In this document: piece by piece, positions 1 through 64,000 of the stretch
Position numbering within the stretch: position 1 is the first letter of the stretch
Layout: every line of letters begins with the position of its first letter
Assembly: GCA_035048485.1 (NCBI GenBank)
Contig: CM068589.1
Location: 3,350,501-3,414,500 of the forward strand
Direction of reading: 5' to 3'
DNA length: 64,000 nucleotides
From: Pteria penguin
Taxonomy: Eukaryota; Mollusca; Bivalvia; Pterioida; Pteriidae
Made by a program: the position numbers and the translations under genes
The notes under the pieces: model-generated
The model's input: the letters and a program-made list of their open reading frames with translations, nothing else
Database searches by the model: none
What the model was told of the DNA's origin: nothing

Positions 1-4
1 AAAC

Positions 5-32
5 TGACAGGGTATCGGCGAATACCCTGTCA
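5..32. repeat. Perfect 11-bp inverted repeat (hairpin)
   Basis: TGACAGGGTAT and its exact reverse complement are separated by a 6-nt spacer. It could be the end of an element that begins before the window. No other copy was noticed here, and its function is unknown. Confidence 0.5.
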
Positions 33-104
33 TGTTTTTATAAAACACAAGCATGGTAAATCCATTCTAACGCATTTGGTAAAAATAATTATACCTAGTG
101 GCAA

Positions 105-305
105 TACGCATAGTTATGGCAGGAGATACTCACTCTCCATGGGCAACTGATCTCACTCCACTCAAGAGGGTTCAATTGTGCTCTTCAAGTAGACATTTTT
201 TCATTGTTTTCTACTTGGTTTTCATTGTCACTGATTTTGTGTGTCCTTGGGTTCATGATTTTCGGACGTATGGTTTAGATTTATCCATCATCTTTACACT
301 TCTAC
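105..305 (+). mobile_element. Naiad family B 3' tail fragment
   Basis: This non-coding tail matches 34690-34857: the GGAGATRCTCACT block, the GATCTCACTCCA block, CTCTTCAAGTAGACAT, and the terminal ATTTATCCATCATCTTTAC. No coding sequence is attached, so it is a strongly 5'-truncated insertion. It was probably inserted near the start of the paralogous receptor flank, because similarity to the 54.4-kb copy begins only after it, at about 368. Confidence 0.7.
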
Positions 306-367
306 ACCATGTAGCTAATCACAGTGACGTCATATTAAATGAGATCTTGTGTTATAAACACATTGCT

Positions 368-680
368 TTGGAATTTCAGTTCAACAGCGTTTCATACCGT
401 GAATGAGATTTGATTTAGTATGATTGTTTCCTTTATGTGCCCATGTGTGTATATACTGTATTTACTTCCTGAACGAAAAGTTGTTGCAGGACTTTCGAGA
501 CGGATGTGGCATACAAGCAATGAACGCTCACTCCCCCAGGCACCTGGTCTCACCTCAAATTGTGTTCGCATTTTGTCTAAAATATGGTATTGTACACAAT
601 TTTGTTCCTTTAATCTATGGACTTTGGAATGTGTTTAACCCTTCAGTACTTTTTGTTGTTTACCTTTCACTCATTCATTG
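368..680 (+). repeat. Intron segment paralogous to 54430-54725
   Basis: This stretch is collinear with 54430-54725 upstream of receptor copy 2. It contains an old family-B-like tail relic (CACCTGGTCTCACCTC) that both copies share, so that relic predates the duplication. Short ORFs here are not supported as genes. Confidence 0.6.
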
Positions 681-717
681 AGGAAAATACTCACCAAAAA
701 AGAATATATTCGCTATC

Positions 718-1300
718 ACAATTTCGCTATCACAAACTGTCCTTACATAAGTAGCAACATTCCACATCGCCCGCATACGACGTATTCATATCTCAGTTAA
801 TACGTTATTCCTGATCATGTTGAAAATACAATGACTTTGTTCTGAGGGCTAGGCTACTTTCAGATAAGCCACTCAACCAGGGTTATATATGTGTTAGACT
901 ACCATCGTCACTGAGGAAGTTCAATGGTCGTTACAAGACTCTTTTTACTCAATATGATATCTCATTATCCAGAGTTTTAAATGATATTCTACACTGAGAC
1001 TGATTCCGATCATTTTACACAGATTTGACACCTTCTGTACTAGAAAGTTACCTACTTTGACTTCTCCATATATAAATATATATGTAGTTTACACGATTTG
1101 TCTCTTTCTACTGGGTATATTTGACGGGTGTTGCTAGCAGGCAGGATATGCTCACACTCCATCATAGGGGTTCACATATGCTCTTAAAGTAGACATGTTC
1201 GTTATTTTCTACTTGATTTTCATTTTCACTGATTTTGTATGTTCCCTGGTTTAATGATTTTCGGACTTATTATTTGGATTTATGAATGAATCATCTTTAC
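718..1300 (+). pseudogene. Naiad family B 3' fragment (RT C-terminus and tail)
   Basis: Translation matches the C-terminal part of the family B reverse transcriptase (ISQLIRY-like and SLSRVLNDIL blocks) up to a stop near 996, followed by the family B tail ending near 1300. The paralogous sequence at 54.7 kb lacks it: similarity between the receptor flanks breaks near 676 and resumes near 1470. The insertion therefore probably postdates the receptor duplication. It is 5'-truncated and not coding-competent. Confidence 0.75.
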
Positions 1301-1871
1301 ATATAACATCTGTTACTTTTGGGTAACATTTAAACTGTGCCATTTGAATATTATATTGAGGCAATAATGCATAGGCTACAATTTTCAATGCATGATTTAT
1401 TATTAATAGAAATACAGTTGTTTTCACTGAAATGAATATAATTATTACTTGCTGTATAAGGCATTTATCATACGGACTGCCGATTTGAGATTATTGGTCT
1501 TTTACATGGCAACTGGTGGCCACTCTCCCCACATTCACGGGATGTCATAGGTATATGCTACGTCGAATAATTCATTTGTTAGTCTAACATCAAAATGAAA
1601 CTACATGGTGATCATAGCAATACCTTTATCACATAATTTGCTTGTAGAAGAAATAACGTAGAGACTAGGAACAATAACATTCTTTATATGATGTAAAATA
1701 ATTATCAATCAGTCAATGAATGACATATCAGGTATAAAACAAGTTGCTGAATTCTATTAAAAATATTTAATACAAATCCTTCTAGGACAAAAAATAAATG
1801 TACAATATAAGAGCAAACTGTATATGGTTAATGAAAAGAAGATAAATTGGGATATAACACTTTTATTTAAG

Positions 1872-2002
1872 AACCCATGCCACAAACCTATCTGGCACAA
1901 CTGGAGTTAATGACTATGAAGTCAGTAACACATTATTTTCTGCCTTGCCATATTCCAGTACTCAAAACACATGGGATGAAGATACAGTCTTAACTGAGCC
2001 TG
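1872..2002 (+). CDS. Receptor copy 1: extracellular juxtamembrane exon
   Basis: This open stretch encodes a Ser/Thr-rich segment with NLSG, ALPYSSTQNTWDEDT and an acidic end. It is strongly conserved with 55092-55222, while the flanking introns are more diverged. The donor is G|GTAATA (phase 1), which matches the next exon. The acceptor is uncertain: TTTTATTTAAG| just before 1872 is used here, but phase arguments allow a start up to 40 bp later. The segment probably lies outside the membrane. Confidence 0.6.
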
Positions 2003-2313
2003 GTAATATTTTGTTTACTTTTTTTAAATTATATGTTTATTAAGGAGAGATTGAATTATTTCAGACGTAATTGACTTCAAACGGGGGACGATATCTCCTT
2101 GCATGCATCTATCCTAACATCTGATTTTAATATATCCATAGTTTCGTATTTTATTTTATCGTTTATTTAATGAGATTGATAATGATTAATAATTTTATCC
2201 TAATAATTCACAGCGGATTTCAGTCCACTGACTTACACAGGAAAAAGACCTCATCACGTAGCTAATAGTATATTTATCATACAATAAAGACTTGTAAGAT
2301 TAATGTTTTACAG

Positions 2314-2364
2314 ATCAAAACGAAGGACTTCTCCCTATGGTGGTTATCGTCATATCTACTGTGG
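2314..2364 (+). CDS. Receptor copy 1: first transmembrane exon
   Basis: This is a 51-bp exon between TTTTACAG and G|GTAAGA, phase 1 at both ends. It encodes a short polar start and then LLPMVVIVISTV, the first half of a hydrophobic membrane segment. The paralogous exon at 55613-55660 is 3 bp shorter and has conservative replacements, which argues for a real exon despite its size. Confidence 0.7.
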
Positions 2365-2659
2365 GTAAGAGATAACTGTACATATCATGTCTTGTATTAA
2401 AGTCTTTCCTTTGTGATTCGTTGATCTGTCGTTTTACTCAAAACTCTGTTAATATGATTTCAATTGTGAAACATTGAACATTTTGAAAGCAAATATTTTA
2501 TATAGCAGTATTAGTTCACTTGATCAAATTACACGTCAACTTAACAACCATTATTAGCTGTATTACTAAATTTAATTAATTACAATATGTGGTTACCACA
2601 AGAGAAAACACCTTTCCTCCCAGCTTAGATAGCCCTTCTTTTTCCAGTATCTAAAACAA

Positions 2660-3010
2660 AAATGTTAGAACATATATACGTTACGATTTTGTGCACTAGA
2701 CGTGCATTTCGACATATTATGTCTCTTCAATGATACTCATGACCGACTGATTGGAATTCTATAAATATATATCTGAGGAGTAGAGTTAAAAACCAAAATA
2801 GCCAAGAAAGTGATCGAAATTTTAATCTAATGACTATGCTATGCACGAAGGAGATACTCCTTAATGTTAGAATGATTTACAAAATTCCATGAGTAGCAGT
2901 TTAAGTATATATTTCACTTCAGTACAAAAGAACAGAAAACTACACTTTTGATACCCTCGGGTCTAAATTATTCATTCAGAGCCATTATATCTTTATCTTT
3001 GTCATACCTT
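2660..3010 (+). repeat. Dispersed GCATTTCGACAA repeat, copy 1
   Basis: This intronic repeat starts AACATATATACGTTA, has the core GTGCACTAGACGTGCATTTCGACA, the block GGAGATACTCCTTA, and a block near AAGTATATATTTCACTTCAGTAC. Related copies lie at 6120-6360, 28590-28890, 46905-47130, 55965-56290 and twice in 58665-59335. The 55.9-kb copy sits at the paralogous place, so this one predates the receptor duplication. No coding capacity is recognised. Confidence 0.7.
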
Positions 3011-3306
3011 TATCCTCAAAATCCATTTAATCTAGCATCGAAAGGAAATTCTTACATTTCGCATATAAATTTGGCACAGCAGTGTTGAAAATTGAAAATA
3101 TATACGGTATCTATAAAATACTGTCTCCGACATTACCGAAACTAAGATGTCAAGTACAGCTAAAATAAAATGGATGTTGAGAACTAGAAAACGAACTGAG
3201 CATTCAACAAGAGAGTGGAGCGGGAAATATTTTAGAAAAATATTAGAGAAACAACCACACACATTAGGTAATAAAATTAATATCTGTCATATTCTTTACT
3301 TTCTAG

Positions 3307-3373
3307 TTGCCATTCTGATTATTGTATTATCAGCGAACGTCTTCGTTTTTGTATATATTCGTTACAATGAAAA
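3307..3373 (+). CDS. Receptor copy 1: second transmembrane exon
   Basis: This 67-bp exon runs from TTTCTAG to AA|GTAAGT, entering in phase 1 and leaving in phase 2. It encodes VAILIIVLSANVFVFVYIRY, which completes the transmembrane helix, followed by a basic stop-transfer residue. It is nearly identical to 56599-56665, including both splice signals. An ORF that reads through the upstream intron into this exon is not meaningful. Confidence 0.8.
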
Positions 3374-3409
3374 GTAAGTGTAAATTATGTTCTTTTGTTT
3401 TCTGAATCC

Positions 3410-3880
3410 AATATGTAAAGATGATGGATACATCCAAACCATAACTCCAAAAATATTCGATAGTGCTGCGGTTGCTATCAACAATATGTAACATCAACAT
3501 AAGTAAACTGTGCTCTGCCCGTTTGTACGCTAGCTCAGATCCTTGATCAATAGGAGTCCGAGTAACTATCAGCAGGGACGAGGATCAGGACCTTCTCCCC
3601 TCTGAATAGGTTTGGGCAAGGTCCGTCATAGAGTTTCAACGCCCCTGTAAGTCAGCGTGCAACGCTCAGGTAAAAGTCTGAATTGGGTTGTAGAGGGACC
3701 CAATACAAGACGTATGGTTTTACCGATAATCTCGGGATCGTGATTTTAGAACCCGCCTTATAAAATTATCGGTATCTTTGACCCTCCTTAGTGTGTACAC
3801 TAGATTACCGTAGAAATTGGGATGGCATACGTATTGTTGAGAAGTCAGATTTCCGAATTTAGATTAAACGTCTGATTAAG
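3410..3880 (-). mobile_element. Naiad tail relics, including a family A SECIS-like hairpin
   Basis: On the minus strand this intron holds family A 3' sequence: the end of the RT coding region (3780-3850), then the 3' UTR with a SECIS-like hairpin at about 3575-3645, then a short family B tail end near 3415-3450. The hairpin keeps ATGA, the AAA apical motif and TGA, with a 7-bp perfect lower helix II. A truncated equivalent lies in the paralogous intron at 56.7-57.3 kb, so this insertion is older than the receptor duplication. Confidence 0.65.
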
Positions 3881-3915
3881 ATCTGTAAACTTTACCAAAT
3901 GTTTTTCGAAGTTTA

Positions 3916-3917
<2 letters not shown>

Positions 3918-4008
<91 letters not shown>
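3918..4008. repeat. (TA)n microsatellite, about 90 bp
   Basis: Uninterrupted TA dinucleotides lie in the last intron of receptor copy 1, next to the Naiad relic. Naiad elements are reported to favour microsatellite targets. Confidence 0.95.
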
Positions 4009-4011
<3 letters not shown>

Positions 4012-4062
4012 AGATATCAGTATATGGATATTAATGTATATTTTACGCATTTTCTTTTCTAG

Positions 4063-4336
4063 AAGCAAATATACATGTAGTGAAAGTCACATTATCGAAC
4101 AAGTGCCAAATATAGAAATGGTTTATGATGAGGTGGACAACGATGTCAATGCATACGAAGAAATTATTGATGGTAAAGAATCCCATCGTTCGGAAGACAA
4201 CAGATTACGCGATGGTTACTTTGACGTGAAAGAGAAAAACAAATTACATAATGTAAACATAGGCTTCATCGACAATTGTACTGAAGCGAACATCTCCGTC
4301 AGTAATCATGGGATTGAAGCTAGTGAAACAATTTAA
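4063..4336 (+). CDS. Receptor copy 1: cytoplasmic tail exon with stop
   Basis: The acceptor TTTTCTTTTCTAG completes the split Lys codon left by the previous exon, and about 90 residues follow to TAA. The tail is acidic and has two tyrosine motifs, VYDEVD and AYEEII. YEEI is the classic optimal ligand of Src-family SH2 domains once phosphorylated, so this looks like the signalling tail of a type I receptor. The upstream extracellular exons of this copy lie before the window. The paralogue at 57356-57512 shares the motifs but is shorter. The receptor family is not identified with certainty. Related Cys-module exons at 44.5 and 53.5 kb suggest a Cys-rich recognition receptor. Confidence 0.8.
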
Positions 4337-4339
4337 ACT

Positions 4340-5285
4340 TCTAAGTCAACATCTAATGTCATGGAATTGAGAATTAAAGGTCAATGCAAAGGTGAAAATT
4401 GGCGTTTAGATATATTAATAATGCTTTTGTTGGGGTGCAGAATATCGTTAACACATGTTGTGTGATGTGTTTTACTTAATGATTGTTCACTTTTGGAGAT
4501 ACTGCTTGGAAGGAAAATTATTTGTTTCAGTTGTCGAAGACCGTGGCAAAAGCAGCATTGCGTAATCTTCCTTAGAAGTTGCCTGAAACAATTCTATGTG
4601 TTATTTGTTGATATCACTTTTTAGAAAAAATTGGGTTGATTGGTTAATTGTCAATAGCATTTCTACATGGAAACAAGTAAGAGAACGATTTGCGCAATTT
4701 GGTATCGTCCGTTGTGCTGCGCAAGCCAAGTGCTTATTCTCTTCATAAAGACTGTCCTGTAAACATTACAACTTGCGTGCTGCATATGTATAGATAAAGA
4801 TGTGTATGTATTTAGAATTGCAGTTACTACAATTACGCCATTTGTAGCAACGAATAGGTTTTATAATCGAAAATACATATATATATATAATTGCAGTTTT
4901 GACATTTGTATCATATTTATGCGTATCTTATATGTATTGAATACCATTGTCTGTAATCTAATGCATTTTCAAGACAATGCTGTGTTTGAATTCTATATTA
5001 GCTTCATAAACTAGGGAATTAAGTGATAGGCTAACTCATGTCGATCTTATACATGACAATTTATGACTATATCTATTTCTTTGTTTTGGTAACTAATTTT
5101 CACGTAAGTGCACGTATATTATGGAATTGTATTTACTCTCTGTCTTTAAATTGTGTAAATACCAGTGTTAGAAAACTTCTTTTTGAGATCAAAATGAAAG
5201 TAAAAACGAATAAGTACCGAAGGGTATTTTATACCTCATAGTCCTTGGAATAAAAGGACAATAGCGTTTATAGTGTCATATTCAG
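4340..5285 (+). other. 3' flank of receptor copy 1, no gene seen
   Basis: This is partly collinear with 57632-58200 and 58638 onward, downstream of receptor copy 2. At 5156-5163 it holds TAAATACC, the unoccupied counterpart of the hAT-like insertion site at 58.2 kb. Two short ORFs here lack any recognisable feature. Confidence 0.6.
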
Positions 5286-6115
5286 GCAATTGTGAACCCC
5301 ATTAAAATCGAGGTCAGACCAGGTGCCCGGGATGGGTAAGCTCCCCTAGTTGCATACAACACCCGTCGCAAAAGTCCTGCAACAATTTGTAAAGTCGAGA
5401 AAATAAATACATAAATATACACGTATTAACACGTGAAGGAGGCAAGAAGACGAAGTCAAATTTTCCTATTCAATGCATGAAATGTTGTTTAATTGAAATT
5501 CCGGCGTCGGAAATGCAGGTGAACAAATGCTTGTATATATACTTATTATGTCAAATCAAGTATAGTCAAAATGTTAAGATGGTTAGTTTGTATGGCCAGT
5601 TTCTTAAATATTCTTGAAAGAGGAATCTGATTTTGCACTAGATCTATATCTCGACCATAGAACCTCCTCAGTGAAAATTTTCGTGTCAAGAAGCCTCGCT
5701 TTCAGCACGGAATGTTCATATTTAGAGCATGCTCTGGCATAGTTGTAATATAAGTTGTAAAACGAAGACGCCATATTCGGGAGAGGAAGGTATGTTGCTT
5801 CTCAGAAAAGGGAAGTTGGTAAAAACGAAAATGAAATCGTCACGTTTGTCACAGAGAGAGAATTAATGAACCATCGTCACTAATTTATGGGAGTATATAG
5901 AGGTATGAAGCAAAAGATTGGTTGTCAGTTGTATCTTTTATCTTGAGTTGCTTTGGATATATGATGTTGAGGTGATCCTTAAATACCGGGTTGTTAATCG
6001 ACAAAACGTCATCGATGTATCTGTATGTAAAGTTGACCCGAGATGCTAATTGTTTAATGCCTTTGGCAAAACTAATGCTAAACAATCTCGGACGAAAACC
6101 AACGCGTACGTAAAA
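5286..6115 (-). pseudogene. Diverged Naiad family B copy
   Basis: Reading leftward, the fragment holds the RT palm segment with YIDDVLSINNP and the following IIYPKQLKIKDTT block, then the C-terminal region with frameshifts, then a tail with GGTCAGACCAGGTGCCCGGG near 5325. It is clearly more diverged than the other B copies, and its tail sequence differs, so it is an older subfamily. It is 5'-truncated near 6100. Confidence 0.7.
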
Positions 6116-6119
6116 ATAA

Positions 6120-6360
6120 GCTAAGGAATCAGTCTAAGGACAGAGCTATGGATGAAGATATTCCCTAGGTCTAGAGGTTTTCTTTTGTTTTTAAATTCAT
6201 GACTGACAAAATTAAGTATATATTTCACGTCAGTACAAAAGCAGGGAAAACTAGATCTATGATGCCCTTGGGAACTATCAATCCGAGTAGTGGTAATAAA
6301 TTTCATAACATATATACGTTATAATTTTTTGCACTAGATACGCATTTCGACAACTTATTT
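6120..6360 (+). repeat. Dispersed GCATTTCGACAA repeat, partial
   Basis: The order is the end of one unit (ATATTTCACGTCAGTAC, GGGACTATCA-like block) followed by the start of the next (ACATATATACGTTATAA, ACGCATTTCGACAACTTAT). This implies the repeat was originally tandem. Confidence 0.65.
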
Positions 6361-6364
6361 TTGA

Positions 6365-7136
6365 ATCGGCTTCGGTGAAGCCGCACTCATTGCAATCACT
6401 TTCTTTTCAGGGGTTATAACTTTCACTACCGATATACAGCTTACTACGCCGCTGAAAAATAAAGTGCCGAAAAATCACTGATGTTGTCTTAAAAATTCTT
6501 GATCAGCACAATGTACCTTTAGCTCAGTTAATTTAAGCTAAACATATACTAGTGTCAATAACTCGAAAAAGGAGTTGCAATAATGTTTTCAAATTTCGCG
6601 TAATAATATTTAGTTGTGACTACTTTACGATGTGTTTACCACCGTCTCCGTCGGATGTACACGAATGTGTAATTCTCCGGACAAAGCATTTGTCTTGATC
6701 TTGTATCGCTTGTTTTTAACGAGATATTTCAATTAAAGTTTTCCCCAACATGTTCTTGAACTTTAGTTCTTTTTCACATATATTACAAATTTAAAGATCG
6801 ATCTTCCGGCATTTCCTCTGATAATGAAAATGCTATATAAATATTTAGGTAAATGTTGTATGTTTCTAAATATAAATGATGTTAAAACATTATGAGAATC
6901 GTGAATAAGATGGTTATTTAATGTCCCACTTGAAGGAATGTCGTTCCTTGGCTCAGCTTCGACTCGTGACAACAATGCAGTAAAACTTGTTGCCATGAAG
7001 TTGTCGATTGCACGTTCATTTCGGATACAAGCAATTGCAAACTCTCTGCCGTAAGATAGTATGAAGAGAGCAAATTTTATAAGCATTTTGTACATAGGTA
7101 TAATGACGATGTAGTTGCAACAAAGACCTAATTTTT
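6365..7136. other. No recognisable gene
   Basis: A 127-codon open frame on the minus strand (6763-7146) starts inside a poly-C tract and has no motif that I recognise, so it is not called as a gene. Confidence 0.5.
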
Positions 7137-7163
7137 GCCCCCCCACCCCCCCCCCCCCCCCCC
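7137..7163. repeat. Poly-C tract
   Basis: About 25 C residues with one interruption, followed by a stretch ending ATCCGCCACTAAAA. The same ATCCGCCACT flank follows the poly-G tract at 61.1 kb, which suggests both belong to one repeat type. Confidence 0.85.
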
Positions 7164-7257
7164 ATTGTCCTGAAATCCTGAATCCGCCACTAAAATGGTA
7201 AAATGATTACATACTTAAAATCAGCAAAGCCGACTCTCAGAGCATTTGAGTCCTTTG

Positions 7258-7368
7258 ATTCATATTATTCAGTTTGACTTTTACCCAACAGTGACACTTC
7301 TTCAAATCTATAGCACCTGCAATAATCGGGAGACATTTACTATCACAACCCCTCCTTCTGTGGATATT
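7258..7368 (+). repeat. Repeat shared with 59340-59452
   Basis: Blocks CTTTTACCCAACAGTGACAC and ATCGGGAGACATTTACTATC recur with few changes at 59.34-59.45 kb. This copy passes directly into a Naiad family A tail. Confidence 0.6.
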
Positions 7369-7369
7369 T

Positions 7370-7545
7370 AACCACACCATTTGTTTGGCTTTTGTGAAAT
7401 TAAATGACCGTCCTAAGTCGGTATCGTAAATGCACTCAGTCGAATGTTTTTGTAATGTGTTATATGTTGTAGTATATTATTTGTGTTCATGTATTGTATA
7501 GCTCCATGCTGACATCTGCCACGTAACCGGCCGGTTTTTAAACAT
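7370..7545 (+). mobile_element. Naiad family A solo 3' tail
   Basis: It matches the terminal part of the 3' UTR at 13015-13190: AACCACACCATTTGTTTGGC, the GACCGTCCTAAGTCGGTATC block, ATTGTATAGCTCCATG and CTGCCACRTAAC. No coding sequence is attached on this strand. It abuts an inverted family A fragment, a typical complex Penelope-like insertion. Confidence 0.7.
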
Positions 7546-7560
7546 ATTTAGAATTTTCAC

Positions 7561-7992
7561 AAGAACATGACGAAGGAATAAAGTCTGAAACATCAGGGTT
7601 AGATGTAACTTTATTATAATTTAAAATAAGATTTTTTATAGGCTTCTAAATTCTCAAAATATTGGGGGATTTTAGATGTGACTCTATGATCACGGAAAAT
7701 ATTAGAAATGTTAAGTAGATCGAAGCCTTTATGAATAAATTTAATTTTGAGAAATTGCTCCTTGGGTGGAAGAGACGGAATACGAGGAAAGAGTTTATTA
7801 TATGAAAATAAAATAATCAAATTGAGTTTATATGAATCAGAATTGCGTAAACTTCGAAGATCAGCTTCGTCCAGGATAGGTTTCAATTTATTTACCGAAA
7901 TAGAGGATAGTGTATGCAAAAGTTCATGACGGCCATTATTTTTTGCGATAAGTAGAAGATCGTTTAATGACCTATTTAAACGATTACGTTTT
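7561..7992 (-). pseudogene. Naiad family A fragment, linker to CxC region
   Basis: On the minus strand this covers the linker between the N-terminal GIY-YIG domain and the RT, ending just past the CSC motif (CSCENSK). An internal deletion removes part of the segment before that motif. At the position where the 10.5- and 40.3-kb copies have UGA, this copy reads TCA (Ser, plus-strand 7833-7835). Confidence 0.75.
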
Positions 7993-8002
7993 CTGAGTTA
8001 CG

Positions 8003-9240
8003 GGTAACGCAGCCGTATGAAACTAGCTTATTATTATATTTTGTATTTCTGCATTCATTTGTTCATTTTGCATTAAAATAAGCATTTAGTTAACTTTATG
8101 TAAATATAAAAGGTTGCCAATGTAAATTCCTCATATGAGAATATTTTCGTATGTTAGAAGTATCTATGATTGTAACACAAAAGACATGTAGATTCTATTA
8201 TAATGCATCCTTCTGTCTATCTGTATTTTTGTTCACACAACAAGATTTTGACTAAGTTTAGATGTTGCCTTTTGTGGAAATGTAGTTACAAAGTGTAGTT
8301 ACACAACTTTAATAGTGATCATCAAGAAAAGAGGAATTATAGGACAAAATTATGGATGTCTGATTCATAGGAAGAGTGCATATATATCTTCATTCCCTAA
8401 TTCAGTTCTCTCTGACCTTTGCATCACAAGCCGAGAAAATATACACTCTCGATGTCATAAGCTATTCGCTGATGTGAAATATTCTGCTGCCACATAAATC
8501 CCTCTTCAATTTCATTTCGTTGGCAACATCTACACGATTACACTTCGTAACACATTTCTCTCCCTCATTGAAAATGCTATTCTAATTTTTGGTAAGAAAT
8601 ATATACTATTACACATCTTGTTTCTTGGCTATTGAAAGAGCATGCTGTTGAATAAGATACATGTGATTCACATGGTAGATTATTTGCTCTTGGGGATTTT
8701 GCTTGAAACAATTCATTAGCAGTTGGAACATTGCTGGTCGCAAAACATTCATATTTCCAGTAACTTTCGATGGAATAATAAAATATTCAATGACACAGCA
8801 TCCCGTTTCCTTGTATTAATGTGATTCCGAATTTGTAGGGTTGTGAAGGGGCATTACAAGATCATTTCCAATGTGTAAGTTGTCCTGACGGTAACTTCCG
8901 AACCTCTGTAAATGTTTTAATGTTCTGTAGGCTGTAGGTTTGATTAAACTGCTGTTGTGATTAGTGGGAAGGTTGGTCCGTAAACCGGTTTACAACCTAA
9001 TTTATTGACAACTACGTCGGTATCGCAACTGGATTTTAATTAAAAAACTATTGTTCTTACGTGATTTTCTTTTTCTAATAATAACATTATTAACAGTTGT
9101 GACTGCTGTGTCAAATGCATTTTTCTTTTCCTTTCCGTGTTTGTTTTTCTGGAGATTTTAAGAGTGTTTACATACCTTGTGACTGTTTCATAAAAACATC
9201 GTAAGTGCTTCGTAAGACTTACCTTTGCTAAACTAAATTC
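8003..9240. repeat. Duplicated segment, also at 61797-63464
   Basis: Collinear blocks (GTAACGYAGC-GTATGAAACTA, AAGCATTTAGTTAACTTTATG, CATCTACRCRATTACACTT, TTGGTAAGAAATATA, GAGTTGTGAAGGGGCATTAC) are shared in order with 61797-63464. Both copies include an old Naiad A tail block (here 8940-9040) and end in the same Harbinger-like terminus. The second copy carries extra insertions. No gene is recognised, and this may be part of a larger transposon or a segmental duplication. Confidence 0.6.
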
Positions 9241-9645
9241 TCAACTAACTTTCGTTTCATGAAATTTCGTAATTTACGAATTCTTAGGTTTTTGCCTAAA
9301 GTCTGCCGTAAGTGAACGGAAGCTTTGATCTTCCCATAAGTTCTTATGTAATTCGTAAATTACAGGCGATATCTTGCACGCAATATTTGTGATAGAAAAT
9401 GGCGACCCAAATTATCCTAGCTCACGAAAGCAAAGGGTATTCAGAGACAGACAAAGGGCAAAATCTTTTGGATTATCTGGATGACCAAGAACTTATTTCT
9501 AGATATAGATTCACTCAACCCTCAATACTTCGCCTGATTAATGACATGCAAGAAGAAATTCAGCGACGAACTCATTACGTCATAGACACTGTCACACACG
9601 TCACCAACATGGATAATAGGCGTATGCCGGAACCGCTTCAGTAGG
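9178..9645 (+). pseudogene. Harbinger (PIF) transposase N-terminal remnant
   Basis: The ORF at 9399-9644 encodes 81 residues with LLDYLDDQELISRYRFTQPS, which resembles the start of HARBI1/PIF-type DDE transposases. The catalytic part is missing. Upstream, TGTTTCATAAAAACATCGTA and nearby repeats of CGTAATTTACGAA look like a terminal inverted repeat region. The same terminus appears at 63420-63464. The right end is not seen, and Naiad A copy 1 begins about 300 bp later. Confidence 0.6.
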
Positions 9646-10499
9646 ATATGCTTTATCCATCAACTAGTGATTTGTGATCAAATGTCTCTCTCTTTTTAAA
9701 ATCTTATATTCAAATATTGTTTTGCTCTTTAAGAAAAATATTCAACCACAGAACATTCTAATTTATGAGTGAAATAATCAGAATGAATCCCCGAGTGACT
9801 GTCATAGAGATGACATACATTGATACAAAGATAAATATTTTTTTAATATAGTACAACAAATGTATTATCATAATTTTCACAAATGAGTTAAAACATTAAA
9901 ATAATAATGTTATATATGTCATCACTTGAGAAGCTAGAGGATGTGGGGCTCAATGTGTCGGGGAAACTTCTCAAACTTTGAAACAACGTTTTCGGAATCA
10001 TTCCTATAAAATTCGTAATAATTCACGACGTAAATACCAGAATTCTCTTTATAACCACTTTAATAAATACCAACATAATATTAACAATGTGAAAATAACT
10101 CCAGTAGAAAATATCTCTAAATTACCAGGTGATACGAAATCAGATGTTAAAAAACGACTTTTGGAAACCGAGCTCAACTGGATTAAACAACTACAAACCC
10201 CATACCCTCTCGGTCTCAACGACCAAATATATCGACAAGGTAATATTTCGTCTCGTCAGAATAAGATCAATATTTTTACATTAAGACATAGAACTATTAG
10301 AAAACGTAGGTCACATGGTCGTCGCCGTAATCGTAACATCAGAAAACGTAATCGTTTAAATAGGTCGTTAAACGATCTTCTATTTATCACAAAAAATAAT
10401 GGCCGTCATGAACTTTTGCATGCACTATCCTCTATTCCGGTAAATAAATGGAAACCTATCCTGGACGAAGCTGATCTTCGAAGATTACGCAGTTTTGAT

Positions 10500-10502
10500 T
10501 GA
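10500..10502 (+). other. In-frame UGA, site 1 (possible selenocysteine)
   Basis: The context is SFD-UGA-YKLNL, in frame with everything from 9978 to 11213. Family A copy 3 also has UGA here (40313-40315), while the 7.8-kb fragment has TCA. No Cys version was seen in the window, so this is the weakest of the three sites. Confidence 0.5.
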
Positions 10503-11210
10503 TATAAACTCAATTTGAATATTTTATTTTCATATAATAAACTCTTTCCTCGTATTCCGCCTCTTCCACCCAAGGAGCAATTTCTCAAAATTAAATTTAT
10601 TAATAAAGGCTTCGATCTACTTAACATTTCTAAAATTTTCCATGATCATAGAGTCACATCTAAAACCCCCCAATATTTTGAGAATTTAGAACCTCCACTT
10701 ATTTGTTACCAGTACAAAAAGCCTATAAGAAATCTTATTTTAAATTATAATAAAATTACATCTAACCCTGATGTTTCAGACTCTATTCCTTCGTCGTGTT
10801 CTTGTGAAAATTCTAAATAAGTTTATAAACCGGCAGGTCATGTTATTACTGGTGACCTAAACTGTATTTCGGACAAGAAATTGCGCACCCTTTTTGGAAA
10901 AGGACCTAAATATAGGTTTCCGTCCAGGATAGATTTCAATAAATGCCGTGACGTTATAGAAGATGCTTTAACTACATATTGTAAACGTTGGTGTAAAAAA
11001 GAACAGGTAAAGGTTCATGCTCTTAATGATTGGAAATACGAGATTTTAAGAATTGTCGATATCCGTATTAAGAACTTTACGGAAAATCCGCATTTATTTC
11101 AACAGCCTAATACATTGACGGCAAATTCTATTAAAAAGAAGATAGCTGACTTACATGCTAAATATCTCTTTGTTCCTGCTGATAAAGCAGGTAATAACAT
11201 AATAGTTGTT

Positions 11211-11213
11211 TGA
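11211..11213 (+). other. In-frame UGA, site 2 (possible selenocysteine)
   Basis: The context is NNIIVV-UGA-KLYY. The aligned position in Naiad family B is TGT (Cys, 33239-33241), in NNYTFT-C-KKYY. A UGA at a conserved Cys is the usual signature of Sec/Cys exchange. Confidence 0.65.
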
Positions 11214-12097
11214 AAACTATATTATATTGAAGTACTTAAAAACGAATTAAACTCCACTCATACATATGTGGAAAGTCCTACCACAAAAGACAGCACCTTG
11301 CACGATCACCTCATGAGCCTGTCCGACTTCAAAATTAAAACTGATAAATCTGATCTACTAACCATATATTGGCTCCCAAAACTACATAAAGTCCATATAA
11401 AACACGTTTCATATCCTATTCTAGCCACTGCTCTACTACGGTATTATCAACGCATATTACGTCTGCTCTAACTGTTATAAAAGATCAAATTATCAAATAT
11501 TGTGATGTGGCATTTCATAATAGTAACATCAATTACTTTTGGTCAATTAAAAATTCTCATGAAGTTATAGACAAACTTCTTTCGCTAAATTTCAAAGCGA
11601 CTCAAATTTCTACATTTGATTTTTCTACACTTTATACATCTCTGCCTCATGATTTGATTAAAAGCAAGTTGCTGTCTCTTATACAATGGTGTTTTCACAG
11701 AGAATCTAAAACGTACATATGTACTTCCAATAACTCCGGATTCTTTTCCAACAAACAATATACTTCATGTAAATACTGGACTTGCAAGGAATTATGTAAA
11801 GCACTAGATTTTCTCATGAATAATATTTTTGTGCAATTTGATGGCAAGATATATCAAAACATATTTGGGATTCCTATGGTTACTAACTGCGCGCCTCTGA
11901 TAGCAGATTTATTTCTTTATTGTTATGAGAGGGATTTTATGGTTTCTATTCAAAAATCAAAACGTTTTGACCTCATTGACAAATTTAATAATACTTGCAG
12001 ATATCTGGATGACATTTTGGTTATCGACAACCCTGAATTCGAAAAATTTATATCAGAAAGATATCCACCAGAGCTCACATTGAATAAAGCTAATATT

Positions 12098-12100
12098 TGA
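12098..12100 (+). other. In-frame UGA, site 3 (possible selenocysteine)
   Basis: The context is NKANI-UGA-DKSTPFLDL. Copy 3 also has UGA (41879-41881). The 36.6-kb copy has TGT (Cys, 36583-36585) in NKDNI-C-DTETRLLDL, and the 31.8-kb copy has TCC (Ser). The frame stays open on both sides. Confidence 0.7.
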
Positions 12101-12678
12101 GATAAATCTACACCTTTCTTAGATTTAAACATCAAAATTATCAACCACCTAATATATACTAATATTTATGATAAACGTGAGGATTTTGGATTTCCTATTG
12201 TAAATTTCCCTTACTTGGATGGCGATGTCCCTCGACTCCCATCATATGGTATCTATATATCTCAATTAGTTCGATTTGTCAGAGGCTGCACCGATGTTTT
12301 GGACTTTCATAAACGAAATTTACAAATTACTACTAAACTTTTAACTCAGGGTTACAGATATTACAAGCTAAGAAAAACATTCTGCAAATTCTTCAGATCT
12401 TATTCAGAACTTTTATCTAAATTTAGAAATATTTCTTTTCAACAGTATGTATCCAATGGAATTTCCCATCCTAAATTTTACGGTGATCTCGTACATAAAC
12501 TAAGAAAAGTAAAAGGCTCCGATAACGTTATTTTATCATGTAATAAAATAGTCAAACGTCTTCTAAATAGACAATATGATATTAAGATCATCAAACAGAC
12601 TATAGGTCTTGTATTTGGCCCCTCTACAGCCTAATGCAGACTTTTACTTGAACGTTGCACGCTGACTAACAGGGCGGT

Positions 12679-12744
12679 GGGGACTATATGACGGGTCTTG
12701 TCCAAACCTCTTTCAGAGGAGACATGGTCCTGAACCTCGTCCCC
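12679..12744 (+). promoter_or_regulatory. SECIS-like element (form II) in the Naiad A 3' UTR
   Basis: About 45 nt after the RT stop. Helix I is GGGGAC (12679-12684) with GTCCCC (12739-12744). The quartet strands are ATGA (12688-12691) and TGA (12731-12733). Helix II has ten of eleven positions paired between 12693-12703 and 12720-12730, counting two G-U pairs. The apical bulge is AAA (12704-12706), and mini-helix III is CCTC/GAGG with a 5-nt loop. This is the full form II SECIS layout, which recruits the machinery for reading UGA as Sec. Copies at 42.5 kb and 3.6 kb show compensatory changes. Confidence 0.8.
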
Positions 12745-12974
12745 TCTGACTGTTAGTCGGGACTCCTACAGATCTAGAGTCTTAGCTCGCTTTCAGACTA
12801 GCAGAGCACGGTTTATCATGTTGATGTTGCATATATTTTTATACCATTATGTGTTTTACAATGCCTTACGTGTTTATATTTTTATGACCTCTCAATATGC
12901 GATACCTGTTGACCCTTGTTCTTTACATGGAAGATTATTTATAAATTTTTAAATGTACGTCCTTTGATTGTTCT

Positions 12975-13193
12975 GCTGTTACGGTGAGTGGGAAGGTGGG
13001 CCCGTGAACCGGTTAACCACACCATTTGTTTGGCTTTTGTCAAATTAAATGACCGTCCTAAGTCGGTATCGTAGTTGCACTACAATCAAATATTTTTGTA
13101 ATTTGTTATATGTTCTAGTATATTAATTATATTCATGTATTGTATAGCTCCATGGTGACTTCTGCCACATAACTGAGCCAGTAACTCCTCTTT
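12975..13193 (+). repeat. Naiad family A terminal tail module
   Basis: This conserved 3' terminus runs from the TGCTGTTACGGTGAGTGGGA block through ACCGGTTAACCACACCATTT and GTCCTAAGTCGGTATCG to CAGTAACTCCTCTTT. The same module occurs at 42750-42980, alone at 7.4, 32.6 and 62.9 kb, and in older form at 8.95 and 63.2 kb. It ends exactly where LTR sequence begins at 13194. Confidence 0.75.
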
Positions 13194-13479
13194 GCGGCAC
13201 TCGACCATCACGTAAGAAACTTTGACTTGGGGATCTCGCTCTCTATTGGCTCTATTTATTATCACATCTCTACAGATAAAACATTTTGTTGTAATTTGTA
13301 AATTTACTTATTTCTTTAATTATAAAGTATAGCTGTATAATTGATATTGGGTTTAGATTATTAACGGTTAATCTATGAGATTTGTTGTTGTTCATTGTTA
13401 GTTAACTTCATTTTTTAGTTGTTTCTTTTAACAAATGTTTAACCATCAGACTCTTTAAAGAACCGTGTGTTATCTAACA
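13194..13479 (+). repeat. Truncated 5' LTR
   Basis: It corresponds to 20299-20584 of the 3' LTR and ends TCTAACA. The first 0.8 kb of the LTR, including the TATA box, is missing, so the left boundary falls a few tens of bases downstream of the expected transcription start. Confidence 0.9.
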
Positions 13480-13495
13480 TACAGACTTGTTATTT

Positions 13496-13512
13496 TGGTG
13501 CCGTGACCTGGA
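13496..13512 (+). other. Primer binding site candidate
   Basis: TGGTGCCGTGACCTGG lies 16 nt after the 5' LTR. It starts with TGG, the complement of a tRNA CCA end, as expected for minus-strand priming. The tRNA species was not determined. Confidence 0.6.
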
Positions 13513-13633
13513 TAGGACTCTGATTGGTGGAAGAGAAATCACTGAAAAGTAAGTTGACTTTGTGTTTCCCTTACGATATCATTTTATACAGGCTTATTAT
13601 CGTTATTGTTATCAATTGTTATAATTAAAGAAA

Positions 13634-14502
13634 ATGGCAGAAGTACAAGAACTAATTAACGTATTAGGTCATCAAATGCAGGGAATTCAACATGGATTAC
13701 ATGCTATAAGTAAGTGCCACATAAGATGGGAAATAGAAACGTATAGAGGGGAGAAGTCAAAGTTTCGCGAGTGGATAAAAGATATTGAAAAATATGCCAC
13801 TATCAATAATTTAGAAGACTCAGAAATGTCAAACGACAAAAAGTACCTTAAATGATTTTATTGGGAAAGTGTTGAGGACACAGGGATATACGTGGAATAG
13901 ACTTAAAAGCGAACTAGCTGTTAGGTACGCGGAGGTTAGTGACAAGCAACACACACAGGTCTTGTTACAAAATTTAAAACAAAGAAAAAATGAAGAGTTG
14001 ACCGCTTTCGGCGATCGGATAATGGAACTTGCGGAGATCGCATATGAAGATCTCACGGAGATTGGAACTCGCGAGAATTGGTAAATTTTTTCACGGACGG
14101 GTTGGTATACGACTACTTGAAAGTTAAGGTCATGAGAGAGAACCCCCGAGACTTGCAACAGGCTATAATTGTAGCCATGACGGAAGAAAATTTCCGTAAA
14201 CGGGTCAGTTTAAAGACCGGAAACCCGAACTTCAGTAAAGAAAATTTTCCGATAAATGAAGAAGGTCACGTTCCTATGGAAAGTGATCATTCTCGACCCC
14301 AGCGAAGGTCAAATACGTGGTGCTCTTATTGTAAACGTAGCAATCACTGTACGGCGAATTGTCGCCGTAGACACAGAGTAAACGAAGTCTCTAATAAAGG
14401 ACTCGGAACCCACATTCAGAGTATGTGTGCTATTTCTGTAAAAAGAAAGGTCACATCAAGCGTGATTGTTTTGCCTATCTAAATCAACAGGGAAACGAGT
14501 AG
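13634..14502 (+). pseudogene. gag: Gypsy gag, broken
   Basis: It begins MAEVQELINVLGHQ and continues through capsid-like sequence in three frames joined by shifts near 13855 and 14080. Two CCHC zinc knuckles follow: C-X2-C-X4-H-X4-C at about 14321-14362 and a second near 14428-14472, the latter in another frame, so a further shift separates them. Two knuckles are usual for the nucleocapsid part of many Ty3/gypsy Gag proteins, which package the RNA into particles. The TAG at 14500-14502 closes the frame and overlaps the start of pol. Confidence 0.8.
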
Positions 14503-17500
14503 ACGCCCCTTCTGTAATGACCAACGGGGGGAGGCTTAAAAAGAAGGTCACAAAAAGACGGGTACTTAATTTGGCAGGTAGTCCAAACTCATGTCTAATT
14601 AAAATTGGAAAACAAAAATATAGGTCTTTAGTTGATACAAGTGCAGAAGTTTCCTTAATTCATAGGCGTGTATTTGAAGGGATCAAAGATCCACCAAAAT
14701 TATTAAAACGTAGGATAGCGTTACAATCAGTAAATGGGGAAGAATTAAAAATAGATGGATTAGTCAATTTAGAAATAATTATAGGAGGGAATAAAATTGT
14801 TCAAGCATTCTATGTTACTCCAATTATGAATAGAAATGTTATATTAGGAAGGGACTTTCTAACGACTCACGGTGCACGCATTTATTTTGATTTAGGCTCT
14901 ATGCGCATTGGTAAAACTTATGTCCCTTTAGAAGAGGATATTCATATCAGTAGTTTAGTACGTTTAAATAGGAAGGTTAAAATTAAGCCAAATACTGTTA
15001 CTATATGCATGACAAAAACAAAACAATATATTCCTACTGGTGAAATGGTAGAAATATCTCCTTCTGACAAGGGTTTCGTTGATTCAGAACCTAACTTAGT
15101 GACACAGCCTTCCGTATTGACTCTGAACGATAGACAACATATACCTGTTATGTTGACAAAAACGACTGGCAAAATGCTACAATTAAGGCACGGAACTGTA
15201 GTCGGAAAAATTAAGACTGTAGGCGACAAGGTTAATGAAGTTTTTGAGGTCTACAACCAACCGACGTCCGACAAATTTGATTTAACGGACATTATTACGG
15301 ACGACCAATTTCGTGTACAGATTGAACAATTAGTAAGTAGAAATAGAAACATTTTCGCCAAGGCAGACAGCGAATTAAGACGCACTAAGACTGTAAAGAT
15401 GACAATCGACACGGGTGACCACATACCCATAAAATTAAGACCATATCGCGTGCCACTACAGCACCGGAAAACCGTAGATCATGCAATAAACGAGATGCTA
15501 GACGCGGATATAATCACTCGTTCGCAATCCCCCTGGGCTTTTCCGTTAGTGATAGTATCGAAGAAGGACGGTTCTTCTCGCATGTGCGTTGACTTTAGAA
15601 AATTGAATAAAATAAGTAAACCAATTTCATACCCGCTCCCTTTGATAGATGATATTTTGGCTCAATTAGGTGATGCTAAGTATTTCAGTAAATTAGATCT
15701 CAAATCTGGGTATTGGCAATTAGCCATGGACCCCAAGGATAAAGAGAAAACAGCTTTCACTTGTCATAAACGTTTGTTCCAGTTCAACGTTTTACCTTTT
15801 GGATTAATGGGAGGTCCCGGTGTATTTCAACAATTAATGTCAATAGTCTTAGAGGGATACGAAGACTTCAGCCTTGCTTATTTAGATGATGTAATAATTT
15901 GGTCAAAATCAGAAGAACAACACCTTTCTCACATTCAAAAAGTATTTGACAGACTAAAACAACATAATTTGAAACTAAAACTGACGAAATGTTCATTCTT
16001 TGAAAAGGAAACGGATTATTTGGGGTTTGTTATAAACAAAAATGGAATAAAACCGGACCCGGAAAAGGTGAAGGCCATTCGAACTTTACCAGCTTCCACT
16101 AATGTTAAGGAAGTCAGAAGTTTAATTGGCATGTGTAGTTATTACCGTAGATTAATTCCAAATTTTTCAAAAATAGCCGAACCTTTGATAGCGTTAACCA
16201 GAAAATATTCACGTTTTAGTTGGGATTCGAACTGTCAGAAAGCATTTGACTTTCTGAAGGACAGTTTAACAGTGGTTCCCTTATTAGCATATCCTGATGT
16301 AAACAAACAGTATACTCTGTACACTGACGCGAGTGACACGTGTATCGGCGCATGTCTGACACAGCCGTGTGCTGATTCGGCAGATGAAATCCCTAACGTA
16401 GTCAATGAGAAACCTACTTATTACTGGAGTCATAAACTTAGCCCTACTCAATGTAAATGGTCAACGGTCGAGAAGGAGGCATACGCGATCAATTATAGCC
16501 TCCAGCGTTTGGATACGTACTTACACAACGCGAAATTTACGATCAAAGCAGACCATAAGCCGTTACAATACCTCTTGGAAACACCTATGCAAAATAAAAA
16601 GATACAGTTATGGGCGATGAATTTAATGGCTTATGACTGTAATGTGGAGTATATCTCTGGCAGAGATAATACTTGTGCGGACTTGCTATCGGGATGCCTA
16701 CAAACTGTAATCATACTCCACACGGAGATGTGAAGGTTACAGATATAGACGTACATAAGAATACGTTTGAGGTAGGTGCTTTGAATTCGAACCACTTTGA
16801 TCCTAGAGACTTTGCAAGTTGCACAGTCAACGAAACTGACATAGAAAAACCTGATGTACCGGAAGTACGAGACGTAAACATGGCACAGGAGCAAGATAAG
16901 GATGAAAGCGTTGCCAAGTTGAAGACTCAAATTAGACTTGGTGATGCTTCATCATCAGACTTAAAGAGATACATAGTAGATGATAATGTCTTATATTTTG
17001 TTTCGAACCTTGATGATGATCCTGTTTTACGGTTGTACATTCCTTCTCACATGAGAGAACAGGTATTGAAGCAATATCATGATGATATGGGCCATTTTGG
17101 TGTATAAAGGTCATTTTTCAACATCAAAAGCAAATATTATTGGCCTGAGTTATATAAACATCTTAATGAATACATAAAGAAGTGTGTCACATGTCAAACT
17201 AGAAATGTGACAAAGGTCAAGGCTCCACTAATGGCTACGGACATTCCCCCGTACGCCTGGGCCAAAGTTGGACTCGATCTGTCGGGACCATACCCTACAT
17301 CGTTGTCGGGAAATAAATATATTGTAGCGTTCGTCGATCTCTACTCAGGTTATCCGGAAGCCTTTGCGGTGAAAGACAAAACGGCAGACACTATAGTTAA
17401 TCTGATGATTAATGAAATATTTCCACGATACGGGTCAGTACTTCAATTAGTAACGGATAATGGGACGGAAAACGTTAATCAGAAAATGAAGGACACTTTA

Positions 17501-18046
17501 GAGACCTTGAATATTCACCACGTAACAACGTCATTTTACCATCCACAAGGCAATGCCAAGGTCGAACGTTTTCACCGAACTTTACATGATGTAATGTCTA
17601 AACTGCTACGTGACGGACATTCAGTATGGGACTTGTATCTGAATCAAACTCTGGCTGCTATTCGGTTTAGTATTAGTGATTCTACTAAATTCTCTCCTTT
17701 CTTCCTTCTATATAACCGTGATGTAGTTCTGCCACTTGATACCATACTAAAACCACGAAAAAAATATCTCGGTGAAGACGAATACAAGATCGCCCTACAA
17801 ATACAACACCAAGCTTTTCGTGCCGTCCAAAGACATTTGAAGAAGGCTAAGAAAACACAAGCCAAAGAGGTAGACGATACTCCCCTCAAGGAGCTGCGAG
17901 ATCGCATAAGGCAAAGGCGATCTCGTCAAGAAGAACAAGAAGAAGAATTTGCCTCGTCGCCAGAAGAAGACGTCGCGACAAATGCCTGTGATGAGATGAA
18001 CATGGAGGTAGACGCAATACAAACTCATGTCACTTCCAAGATATAA
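14466..18046 (+). pseudogene. pol: Gypsy pol: protease, RT, RNase H, integrase
   Basis: The first 755-codon frame holds a protease with DTSA in place of the usual DTGA (residue about 56), RT with CVDFRKLN, GLMGGPGVF in place of the common GL.NAP..F (about 447) and catalytic YLDD (about 472), then RNase H with YTDAS (about 619). A frameshift near 16690 leads to the integrase zinc-binding region, which contains a TAA near 17107. The integrase core (17207-18046) has the three acidic residues in GLDLSG, TDNGTEN and VERFHR, then a basic C-terminal tail. Domain order RT-RH-IN is that of Ty3/gypsy. Two breaks and the altered motifs mean it is not functional as it stands. Confidence 0.9.
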
Positions 18047-18124
18047 CTGCATGATTTCTAATTCGGCAACTAACCTTATTTGGTGTCTACGGATAGTGGA
18101 TAAGGGAATGTATTACCCTGAGCC

Positions 18125-18200
18125 GTATAAAATGTAATCAACAATTTGATTTATGTACCCTTAATGTAATCAGCAATTTGATTGATGTACCCTTAATTGC
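18125..18200 (+). repeat. Short tandem duplication between pol and env
   Basis: The block AATGTAATCARCAATTTGAT followed by TATGTACCCTTA-like sequence occurs twice in a row, then a CTTAATTGCAG run that could serve as a splice acceptor for a subgenomic env RNA. The splice role is a guess. Confidence 0.5.
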
Positions 18201-18281
18201 AGAATGGCCGCTGTAACAACCAATACAATTTTGTGGACTTAAAAACCTATATTTCCAGTAAATCTCAGTAAAGTTTGTATT

Positions 18282-18873
18282 TTGGCACTTTTCACGAAGA
18301 ATCGTATCAAAGATAGCTGTAAAACTGTTATTTATCCTAATGCTTATCTACCTATGGCCAGGTATATCGCCGACGGATACTACCCCATTACGACGCGGAA
18401 ACACCTTGCATTCTCACAGGTCTGTAAGCATACGTCACAAACAAAATCACTTACGGTTAAACCCCCTATGGGAATCGTAAAACTTAAACGATTTTGCTTT
18501 GTATCTAGTGAATCTATTTTATTACCTGCGTTCTTTCATGAGGAAAGTCATTATAATATTTCAGGACTTTTGGACAAGTTTGATTTGCACTTTAACATTT
18601 CAAAAATTCAATTCTGGGAATCTGTTAGACTATCTGTGCACAATCTTACCTTACCTGAGTTGCCAAAAGCTCTAGAAACCATTAAAGACATGCCTGTGGA
18701 TACATTTATTGAGACATTAAAATAACCTTGAACCAATTGAAAAAGAATTTGTATTTCCTAATTGGGCTTATGCATTTATTGCTTTTATATGGGCTTTTGC
18801 AAGTGGGGTTTTTATTTTTTTATATTGTAAGTACAGAAGTAAAGGTAAATTTTTTGAGAGCCTGTTTTCGTAA
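18282..18873 (+). pseudogene. env: Env-like glycoprotein remnant of the gypsy element
   Basis: A third ORF follows integrase. The first frame (18282-18725) has Cys residues and two NIS N-glycosylation sequons. After a small frameshift near 18722 comes a strongly hydrophobic membrane-spanning stretch (about 18770-18830) and a short basic tail ending at 18873. This layout, ectodomain then single C-terminal anchor, fits a retroviral-type envelope protein, but no signal peptide or cleavage site was found and the N-terminal half seems absent. It is damaged and not expressible as one product. Confidence 0.6.
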
Positions 18874-19128
18874 GGAAAGCACAAAAGTTCAACTGCTTCA
18901 TTTGAGAAAAATGATGCGAAAAATTATCTATCTGATGCCTTATCTAATCATGAGTTAAGTGTATTAATAGATAAACTAAAGTCAACAATAGGTTACCTAA
19001 TGCCCCACCAATGCCAAAAGAGCAACAGAGACAGGAAGTCAAGGATGGTCAAAACAAAAGTGCTATGTATCCAGTGCTGCAAGTTACGCCAGCCACGTCC
19101 TAAAAACGGGATAAAGTTACGAGGGTCG

Positions 19129-19352
19129 AGAGCGAGACGACGCTCTTTGCCCTCAGAAGATCTGAGCTATGAACTTTTGCTATGAACTGATGTTGGGTCG
19201 AGAGCGAGACGACGCTCTTTGCCCTAGAAGACTTGAACTTTGAAAGTGAACCATCAGTCGGGGATGAGACGACATCCCTTGCCACTCTGCAATTTTGTGC
19301 TATTTCAAGTAAAGCAACATTCAACATTCGGTCAGGGACGAGACGTCGTCCC
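19129..19352 (+). repeat. Array of four stem-loops before the 3' LTR
   Basis: Hairpins lie at 19129-19146, 19201-19218, 19261-19278 and 19335-19352. Each has a perfect 6-bp stem. The loop is AGACGA in the first three and AGACGT in the fourth, and each is followed by TTGCC. The stems differ but stay paired: AGAGCG/CGCTCT twice, GGGATG/CATCCC and GGGACG/CGTCCC. Spacing is 60 to 74 nt. This points to selection on RNA structure, perhaps for export, packaging or translation of the element RNA. Confidence 0.75.
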
Positions 19353-19477
19353 TTGCCAGGAATTCAAACTATGTTTAGGGTAACAAACGCAGTGCAGATC
19401 AACAACAGATTGGATGAAGAACCACCATGAAGAGGATTTAGTTCCAATGTGGTGTACCAATTCGTTGTAGTGTTTTA

Positions 19478-19488
19478 AAGGAGGGGAC
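19478..19488 (+). other. Polypurine tract
   Basis: AAAGGAGGGGA lies directly before the 3' LTR start TGTGTCAG and is the expected plus-strand primer site. Confidence 0.8.
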
Positions 19489-19607
19489 TGTGTCAGTGGG
19501 TCATAATAATACCCGCCCCCCCCCCCCTAAAAAGTACACATAGTACTTTGTACAGTGATTATATTGTGTATTAATCGTGTTATTTATAATAATTGTATGC
19601 ACTTGTA

Positions 19608-19706
<99 letters not shown>

Positions 19707-20584
19707 ATGATTGCATTTCTCATGCTGCAACGACACCAGCAACCTTGGAGCCGATGGGCCCGTCATTCCCTGGAGATTGGTATCGTAACATTATGAAGGA
19801 CCAAATGCAGGACAAATTTTCCATAGAAATCTACTCGGTATATTTCTAGTGGTTATGGGAGGAGTGTAAGATAGTCATCTTATACCGCTACCTGGATCCG
19901 CCTCGTAACGTGGATGTGACCCCGTAAACGGACAGACTGTTTATTTGAACACCGGAACTACGACGTTGCATTCTAAAGCGACTCATTGAACTTTTCACCG
20001 GAGTCATCTTTACTTGGAGGGACATGAAAAACTTATAAAAATCCAAAAAACTATACATGGGACTATTTACCGAAGTCACCGCCACTTAGAGGGACAAGAT
20101 AACTTATAATTTAATAGATTTGTACTATGGTGGTAATAGTAAATGTCATCTCAAACTATGAAAACTAATAGATTTGTACTATTGTGGTAATAAATAAATG
20201 TCATCTCAATTTAAGTACCGCTCGTAAAAAGAGAGCAGATTTCGTATAAAAGATCCAGCGGTCGCTAGGCCGGTCAGATCCCGACTTGGACCCAAACTGC
20301 GGCACTCGACCATCACGTAAGAAACTTTGACTTGGGGATCTCGCTCTTTATTGGCTCTATTTATTATCACATCTCTACAGATAAAACATTTTGTTGTAAT
20401 TTGTAAATTTACTTATTTCTTTAATTATAAAGTATAGCTGTATAATTGATATTGGGTTTAGATTATTAAAGGTTAATCTATGAGATTCGTTGTTATTCAT
20501 TGTTAGCTAACTTCACTTTTTAGTTGTTTCTTTTAACAAATGTTTAACCATCAGACTCTTTAAAGAACCGTGTGTTATCTAACA
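19489..20584 (+). repeat. Full 3' LTR
   Basis: It starts TGTGTCAG and ends TCTAACA, about 1.1 kb. It contains a C-run (19510-19527), a (TA)n tract (19611-19702), two internal direct repeats (ATAGATTTGTACTATKGTGG at about 20115 and 20168), a TATA box TATAAAAG at 20245-20252, and the R-U5 part shared with the 5' LTR. Open frames of alternating Ile-Tyr across the TA tract are artefacts. Confidence 0.85.
19611..19702. repeat. (TA)n microsatellite in the 3' LTR
   Basis: About 90 bp of TA. The corresponding part of the 5' LTR is missing, so its age cannot be judged. Confidence 0.95.
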
Positions 20585-21304
20585 AAGACTACTCAGATAC
20601 AGAACTTGAAGAAATGACATGGGACGAAAAGTGTAGATTGATCCAGTCAGATCCTGTCATATGCGCAAGGCATTTTGATTATTCAGTATCCAAGTTCCTG
20701 TCAGATGTTCTTTTCCAATGTAATCCAGTAGGGAAGGTAAATGTTTACTTCTATAGAGAATACATATTCGTGTAAAACTGCTCCAGAATACGGGGTAGAC
20801 AGTGATGAAGATGTATGTGATTATGTGGATAAATTCATCTCATGTTATAAACTATCAGACAGTGCTGATCCTCTTGCTGACTTGGTTAGTCTCCAGACAC
20901 ATATACATAGTAACACTTGCAAGAAGAAAGAAATCAAAGCATGCCGATTTGGTTTCCCTAAGCCGCCAATGCCAACCCCCCCCCCCCCCCCCCAAAAAAA
21001 AAAAAAAAAAAAAAACAAAACAAAACAAAACAAAAAACCCCAGTTATTCTACAGCCTATTTCAGAACCAGACTTCCCTAGAAAAGAACAGGAAAAGTACA
21101 AAACGATATATAGCCAGATTGAAGAATTTCTTTACAAATCTGAAGATGATGAAATGAATTTTGAGGAGTTCTTAACGTCAATTTGACTGAAGAGGAGTAT
21201 TTACTTTCTGTAAGATCATCCACCAAAACAGCTACTGTGATGCTCAATTGCAGAAAACCGAGTCAATAATTACAATACAATTATATTGAAGTCTTGGAAA
21301 ATAC
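20585..21304 (+). pseudogene. Helentron Rep region, first part
   Basis: Translation shows Helitron Rep/N-terminal blocks: PVICARHFDYSVSKFLSDVL near 20660-20715, then LVSLQTHIHSNTC..CRFGFPKPPMP near 20885-20970, then EEEYLLSVRSS and CRKPSQ near 21200-21270. The frame is broken by a poly-C/poly-A tract and several stops. It begins immediately after the gypsy 3' LTR, so the true start is lost or lies on the far side of that insertion. Confidence 0.75.
20977..21020. repeat. Poly-C then poly-A tract inside Helentron coding sequence
   Basis: About 16 C followed by about 22 A interrupt the conserved PPMP region of Rep. Confidence 0.9.
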
Positions 21305-21540
21305 GAAAATAACTGGTGTTACATGACTCTAGCACTAACAACAATGTACCACAGTGGACATTTACGGACCCCTGAAATTAAGAGGTGAGACCAGGTGCCC
21401 GGGAGGAGTGAGCGTCTCCTGTTTGGCTAGCCACACCCGCCGTTAATGAGACGAAACAATATAATTCAGTACTGTATATATACATGAATGTGAATAAACA
21501 CTGTGTAGAAAGTGTCACAGTCGATTAACATCAGGAAAAG
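21305..21540 (-). mobile_element. Naiad B-like tail inserted in the Helentron
   Basis: It contains GGTGAGACCAGGTGCCCGGG and the CACCCGCCGTTAATGAGAC block in minus orientation, like the diverged copy at 5.3 kb. It separates two Helitron Rep blocks that are contiguous in intact elements. Confidence 0.6.
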
Positions 21541-22000
21541 GGAGATCATTGATATGCAATACATTTTGGATGTTTATGCATGTGCTACTTATGTAGCATC
21601 CTATATCACTAAAGTCATCTACTAAGAAAAGCTTCAAAAGAAGTAAAAGCAGTAAATACTACCTTAAAGCAAGAAATTCGTGCAGTTGGAAACAAATTCA
21701 GATAAGTGCTAAGGAAGCTGCATATATATGTTTACAACTACCGATGAAAAAATCATTCAGACATGTAGTATTTGTGAATACAAGTCCACCAAATGAAAGA
21801 GTAACACTGCTCAAATCGAGAGAGATGCTGGATAACATGGAAGATGATAGTGACACTATTGAGTGTAGCAATGATATTGTTCGTTATTTTGAAAAACCTA
21901 AATCCCTAGAAAAACTACACTAGCTGACTTCATTGCTTTCTATGAAAAAGACATCAAACCTTAATATTGCGCCTTAAAGAAGTGTTGTAGATGCCAGCCT
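21541..22000 (+). pseudogene. Helentron Rep region, second part
   Basis: VYACATYVASYITK near 21580 matches the Rep motif with paired tyrosines used for rolling-circle cleavage. SAKEAAYICLQLPMKKSFRHV (near 21705-21765) and VNTSPPNERVTLLKS follow. Frameshifts lie near 21625 and 21900. Confidence 0.75.
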
Positions 22001-23890
22001 TCTGCAAGAAGCTAATTACATCAATGATGATGAGGAAGAAAATAGTGACCAAGAAGACAGCAATGAAGATACAAACTTATATACAAAATATAGAAGTAAA
22101 AAAACAAAATGCAAACCAAGAAAAAGAATATAGACGAAGAAAACATGCAAACAGTGCACTTCAACCCATCTGTTACAGAGAGATTATAATGCTTTACTAT
22201 TCATGGAGGGATGAAGAAGCCCTTAAAGAAAGTGAGCAAACATATGTTGAATGGTACAATATGATAAAAGAAGAAATAGAGCTTACAAGAAAAGAATATG
22301 AACCCTTTGCAGAGGCAGTCGATGCTGCCCAACATTATCTTCAAGAAAATGAAAATCATGAAGATTCTTGGGATCAGCTTGCCCCCGAAAATCAGCAAGC
22401 AGGTGAGGAAGATATTCCGGATGCTACAGAAGCACCAGATAGTGGTATAGAAGATCCTGATATTGGACAGGCACTGGGCATGGCTGTAACGTCAAATGAC
22501 AAAGAACTACACCAACACCATGAAAGGGATGATGAAGAATATAGGGCTCATATGCGCAAATTCACCGCAGCTCAAATAGAGCTTGTTTATGATACAATCC
22601 ATCAAATCAAAACTTCAGAAGAACCAATATACCGTTTTCTTAGTGGAGGGGCTGGGATAGGAAGAAGTTATGTCACAAAAGCTCTTTACCAAACAGCACT
22701 TAAATGTCTGAATGCCAGAGCTGGGGAAGACTATTCATCACGAAAAGGTTTTGTGTTGGTTCCCACTGGTAAGGCTGCTTACCATGTTAAAGGCACAACG
22801 ATACACTTAGGTCTCAAGATACCAGCAAATCAGAGATTGGAACATAAGCCATTACCAAGTTCCTTCTTAAGCACACTAAGAACTGAAATTAGTAAAGTAG
22901 AGCAGATGTTTATAGATGAAATCTCTATGGTGGGCTTCAAACTCTTCAATTGTATAAATCAAAGATTGACGGAGGTCATGCAATCACATAAACCATTTGG
23001 TGGCATCTCAATAATTGCTGTTGTTGATTTGTTCCAACTCAAACCTGTAATGGACAGTTATATATTTTCACAGCCAACCATTGGTTATTTACCCTTAGCA
23101 ATAAATCCCTGGCAGGGATGATTAAACTTACAGAAATTTTGCGACAAGCAGATAACAATACGTTCGCAGAGCTTTTAAATAGATTGAGGGAAGGAAATAA
23201 AACAGAACCTGACATCACAACTCTCAAACAAAAAATCCATCAAAAGAGGACTAATCTAAAGAATATCCCCATCTGTTTGCAACAAACGATCAGGTAAATT
23301 CATACAATAGCAGAGTCATCTAGGAAATGCATTCACCAAACATTAATATCCCGGCAAAGGATCTTGTTGTTGGATCCACACCTTCTTCTATGAAAGAAAA
23401 GATAATATCCAGTTTCAGAAACTCTTCACAAACAAAACAACTTCATAATGATCTTCAACTTTGTGAAGGAGTATGGTATGATCTAACAATCAATTTAGAC
23501 ACACACGATAGACAGATCAATAGAGCGTCCTGCCTTCTTAAAACGATTGACACACCAAGGGGAATATTGACAGCATCAGGAAACTTATGGGTCCTATTTC
23601 AAGATAAAGATATGGGTACAAATCTTCGGAAGAATTGTCGGCGCCTCTATAAAAAGCGTATTAATGCTAACTGGACACCCATTGAACCTGTGGTGAAACA
23701 GTATCCTGCTGGTCATTAAGGACAAGCTCTTGTTCAACGTCTCCAGTTCCCTTTAATGCCAGCACATGCAAAGACAGTTCATAGGTCGCAAGGTTACACT
23801 CTTTCCACTGCAGTAATAGACCTTACATCCAGAAAAAGTGGATCATCTTCACTATGCAGTAATTAGGAGGGTTACTAATATAGAACATCT
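21991..23890 (+). pseudogene. Helentron PIF1-like helicase
   Basis: The 376-codon frame 21991-23121 includes a MLYYSWRDEE block, a variable acidic linker, then a superfamily 1 helicase with Walker A GGAGIGRSY (the usual Lys is Arg), Walker B FIDEISMVG and DLFQLKPV. The later motifs continue at 23327-23870 with stops and shifts, ending with AHAKTVHRSQGYTLS. The helicase would unwind DNA during rolling-circle transposition. The Walker Lys change alone should abolish ATP hydrolysis. Confidence 0.85.
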
Positions 23891-23989
23891 TCATATTTTG
23901 ACTTACAAGAGGACAAAATATCAGTCTCGCAAGATGTAGTAAATGAAATGGAAAGGCTCCGTTCAAATCCATTAGGCTTGCAACATAGA

Positions 23990-24465
23990 TCTATTAATAG
24001 TTTGCTATGTAAATTCAGAATTGTGTTCCTCAACAGCAGATCACTACATAGACACTTATCAGATGTCAAAGTAGATATTAACATACAAGCTGCCATTCGA
24101 TGAAACAAAGTTCTGTCAGAGAATTTCATTAGATTCTACGAGTGTTCTTAAATTCCAACAGTTCAGAAAGTATGCAATGCAAAAATCCCATGTGTGCCCA
24201 TTCCATGGCCTTGCTGTTTATTTCTCACAACAATTTTGTCAAACTCAAGATCTGTCTGCTCATAACATTGAAGCAATTCTTTTGAGGATCCACAGACTAA
24301 GACTCTGTTTGTAGCAATATATGAACCACCAAGTACAAATATTAAAGATCTATGTAAGCTGCTATTTGATGTTAACAAGAAATACCTTCAATCTGTTGAA
24401 TGTATTGTGTTTGGAGACTTCAACATTGACTGGTCATCTGAAACTGATAGAAATGTAAAGCTGAT
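23990..24465 (+). pseudogene. Helentron endonuclease (EEP) domain remnant
   Basis: Fragments such as SHVCPFHGLAVYFSQQFCQT and VFGDFNIDWSSET (near 24400-24440) match an exonuclease-endonuclease-phosphatase domain following the helicase, the layout of Helentron-type Helitrons. The frame is broken, and the domain is cut off at about 24465 where a family B Naiad begins. Confidence 0.7.
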
Positions 24466-26030
24466 GGATAAATCCAAACCACAAGTCCAAAAATCATGAA
24501 ACCATAGGACATACAAAATCAGTGAAAATGAAAAACAAATGGAAAATAACAAAATATGTCTACTTGAAGAGCATATGTGAACCCCTGTGATGGAGTGAGA
24601 TCAGGTGCCCGGGTGAGTGAGCATCTCCTGCTTGCTAGCAACACCCGTCACATATACCCCGTAGAAAGAGTCAAATCGTGTGAATTCCATATGTATCTAT
24701 ATATGGAGAAGTCGAAGTAGGTAACCTTCTAGTATAGAAGGTGTCAAATCTGTGTAAAGTGATCGGAATCGGTCTCAGTCCAGAATATCATTTAAAAGTC
24801 TGGAATAACGAGATATCATATGGAGTAATAAGAGTCTCGTAACGACCGTAGAACTTCCTCAGTGACGATGCTAGTCCTAGCATATATATAACCCTGGTTG
24901 AGCAGCTTAACTGAAAGTCGCCTAGCCCTCAGAACAAAGTCATTGTAATTTGAACATGCTCTGGAATAACGTATTAACTGAGATATGAATACGCCGTATG
25001 CGGGCGATGATGGAATGTTGCTACTTATGAAAGGAAAGTTTGTGATAGCGAAATTGAAATCGTCACGTTTGTCATAGAGTGAGGTGTTCAATTGACCATT
25101 AATGTCGAAAGACAACATAATATCTAAATACGAAGTAGAATTACTAGTTTCTGTGGTTTCTTTGACCTCCAGTTCACTTGGATAGATGATGCTAAGGTAA
25201 TCCGCGAATGAAGGATTATTAATTGAAAGCAGGTCATCTATATATCTGTAAGTAAAATTGAAGCCAAGAGCCAATTGTTTTTTTCCTTGCGAAAGCAAAG
25301 ACTGAATGAACTCAGCTTCGTATGAATAAAGGAATATGTCAGCCAGAAGCGGAGCACAGTTAGTGCCCATTGGAATGCCGACAATTTGTTGAAAAACCTT
25401 ACCTCCAAACACCACAAAAATGTTATCGATAAGAAAGTTCAACATCTGGATGACAGCTGTTTCAGTGTATTTATTTTTGGAATCAGAATTTTCCCTAACA
25501 AAGTAAGTTTTATCGTGGCCTATTACTATATATTTGAATTTGCGGCTTCCGTTTTTACTAGTAAATGCATTTTGAATAATTTCCGCTAATCTGTCGAAAA
25601 GTCAAAAGACTTGATGGAGTGAATTTTAGTAAAACTTTTTGATTTTAGATGTTCTAACAACTCTTTTGAATTTTTAAGGATCCACATTTGATTAATTCCA
25701 CTTCTGGAATATACTGTTTCGCAATATCTATGAAGGCCAGATTTAATTTCTGATAATATTTTTGTGAGTAGCATCGATACAGATTTTGTGGAACACTTCG
25801 AGGAACCAGCGATAAAGCGTTGTTTGTACGGAGTTTTGTGCATTTTTGGAATACAGTACAAATATGGAAGTTCTAAATTCAATTTATTTGAGTCAATACC
25901 AAACGTATTGAGGACAAAACCTCTTGAAAACTGCATGGTGAAGACCCTTGGATTTAAACAAGAAATAACATCTCTCACAACTGACTTCCACTCAACACTT
26001 AATCTTGTATTCACAAGATGCAAGAAATTC
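24456..26030 (-). pseudogene. Naiad family B copy 3
   Basis: On the minus strand this reads from a VLNTFGIDSNKLNLELPYLY start near 25925 through KMHKTPYKQRF, FDFST, a frameshift near 25590, an RT half in one open frame (24816-25445) with GIPMGTNCAPLLADIF and YIDDLLS, to a C-terminus shifted near the end. The family B tail ends at about 24456 within Helentron DNA. It is very similar to the 33.2-kb copy, so B was recently active. The 5' end is truncated. Confidence 0.85.
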
Positions 26031-26250
26031 ATACAGACTGGCGTTAGAGAGGTCTACTACTCTAACCAAAAATGATATGGGCAGCATGGTAAACAGTAAG
26101 TTATCCACAAGTTCATTTCCTTCTTTAAATTTTTTTAAATGATCTTCACTTAAAGTTTTGTTAGTAAATGAGTCTTTGTCAAAGAGAATATCATGAATTA
26201 CTATGGTATTTTTGTAGGAGTTATTGCCCTTGGACTTAGAAAATTTCATT
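25925..26250 (-). pseudogene. Unidentified coding-like fragment upstream of Naiad B copy 3
   Basis: Two overlapping minus-strand frames read TNKTLSEDHLKKFKEGNEL..LLFTMLPISFLVRVVDLSN and then LVNTRLSVEWKSVVRDVISC. They look like one protein split by a frameshift near 26000. It joins family B RT sequence directly. I do not recognise the family. It may be host exon sequence or the 5' part of another element. Confidence 0.35.
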
Positions 26251-26254
26251 AAAA

Positions 26255-26790
26255 TGATGGTTTCCGCTCATTATCTCGGTGAAGGTATGATGGATTCAAA
26301 TGATATTTGGTATACAGATATATCAAGGTGAGATGCAGGTCAGCTTTGAAGATTGGTTTGATAGGACCAATTTTGCAGGAGTTATTGCCCTTGCACTTAT
26401 TCCTGTGATAAAATGCTATGAAACGCAATTAACTTTAGTAAACGCTAGATGTTTTTCATGAAACTCATGCCAAATGCGAATTGATCCCGTCCGAATTAAG
26501 CAACGGGCGTATTATGCCACGCTAGGCGTTGCTCATGTTCAAATTCTTAATGCATTTATTATTTTGAAAAATCTAATTTTAAATTAAAAGTGACCTGAAT
26601 TAAATCTGCAAAACAAAATTGTACCACACTTTTATCTAAAAAGATGTTTTCTGACGAAACACTAGATAATTCCTAAAAAAATTAATCCAATACTGTCCAA
26701 CTTCTTATCTTACAATTCCCCAGAACCATTCAATGCTCTGATTGTGAGTACTTTTCCCATACAGAAAACTCCCGCTTACTGATCTCGGTG
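26255..26790. other. No recognisable gene
   Basis: AT-rich sequence without clear motifs or long open frames. Confidence 0.5.
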
Positions 26791-27235
26791 ATTTCTTCTT
26801 AGAATTTTTTGGATTTGCACTATATACACATTTTCAGTGCCCATGTCGGCACGGATCCTCTGTTGACATCCATTAAGTCGTTTTACTGCATTGATAAAGT
26901 AATTCTAAATTACTTTTGGATCGCTGTTTGTTTTATTCGCTTCCAGCCATATTATGTTTCTAGAATAGTCATCAATACAACGATTGATGGCTATACCGTA
27001 AGGCTTTAGCTTGTCGTTAGAGTCTACATGTCAAAGATAGTCGGGACCAAGACTGGTGTAGCGTCTTCTATGAAGTCTCCTTCTTTTACGAGCCAAAACT
27101 CCAGCTGGATCAGTTTTAATAGATATACTGTATCACGTGTAACTTTAAAACCAGCATGCACACACTTGTTATGCATCCATTGATGCACAATGAAAGCACT
27201 TCGAGACGACTGAAAGGGAGAATAGTGAATTTTTT
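26790..27235 (-). pseudogene. DDE integrase-core protein fragment
   Basis: Minus-strand translation gives HQWMHNKCVHAGFKVTRDTV, then ARKRRRLHRRRY, HVDSNDKLKPYGIAIN and IRADMGTENVYI. The spacing of the Asp in HVDS and the Asp in ADMGTEN fits an rve-type integrase core that is common in invertebrate and fish genomes. Stops and shifts interrupt it, and the final catalytic Glu region is not seen. Whether it is a transposon gene or a captured integrase gene is unresolved. Confidence 0.6.
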
Positions 27236-27477
27236 TTTCTTTCTACCAAATTAGCCCAATAGGCTTTCGTAGTATCCTTTAAGATGGGTCTCCTAAATGC
27301 AGAAAACCGCTGGAAAAATGCTCTAAATTCAAATTCTCCATTAATCCTCTACAATTCCACTGTATTCAGAACGATTCAGTTATCTACAGGTCTTGCAAGA
27401 GAGGGTTTGCGACCCTTTTTCGTTGGGGACTTACTACGACCCCTATTGTTGACTATGGTACATAGAAAACATATATA

Positions 27478-27901
27478 CAGTGGGGTGCAGTCCTAATATA
27501 ACATTATGTTCACGTCGCGTTAACGTGAAGTTTGCTTTCCTCGTGCGCTCAGGACTGCTGGGCACACGCGTTTGCGTTAACGCAGATTTCCACGTGAACT
27601 TAATTTCGAGACCGCGTGAACGCGCTTGACTGCCGCGTTAACGCGCTTGTCTGCCGCGTAAACGTGCTTGACAGCCACGTTCGCTTGTTTACAACTTAAA
27701 ACGTGTATTAACATGTTCATATAGAAGGATTTGAAGGAGAATCGATATATACATTGTATATTTAAATTTAAAAAGTTATTAATGTGTAAGTAAAATATTT
27801 AGAATTTAATTAAACCCTTCCGAGTTGAGGGATGAATTTCAGAAATGTTGAACGCAATTTCCGAACATTGACTTTAAGGAAATTTATTCTTATTTTAGGA
27901 A

Positions 27902-27954
<53 letters not shown>

Positions 27955-28583
27955 TGATGATGATGATGATGATGAAATAAAAATTAATAAAGATAATAAT
28001 AACGATGATAATTATTATATTCAGATATTATAGAAAATAGCTTAATTAAAAATGATAATAATAAATACATAAATAAGAAATACATGTAAATACAACAGTA
28101 AACTAGTTATAAATGAATAAACAAATAAGAAATATATACATAAATAAACCAATTAAAAATAAATAAATAAATGAAATTAGAAAGTAATCATGCTAGTATA
28201 AACTGACGAATTTTCTCATAAATACCTTCTTGCATGTCTACGCGATAATTTCCTTTGTTATATTACATATGAAATCCTTAGTGCAGGGTGTCATTTTAAC
28301 ATTTCATTTAATACACGTTTTATGGCGACATTCGCGGTAATTTAATTAGATCCATTTTATTTTCTCCATCCGTACTGCATAGAGTATTACAAATATAGAC
28401 ATGTGAACGTGCGACTGGACCGAGCGCACGCGGGAATAAATCGCGTTAACGCGAATTCCCCACCGCGTTAACGCGAGGAGCGCACGCGCGTCCGGTCGAG
28501 CAGTCCTAGCACGTGTGCTAAAGCAGTCCCCGTGACCGCTTTTCGCGTTAACGTGTATGTTATGTTAGGACTGCACCCATCTG
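27478..28583. mobile_element. 1.1-kb MITE with TA target, copy 1
   Basis: The ends are CAGTGGGGTGCAGTCCTAA and, inverted, CAGATGGGTGCAGTCCTAA, flanked by TA on both sides. It has no coding capacity. Its end regions carry many GCGTTAACGC palindromes and CGTGAACG relatives, and the middle has (AAT)n and (GATGAT)n. The flanks rejoin into the dispersed GCATTTCGACAA repeat (ACATATA|TA.CCTTTTAATTTTG), which verifies the insertion point. The TA target and CAGT end resemble Tc1/mariner non-autonomous elements. Confidence 0.8.
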
Positions 28584-28585
28584 TA

Positions 28586-28890
28586 CCTTTTAATTTTGTG
28601 CACCAGATGCGCATTTCGACAACTTATGTCTCTTCAGTGATTCTCTTGACCGAATGGTTGAAAGTCTCATATTATATAAATATTTGAAGAGCAGTGTTAA
28701 AATCAAAATGACCCAAAAGTGAACAAAAGAATCAATCGAAGGACAGAGCTACGCATGAGGGAGATACTCCTTAGTTTTAGAGTGATTTTACATAATTTCA
28801 TGACGGAAAATTTAAGTATATATTTAATGTCAGAACAAAAGCACTAAAACTAGACTTATGATGCCTCGGGGACTATCAGTCTACCAGCAG
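28586..28890 (+). repeat. Dispersed GCATTTCGACAA repeat, interrupted by the MITE
   Basis: It continues the repeat start left of the MITE at about 27465-27477. The core GATGCGCATTTCGACAAC, GGGAGATACTCCTTAG and the GGGGACTATCAGTCTACCAG end block are present. Confidence 0.75.
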
Positions 28891-29016
28891 TGGGAGTATC
28901 TTTAATAACTGCTTCAACATTTGATGAATTGGGATTGTTTGTATCAGACGGAGAGGTGTTTTCTATCTCTACTTCTCATCAAATTTTATTACGAACGACC
29001 ACTTCAAGAGGACAGC

Positions 29017-29235
29017 CTAGATAATTAACTCTGGTATCAGACTGATTTCATGTGAATTCACAGGTGACGATTTACTGTGAACGATTTTTTCAGAAGGTTT
29101 AGATATTGTCAGTGACGAAGTTGAGAATAATGGTTTAGGTTCTGAAGGACTAGACAGCGGAGTAAGGTTAGTCTTCAAATATGCTATGTCAGTTTGAACT
29201 GCAATAGATACTATTTCCTTATGCTTCCGAAGCAT
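29017..29235 (-). CDS. Hypothetical Ser/Pro-rich fragment
   Basis: A 72-codon frame contains SIAVQTDIAYLKTNLTPLSS and repeated S/P/K runs. It lies just right of the dispersed repeat and could be an exon or part of that repeat's parent element. No family is recognised. Confidence 0.25.
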   Translation of the reverse strand: MLRKHKEIVSIAVQTDIAYLKTNLTPLSSPSEPKPLFSTSSLTISKPSEKIVHSKSSPVNSHEISLIPELII

Positions 29236-29479
29236 AACTATTAATACTCACTTGATGACTTCCATATATTTTCCAAGTTTCAGGATACCTTTCTCAACTT
29301 TTATCTTAATTATATCCATTTCTCTTTTGTTAACAGGACATTATTTTGAAGAATCAAAATGGCATCCATTGCAGGTGTCACTTATATCTTATTTCTGCAT
29401 GTATTTAAACTATGATAAAAATTTTGGCAACGAAAACAGGGCAGTGGGGGTGGATAATACAAGTCAGCCTTAGCGTTGT

Positions 29480-30690
29480 TTTATTTTGATGGTACAGTCG
29501 GTGTACGAAACGTAAGTAAAATGTACGCATTTAATTTCTTTTTCACCCTTTTAATGACACAACGACGAATAGCAATTACCTTTTGACTTCTTAATCTATC
29601 TAAAATAACATCATCAGGCATTAAAGCTAAACTGCTCCCTTGTTTGTATTAAGGGATTCATGGAGAGTAACCTTTACCGGTGTTTCACCGATGTGGTCAC
29701 ATTGCAGCAAGTTAATGGACTATTGTTTCTTGAAATATTCAACCAATAACTGACCATTGCTTTATTTCGTAACATTTTTTATAGTTCCCGCAATCGACTG
29801 AATTGTTTTGTGTATCACGAATGGGTCAAATTTTGACAATGCAGTATGTTCTGAAGATATAACAAATATCTAGACCAATTGTCATCTTGTTACGTGATTT
29901 CAGTATAGTCAGCTAATCATTTACATTTACGTTTGATTAATGTTTGGTAGTTTCATTGTGGATCCATCAGAACAGAAGTGCCACAATCATCCACCCTTCA
30001 GGGAGTGTCTACAAGGGCCGGGTATACTCGACCATAAAAAAGAAATACATTTAACTGCAGAAAAATTAACTCGGTACCAGTCGAGAGTACATTTCAGAAC
30101 AGCCAATGGCATGCAGATACTTTTCATTTACAATCGATTGGCCACTAAGCCACTGCATTCTCAGATGAAAAGTTGGAAGATGCAATATATGACATAAAAA
30201 GAACAAAAGTAGACAATATGCATTAAACTTCAATAAGGGCTTGGCATGGCAAAGCCGATTGATCAGGATCGGGCCCATCCAACCGCCAGTCTAGTTGAAG
30301 TAAGCGCAAAGTGGAGTGTTGGACACAAACAAACCGCACTTTTAATATAACCTCAGCCACCAGGATCCCGTCCTCCAACGACACAGGTTGACCTCTCATA
30401 TGGTCTTTAACCGCGACCACCAAGAGGGTGCTTGGGAATATTTCATAAGACTTCCCCAGGTACCTCATTTGGTCACCTTATACAAGACGCAAGATGTACG
30501 GAGGTCCTATTCTTATCACCCCGGGGACCCCACGGGAATAACTTGTGTCTTGTTCACAATTGCGTTTTTGATTGCACGTGACAGATTCCTTGGTTAGTTG
30601 ATTGGTGTTTTACGCACTTTCAACAATTTTTCAGTAATATCGTGGCATGAAAACTGGAGGTTACCAGCTCCTAATACATAATAGCTATAT
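29480..30690. other. No recognisable gene
   Basis: A GC-richer block at 30230-30560 stands out from the AT-rich surroundings and may be a SINE-like repeat, but no RNA promoter box was confirmed. Open frames on both strands lack motifs. Confidence 0.4.
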
Positions 30691-31250
30691 TGACATTTTC
30701 AAAACTCAGTTTAACTCCAACACTGCATATGTTGAATCTCTTACGTCCAAAGGCAACATCTGATATGGCCATCGCATGACCATTTTTAGTATACATAAAT
30801 ATTATCTCCAACTATGTGTTGGCTCCCTGAATTATAGGAAAGTCCATATAAATCACTGTTTATATCTCTCTGTCTTACTAGATCTAATTAAAATTTAGAC
30901 CCTGCCTCTGGTGTTGTAACAAAAAATATAAACTATACCTTTGTACTTCATATAACTTCGGGGTTTTCTAACAAACAACACACTTTATATACATACTGGA
31001 CTCGATTAGAAATATGTATAGCCATTGGGTTTTTGATATTGTATAGCTCCATGGTGACTTCTGCCACATACCTGTAACTCCTCTTTTTTTCTTTGATTGA
31101 TAACATTTATGTGCAACTTAATTGCAAGATTTATCAGCAGATAGTTGGGATTCCTATGGGTACTCTCTACGTACCTTTTTTACCAGATTTGTATCTATAT
31201 TGTCAAGAGAGGTTCTTCATGCATTCTCTCCAAATATCTAAATTCTACAC
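30690..31250 (+). pseudogene. Naiad family A fragment with a nested tail insertion
   Basis: Pieces of family A coding sequence (WLP..YRKVHINHC-like, SGFSNKQHTLYTYWT, then NIYVQLNCKIYQQIVGIPMGT) run in order with deletions. At about 31035-31083 the last 50 bp of the family A tail (ATTGTATAGCTCCATGGTGA to CTCCTCTTTTTTT) splits the frame between GFL and DNIYV, flanked by a short TTTGAT-type duplication. That is a minimal, extremely 5'-truncated insertion. Confidence 0.65.
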
Positions 31251-31255
31251 TGAAA

Positions 31256-32540
31256 TGATACATAATAACGCTGGGGATAAGTCTGCATTGGGTTGTAAAG
31301 GGACCCAATACAAGATATATGGTCTTAGCGATGATCTTGGGGTCATACTGTGGATGTCGAACGCGTTTAATATTTTTAGAAGCAGTCGATATGAAATTAT
31401 CGGAACCTTTGACCCTCCTTAGTTTGTACACTAGATCGTATAAATTGGGATGGGAAATTCCTCTGGATATATATTGTTGAAAAGTAACATTTTCGAATTA
31501 AGATAAAATGTCTGAACAAGATCTATAAAATTTACCAAAAGTTTTTCGAAGTTTATGATATGTATAACCCCGAGTAAGAAGTTTAAAAGTAATCTCAGAG
31601 TTTTTTTTTCGTGAAAATCCAAAGCGTTAGTGCAGGCTCTAGCAAACCGAACCAATTGACTAATATAAATACCATATGATGGGAGTCTGGGGACATCACT
31701 GCCTAGATAAGTGAATTTTACAAATGGAATTCCAAAGTAATCACGTTTATCATATATGTTGGTATGAATATTGTTGTTAATAATTTTAATATTAAGTCCA
31801 AAAAAGGTGTTTCCTGGTCGGAAGTATTGGCTTTGTTTCATTGAAGTTCAGAGGACAAATGTCAGTGATATAGTTTTCAAACTCAGGGTTATCGATTACT
31901 AAAATATCATCAAGATATATAGAGGTGCCATTGAACTTATCAGTAAGGTCGAAACGTTTAGAAGTTTGAATAGAATGCATACAGTCTCTCTCACAACAGT
32001 ACAAAAATAAATCTGCTATAAGGGGCGTGCAGTTAGTGTCCATAGGAATCTCAATAATCTGTTGATAAGTCTTGCCATTAAATTGTACATCAATATTATC
32101 CATCAAAATGTGATGGCAATACACAACTCAGTACAAGTCCAATATTTACAATTATCATATTGTTTGTTAGAGAAAAATCTAGATGTAACAAGTACAGAGG
32201 TATGATTTAGACTCTCTGTGGAAACACCAGCGTATGAGAGACAGCAATGTGGTTTTCATTAAGTCAATTGGTAAAGAGGTATATAGTGTAGAAAAATCAA
32301 AAATAGAAACGTTATTAGCCTCAAAATTTCTCAAATGGAATTTTTCAATGACTTCGTTAGAATGTTTAATAGACGTAACGTAATTGACGTTACTGTTGTT
32401 GAAGACAGCATTACAATACTTGATAACATGGCAAGACTCCATTGGTGTGGTTAACCAGGTTACGGGATCAACAGTCTCCCAAGTCGAGAGGTCAGAAACA
32501 TATTTTCACACGAAACGGTTAAAGAATAATATTGAAAAAA
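31256..32540 (-). pseudogene. Naiad family A copy 4
   Basis: Minus strand: YCNAVFNNSNVNYVTSIKHS, FDFSTLYTSLP, then NIDVQFNGKTYQQIIEIPMD, a YLDD-containing block and the C-terminal LDLNIKIINNNIHTNIYDKR region, spread over three frames. At UGA site 3 this copy has TCC (Ser, 31820-31822). Coding similarity stops just after the ORF end, so there is no SECIS. A family A tail lies directly upstream (32.6 kb), as in tandem Penelope-like insertions. Confidence 0.75.
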
Positions 32541-32559
32541 TGACAACAGCATAATATAC

Positions 32560-32770
32560 ACGGAACGACATTACAAAAATATTCGATTGTGCTGCGGTTA
32601 CGATACCGACTTAGGACGGTCAATTGAAATAACAAATGTCACTTAATCGGTGTAGTTAACCGGTTTACGGGCGCCCACCTTCCAACTCACCGTAAAAGCA
32701 GCACAATCAAACAGTCAACTTGAATCAAATGCAAGACTCACACAATGATAAGACATAAAAATAAAGTATG
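32560..32770 (-). mobile_element. Naiad family A tail upstream of copy 4
   Basis: Reverse-oriented module with CGATACCGACTTAGGACGGT, AACCGGTTTACGGGC and CACCTTCCAACTCACCGTAA. On the minus strand it precedes the 5'-truncated copy 4, which reproduces the pseudo-LTR arrangement. Confidence 0.7.
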
Positions 32771-33149
32771 TAGCTCTGAAATGAATTAACAAGGACGTGT
32801 AGAAATGTAAATAACTCCATTTTACGAAAAAATACATATTTCAATCATTTTACAACCACAATACAATTCAAACCTATTGAAGGAATTGAAATTGAATGTT
32901 ATCTAAGGATAGTCCTAAGAAAAGAAAATAACGAACAATGCGCAAAGATGACGCTAAACAGAGGGAAAAAAGGACACAAAATGGAAAATAATGAAAATTT
33001 ACACAAAGAGTCGATTTTATTTCTTACATCAGTTTCAAATCTGTTTACAAAGTCTCTGACATGAAAAGGTAATTTCGCTTTTTCTTAGAGGAATTTTTAT
33101 CATCACACCAGCAGGAAAACTTCAAACGATTATCAGTTTATTTTTAAAG

Positions 33150-34534
33150 ATCCTGGTGTTGTCAGAGAACTTACCTTCCTCCAAGAACATTATATCATTA
33201 CACTAGCAGATAAAGCATCCAATAATTATACATTTACTTGTAAGAAATATTACTTTGACAGCCTAGTGAAAGAATTAGGATTAAATTCAGCTCCAGGAAA
33301 TCCTACTTATACTCTCACGAACTTTTCGGTTTCGGAAGTACTCGAAAATCATAAATCTGTCCTCAATACGTTTGGTATTGACTCAAATAAATTGAATTTA
33401 GAACTTCCATATTTGTACTGCATTCCAAAAATGCACAAAAATCCTTACAAACAACGCTTTATCGCTGGTTCCTCGAAGTGTTCCACAAAATCTGTATCGA
33501 TGCTACTCACAAAAATATTATCAGAAATTAAATCTGGCCTTCACAGATATTGCAAAACAGTATATTCCAGAAGTGGAATTAATCAAATGTGGATCCTTAA
33601 AAATTCAAAAGAGTTGTTAGAAAATCTAAAATCAGAAAGTTTTACTAAAATTCACTCTATCAAATCTTTTGACTTTTCGACTCTTTACACAACGATCCCT
33701 CATCAGAAATTAAAAGAAAGATTAGCGGAAATTATTCAAAATGCATTTACTAGTATAAACGGAAGCCGCAAATTCAAATATATAGTAATAGGCCACGATA
33801 AAACTTACTTTGTTAGGGAAAATTCTGATTCCAAAAATAAATACACTGAAACAGCTGTCATCCAGATGTTGAACTTTCTTATCGATAACATTTTTGTGGT
33901 GTTTGGAGGTAAGGTTTTTCAACAAATTGTCGGCATTCCAATGGGCACTAACTGTGCTCCGCTTCTGGCTGACATATTCCTTTACTCATACGAAGCTGAA
34001 TTCATTCAGTCTTTGCTTTCGCAAGGAAAAAAACAATTGGCTCTTGGCTTCAATTTTACTTACAGATATATAGATGACTTGCTTTCAATTAATAATCCTT
34101 CATTCGCGGATTACCTTAGCATCATCTATCCAAGTGAACTTGAGGTCAAGGAAACCACAGAAAGTAATAATTCTTCTTCGTATTTAGATATTATGTTGTC
34201 TTTCGACATTAATGGTCAATTGAACACCTCACTCTATGACAAACGTGACGATTTCAATTTCGCTATCACAAACTTTCCTTTCATAGGTAGCAACATTCCA
34301 TCATCGCACGAATACGGCGTATTCATATCTCAGTTAATACGTTATTCCAGAGCATGTTCAAATTACAATGATTTTGTTCTGAGGGCTAGGCGACTTTCAG
34401 TTAAGCTGCTCAACCAGGGTTATATATGTACTAGACTACCATCGTGACTGAGGAAATTCTACGGCCGTTACGAGACTCTTATTACTCCATATGATATCTC
34501 GTTATCCAGACTTTTAAATGATATTCTGGACTGA
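33150..34534 (+). pseudogene. Naiad family B copy 4, longest RT ORF
   Basis: This is the best preserved family B copy. It is open from about 33150 to an internal TGA at 34445. Order: LQEHYIITLADKASNN, TCKKYY (Cys at 33239), IPKMHKNPYKQRF, FDFSTLYTTIP, GIPMGTNCAPLLADIF, catalytic YIDD (near 34067), DIMLSFDINGQLNTSLYDKR. The TGA at 34445 replaces the Ser codon TCA found in sister copies and removes about 29 residues before the family stop at 34532. The N-terminal endonuclease and CxC region are missing by 5' truncation. RT related to telomerase RT is known for Penelope-like elements. Confidence 0.85.
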
Positions 34535-34858
34535 AACCGATTCCGATCATTTTACACAGATTTGACACCTTCTATACTAGAAGGTTACCTACTTCGACTT
34601 CTCCATATATAAATACATATGGAATTTACACGATCTGATTCTTTCTACTGGGTATATGCGACGGGTGTTGCTAGCAAGCAGGAGATGCTCACTATCCCCG
34701 GGCACCTGATCTCACTCCATCAAAGGGGTTCACATATGCTCTTCAAGTAGACATATTTTGTTATTTTCCATTTGTTTTTCATTTTCACTGATTTTGTATG
34801 TCCTCTGGTTTTATGATTTTTGGACTTGTGCTTTGGATTTATCCATCATCTTTACATT
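34535..34858 (+). repeat. Naiad family B 3' UTR and tail
   Basis: It includes TTCTATACTAGAAGG, ACGGGTGTTGCTAGCAAGCA, CCCCGGGCACCTGATCTCAC, CTCTTCAAGTAGACAT and the terminal ATTTATCCATCATCTTTAC. No SECIS-like hairpin was found, which fits the absence of conserved UGA codons in family B. Confidence 0.75.
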
Positions 34859-35625
34859 AGAAATATAAATTACTTTGACAGCCTAGTGATGCCACTCAAC
34901 ATAACACAAAAAATCATGTATCAAAATAAGACTCTGTAAAGTCGTCTAAATGCAACTGCGAATCCAAATCTATTACAGGTCAAACCTGGTAAAACGTATT
35001 TTGTCTTAAAGATGAAATTGAAATTAATATGAATACAGTGTTCAACTTTCAGATCAGTTTGAATTTGAATCTTTGAGGTAAGGAATGGTCCATTTGATAA
35101 TCTGTGGGTGGGGGATCTGGGTTTTTCAATCCGGCAAGGTTTTTTAACCTCAATCTTGGGGCAAGGGATTTTTTTTCAGAAGAACCATGGCAAGAAATTT
35201 GATTTCACCAATAAAAGATTGCTGTATAATAATACAATTTTAATTTGATAATAAATACTCTTATTTTTGACAAAATTCTGCTCAAATCCATCTCAGCTAT
35301 GTTATACGCTTTCAGTCCACCATAATGATGCCATATACTGAAATGAGGGTGAGACTAGAAGCAAGAGGGTGAGAAGGGACTAGGTATTGAAGGAAAGAGG
35401 GTTACCCTGGGTGAAAAAAAAAAAAACTGACAGACAAATGACAAAAATTATAAAAATTTGAGAAATGTTGGTTCCGTATTAGTCGCGAAATCAATCATGA
35501 ATTATATAAAGAAAAATTTCTTTAAAAATGTCATAACTTTGTTAATAATGTAATAATTTGAGAAAAAAAAAAACGGACACAATTTGTCCCCAAAAAAAAA
35601 AAAAAAAAACATGAAATTTTCGATT
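34859..35625. other. Low-complexity stretch, short Naiad B piece
   Basis: The start repeats 25-30 bp of family B coding sequence (TACTTTGACAGCCTAGTGA, as at 33250-33269), followed by a possible CNC triplet near 34950. The rest is AT-rich with several A-runs (35416-35427, 35562-35573, 35595-35612). No gene is seen. Confidence 0.45.
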
Positions 35626-35629
35626 AAGG

Positions 35630-36900
35630 TGTAGCTGCGATACCGACCTGGGACGGTCAATAGCTATGACAGTCGTCAATCAATTGGAGTGTTTAACCTG
35701 TTTACGGGTGCTCCTCCCCACTTTCCACAAAAGCAGTATATCAAAGAACACATTTAAGAATCTATGAATAATCCTCCATATAGAGAGCAAGCATCAACAA
35801 CTTTCTCAAGTTGACAGGTCATAAAAATATAAACATGTATAGTAATGCTGAGTAAAACTTAGATATCAAAAATATATAAATCGACATCAAGCGAGCTCAG
35901 ACCCTTGATCTATAAGTGTCCAATTAACAGTAAGAGGGAATGACGTTCAGGACCATATCTCCTTTGAAATAGGTTTCAACAAAGCCCACCGTAAAGCCCC
36001 CACCCGCCTGTCAGTAAGTGTACAGGTTCAAGTAAAAATCTCTATATACAAGTGTAGAATGAGTCAATACAAGAATTACTGTCCTTTTGATGATCTCCTG
36101 GTCATATTATTGTAGATCACGAAGGCCTTTTACTATTTTGGAACCCAACGAGATAAACTAATTGGAATCTTAGACCCTCTTAAGTTTGTACACAAGGTCA
36201 CCGTAGAAATTGGGATTGGAAATTCCATTGGATACAAAGTAATATATCGGAATTGTGAAAAGATTCTGAATAGGACCTAAAACAATTTCCAAAGGATTTT
36301 CTAAGTTTATGATAATTGTAACACTGAGCTGAAAGTTCCAACGTTATTTGTAAATTGTTTTGTATGAAAGTCAAAATCGTTAATGCAGGCGCTGGTAAAT
36401 CGAAGCAACTTAATTTTATGAAAACCATATGAAGGGAGTCTAGTGTAGGAACATCTGTAACCATCGAACTAAAGGAAATTTACAACAGGGAATCTAACAT
36501 TTCCATGTTTATCATAAATATTGGTATAGATTTTATTGTTAATTCTCTTAATGTATAGGTCCAACAAACGTGTTTCTGTATCACAAATATTGTCTTTGTT
36601 TGACTGAGGTTCAGGTGGATATATGTTAGCTATATATCTGTCAAAGTCAGGGTTATCAATAAATAAGATGTCGTCAAGATACATGTACATGTAACTAGAG
36701 GTATCATCCAACATCTCAACAGGTCGAATCGTTTAGATTGTTGAACCAGCCCCCCCCCCCCCCCCCCCCCCCCCCCGCTTGACAGTATAGAAAGAAATCT
36801 GCTATAAGAGGTGCACAGTTAGTTCCCGTAGAAATCCCAACTATCTGCTGATAAATCGTGCCATTACATTCAAGTAACAAATATTGTAGGTTTGTCCATG
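35630..36900 (-). pseudogene. Naiad family A copy 5, Cys variant
   Basis: Minus strand: RT part with GTIYQQIVGISTGTNCAPL, a poly-G insertion, YLDD-type motif MYLDDILFIDNPDF (near 36670), NKDNICDTETRLLDL, then a decayed C-terminus, 3' UTR and tail module to 35630. At UGA site 3 it has TGT, Cys (36583-36585). In the 3' UTR the SECIS-like hairpin keeps AAA and the 3' TGA (near 35945), but the 5' ATGA has changed to ACGG-like sequence. Confidence 0.75.
36751..36776. repeat. Poly-C tract within the Naiad RT
   Basis: About 26 C residues interrupt the RT coding sequence of copy 5 after the LYCQ block. Confidence 0.95.
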
Positions 36901-36904
36901 ACTG

Positions 36905-38235
36905 AACTGATGAACAACAAAAAATCATAATAACAAACTTGTTATATATAATTCTGGCCAGCGAATCTCGCCAGGAAAAATAGAGTTTTAACACCAATTT
37001 TTTTCAAAAGTATAATTTTAGACTAGGCTATTCTATTGGAGACAGATTATTGTTTTCACTGTGTGACTGAGCAAGATTATTTGTTAGTCCAAATCCGGGC
37101 AAGGAATTTGTTTTTCAAATACTCCCATCCCCTAGAATATGAAATGAATGGTGCTTAAGGAAGGTTTCCCAACAAATTATAGACATTCAAATGACACTAA
37201 CCTGGGGGTTTACTAATGCCCATTAGGACTACTGTATTGCTTTTATCCATTATCTTAACATGCCAGGTCAGGTAACACTTGATTGAGACCCCGCCCGCTT
37301 TGTCGGCGTAAGAATTTTATGATCTATACAGTAGAGATGTTTATGATAGATCTTGCTGTCGATACCAACATTTTCGAACTTGTGACCTTGGTGTTTTGTT
37401 CTTTGTCTATGTCCTATTTTGAATTTTGGTGCCGCGGGGGATATTTATCCCGTTAGGACAGTTCTAGATATGATAGAATGTGTAAATGAAGGAACAATAT
37501 TACCTGACACTATTATCTATTTCATCATTACTCTTCTGAAGCAGCTACTGAAACAGAGTGGAACATTTATTGAACTTTGTACACCATGGCAATATATGTG
37601 TAGATATTTGTATTCTTTTTGAATTTTACTTAATTGTTTAAAACTTGTTACGCGACTTGTATTCACATTTATAACCGTAATGTTCAGTTTAATATTTTTA
37701 TAGATTTTTGCGTAACGCACCATCAGAGGCTACACTAATTTGCGTTTATGCTTCTTACAAGATTTTTCATCTAAAATGTACAAGTGCATGCTAATTTTAC
37801 ACCCAGTCGATATACTGACTTTTTGTAATAGTTAACCAGAGTACATAAAACAGAAAAATCTGCCGCTTCAATCAGACTGTTTATTTACAAAATATGCCTT
37901 GTCATGGCCTAAAATGAGAAACGTTTACCTGCAAGTTACATTGTTTGTTAAAGAATAGAAAGCGTTTTGAATAATTATTATTTTCCTCAGTGTTTGCTAA
38001 GAAATGGTAATATAAAAGACTCTAAATGTTCCGTGAACCACAACTGATAGAGCCTGATTCTCGAGTAAGAAGAAGGACAGTGTTCCTGAAGACCATCTTA
38101 CAACCGGTTGGTGATGCTTATTTCTCCATGACACCTGATCCCACCTCTGCATTTTTCTAGGGGTTAATAATTGTCATCGATGTTTCGATGTTGTACTATT
38201 CGTGTGATGTAAGTACTTCATAGTTAACTTATATA
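36905..38235. other. No recognisable gene
   Basis: AT-rich sequence. Short open frames at 37419 and 37517 overlap on opposite strands without motifs. A CACCTGATCCCACCTC block at 38130 resembles the old family B tail. Confidence 0.5.
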
Positions 38236-38237
38236 AC

Positions 38238-38865
38238 AGTATATTCCAGAAGTGGAATTAATCAAATGTGGATCCTTAAAAACTCAAAAGAGTTGTTAGA
38301 ACATCTAAAATCAAAATGTTTTACTAAAATTCACTCCATCAAGTCTTTTGACTTTTCGACTCTTTACACAACGATCCCTCATTAAAAAATTAAAAGAAAG
38401 ATTAGCGGAAATTATTCAAAATGCATTTACTAGTAAAAACGGAAGCCGCAAATTCAAATATATAGTAATAGGCCACGATAAAACTTACTTTGTTAGGGAA
38501 AATTCTGATTCCAAAAATAAATACACTGAAACAGCTGTCATCCAGATGTTGAACTTTCTTATCGATAACATTTTTGTGGTGTTTGGAGGTAAGGTTTTTC
38601 AACAAATTGTCGGCATTCCAATGGGCACTAACTGTGCTCCGCTTCTGGCTGACATATTCCTTTATTCATACGAAGCTGAGTTCATTCAGTCTTTGCTTTT
38701 GCAAGGAAAAAAACAATTGGCTCTTGGCTTCAATTTTACTTACAGATAAATAGATGACTTGCTTTCAATTAATAATCCTTCATTCGCGGATTACCTTAGC
38801 ATCATCTATCCATGTGAACTTGAGGTCAAAGAAACCACAGAGAGTAGTAATTCAGAAGCGATACT
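38238..38865 (+). pseudogene. Naiad family B copy 5, 5' part
   Basis: It runs from YSRSGINQMWILKNSKELLE through a frameshift near 38385 and GIPMGTNCAPLLADIF to the block LEVKETTESSNS, where it stops abruptly. A TAA replaces the Tyr of YIDD (38748-38750). The next part of the gene is found inverted at 39772-39090. Confidence 0.85.
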
Positions 38866-39087
38866 AAGTGCCGGGAGGCATATGTATAACAAAAATTTGA
38901 AATTTTGTTCTACTATATGTATAACAGAGAAAAAAACATGAATTAATATGTATGAACCATTTCAGTATAGTTTACTGTGTGTGGGGTGTAATTCAAAATA
39001 TTAAAGCAGTTCTTGTACTTACTTTCAAACCTTACACTAGCCATCATTTCTGGCGTCTATTAACAAAACAATATATGTGGATTAGGG

Positions 39088-39772
39088 AATGTAAAGATGA
39101 TGGATAAATCCAAACCACAAGTCCAAAAATCATGAAACCATAGGACATACAAAATCAGTGAACATGAAAAACAAATGGAAAATAACAAAATATGTCTACT
39201 TGAAGAGCATATGTGAACCCCTGTGATGGAGTGAGATCAGGTGCCCGGGGAGAGTGAGCATCCCCTGCTTGCTAGCAACACCCGTCACATATACCCCGTA
39301 AAAAGAGTCAAATCGTGTGAATTCCATATGTATTTATATATGGAGAAGTCGAAGTAGGTAACCTTCTAGTATAGAAGGTGTCAAATCTGTGTAAAGTGAT
39401 CGGAATCGGTCTCAATCCAGAATATCATTTAAAAGTCTGGATAACGAGATATCATATGGAGTAATAAGAGTCTCGTAACGACCGTAGAACTTCCTCAGTG
39501 GCGATGGTAGTCTAGCACATATAGAACCCGGGTTGAGCAGCTTAACTGAAAGTCGCCTAGCCCTCAGAACAAAGTCATTGTAATTTGAACATGCTCTGGA
39601 ATAACGTATTAACTGAGATATGAATACGCCTTATGCGGGCGATGATGGAATGTTGCTACTTATGAAAGGAAAGTTTGTGATAGCGAAATTGAAATCGTCA
39701 CGTTTGTCATAGAGTGAGGTGTTCAATTGACCATTAATGTCGAAAGACAACATAATATCTAAATACGAAAAA
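39088..39772 (-). pseudogene. Naiad family B copy 5, 3' part, inverted
   Basis: On the minus strand it starts at SYLDIMLSFDINGQ, only about 4 nt beyond where the 38.2-kb part ends, and continues to the family B tail end at about 39088. The two parts therefore come from one insertion split by an inversion of about 0.9 kb (38866-39772), which also moved 220 bp of flanking DNA. Confidence 0.8.
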
Positions 39773-40312
39773 TCTGAAACCACGTTCTCGGAATCATTCC
39801 TATAAAATTCGTAATAATTCACGACGTAAATACCAGAATTTTCTTTATAACCACTTTAATAAATACCAACATAATATCAACAATGTGAAAATAACTCCAG
39901 TAGAAAATATCTCTAAATAACCAGGTGATACGAAATCAGATGTTAAAAAACGACTTTTGGAAGCCGAACTCTACTGGATTAAACAACTTTAAACCCCATA
40001 CCCTCTAGGTCTCAACAACCAAATATATCGACAAGGTAATAGTTCTTCTTGTCAGAATAAGATCAATATTTTTACATTAAGATATAATACTATTAGAAAA
40101 CGTAGGTCACATGGTCGTCACCGTAATCGTAATATCAGAAAACGTAATCGTTTAAATAGGTCATTAAACGATCTTGTACTTATCGCAAAAAAAAAAAAAA
40201 AAAAAAAAATAATGGTCGTCATGAACTTTTGCATGCACTATCCTCTATTCCGGTAAATAAATTGAAACCTATCCTGGACGAAGCTGATCTTCGAAGTTTA
40301 CGCAATTATGAT

Positions 40313-40315
40313 TGA
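40313..40315 (+). other. In-frame UGA, site 1, copy 3
   Basis: The context is NYD-UGA-YKL, matching 10500-10502 in copy 1. Confidence 0.5.
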
Positions 40316-41878
40316 TATAAACTCAAATTGATTATTTTATTTTCATATAATAAACTCTTTCCTCGTATTCCGTCTCTTCCACCTAAGCAACAATTTCTCA
40401 AAATTAAATTTATTAATAAAGGCTTCGATCTACTTAACATTTCTAATATTTTCCGTGACCATAAAATCACATCTAAAATCCCTCAATATTTTGAGAATTT
40501 AGAACATCCACTTATTTGTTACCAGTACAAAAAGCCGATAAGAAATCTTATTTTAAATTATAATAAAGTTACATGTAACGCTGATATTTCAGACTCTATT
40601 TCTACGTCGTGTTCTTGTGAAAATTCAAAATATCTTTATACACCGGCAGGTCATGTTATTACTGGTGACCTAAACTGTATTTCAGACAAGAAATTGCGCA
40701 CCCTTTTTGGAAAAGGACCCAAATATAGGTTACAGTCCAGGATAGATTTCAATAAATGCCGTGACGTTATAGAAGATGCTTTAGCTACATATTGTAAACG
40801 ATGGTGTAAAAAAGAACAGGTAAAGGTTCATGCTCTTAATGATTGGAAATACGAGATTTTAAGAATTGTCGATATCCGTATTAAGAACTTTACGGAAAAT
40901 CCGCATTTATTTCAACAGCCTAATACATTGACGGCAAAGTCTATTAAAAAGTGGATAGCTGATTTACATGCTTAATATGCCTTTGTTCCTGCTGATAAAT
41001 CAGGTAATAACATAATATTAAAAACGAATTAAACTCCACTCATACATATGTGGAAAGCCTTACCTCATAAAAGACAGCACCTTGCACGATCTCCTCATGA
41101 CAATGTCTGATTTCAAAGTTAAAACTGATAAATCTGATCTACCAACCATGTATTGGCTCCCAAAACTACATTAAAGTCAATATAAATCACGTTTCATATC
41201 TAATTATAGCCACTGCTCTACTACGGTACTATCGAAACATATTACGTCTGCTCTAACTCTTATAAAATCATATTCTCAAATATTGTGATGTTGCATTTCA
41301 TAATAGTAACATCGATTACTTTTGGTCAATTAAAAATTCTCATGAAGTTATAGGCAAACTTCTTTCACTAAATTTCAAAGCGACTCAAATTTCTACATTT
41401 GATTTTTCTACACTTTATACATCTCTGCCTCATGATTTGATTAAAAGCAAGTTGCTGTCTCTTATACAATGGTGTTTTCACAGAGAATCTAAAACTTACA
41501 TATGTACTTCCAATAACTCCGGATTCTTTTCCAACAAACAATATAATTCATATAAATACTGGACTTGCAAGGAATTATGTAAAGCACTAGATTTTCTCAT
41601 GAATAATATTTTTGTGCAATTTGATGGCAAGATATCAACAATTAATTGGGATTCCTATGGGTACTAACTGCCCGCCTCCAATAGCAGATTTATTTCTTTA
41701 TTGTTATGAGAGAGATTTTATGGTTTCTATTCAAAAATGAAAACGTTTCGACCTCATTGACAAATTTAATAATACTTGCAGATATCTGGATGACATTTTG
41801 GTTATCGATATCCCTGAATTCGAACAATCTATATCAGAAATATATCCAACAGAGCTCAAATTGAGTATAGCTAATACT

Positions 41879-41881
41879 TGA
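41879..41881 (+). other. In-frame UGA, site 3, copy 3
   Basis: The context is ANT-UGA-DKSTPFLDL, matching 12098-12100 in copy 1 and Cys at 36583-36585 in copy 5. Confidence 0.65.
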
Positions 41882-42459
41882 GATAAATCTACACCTTTCT
41901 TAGATTTAAACATCAAAATTATCAACCACCTAATATATACTAATATTTATGATAAACGTGGGGATTTTGGATTTCCTATTGTAAATTTTCCTTACTTGGA
42001 TGGCGATGTCTCTCCACTCCCATCATATGGTATCTATATATCTCAATCAGTTCGATTTGTCACAGGCTGCACCGATGTTTTGGACTTTCATAAACGAAAT
42101 TTACAAATTACTACTCAACTTTTAACTCAGGGTTAAAGATATTACAAGCTAAGAAAAACATTCGGAAAATTCTTCAGATCTTATTCAGAACTTCTATCTA
42201 AATTTGGAAATATTTCTTTTCAACATTATGTATTCAATGAAATTTCCCATCCTAATTTTTAAGGTGATCTCATATATAAACTAAGGAGAGTAAAAGGCTC
42301 CGATAACGTTATTTTATCATGTAATAAAATAGTCAAACGTCTTCTAAATAGACAATATGACATTGAGATCATCAAAAAGACTATAGGTCTTGTATTTGGC
42401 CCCTCTACAGCCTTATGCAGACTTTTACTTGAACGTTGCACGCTGACTAACAGGGCGGT

Positions 42460-42525
42460 GGGGACTATATGACGGGCCTTGTCCAAATCTCTTTCAGAGG
42501 AGACATGGTCCTGAACCTCGTCCCC
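42460..42525 (+). promoter_or_regulatory. SECIS-like element, Naiad A copy 3
   Basis: Same layout as at 12.7 kb: helix I GGGGAC (42460-42465) with GTCCCC (42520-42525), ATGA (42469-42472), AAA (42485-42487), TGA (42512-42514). The two differences keep pairing: a U-G pair in helix II becomes C-G (T to C at 42477), and the outermost C-G pair of mini-helix III becomes U-G (C to T at 42488). Confidence 0.8.
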
Positions 42526-42749
42526 TCTGACTGTTAGTCGGGACTCCTACAGATCTAGGGTCTTAGCTCGCTTTCAGACTGGCAGAGCACGGTTTATCAT
42601 GTTCATGTCGCATATATTTTATATCATGTGTTTTAGAACACCTTATGTGTTTATATTTTTATGACCTCTCAATATGCGATACCTGTTGACCATTGTTCTT
42701 TACATGGAGGATTATTTATAAATTTTTAAATGTACGTCCTTTGATTGTT

Positions 42750-42980
42750 CTGCTGTTACGGTAAGTGGGAAGGTGGGCCCGTAAACCGGTTAACCACACC
42801 ATTTGTTTGGTTTTTGTCAAAATAAATTACCGTCCTACGTCGGTATCGTAATTGCACTACACTCAAGTATTTTTGTAATGTGTTATATGTGCTAGTATAT
42901 TATTGATATTCATGTATTGTATAGCTCCATGGTGACTTCTGCCACATAACTAAGCCAGTAACTCCTCTTTTTTCTTAAGT
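42750..42980 (+). repeat. Naiad family A tail, copy 3
   Basis: It has the full terminal module, ending CCAGTAACTCCTCTTTTTTC. It shows the native 3' end of the family, which at 13.19 kb is joined to LTR sequence instead. Confidence 0.75.
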
Positions 42981-43184
42981 GTCATAGTTATGTGCCACCA
43001 GTTATTTTCGTATTTTACATTAATATCACTGTTATTCCTTTTGCAATGCGGAAGTCTGATTTTGGTGTAGCAGTGGAACTTTATATACTGTGTTGTTTCA
43101 CATTTATGTACATATACAGTGCCGAAATTATATTTGTTTCCTCTGTTTGTAGAGTGTGGCTAACTAAAAACGAGACGCTATAAC

Positions 43185-43230
43185 TATTCCCAGTCACCTG
43201 GTCTCACCTCGGAGTTGTGACACCCTTGGA
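43185..43230 (+). repeat. Old family B-like tail block
   Basis: CAGTCACCTGGTCTCACCTC matches the relic shared by the two receptor flanks. Confidence 0.45.
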
Positions 43231-43309
43231 AATTTCCATTGTGATAATGAAATTGTATTATTGAATATTTATTTTCAAGGGACACTTTTATAGATTCGAT
43301 GCAAAGGTT

Positions 43310-43655
43310 TTTGTCCCCCGCTTTTTGCGAAAGCGAGGGGACATTAAATCGCAATCGTCTGTCTGTCCATCCGTCTGTCTGTCACAAAAACTTTAACCTC
43401 GGTCATATCTTTTTAACCGTAAGACGTTGGGGCTTCATATTTGTTGCTGATTCCAATACCTTTTCGTTAGTACCTAAATTTCTATCATGTGCGTTGACCG
43501 TGACCGTTGACCTACTTCAATGTAACTTTTTTATCCTAAGACGTGGGACCTCCATATTTGGCATGTCTGTAGACATGCACAACCATGACAATATGTCACA
43601 GATCACTGCGCCCATACTGATAGAACCCCGAAAGCGGGGGACCACGATTCTCTGA
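43310..43655. repeat. Interspersed repeat with hairpin ends
   Basis: It begins with CCCCCGCTTTTTGCGAAAGC-type sequence and ends GAACCCCGAAAGCGGGGGAC. Between them are CTGTCTGTC repeats and two GTAAGACGT/CCTAAGACGT blocks. The end sequences are partly inverted copies of each other. Similar repeats are common in molluscs, from general recollection. The 118-codon frame across it is not considered a gene. Confidence 0.5.
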
Positions 43656-43659
43656 ATTT

Positions 43660-44540
43660 GTTTGTTTCTTTGTTTATTGTCGCATTAGTTGATCTGACAA
43701 AACCATTCCCGAAAACCCCCAGTCAAAATACATGTATTTGGTAGATTTGGTTGCATACTGAAACATATAAAACACATAACAACAAGGGATAGGTCTGTGA
43801 AGATTAATTGCTGTTGAGAGGGGGAGGCTAAACAAACCTAGGGAATTTCTTTACATAAACCAGAAAAAGAGGAAATTTATGTGGAAATATTTCTTCCTGT
43901 TTTTTATTGAATATAGCCGTATAAATGTGTCCCTCTGACATATTGTATACAAACCACTACATCTTGATTGACATTACGGACATCTTAAATTAATATTTTT
44001 AAGCTTGGGGTCATCATGCATCGTCCCTTAGCATACCTGTTATCTAACTGATTACACTTAACTATATGTTAACTGGCTACTGTAAATCTACACAACCATT
44101 GCAATCTTTTAATCTGTTTTGTGCTTATTATTGCTGTATATGGATTTTCATATCCAGAAACGCCTGTGATATTTTCATTTATCAATTCAGTCCACATTAA
44201 CGGGCTTCAGAAACAAATCCCATTACATAATATTCAAACTTGTCCTTTTTAACAAAATGTTCTTTCAACTATTCAGCCGTGATTTGATATATATGGTACG
44301 CACGTACATACAATGTACACAAACTAAATGTAATAGTCTCTTTATTGCACAGTTAATGGGGAAATAAATGAAAACTAGAAATGTTGAAACAAAAACACGT
44401 GTATTGCAACACAATTTCCTTGTGTGTTACTAATTATAGAAAAGCAGAGAACATTATGTCCCAAGAGAAAAAATGTTGTGTTTCGAGCTCCATCACTTCA
44501 TATATGTTTATGGAGTTTATATCATTTGTGTTTTGATACA
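43660..44540. other. No recognisable gene
   Basis: AT-rich, probably intron or 5' flank of receptor copy 2. Confidence 0.5.
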
Positions 44541-44541
44541 G

Positions 44542-44698
44542 GATTCTTCTGTTTTCTCCTGTCCGACGGACGAATCTTCGTGGATTGAAAGAAGTTCTGT
44601 TTATAAATGCATGGCCCCCTCAATGTATCATTGCGGATTGACATATTATGGCATAGTGGAGGAGTTCTGCTGGATACCAAGGGCAGTAAAAGCAAAAT
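44542..44698 (+). CDS. Receptor copy 2: Cys-rich extracellular exon (module 1)
   Basis: The exon lies between TTTGATACAG and T|GTAAGA (phase 1 end, split Cys). It encodes SCPTDESSWIERSSVYKC, then MYHC, EEFCWIP and AKC. This spacing resembles a small Cys-rich module (CP..W..S...C...Y.C......E.C) seen in multi-exon receptor-like genes of bivalves, from recollection of such proteins. It lies 8.9 kb upstream of the next exon. Membership in the same gene is inferred from strand, phase and content. Confidence 0.6.
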
Positions 44699-45079
44699 GT
44701 AAGATACTTATTCTCTAAACAATGGAATGAAAGGTAGGACAATTACAGATCAACGTATTCTAAACATAAGAAGCTACTATTTTCCACAATTAGATACGAA
44801 ATAAAGTCTCATGGCAAGTTACCGATTTTTTTTATTTACATTTTCCTAGTCAGTAAATATTATAATAATACCGAGGATATATAATATTTTAAAGACTAGA
44901 TTTCTAAGAAAGAAAAAGGATAGATGGCATTCATACTGTAGCACACAAATACTAACACACTTTGGCTCAATAAAGGAAACACAGACGATGGAAAATCATT
45001 GTCAAATACACAGCTTACATACAATTGTAGTTAAATATCAATTAATTAACTGGTAAAAAGGCATATTATGATATGTAGA

Positions 45080-46900
45080 TTGGAATTAAAACAGTCCAAG
45101 TTCTTTTATGGAAATGGCAGGTTTGAAATCATTTCCTCCCATCCGTTCCAAGTTTTTAATAGCTATGTACTTATCTATGTTGTATTTAAATTTAATGTGG
45201 TAGAGTATGCCTTGCAGAGTAGGAAATTTATTTTGTTTGCAACAAAAATATATAAAATGTTTTACTCTGAGAATGATAAAATTAAGGACAAAATTGTCTT
45301 TGCCAGGTTTTTCTCCAAATAAAATATTTATAATTTTCAAACTTACTCTTTTTGAATTAGTGTCATAAATAGAAAGACTTAGAGAGGTCCAGATATGTAA
45401 AACACGGGAACATTCAAACAACATATGAGGAATAGCTTTTGTTCCTCATCACAAAGGGAGCAAAGATCTGATGATTTTACATTATTTTTTTAGATAGGCA
45501 TTTATGGGTGAAATTCTGTACACGATTCTATATTGCAGCAATTGTACAGAACTATCTTTGGTAGTTTAAAAAAATTAGTAGTTTCTGTAAAATCAAAAAT
45601 GTGAGCTAAATCAAATTTCCATTTTAAGATTCCAGACGGCTCGATTTCTTTTTCATTAAGTAATATATACACAAATGTAAAGCATACGTTTTAAATGATA
45701 TTGGATATGTGGGAATCCTATTTTTCTTAAGTATAAAGAAACTGCTCGGAAATACTGTTATTTTGCATGGTATTAATATGATTTATATTAAATTTTTGTT
45801 CAAAATCTTTAATAATCTTTACTCTTTTATCATATTAATTTTGAATAAAGATATGTTTTTTATCAATAGGGCTTGTACTAAGTGTACATAATGGAGCAGA
45901 TTCAGTATCTAATTTGATACAATGGATTAATAACACTTTGTGCCATTCTAAAAATAAAAAACATCTTTCCAAATATCACTCAGAACAGCATATAACTATT
46001 CCCAAATTCAGTAGGTGGTCTGTTAAATTTTTTTTTTCCAAAATGTGCATTTCATAAAAGTTATAAAATGTTCCAAGTTTACCATATTAAGTCGTCCCAA
46101 CTCATGGATTTGTGTAATTATACCTCGTTTAATTTTATTACACCTAGAACCCATCAAAATCTGTAAAGGTCTTGATTTAAAGAAGATGATACTTCATGGC
46201 TGGGGTTCAGACGGGCTAAAAATGGATGGTTAGGTTTGGGACAAATAATGGTTTTAATCACAGTTACTCTTCCAAAAGGTGTCAATATTCTTCTGCTTCA
46301 TTGCTTTATGAGTGCTCTAAGTTTTGAAATTTGTATATCATAACTTAAATGTATGGTTTCATTTAAATGTATAGAAAATTTAATAACCAAAATTGAAAAA
46401 TTGATAGAACCCCATTCCAATTTCCATCTACTATGACGAAATACTTGGTTAGAAAACGTTTTTGAACCAATTCAAACCACTTTAGTTTTTGTTGCATTTA
46501 TATATAAATCTGATAATTTTAAAAATTACTCTAATGTGTCAAGAGTTTGTGAACAGAAATTTGTGTGAACCATCAAGAAATAAGGATGTATCGTCAACGT
46601 ACTGAAATTGCTCGAAATTGTTAATCATGATACCTTTAATGTCAGCATGTTGTTTAATAAGAATTGAGAGTATCTCAGAGGACGCTTGATATCAATTTTA
46701 TCAGAGAGAAAAATACACTGTAATAGATTATAATACAGAGAATTTAATCTAAGAAATGCAATGTTTCATAAACAAAAGCCCAAGAAATCGAACAAAGGCT
46801 TTTTTAACCAAAAAATAAAAAAAAAAAATTGAAAAACTCGGCTGTATAGCCATCACTTCCTGGGCTTTTGTTATTTTTCATGTTTTTAGAAACAAAAATT
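45080..46900 (-). pseudogene. LINE reverse transcriptase, main part
   Basis: On the minus strand, KNNKSPGSDGYTAEF near 46850 and QYVDDTSLFLDG near 46590 are the classic LINE RT motifs. The C-terminal region 45086-45424 reads FECSRVLHIW and GEKPGKDNFVLNF, typical of the post-RT domain. Stops and shifts are frequent. This is the 3' half of a LINE whose 5' parts lie at 47.1-47.6, 48.7-48.9 and 50.3-51.7 kb. Confidence 0.7.
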
Positions 46901-46904
46901 AAAC

Positions 46905-47130
46905 TCTATTTCCAGTTAAATTAGTGTAAGGAGTATCTCCCCCTTGCATATCTCTGTCCTTAGATATATTCTTTGGTTCACTTTTCGGTCATTTTGGTTT
47001 CAAAACTGCTCTTCAAATATTTACATATTTTGGGAATTCCAATCATTTGGCCACGAGCACCACTGAGGAGACATACGTTGTCGAAATGCGCATATGGTGC
47101 ACTAAATTATAAGGTATATTTGTTCTATAT
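46905..47130 (+). repeat. Dispersed GCATTTCGACAA repeat inside the LINE
   Basis: In this copy the blocks lie as GGAGTATCTCCCCCTTGCAT, then CACTGAGGAGACATACGTTG and TCGAAATGCGCATATGGTGC, so it is in the opposite orientation to most other copies. It splits the LINE RT coding sequence. Confidence 0.6.
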
Positions 47131-47605
47131 TTATTTCTAAATTTTCTGATATTTCTGTATTTAATTTAGGAATTTTAGCAATCTCTGAATACAAAGTCAA
47201 GAACAATTACAGAAATCAGATTCTTTACCTGAGAAAAGGTTTTTATACAGTTTGGTCTTGAATGGTCTAACCATGTATTTCTACCTTTTTGATTGTTTTA
47301 TTTATAAAATTACGAGATTCCAAATTGCAGAAATATTTCGAGGGGTTTTCCCCTACCTCCACACAATGGGTTTTAGATCTATTGATATAACCTTGTAAAT
47401 ATTCTCTACGGAAGTTTTCAACGTCAGTTTTTTTTTTAATTTTCTGTAAGTTTAAAATTAACGTTTTTATATTGCTCTAGATGTTCTATTTCAGCAATGA
47501 GGGACTGCTCATCCCCCTCCCCTTCTGTAGCATTAAAGTATGAGATAGTTATTCCTCTTATATCTAGTAGTAAGAGTAGTTTCTAAAAAAAGGGCTATCG
47601 TCATT
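47131..47605 (-). pseudogene. LINE segment between endonuclease and RT
   Basis: Minus-strand REYLQGYINRSKTHCVEVGE and PSKYFCNLESRNFINKTI (near 47290-47410) match the linker before LINE RT, continuing an EIEHLEQYKN helix. It is interrupted by the MITE on its right. Confidence 0.65.
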
Positions 47606-47611
47606 GGTGTA

Positions 47612-48034
47612 CAGTGGGGTGCAGTCCTAACATAACATTATGTTAACGTCGCGTTAACGTGGAGTTTGCTTTCTCGTGCGCTCAGGACTGCTGGGCACAC
47701 GCGTTTGCGTTAACGCAGATTTCCACGTGAACTTAATTTATAGACCGCGTGAACGCGCTTGACTGCCGCGTTAACGCGCTTGACTGCCGCGTGAACGTGC
47801 TTGACAGCCACGTTCGCTTGCTTACAACTTAAAACATGTATTACCATGTTCATATAGAAGGATTTGAAGGAGAATAGATATATACATTGTATATGTATAT
47901 TTAAAAAATTATTAATGTGTAACTAATATATTTAGAAGTAAATAAAACCCTTTCGAGTTGAGGGATGAATTTCAGAAAGATTGAACGCAATTTCCGAACA
48001 TTGACTTTAATGAAATTTAATCTTATTTTAGGAA

Positions 48035-48087
<53 letters not shown>

Positions 48088-48697
48088 TGAAATAAAAATT
48101 AATAAAGATAATAATAACGATAATTATTATATTTTTATATTATAGAAAATAGCTTAATTAAAAATAATAATAATAAAAATATAAATAAGAAATACATGTA
48201 AATACAACAATAAAATAATTATAAATGAATAAACAAAAAAGAAATATATACATAAATCAACTAATTAAAAATAAATAAATAAAAGAAATTAGAAAGTAAT
48301 TATGCTAGTATAAACTGACGAAGTTTTTTCATAAATACCTTATTGCATGTCTACGCGATAATTTCCTTTGTTATATTACATATGAAATCCTTAATGCAGG
48401 GAGTCATTTTAACATTTCATTTAATACACGTTTTTAAGGCGACATTCGCGGTAATTTAATTAGATCCATTTTATTTTCTCCATCCGTACTGCATAGAAAA
48501 TTACGAATATAGACATGTGAACGTGCGACTGGACCAAGCGCACGCGGGAATACATCGCGTTAACGCGAATTCCCTACCGCGTTAACGCGAGGAGCGCACG
48601 CGCGTCCGGTCGAGCAGTCCTAGCACGTGTGCTAGAGCAGTCCTCGCGACCGCTTTTCGCGTTAACGTGTATGTTACGTAAGGACTGCACCCATCTG
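47612..48697. mobile_element. 1.1-kb MITE with TA target, copy 2
   Basis: It has the same ends and internal GCGTTAACGC palindromes as the 27.5-kb copy, 1086 versus 1106 bp, with the (AAT)n tract and other small indels differing. It is flanked by TA on both sides and inserted in the LINE, whose coding sequence resumes right after it. Confidence 0.8.
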
Positions 48698-48699
48698 TA

Positions 48700-48945
48700 A
48701 TTGCTGTTATCATTGTCATTAGGTTATGATATTGATCTTTGAGTTTAGAAATTGTCACTTTGACCTTTGGAGCATAATCTGTTTCTGTTAATAGACTGTT
48801 ATTAAATTTCCAAAGACCACGACCTCTGTCAAACTCATTAAGTTTCAGTTCCAAAACAACAATAGGATGGTTAGACCTCTAACCTGTTTTGATAGAGAGG
48901 ATTTTCAATTATATTAGATAATTTAGAATTATTTATATGAGTATT
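48700..48945 (-). pseudogene. LINE endonuclease end
   Basis: Minus-strand LKLNEFDRGRGLWKFNNSLL matches the end of the LINE endonuclease domain (a RGRGFWKFN-type block). It joins the MITE on the left and the plus-strand LINE on the right. Confidence 0.65.
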
Positions 48946-48960
48946 ATTATGATAAAAAAA

Positions 48961-50292
48961 AAAAGCTCAAATCAAGTGACAAAAACATATATGGGTCAAA
49001 TATGCTTAATCCTTTACCTATATTTTACCAGGAAGTCTTTTCATGTTTTAATGAATGTAAATCAATTATAACTCTGAATGATCTTTCGTGTACAGATTTA
49101 CTATCACAACCTCTCTGGTGTAATAATATGTTTAAATATAACGGGAAAACTCTATATTTTCAAACTGGATTAAAAGCAATTTTCTCTATGTAAAAGATCG
49201 GAAAATGAAATCTACTGTAGATATACTGGAGCAATTGTCTAGTAAAACAAATTGGATTTGTGAATTTAAATTATTAAAAAAGTAACTTATAACCGCATTA
49301 ATGAAGCTCAGCAAAGATTCAATACTTACACCCAAAATTTGTGATAAATATACATTTTCGTTTCATCCTGGTTTTACCACATTCATGGACAAAACGTGTA
49401 AATTGTATTATCAAAACCTACTGAAGAAAAAAATTCAACATCCTTTATATCAATCGTTATTATTGCGTGAATTCATTATAGACAAATCTAACTGGATGAA
49501 CATTTATACCAATAAAATTGTTTCAATGAATGACAGACGAATATCAGAATTCAAACTAATAAACGATATATTATGTAATAATACTTTTTTTTTCAAAAGG
49601 TAAATTAAAAGACAGTGACGTGTGTATTAATTGTAACATTACTGAAAATTCGAAACATCTTATACATGAGTGTAATATTGTAAACAATGTGTGGAAACTT
49701 TTAGGTTCTATACTTGGTTTTGAAATAAAATGGAAACATATAATAATAGGTTTTTACTATGAAAATAATAATAAAACTAAATATCTTAACGAACTTATTT
49801 CTGTTGTGGCATATTGTGTATATAAATACAAAATGACTTCAAGATATGAAAAGAAAGAAGAAAACGAAATTATGTTGAGAAAGTATATAAGATATACGCT
49901 AAATGTAAGATATAATATTATTTCTGTTCTAAAAAATGTTTACATACATTCTATAAATAGATTTGTTGATAAGCTATAAAACTGTAATTATGTAAATACA
50001 TAATGTATACATATATTTGCATTTCAGAAATATGATATATATATTACAAATAATTTTACTTTACTTGGGCTCATTTACATGATATATGTAATATTTATGC
50101 ATTGTTTATTATAACTGGAATACATATATATAATTCTATGTTACCTATATATGACTCATATAATATGATTTGGATTATTCAATTATTTGCAATATAACAT
50201 GTTTCAATGTTCTTGTTATCACCTTTTCCTGACTCGGGATATGGCGAATTGTAAAGAGGGTTTATAATGTATGAATAAAATATTATAAAAAA
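48961..50292 (+). pseudogene. 5'-truncated LINE inserted in the first LINE
   Basis: Plus-strand frames 49002-49193, 49301-49603 and 49620-49979 give LSQPLWCNNMFKYNGKTLYF, ISEFKLINDIL and CINCNITENSKHLIHECNIV..VWKLLG, the post-RT C-terminal region of a LINE. A candidate 11-bp duplication TGATAAAAAAA flanks it (48950-48960, 50293-50303), though the motif is low complexity. Confidence 0.7.
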
Positions 50293-50309
50293 TGATAAAA
50301 AAAGGGAGG

Positions 50310-50575
50310 GGGTCACAATTTAGACTATAAATTTAATGTTGACTAATGTTACCACTGTCATGTTTTTTTCTTTGAATAACTTCAGTCCAAAGTCAATATT
50401 GAAAAAAAAAAATTGCGACTCCTCTACTATCAGATGAATAGGACTTTCATTATAAGGTTCCAAATTAGGAACAAAATGGGTAACTTGAAAACAAATGATT
50501 GAGTATTCTCTTGTTTTGAAAAATTAAGAACGTCTTTGCGTTTTGATGGTGTATCTAAACCTTTACAATTCACAG
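50310..50575 (-). pseudogene. LINE endonuclease start
   Basis: Minus-strand ITIATVNCKGLDTPSKRKDV at about 50565-50500 is the usual beginning of a LINE apurinic-like endonuclease. The rest is shifted. Confidence 0.65.
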
Positions 50576-50579
50576 TAGC

Positions 50580-51715
50580 AATAGTTATAGCATAAGAAAT
50601 CAAATATTTCTTTTACACATTCACTCAACCTACACCCACACACATCTGTATACACCACTTGCACAGGAAAGAATAGACAGGAAAGATATAAAACATGTGA
50701 TGTCAAACATATGGTGAAAAAGTGAAGTAAAAACAATCAAATTACTATCTGGTAGACACTGAAAAAGGTCAAAATACAATTAAGTGTTATTGACACCAGT
50801 CTGCAGAACACTACGCTCAAGTGAGTGGGATTATATTGGTATTGGACTAGTCGGGAGCACAAAAAAGGGAACAGGCACTACGCGGAAACCGGAAACAGAT
50901 ATTTCACTGAATATCGTCGAGGATGTCTTTGTCGGAGGCTTGGAACACTTTCTTTTACCATTTTGAAGTTTTCCATATATAGAACATCATTAAAATAACA
51001 CGCTGATTTTATTTTTCCATGCTCCAGTAGTTTTGAAATGAACCCCGTGTTTAAAGATGTGACGTCGTCTACAAAGCGGACACCTTTCCCCTTCTCCTTC
51101 ACTGCATATATCGGAGTTATTCACTTTTACAAAGATAGGGCGCAGTTTTCCTGATTTTCCCGGAATCTTGTGGCAATAAAAATTTCTTCATTTTTAGCTC
51201 TACCCCTGTTATTCTACGCAAGATTTCTTTGATTTTTCTTGAGTTTTTTTCTCTTTGGCTTTTCTCAATTCCCAGGATTTTAAATTTTGTTTTATGTTAT
51301 GGAGTACTGATCATTGCAATTAGGTTTATTAATAGATGGTGTAGTTTCCTCTTTATTTTTCTGCAATTGAAGCATCAATAGACGGACTTCGTTGGGTTTA
51401 GCAGAAAGACTTTCTTTTAGTTCAATAACCTCTGTCTCTACGTGGCCCATTTTCCTCAGAAAGTTTTCTACTTTAACCATACAGATTTTTTTTTCTATAT
51501 CAGAACACCTTTTATCGACCTCTTATGATTTCTTTCTTCAAAAGCTATCTTAATAATAGTTCTTACTATTTCCTTATCTATTTCCTTTTCCTTATCTTCA
51601 GTTACAGTTTTTCTATCTGTACTGTTGTTGTCGTTGTAAACATTTTCAGCATGGACCAGTGAACAAGAACATGTGATACCAATAGGGGTGTACAGAATTA
51701 ACAAACACACTAACC
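50580..51715 (-). pseudogene. Probable LINE ORF1 region
   Basis: Minus-strand frames 51495-51710, 51292-51480 and 50878-51102 encode a charged segment with a likely coiled coil (VENFLRKMGHVETEVIELKE), in the right place for ORF1 of the LINE. No zinc knuckle or RRM was recognised, so the call rests on position. Confidence 0.4.
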
Positions 51716-51719
51716 AGTT

Positions 51720-53548
51720 AATATTAATTTTTACCGTCCAGGAGTTAAATTCCAGAGACGATAATGTACACTAATTTAAGTCCGTGCTTAAAATACTTTG
51801 AGTTCAAGCGAAGAGAAATTCTTAAATCCCGTATATATATTTAAAATATCCGACTTCGCGGGAGCTCACTCAAACGTTTTACTCCATCGAGCGCCGTACA
51901 GGAAGTAAAATTACCGACATTTTTACTATTATTTGTCATGTGAAAATTCAAATAGAATTTACGTTATTTAGGAGCATACATGATTGGGGTTACAACATCT
52001 ATCAGTAGTCCTATATCCGAGCAAAGCATGAACGAAATTGAAGATCCCCTTTGTCTTATGCTTTAAATTAATGCTGGCAGCGAATATACTCCATGATGCC
52101 TCTTCCCATATCTGCACAAGGAAATATAAGCATATGGGCTTTGAAAATATTTGGGTCTGTCAGTAGTTGCGGTTGAACCACCTGAAAATAAACATCCTCT
52201 ATTAATGATTCGGATTTTTACTGAAGTGAGTTACGTTGTGCACTAAGTGTAAATAACTGAAACAGGTCTATTTATAAGCTTCGTTAATAATGAAATTTTC
52301 GTTGAAAATATTAATACTTCAATGTCCAGTACCTTCACATAAAAATAAAACCAATATTAGTTATTATCACATCATATAATACGTCTTTTTTTCTCCTAGC
52401 GAAACTATTCTATCCACTAAGTAAGTATACTGTATTCATAATATACATATATAACATATATAACAAATATATATATATATAAACACAAAAATCACTGGTA
52501 AGCTTTAAATACAGTTGAGTGCCGACCTTCCACCATATTATGTAAACAGTGCCTAATTATGAACGTTGCTGTTCTCGCCAGCTCAAGCCTGCTGAAAATA
52601 TAAATGTATATTTGCATTGGACTTCCATACTACTTACGTAGATAAATTTATATATCTAGACAAACTTCAAGAACCAGGCAAGATAAGGCAGGTCAATATT
52701 CTTTTTCCTGATGTTATGTGGGAATAACACTTTCGGCTTACGGCTCATCAGCATATCATATAAGAAACACAGCTGTACATGTAAACAAAAAGGTACATAC
52801 ACATAGTGAGTATTCTCACTGCAGGGGCGTGCTTTGTCGAGACCGAAACTGTAAAAATCGAAAGCATTATCAAATATTTATACTTTGGATTTCCACAGAC
52901 TCGGCTTTGAACATTACTGAAGATATACTTGTCAAAATCTGCATATGATGCACTAAATTGATATATGTATTCGTATTCTCTCCAAACTTCTGTCAAGCGT
53001 GACTGCTTTTTACGGTAACGTGACTGTTATTTCATGACTGTACACTCCGGTAATTTTTCGTAATTTCATACACTCATATATAACATATGATATCAGAAAA
53101 CAGCAAGTCACTTCATGTAGTATGGGTGAATAAGGTAACACACTGTAGTTAGACTTTAGAAAAATAAAAAGATGAAATACAAAACGAATGCATGACACCA
53201 GCAGTTGATAACTCGGAGAAAGTGTTGAAATATAGGGGTTTATTACAAACAAGAATGTAGAAAATAATAAAAGGAATTCTTGATGTCAAGGCATCAATCT
53301 ACTTTGATCATGTCCTATTATAACAGTAGAGCCACAATCTAAGGGATATTTTACTGAGAAAAGGAAAGGAAAGTGTTGATAGTGTGCCATATTTTTAATA
53401 AATTAAAAGTAAATTTACAAATGTTTATACAGAAGATTCAATTTTAATGTAACTTATTTTCAGAGTGATAAGAATTTCTCATAATAGTGTGAATATAGTA
53501 TTTTCTTTTAAGACATAATAGAAAGTCACTGATATTTATTTGTTTCAG
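51720..53548. other. Intron sequence, no exon recognised
   Basis: AT-rich with a short TA run near 52445-52480. Small opposing ORFs at 52.7-53.2 kb lack motifs. Confidence 0.45.
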
Positions 53549-53686
53549 ATTGCCCTATTTTTTATATAGAAGAAACAACCTATTTAAAGTGGAATTGCAC
53601 CCATAATTTGCTGCTGTCATATAAGAGCTTGTGCATAGAAGAATTGCTACCAAATAAAACTTATTCAACGAACCAACTTTACAAAT
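53549..53686 (+). CDS. Receptor copy 2: Cys-containing extracellular exon (module 2)
   Basis: A 138-bp exon between TTTGTTTCAG and T|GTAAGA, phase 1 at both ends with a split Cys. It encodes CPIFYIEETTYLKWNCTHNL, then SYKSLC and TNQLYKC, with NCT and NKT glycosylation sequons. It lies upstream of the transmembrane exons on the same strand. The matching exon of copy 1 would lie before the window start. Confidence 0.65.
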
Positions 53687-54429
53687 GTAAGATTGTTTGA
53701 TTTTTTAAAACAGGACATACAAATTTCACTTCAGACATTGCCTATGAAAAGCCCTAGGTCATATTTAAGTTGTGGTGATCAGGTGTTCGTTTCATCAACA
53801 AAAGGTCCCGGATTGACCCCTGTCGTAGGCACACTTGTGTCCTGTCTTTCGAATGAAACAGGCGTAGCACGTAAATAATCCCTCACTGCTTCGAATGGAT
53901 GCATCAAAAGGTGTATTTCTATGGAATGCATTTGGCAGATGCCGTCATTATATACGTGGGGTTATCGTGGAGTGACATAACACAATAATAAATCAATCCA
54001 TAGATATTATTTCAATTTCAAAATTTCATAAGTCTTACTATGAATTGATGGATTTTCTCTCTTTCTTGTAAGAAGTACGAAGTATCATAATAAGAACAAA
54101 TACTCTATTTTGACATAAGATTGATGTTTATAGATCCAGTTTGTTTTCTCGGACAGAAGCTTCAGAAGACGATACCGGTGTAAGTTTGTTTCTATATTAT
54201 TGTTGTTTATTTGGCCTGAACATAGTGAGCTTATCTGGATTGAACAGAATGTGCTGTTAATATAGGACGAATGAATGAAATGAATATTAGAATATGCAGA
54301 ATAATATCCTTCAAACGTTAAATAATAAAATAATAAACCACCACGAGCTGTGCATCATGAACTTTTTGACGATGGTTAATTTGAAATTATATGTATACAT
54401 TTAAACATTGTTCATGTGCATTTCTGACA

Positions 54430-54725
54430 CCAGAATGGCAGTTCAGCAGCAATTCATAACGTGATTGAGATTTGATTTAGTGTGATTGTTTCCTTTATGT
54501 GTTCATTTGTGTATATATGTGTATTTACTTCCTGAAGGAAGAGAGACTTTTGCAACGGATAGTGCATACAAGGAAGATAAGCTTACTGCCCCAGACACCT
54601 GGTCTCATCTTAAATTCATTTGTGTTCTCATTTTCTTTAAATATAATATTGTACACGATTTTGTCCCTTTAGTCCATGGAATGTGTTTAATCCGTCAGTA
54701 CCTTTTTGTTTACCTTTTACTCATT
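54430..54725 (+). repeat. Paralogous intron segment of receptor copy 2
   Basis: Collinear with 368-680. It lacks the family B insertion present in copy 1 after 680 and continues directly to the sequence matching 1470 onward. Confidence 0.6.
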
Positions 54726-55091
54726 ATCATACGGGTTGCCAATTGATAATTTTGTTTTTGCATGGCAATTGGTGGCTACTATGCCCAACCCCACGGGACG
54801 TTATAGGTATATGTTACGTCGAATAATTTATTTGCTATTTTAACATCAAACATGGTGATCATGACAATTCTTCTATCACATAATAACGTAAAGATTAGGA
54901 ACAATACTATTTTGGTATGAAGTCAAATAATTATCAATCAGTAAATAATGAAATATCAGGACGTATAACAAGAAGTTGCTGTATTCCATTGAAAATGTTT
55001 AATACTAGCCATTCAAAGACAAATATAAAAGAGCAAACTTTATATGTTTATTAAAAAGAAGAGAAATTGGGATATAACATTTTTATTTAAG

Positions 55092-55222
55092 AACCCCTGT
55101 CACAGACCTCTCTGGTTCATCTGGAGCTACTGACTATGAAGTCAATAACTCATTATTTTCTGCCTTGCCATATTCCAGTACTCAAAACACATGGGATGAA
55201 GATACAGCCTTGACTGAGTCAA
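55092..55222 (+). CDS. Receptor copy 2: extracellular juxtamembrane exon
   Basis: Matches 1872-2002, with ALPYSSTQNTWDEDT identical. The donor is A|GTAATA, phase 1. The acceptor is either TTTATTTAAG (before 55092) or CACAG (before 55106). The latter keeps phase 1 with the preceding exon but is absent in copy 1. Confidence 0.6.
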
Positions 55223-55612
55223 GTAATATTTTGTTTACTATGTTTTTATGATATGTATACCTTAAGATGCGATTTAATTGTTTCGGACTTAATTGACTTT
55301 ATGCAGTGTTTGCATCCTCAGCATTCATATTTTGGTAAACCATAACGGGTTTTGCTATTCAAAAGGGAGACGATTTCTTCATGCATGCATCTTTTCTAAC
55401 ATCTGATTTCCAGGAGGTATTTTCGTATTTTACTTAATTGTTTATTATTAAGATTGATAATGATTAATAATTTTATTCTTAATAATTCTTAGTGTATTTC
55501 AGTCCACTGGATCAAACAGGACAAAGACCTCATTACATTGCTAATACATCTTTCATATAATAAAAACTTTGTACATTTTCGTCACGTCACTTGTAAGGTT
55601 ATTGTTTTACAG

Positions 55613-55660
55613 ATAATAAAGTACTCCTTCCTATAGTTGTTATCATCATTTCTACTGTTG
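55613..55660 (+). CDS. Receptor copy 2: first transmembrane exon
   Basis: 48 bp, TTTTACAG to G|GTAAGA, phase 1-1, encoding VLLPIVVIIISTV. Confidence 0.7.
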
Positions 55661-55964
55661 GTAAGAGATAACTGTATATATTATGTTTTTCATTAACGTC
55701 TTTCCTCTGTTATGTGCTGATCTGTCAGTTTACTCAAATCTGTGGTAATATGATTTCATGTGTGAAACATTGTAAATTTTGAAAAGCGAAGAAGTATTAG
55801 TTTACTTGTCGACTTAACAACTATTATAAGCTGTATTATTGAATTGAATTCACTGCGATGTGTGGTTACCACAAGAGAAAACACCTTTCCTCTCAGCTTC
55901 GATTTGCCTTCGTTTTCCAATATCAATGGAGATGAAACAGCCCAAGAGAATTACTTCTAAAACA

Positions 55965-56290
55965 TAAATATAAGAACATATATACGTTACGATTCGGTGC
56001 ACTAGACTTGCATTTTGACAACTTGTGTCTCTCCAATGATGCTCATGGTCAAATGGTCGGAATTCTAATAATATATATTTTAAGAGCAGAGCTAAAAACA
56101 AAGTGCCCTAAAAAGTGATCCAAAATTTCAATCTAAGGACAGAGCTGACATGAGGGAATTACTCCTTACTTTAAGAGTGATTTAGAAAATTCCATGACTA
56201 GCAATTCTAAGTATATATTTCACTTCTGCACAAAAGAACTGAAAACTACACTTGTGATGCCCTCGGTTCTAAACTATTCATTAAGAGCGA
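55965..56290 (+). repeat. Dispersed GCATTTCGACAA repeat, paralogue of 2660-3010
   Basis: Same intron position in both receptor copies, with the core changed to GACTTGCATTTTGACAACTT. Confidence 0.65.
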
Positions 56291-56598
56291 TTATATCTTT
56301 ATCTTCAAAAACACAAAATTCATCAAATCTAGCACCGAAAAGAAATCCTTACATTTCGCATATTAATTTGGCACAGTAGTGTCATTAAAATATGAAAATA
56401 TCTAGGGTATCTATAAAATACTGTCAGTTCAAATATTAAGATCTCAGACATTACTCAAACTACAACGTCCAGTACAGCTAAAAAATGGGTGTTGAGAAGT
56501 TTAGAAAACGGAGATGGATGTACGTTAAATATCTCATAAGATCAGAGAAAAAACATTGGTTCAAATAATTAACATATGTGATATTCTTTACATTGTAG

Positions 56599-56665
56599 TT
56601 GCCATTCTGATTATTGTATTATCAGCAAACATCTTCGTCTTCGTGTATATTCGTTACAATGACAA
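56599..56665 (+). CDS. Receptor copy 2: second transmembrane exon
   Basis: 67 bp, ATTGTAG to AA|GTAAGT, encoding VAILIIVLSANIFVFVYIRY, one Val-to-Ile change from copy 1. Confidence 0.8.
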
Positions 56666-56719
56666 GTAAGTGTAAATTATGTTCTTTCGTCTTATGAATC
56701 TAATGTAATATAAACCAGA

Positions 56720-57290
56720 GAAGATATCTGACAAAAGCAGTATGACACAAATCACCAAGGATATGCACACAAAACATGATAATAGTAGAATATACACGGA
56801 AAACATTTATAAATAATTCTCCTGGTAGGGAACAAGGATCGACAGGTTTCTAAAGAAGAGAGGTCATGAAAAAAATTATTACACACCAAAAGTTTATAAA
56901 ATAATCTGCTGCTATCAAAATATGTAAAGCGACATCAACATAAGGAAATCATGTTCCGCCCGTCTGTAAGCGAGCTCAGATCTTTGATCATTAGTCTCAA
57001 TTAACACCTGTCTCTTCTGAAAAGGTTTGGTCAAGGCCTGTCATGGATTCCTCACCGCCCTGGTAGTAAGCGTGCAACGCTCAAGTAAAAGTCTGCATAG
57101 GGTTGTAGAGGGACCGAATACAACATGCATGGTCTTAGCGATGATCATGGGGATCATACTGTCGATGTCGAAGGCGTTCAATAATTTCGAACCCGCCGAT
57201 ATGAAATTATGCTATCTGTATAAGTTTAAAAGTAATCTGAGAACTGTTTGCGTGAAACTCCAAAACATTAGTGCAGGCTAAAGGGTTTGT
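56720..57290 (-). mobile_element. Naiad family A relic in receptor copy 2 intron
   Basis: Minus-strand 3' UTR and RT end, orthologous to the 3.5-3.9 kb relic. The SECIS-like hairpin keeps ATGA and AAA, but its 3' half with TGA is deleted near 57005. Confidence 0.6.
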
Positions 57291-57355
57291 AAAAAAAAAA
57301 CTCCAGAGATCAGTTATTACATATTAATGTATATTTTATGCATATTCATTTCTAG

Positions 57356-57512
57356 AAGCAAACAAATATTTAGTGACAGTCACAATATCCAACAAATGTC
57401 AAATGCAGAAATGGTATACGAAGAGGTGGACAACGATGTCAATGTATACGAGGAAATCATTGATGGTGAAGAATCCCATCGTTCGAAAGACAACAGACTA
57501 CGCGATGGATAA
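57356..57512 (+). CDS. Receptor copy 2: cytoplasmic tail exon, early stop
   Basis: The acceptor ATTTCTAG is followed by MVYEEVDNDVNVYEEIIDGE. TAA at 57510 replaces the Tyr codon of copy 1 (RDGYFD), removing about 39 residues. Both tyrosine motifs remain, so it may still signal, or the copy may be decaying. Similarity to copy 1 continues past the stop to 57628. Confidence 0.7.
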
Positions 57513-58209
57513 GTTGACGTGGAAGAGGAAAACAAATTTCGTAATGTAAACAGAGTCGTCATCGATAATTGTATTAAAGCGAACATTGGCGCCAATAATC
57601 ATGGGATGGAGGACAGTGAAACAATTTAAACATCGAAGTCAACATCTAATGTCATGGAATTGAAGATTAAAGTCTATGCAAAGGAGAACGTTGATGACGA
57701 TCACAGAACTGGTCATTAGATAAGATAATAATAATGATATTGTTGAGGTGTGAAATATCGTTAACACATATTGTGTGATGTGTTTTACCGGATGATTGTT
57801 CACTTTTTCAGAAATTGCTTTGAAATCGCAAAAATCATTTTCTTTAGAAATATGTAAAATTGGCTGAATCAATTCTGTGTGTTGTTTGTTGATATCACTC
57901 AAAACAAAAAATGGGTTAATTTGTTAATTGGGATTTAGTGTCGCCTTTAAGTTACAGTTTTGACATTTGTATCATTTTATATATATTGAATACCATTGTC
58001 TGTAATCGAATATATTTGCAAGACAATGCTGTGTTTGAATTACAAGTTATCATTATTCATCAAAAGGGAGTTAAGTGATAGGTAGCCCGTGTCTACCTTA
58101 TACATAACAATGTATGACTATATCTATATCTATGTTTTTGGTAAAGTTTCAGGGAGGTTCACGTATACTATGGAATTTGTATTCGTATTTTGTCTTTTGT
58201 GTAAATAAC

Positions 58210-58629
58210 TAGGGGTGCAACGATATGGGTACCTCACGGTACGATACGTATCACGGTACATGGTCCAGTGTACGGTACGTATCACGGTACACTTTTTGAA
58301 CTAAAAATAAAATTAGGTGTATTACAATTCTGTTTTTAATATTGCAGTGATAAGCATTATATTAAAAAAGGTACTCATATCAGTTTACGCTTTCCTTCAA
58401 GAAATGCTGATTGCTTTACAGCATACAGTTAGAGTACCTTCGGAGATGTAAATCATTGGGTATTTAAAATACAAACGTGATGTTAATTAAACTTAATGCA
58501 CAATATTTCAGTCAAACAAATGCGCGAGTGAACCGTTTTTGTACCGTTTCCACACCTATCCATACCGTGAACCGAACCAAGGCCTCTGTACCGCGATATA
58601 CCGTCAAACGGTATATCGTTGCACCCCTA
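58210..58629. mobile_element. hAT-like MITE with 8-bp target duplication
   Basis: Terminal inverted repeats TAGGGGTGCAACGATAT and its complement, 420 bp, non-coding, flanked by TAAATAAC on both sides (58202-58209, 58630-58637). The receptor copy 1 flank has the empty site TAAATACC at 5156-5163. An 8-bp duplication is typical of hAT elements. The interior has inverted TACGGTACGTATCACGGTAC-like repeats. Confidence 0.9.
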
Positions 58630-58664
58630 TAAATAACAGTGTTAGAAAACTTCTATGTGTATAA

Positions 58665-59335
58665 TTAATAAACATTAGAACACATATACGTTTTGTGCAC
58701 TAGATGCGCTTTTCGACAAGTGACGTTTTTTCAGTTTTCGTGGTTGAATGATTGGAATTCTTATGATATTTAAATATTTGAAGAGCAGTGTTGAAAACAA
58801 ACTGATCGAAAAATGAATCTCAGGACAGAGCTATGCATGAAGGAGATACTCCTTAGTTTTAGAGTGATTTACGTAGTTTCATGACTGAAATTTTCTAGTA
58901 TATATTTCATGTCAGTAAAAAAGCACTGAAATGTAGACCGTCAGTGAAAAATAATGAAAACTAGAATTATCATGCCCTAGGGGACTATCAGTCCACCAGC
59001 AGAAACACCGGCCTGGTGGTTATAATAAGTATAATATATATATATACCTTTTCATTTTGTACATTTCTTATATCGCTTCAATGCTGGTCATGGCCGAATG
59101 ATTGGAATTCACATAATATATAAATATTTTAAGAGCAGTGCTGAAAACAACGTGGCCAAAAATATTTATAAAACTTCATGACTGATAATGTTAAATATAT
59201 ATTTAGCTTTAGTACAAAAGCAGGGAAAACTAGAATTATCAGCCCACCAGCAGTTACACCACATAGTGGTTATAAATTTTAGAACATATATATGTTATAA
59301 TTTTGTACGCTAGATACGCATTTCGACAACGTATT
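58665..59335 (+). repeat. Dispersed GCATTTCGACAA repeat, two tandem units
   Basis: Two units of about 300 bp follow each other, and a third start follows at 59285 (ACGCATTTCGACAACGTATT). This shows a tandem organisation of the parent repeat. Confidence 0.7.
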
Positions 59336-59339
59336 TGTC

Positions 59340-59552
59340 ATACATTTCACTTTGACTTCTACCAAACAGTGACGCTTCTTCATATCTATTGCATCTGCAA
59401 TAATCAGGAGACATTTACTATCAGTACCTCCTCCCTCTATGAATATCTTGTCTAATATTTACTATCAGTATCCCCTCCCTCTATGAATATGTTATCTTAT
59501 GTCTACTATCAGTAGACCCCTCGATCTATGAACATCTTGTCTAATGTCTACT
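59340..59552 (+). repeat. Repeat shared with 7258-7368, then three minisatellite units
   Basis: After the shared block, about 50-bp units with TTTACTATCAGTA, CCCTCCCTCTATGAATAT and CTTGTCTAAT recur three times. Confidence 0.55.
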
Positions 59553-59811
59553 GTAAGTCACCCTATGAAAGGTATTAATGCGATGGGGACTTCCTCTCCC
59601 GCAGGTGAGCTATAAGGAGTCTCCCTCAGGGTAATCTTGGAAATGACGCAATATGAGATTATTCTTTTCACCTTTTTTGACACGGAGGGAATGCTCAATT
59701 TTTAGACACTTATTATTTAGCCTATATTAACGTTTTGTCACTTTATAGTGAGTTTTAAATTCTAGGATTTTAGTACGTCTTGATCTTTTTTTGTGCACGT
59801 TTGATCTGTAA

Positions 59812-60873
59812 AGATGATCGATAAATCCAAACCACAAGTCCAAAAATCATAAAACCTGAGGACATACAAAATCAGTGAAAATGAAAAACAAATGGAAAAT
59901 AACAAGATATGTCTACTTGAAGAGCATATGTGAACCCTGTGATGGAGTGAGATCACGTGCCCGGGGAGAGTGAACATCTCCTTCTTGCTAGCAATACCCG
60001 TCACATATACCAAGTAGAAAGAGTCAAATCGTATAAATTCCATATGTATTCATATATGGAGAAGTCGAAGTAGGTAACCATCTAGTATAGGAGGTGTCAA
60101 ATCTGTGTAAAATGATCCGAATCGGTCTCAGTCCAGAATATCATTTAAAAGTCTGGATAACGAGATATCATATAGAGTAATAAGAGTCTCGCAACGACCA
60201 TAGAATTTCCTCAGTGACGTTGCTAGTCTAGCACATATATAACCCTGGTTGAGCAGCTTAACTGAAAGTCGCCTAGCCCTCAGAACAAAGTTAATGTAAT
60301 TTGAACATGCTCTGCAATAACGTATTAACTGAGATATGTATATGCTGTATGCGGGCGATGATGGAATGTTGCTACTTATGAAAGGAAAGTTTGTGATAGC
60401 GAAATTGAAATCGTCACGTTTGTCATAGAGTGAGGTGTTCAATTGACCATTAATGTCAAAAGACAACATAAGTAGAATTACTACTTTCTGTGGTTTCTTT
60501 GACCTCAAGTTCACTTGGATAGATGATGCTAAGGTAATCCGCGAATGAAAGATTATTAATTGAAAGCAAGTCATCTATATATCTGTAAGTAAAATTGAAG
60601 CCAAGAGCCAATTGTGTTTTTCCTTGCGAAAGCAAAGACTGAATGAATTCAGCTTCGTATGAGTAAAGGAATATGTCAGCCAGAAGCGGAGCACAGTTAG
60701 TGCCCATTGGAATGCCGACAATTTGTTGAAAAACCGTACCTCCAAACACCACAAAAATGTTATCGATAAGAAAGTTCAACATCTGGATGACAGTTGTTTC
60801 AGTGTATTTATTTTTGGAATCAGAATTTTCCCTAACAAAGTAAGTTTTATCGTGGCCTATTACTATATATTTG
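59812..60873 (-). pseudogene. Naiad family B copy 7
   Basis: Minus strand: RT with GIPMGTNCAPLLADIF and YIDDLLSINN in frame 60456-60782, then a small deletion near 60470 and the C-terminus 60128-60574 ending SLSRLLNDILD, then the tail ending near 59812. The 5' end is truncated at about 60873. It is very close in sequence to copies 3 and 4. Confidence 0.85.
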
Positions 60874-60879
60874 ATCTGT

Positions 60880-61790
60880 GTTTGGTGAAAAGGCTAGCAC
60901 CAATTGCACTGGATATGATTTTTTTTATTATGGGGAAAATATAAGGAAAGCTTGTTTATATGAAAGATATATAGATTATACAGTAACTCATTTTTTTTCA
61001 AAAATATGTACTGGTATATTTGACGAAACGCAATATACATCTTTTTCTCTTTGTTTTACAAATTGAACTCGATGAATACAAGAAAATACTATATTATAAA
61101 CTTTGCAACGTTCACTGTATTAAGGGGGGGGGGGGGGGGGGCATACATGCCTCAGTTACATCCGCCACTGAAATTTTACACACAACACATTTAAAGTAGA
61201 ATGTTTGACTCCAGGACGAGGCCTTTCCAGGTGGGAGCCCGACCTTCAATTCCTTATGTCCACAGATGCACTAACCGTATGATGGACTTAATATTCTTGC
61301 AAAAAATGTCAAGTAAATACAAATTATATATATCATCCATTTCTCAATGGATCAGACCAAATAAGCGTGTCAAACACTGTTAGTTTTGTACCCGTGTTAT
61401 TCAGTTGTAAATGAAAGATATATATTCAAGTCATGTCTATCTTTTTGGTGATAACATGCTTGTTTTTTTTCAAATTTCCGGTATGTAATTAGTAGATCGC
61501 AAATTGATTTTTAGGACGACGCGTTAGTAGATAAATAAAGGAACAATACTCAAACCTCAGAAGACTCACAAGCATACCGGATCATTTGAGACACATACTA
61601 CATTTAATAGGAGTGGCTTGCAAAATATTTGATGGAAAAGTTATATTTTTGGAGATGGTGTTCATTAAAACCTATTTATGTAAATAGCTTGCGTTTCTCA
61701 AAGTTTAATATGTCCGTTTTGTATGTGAACTCAGGAGGGTATGCCTTTGTTGTTATCAATCATGGAATTGGGAAGCATTAACCTTATTGG
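60880..61790. other. No recognisable gene; contains a poly-G tract
   Basis: About 19 G at 61124-61141, followed by ATCCGCCACTGAAA, the same flank as the poly-C tract at 7.14 kb. The rest has no motif. Confidence 0.5.
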
Positions 61791-61796
61791 GGTAAC

Positions 61797-63464
61797 GTAG
61801 CGGTATGAAACTATAGCTTATTATTATATTGTTTTAGTTCTCCATTCATTTGTACATTAGACATTGAAATAAGCATTTAGTTAACTTTATGATAAATAGA
61901 AAAAGTTGTCATTGTAAATATTGGCATATTTTCGTATGGTAGAAGCATACATGATTGGTACACAAAAGATATGTAGATTCTGATATACATCTGCATCCTT
62001 CTGTCTATCTGTTTCCTTGGTTAAAGATATCACAATCTGAATGATAAAATGATTGAATAGCTAGTTCTGTAATAGTATAAAGTGTTAGGAACAGAGTCTT
62101 TTCTTCTTCTGCATTATCAGTAGCAGAGTTTGGCTCCTCTGAAAATGAAGGACATTTCCAATGTTTTTACCTCTGTATGAAATTTCCAAGTTTCTGCGTC
62201 TATTCATACTTAGTATATACGATGACAAGTTCTATTTCCGTTGGTGTCTGCTTTGTAAATACATGTATCAAGAATCACAAAATTGGCTAAACATCAGGAA
62301 TAAATCATGTATATTAAATGGTGTATCGTTAAAGGTTCATTCAATGAATGCACAGCAACAGTGCAATCTAACCTCTCTATAACTGATGCTAGTGTTTAAA
62401 ATAATTGAGTATTGTAATTAACATAATTCAAAAACTCAACAAATCCAGTGTAACAAAAAGATGTTGACTAAGTTTGGATGTTGCCTGTTGTGGAAGTGTA
62501 GTTACACAAAATTACGGACGTCTGATTTATAGGAAGAGCAGTAGCATATCTATCTTCATCCCTAATTCAGTTTTCTCTGACCTTTGCATCACAATCCGTG
62601 AACAAAGATACTCTTGATTTCATTTAGAAATATTCTGCTGCCCCAAGAATCCCTCTTCAATTTCATTTCGTTGGCAACATCTACGCAATTACACTTTGTC
62701 ACACTTTTTTGTCAAGCATTAAGTTATACAATTCTAATTTTTGGTAAGAAATATAGACTTTACACATCTTGTTTCTTGGCTATTGAAAGAGCATGCTGTT
62801 GATTTAGATATGTGTGAAAGAAAAAAGGAATTACTGGCTCAGTTATGTGGCAGAAGTCACCATAGAGCTATACAATACCTGAATATAAATAATATACTAG
62901 AACATATATCACATTACAAAAATATTTGATTGTAGTGCAATTACGATACCGACTTACGACGGTCATTTAATTTGACAAAAGCCAAACAAATGGTGTGGTT
63001 AACCGGTTTACGGGCCCACCTTCCCACTCACCGTAACAGCACAGGGTAGATTATTTGCCTTTGGGGGTTTATTTTGTTAATGTGATTCTGCGTTTGTAGA
63101 GTTGTGAAGGGGCATTACAAGATCATTCCCTGACAATAACTTCCGAACCTCTGTATTTGACATCAAAGAATGTATTTATAAACTGTAGGTTTGATTAAAC
63201 TGCTGTTGTGATAAGTGGGAAGGTTGGTCCGTAAAGTGGTGAACCACCCAATTCATTGACTACTGTCATATGCGGTCCTACGTCGGTATCGCAACTGCAT
63301 TTTAATTAAAAGTTTTGTAAGGTTCTTACGTGATTTGTATTTCAAATAATTATATTATTAACAGTTGTGGTTGTGACTTCTGTCATACTGCCGAGTAGAT
63401 GCCTTTATCTTACATACCTGGTGCCTGTTTCATCAAACATCGTAAGTGCTTCGTAAGACTAAAA
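61797..63464. repeat. Duplicated segment, copy 2 of 8003-9240
   Basis: Collinear with 8003-9240 but carrying extra DNA near 62020-62470 and a solo Naiad A tail at 62816-63044. It ends in the Harbinger-like terminus CTGTTTCATCAAACATCGTA, where a family B Naiad has inserted. Confidence 0.6.
62816..63044 (-). mobile_element. Solo Naiad family A tail
   Basis: Complete tail module in minus orientation, from AAAAAAGGAATTACTGGCTC to CACCGTAACAGCAC, absent from the other copy of the duplicated segment near 8680. This shows that the tail alone can be inserted. Confidence 0.7.
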
Positions 63465-64000
63465 CGGAAGCCGCAAATTCAAATATATAGTAATAGGCCA
63501 CGATAAAACTTACTTTGTTAGGGAAAATTCTGATTCCAAAAATAAATACACTGAAACAGCTGTCATTCAGATGTTGAACTTTCTTATCGATAACATTTTT
63601 GTGGTGTTTGGAGGTAAGGTTTTTCAACAAATTGTCGGCATTCCAATGGGCACTAACTGTGCTCCGCTTCTGGCTGACATATTCCTTTATTCATACGAAG
63701 CTGAGTTCATTCAGTCTTTGCTTTCGCAAGGAAAAAAAACAATTGGCTCTTGGCTTCAATTTTACTTACAGATATATAGATGACTTGCTTTCAATTAATA
63801 ATCCTTCATTCGCGGATTACCTTAGCATCATCTATCCAAGTGAACTGGAGGTCAAAGAAACCACAGAAACTAGTAATTCTACTTCGTATTTAGATATTAT
63901 GTTGTCTTTCGACATTAATGGTCAATTGAACACCTCACTCTATGACAAACGTGACGATTTCAATTTCGCTATCACAAACTTTCCTTTCATAAGTAGCAAC
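63455..64000 (+). pseudogene. Naiad family B copy 6, runs past the window end
   Basis: It starts at AAAACGGAAGCCGCAAATTC (RT middle) next to the Harbinger-like terminus. It reads YTETAVIQMLNFLIDN, GIPMGTNCAPLLADIF, then a 1-nt insertion in an A-run near 63735 shifts the frame before YIDD. It continues beyond 64000. Confidence 0.85.

Follow-up and report, generated by a model that had tools for sequence, protein, structure and literature searches.

The open reading frame of family A, a Naiad-type Penelope-like retrotransposon of the bivalve Pteria penguin, very probably encodes a selenoprotein with five selenocysteine (Sec) residues, and on its sequence the family has been active recently. The in-frame UGA codons are very probably Sec codons because the copies keep them and nearly all of the copies carry a SECIS element. 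We propose that the host tRNA-Sec inserts Sec at the five UGAs, directed by the SECIS in the element's own RNA; tRNA-Sec and SECIS are both present, and the decoding itself is what we infer. A sixth UGA, in the SECIS core, would serve as the terminator, since a UGA inside the SECIS can presumably not be decoded as Sec. At one site on each side of the GIY motif and at a third where the reverse transcriptase (RT) begins, Sec would take the place of a conserved Cys, and may serve the roles of the Cys that it replaces, which we take to be metal binding in the endonuclease, as in other Penelope-like elements. The two remaining sites, codons 325 and 858, would be later gains of Sec at positions that did not hold Cys.

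The window analysed is a stretch of 64,000 nucleotides (positions 3,350,501 to 3,414,500 of contig CM068589.1, forward strand) from an 838-Mb genome assembly of 49 contigs (GCA_035048485.1). Its main copy, W1, is a decayed, 5'-truncated member of the young Naiad-type Penelope-like family A, with two private TAA codons and a 1-nt shift near 11390 (Table 1). The ORF of the family has a length of about 1,054 codons, with an N-terminal GIY-YIG endonuclease, a CxC linker and a C-terminal RT. Complete copies have a fifth, more upstream in-frame UGA at codon 123, which is absent from the truncated W1. An earlier reading made from the letters of the window alone (the sequence-only reading) had placed the ORF between 9941 and 12634, and both ends have to be moved. 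On the 5' side a further in-frame UGA lies at 9927–9929, for a total of five upstream UGAs in complete copies. On the 3' side the TAA at 12632 is private to W1, and the frame passes it to reach the common terminator, a UGA that belongs to the AUGA core of the SECIS. A coding extension beyond this terminator, to a TAA at 12950, seems less probable: at this point P0007 and P0009 continue with Trp, but their resemblance to the family A frame ends, as judged by eye, after WRALS. In the second family A copy of the window, W3, the UGA equivalent to that at 11211 has been lost through a local deletion.

Table 1. Family A copies, their recoding signals and related elements in the 64,000-nt window. Counts are of homologous copies in the 41-copy alignment.
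Feature	Coordinates	Strand	Remarks
W1, family A ORF	9906–12691	+	starts within GIY motif (NVIYVIT), ends at common UGA terminator
UGA, putative Sec site 2 (codon 134 of complete ORF)	9927–9929	+	UGA in 18/18
UGA, putative Sec site 3 (codon 325)	10500–10502	+	UGA in 31/31; aligned homologues without Cys
CxC motif (CSC), between GIY-YIG and RT	10797–10805	+	sequence reading
Private TAA lesion of W1	10818–10820	+
UGA, putative Sec site 4 (codon 562), RT start	11211–11213	+	UGA in 39/39; aligned with conserved Cys (DKAxNN....C)
UGA, putative Sec site 5 (codon 858)	12098–12100	+	UGA in 39/40, TTA in 1
Private TAA lesion of W1, close to ORF end	12632–12634	+
SECIS of W1 (RF00031)	12680–12743	+	34.7 bits, E 2.5e-4
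In-frame UGA, putative terminator inside SECIS AUGA core	12689–12691	+	UGA in 38, UAA in 1 (n=39)
W3, second family A copy, SECIS included	39765–42524	+	UGA retained at 40313–40315 and 41879–41881
SECIS of W3 (RF00031)	42461–42524	+	35.9 bits, above gathering score 35
3' fragment of related copy	3575–3917	−	weaker SECIS match at 3575–3637, 28.2 bits, E 0.23
Family B, Cys-type Naiad RT, in-genome control	33089–34447	+	TGT at 33239
Subfamily C fragment	31291–32430	−	Ser at the 12098 site
Copy 5, degenerate relative	36053–36880	−	TGT (Cys) at 36583; SECIS-like remnant without AUGA

A 393-bp query gave 1,728 candidate places in the genome, of which the best 40, W1's own among them, were scored and proved 99–100% identical. 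The alignment consists of 39 fetched genomic copies together with W1 and W3 (n=41), and is a biased sample, since it was drawn from the 40 highest-scoring matches to a single query. On its majority columns the UGAs at 10500, 11211 and 12098 share a common frame; the single protein alignment proposed for them by the sequence-only reading, with its coordinates, is correct. When a copy was counted at a codon on the basis of locally homologous sequence there, UGA occupied 143 of the 144 homologous cells over the five fixed internal codons, including 16 of 16 at codon 123. The remaining 35,128 cells hold 24 stops (18 TAA, 4 TAG and 2 TGA), with none common to two copies; in-frame UGA is thus conserved across the 41 copies while other stops are not. 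No TAA or TAG in homologous cells is common to two of the copies, in agreement with the earlier description of two lesions, TAA 10818 and the frameshift near 11390, as private. The retention check proposed with that description, made here on 41 individual copies, found UGA kept and other stops rare and private, which is the opposite of sense codons at these sites or of UGA being no more frequent there than elsewhere. Without the homology filter the tallies of UGA are 32/39 at 10500, 40/40 at 11211 and 39/41 at 12098, and nearer the 5' end, which many copies lack through truncation, 20/41 at 9927 and 21/41 at codon 123. The frame is open from codon 134, the second UGA, to the terminator in eight of the 41 copies (L010, L019, L020, L022, L024, L036, L041 and L043). 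Median pairwise divergence within the family is 1.0% (codons 431–1054; 780 pairs from 40 copies, W3 omitted).

The residues found at these sites in homologous proteins were read from a search with the full-length reading of one natural copy (L019), which yielded 19 homologues, of which 15 were aligned and the four weakest omitted. At codons 123 and 134 the nine homologues with a full GIY-YIG region have Cys, P0124 has Trp and the others are gapped, apart from P0122, in which Cys at codon 134 stands in a doubtful alignment. At codon 562, Cys is found in 12 of the 15 homologues and Trp in three. At codons 325 and 858 none of the 15 has Cys, and the degenerate copy 5 of the window has Cys at the latter. 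Of the five UGAs, three (the GIY-YIG pair and 11211) are thus Cys-equivalent among the homologues, as the sequence-only reading had proposed for its own three, and 10500 and 12098 are not. P0124 has Trp at all four of the UGA sites that it covers, P0121 at two of three, with Ser at 858, and P0122 at one of two (the doubtful Cys 134 aside), also with Ser at 858. Such Trp residues are as would be expected if a gene caller had translated UGA as Trp, or if the codon were UGG. The analysis suggests that gene callers split such proteins or render their UGAs as Trp.

L019 had no match to Pfam at E up to 1, and among the window pieces no Pfam match exceeded its cut-off (RVT_1 in family B, at E 1.8e-4, was below its own). 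A profile of 16 relatives gave no convincing match among PDB chains. At the DNA level no relatives were found among viral contigs or, with P0121 as query, among genome contigs, and a profile search of the latter contigs returned two matches. In the Naiad-like P0125 and P0126, the GIY-YIG and RT are followed by a ubiquitin carboxyl-terminal hydrolase domain (PF00443) at the C-terminus. Two further Naiad-like proteins, P0048 and P0053, come from Candidatus Thiodiazotropha MAGs and are probably host contamination.

A search of the window with RF00031 at E up to 10 gave three matches, which are the SECIS elements of W1 and W3 and the weaker match on the minus strand (Table 1). The SECIS check that the sequence-only reading had suggested for the 3' region was thus positive. 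The W1 score, from a 4.3-kb search, is slightly below the Rfam gathering score of 35, and L019 and L043 each match with 36.6 bits. Across family A the hairpin was aligned in 39 of the 41 copies (missing from L035 and L042); in two of these 39, L011 and L013, the AUGA, AAA and UGA core is broken, which leaves 37 copies with an intact core. The SECIS of W1 starts 45 nt beyond the premature TAA. Its folding energy is unremarkable (z −1.5; 22 of 200 shuffles fold equally well), and the evidence for a SECIS comes from the RF00031 match, the core and the placement. The terminator extends beyond family A: among 20 copies of the sister subfamily selected by their strong SECIS, TGA follows as the next codon, in the SECIS core, in 16 of 16 whose alignment reaches the last residue. 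Among 27 relatives with a GTI motif near the end, 13 continue with Trp, 12 terminate and two have another residue, which suggests that the UGA terminator is probably shared with relatives in other genomes. Tentatively, and as a possibility that falls short of the probable, we suggest that one codon has two position-fixed meanings in a single ORF, Sec at the five upstream UGAs and stop at the UGA of the SECIS core, so that recoding signal and stop codon would coincide, and that such elements have spread SECIS through the genome to the point where its strongest ones are transposon-borne (20 of 20 sampled from 85), which might tie retrotransposition to the selenium supply of the host.

A search of the genome with RF01852 gave 13 matches, five of them above the cut-off, and tRNA identity was assigned for the top four. 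Those with the highest scores, 77.8 and 77.3 bits, are a pair of tRNA-Sec genes with the anticodon TCA, whereas ranks three and four (47.2 bits) are tRNA-Ser. The assembly, which has 14 large contigs (C14 is 30.7 Mb, C15 140 kb), gave no match to COX1 (PF00115). In 20 of the contigs C15–C49 the longest frames of the initial 500–1,500 bases contained, by eye, no mitochondrial gene, and ARAGORN detected no tRNA in the 12 of these that it covered. Among PDB chains, the ferritin exons of the host come closest to 6lij, 6ljg, 7dlb and, in fourth place, 6lp5 from the razor clam Sinonovacula constricta, a weakly bivalve-like signal. A whole-genome search with RF00031 gave 28,938 first-look candidates, of which 150 were scored and 85 reached E up to 0.001, all of these above the cut-off. 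From the 85 strong SECIS elements we sampled 20, the top ten and ten lower ones, with an intact core as a selection criterion, and in 20 of 20 a Naiad C-terminus lies immediately upstream. These results suggest that SECIS-based annotation of selenoproteins in such genomes would be swamped by transposons. Taken with UGA retention, the SECIS and the host tRNA-Sec support the earlier proposal of a probable selenoprotein retroelement.

Two related families in the same genome provide a comparison. Family B gave 3,609 candidates, of which 40 were scored, the other 39 at 98% identity. Cys is present at both GIY-YIG sites in two family B copies, and the window copy has TGT at the position given in Table 1; this codon, the TGT at 36583 in copy 5 and the TGA at 41879 in copy 3 were all confirmed as the sequence-only reading had given them. 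A search of the 1 kb that follows each of two family B copies gave no SECIS, and the family B RT gave no convincing PDB chain. Two family B 3' ends (L098 and L099) have a common in-frame TGA (ILD-stop-D) where P0001 has Asp, with no SECIS near it, and this TGA is most simply the family B terminator.

Subfamily C is an older, Sec-type sister subfamily. Its search gave 6,778 candidates, of which the best 40 were scored, mostly at 86–91% identity, and eight loci (L070–L077) were read. Codon 562 is UGA in L072, L073, L075 and L077 (the last at 42% identity), L072/L073 and L075/L077 being apparent near duplicates; L076 may have TGT, in a poor 41-residue alignment, and the other loci do not cover the site. 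Codon 858 is Ser (TCC) in eight of eight. In 11 upstream stretches of subfamily C, codons 123, 134 and 325 were not readable. A SECIS is present in part of the subfamily C copies (RF00031 at 35.3 bits in L076 and 26.4 bits in L071). The core is intact in none of the seven copies that were not chosen for their SECIS (L071–L077), and these copies are therefore decayed. L085, a further locus fetched from a C region, turned out to be a fragment of family A that has UGA at codon 858. Four subfamily C copies lie on the same strand within 64 kb (G000:C3:9572546-9636250), an arrangement that suggests local duplication. Nei-Gojobori dN/dS between A and C is 0.08–0.27 in 15 comparisons, which share one common reference, include near-duplicate copies and exclude matches below 60% identity or 100 residues; one more comparison was undefined, and the A fragment L085 gave 0.66. 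Seven of the comparisons cover sequence past codon 925, where all five UGAs have been passed, and give dN/dS of 0.15–0.27; selection has therefore acted on the part of the protein encoded after the fifth UGA. With Sec-type and Cys-type families and an older Sec-type subfamily that has Ser at one site, the order in which Cys or Ser gave way to Sec becomes testable.

The UGAs could also be lesions passed down from a master copy that is inactive and is moved in trans by the enzyme of another element. Other Penelope-like families are indeed abundant in the genome and 33 of the 41 copies are truncated or damaged, but no TAA or TAG has become fixed, three of the UGAs stand at conserved Cys sites and a SECIS is present. 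Purifying selection relative to subfamily C continues past the UGAs, and dN/dS well below 1 downstream of codon 858 largely refutes this origin, which we regard as very improbable. Just as improbable, in our estimate, is readthrough in which a suppressor tRNA, or a near-cognate one, inserts Trp, Arg or Cys at the UGAs, with no role for selenium. The Trp residues at UGA sites of P0121, P0122 and P0124 would fit such readthrough, but they are most simply the work of a caller that translates UGA as Trp, and readthrough would explain neither the SECIS nor the rarity of UGA elsewhere in the frame (2 in 35,128 cells).

Even less probable is that the hairpin is a retrotransposition signal, a 3' template structure that matches RF00031 by chance, with the pieces between the UGAs being separate ORFs expressed by reinitiation. 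The position of the fold at the ORF end near a pseudo-LTR and its weak folding z-score are compatible with this idea. Yet no such structure is found in the 1 kb downstream of the two Cys-type family B copies, the AUGA, AAA and UGA core has been preserved in all but four of the family A copies, and some of the UGAs interrupt the GIY-YIG domain, where separate ORFs make little sense.

Beyond the 3' end of W1 lies an LTR retroelement (13193–20584) with a Ty3/Gypsy-like pol, as judged by eye, and LTRs at 13193–13479 and 20298–20584 that are 98% identical. It abuts the Naiad, which by eye is not resumed after 20584. An ORF at 21991–23121 has ATP-binding helicase motifs and, by eye, is PIF1/Helitron-like.

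A CxC motif between the endonuclease and the RT is defining for Naiads, which are also characterised by an insertion-in-fingers domain and by an RT phylogeny that places them within the Naiads. The CSC motif of W1 is also present in L043 and L010. PF01541 is matched above its cut-off in P0125, P0126 and P0129, and in P0125 and P0126 RVT_1 lies more C-terminally, below its cut-off. L019 aligns with P0125 and P0126 across both GIY-YIG and RT, which places its GIY-YIG N-terminal to its RT. The sequence-only reading's order of GIY-YIG, CxC and RT is thus borne out and agrees with that of Naiads. Pseudo-LTRs are indicated in one copy, L019, in which an identical 26-nt string occurs upstream and downstream of the ORF.

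Naiads that code for Sec were reportedly described in clams and spiders by Craig, Yushenova, Rodriguez and Arkhipova in 2021 (in Mol Biol Evol 38:5005). Our literature search, in a coverage that does not include Craig et al. 2021, found no paper on Penelope-like or Naiad elements and selenoproteins. The clam and spider elements are reported to be like family A in having an N-terminal GIY-YIG, a CxC motif and a C-terminal RT, pseudo-LTRs, several in-frame UGAs and a high copy number. Family A would thus be an addition to the Sec-coding Naiads that have been reported. The Cys-type Naiads (family B and P0125–P0135) have a homologous protein, with the domains in identical order in P0125 and P0126, the two in which both can be recognised. 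They differ in that codons 123, 134 and 562 are Cys where family A would have Sec and, for family B, in that no SECIS was found in the 1 kb after the two copies. Selenoproteins are rare and expensive to make, and recoding would be taken to an extreme by a mobile element that encodes five Sec residues. Host selenoproteins with multiple Sec residues, such as selenoprotein P, likewise combine several UGA-Sec codons with a SECIS on the same mRNA. Family A would share this arrangement with selenoprotein P but, unlike it, is a mobile element, in which the one SECIS found would have to serve five UGAs over ∼2.8 kb and overlaps the terminator.
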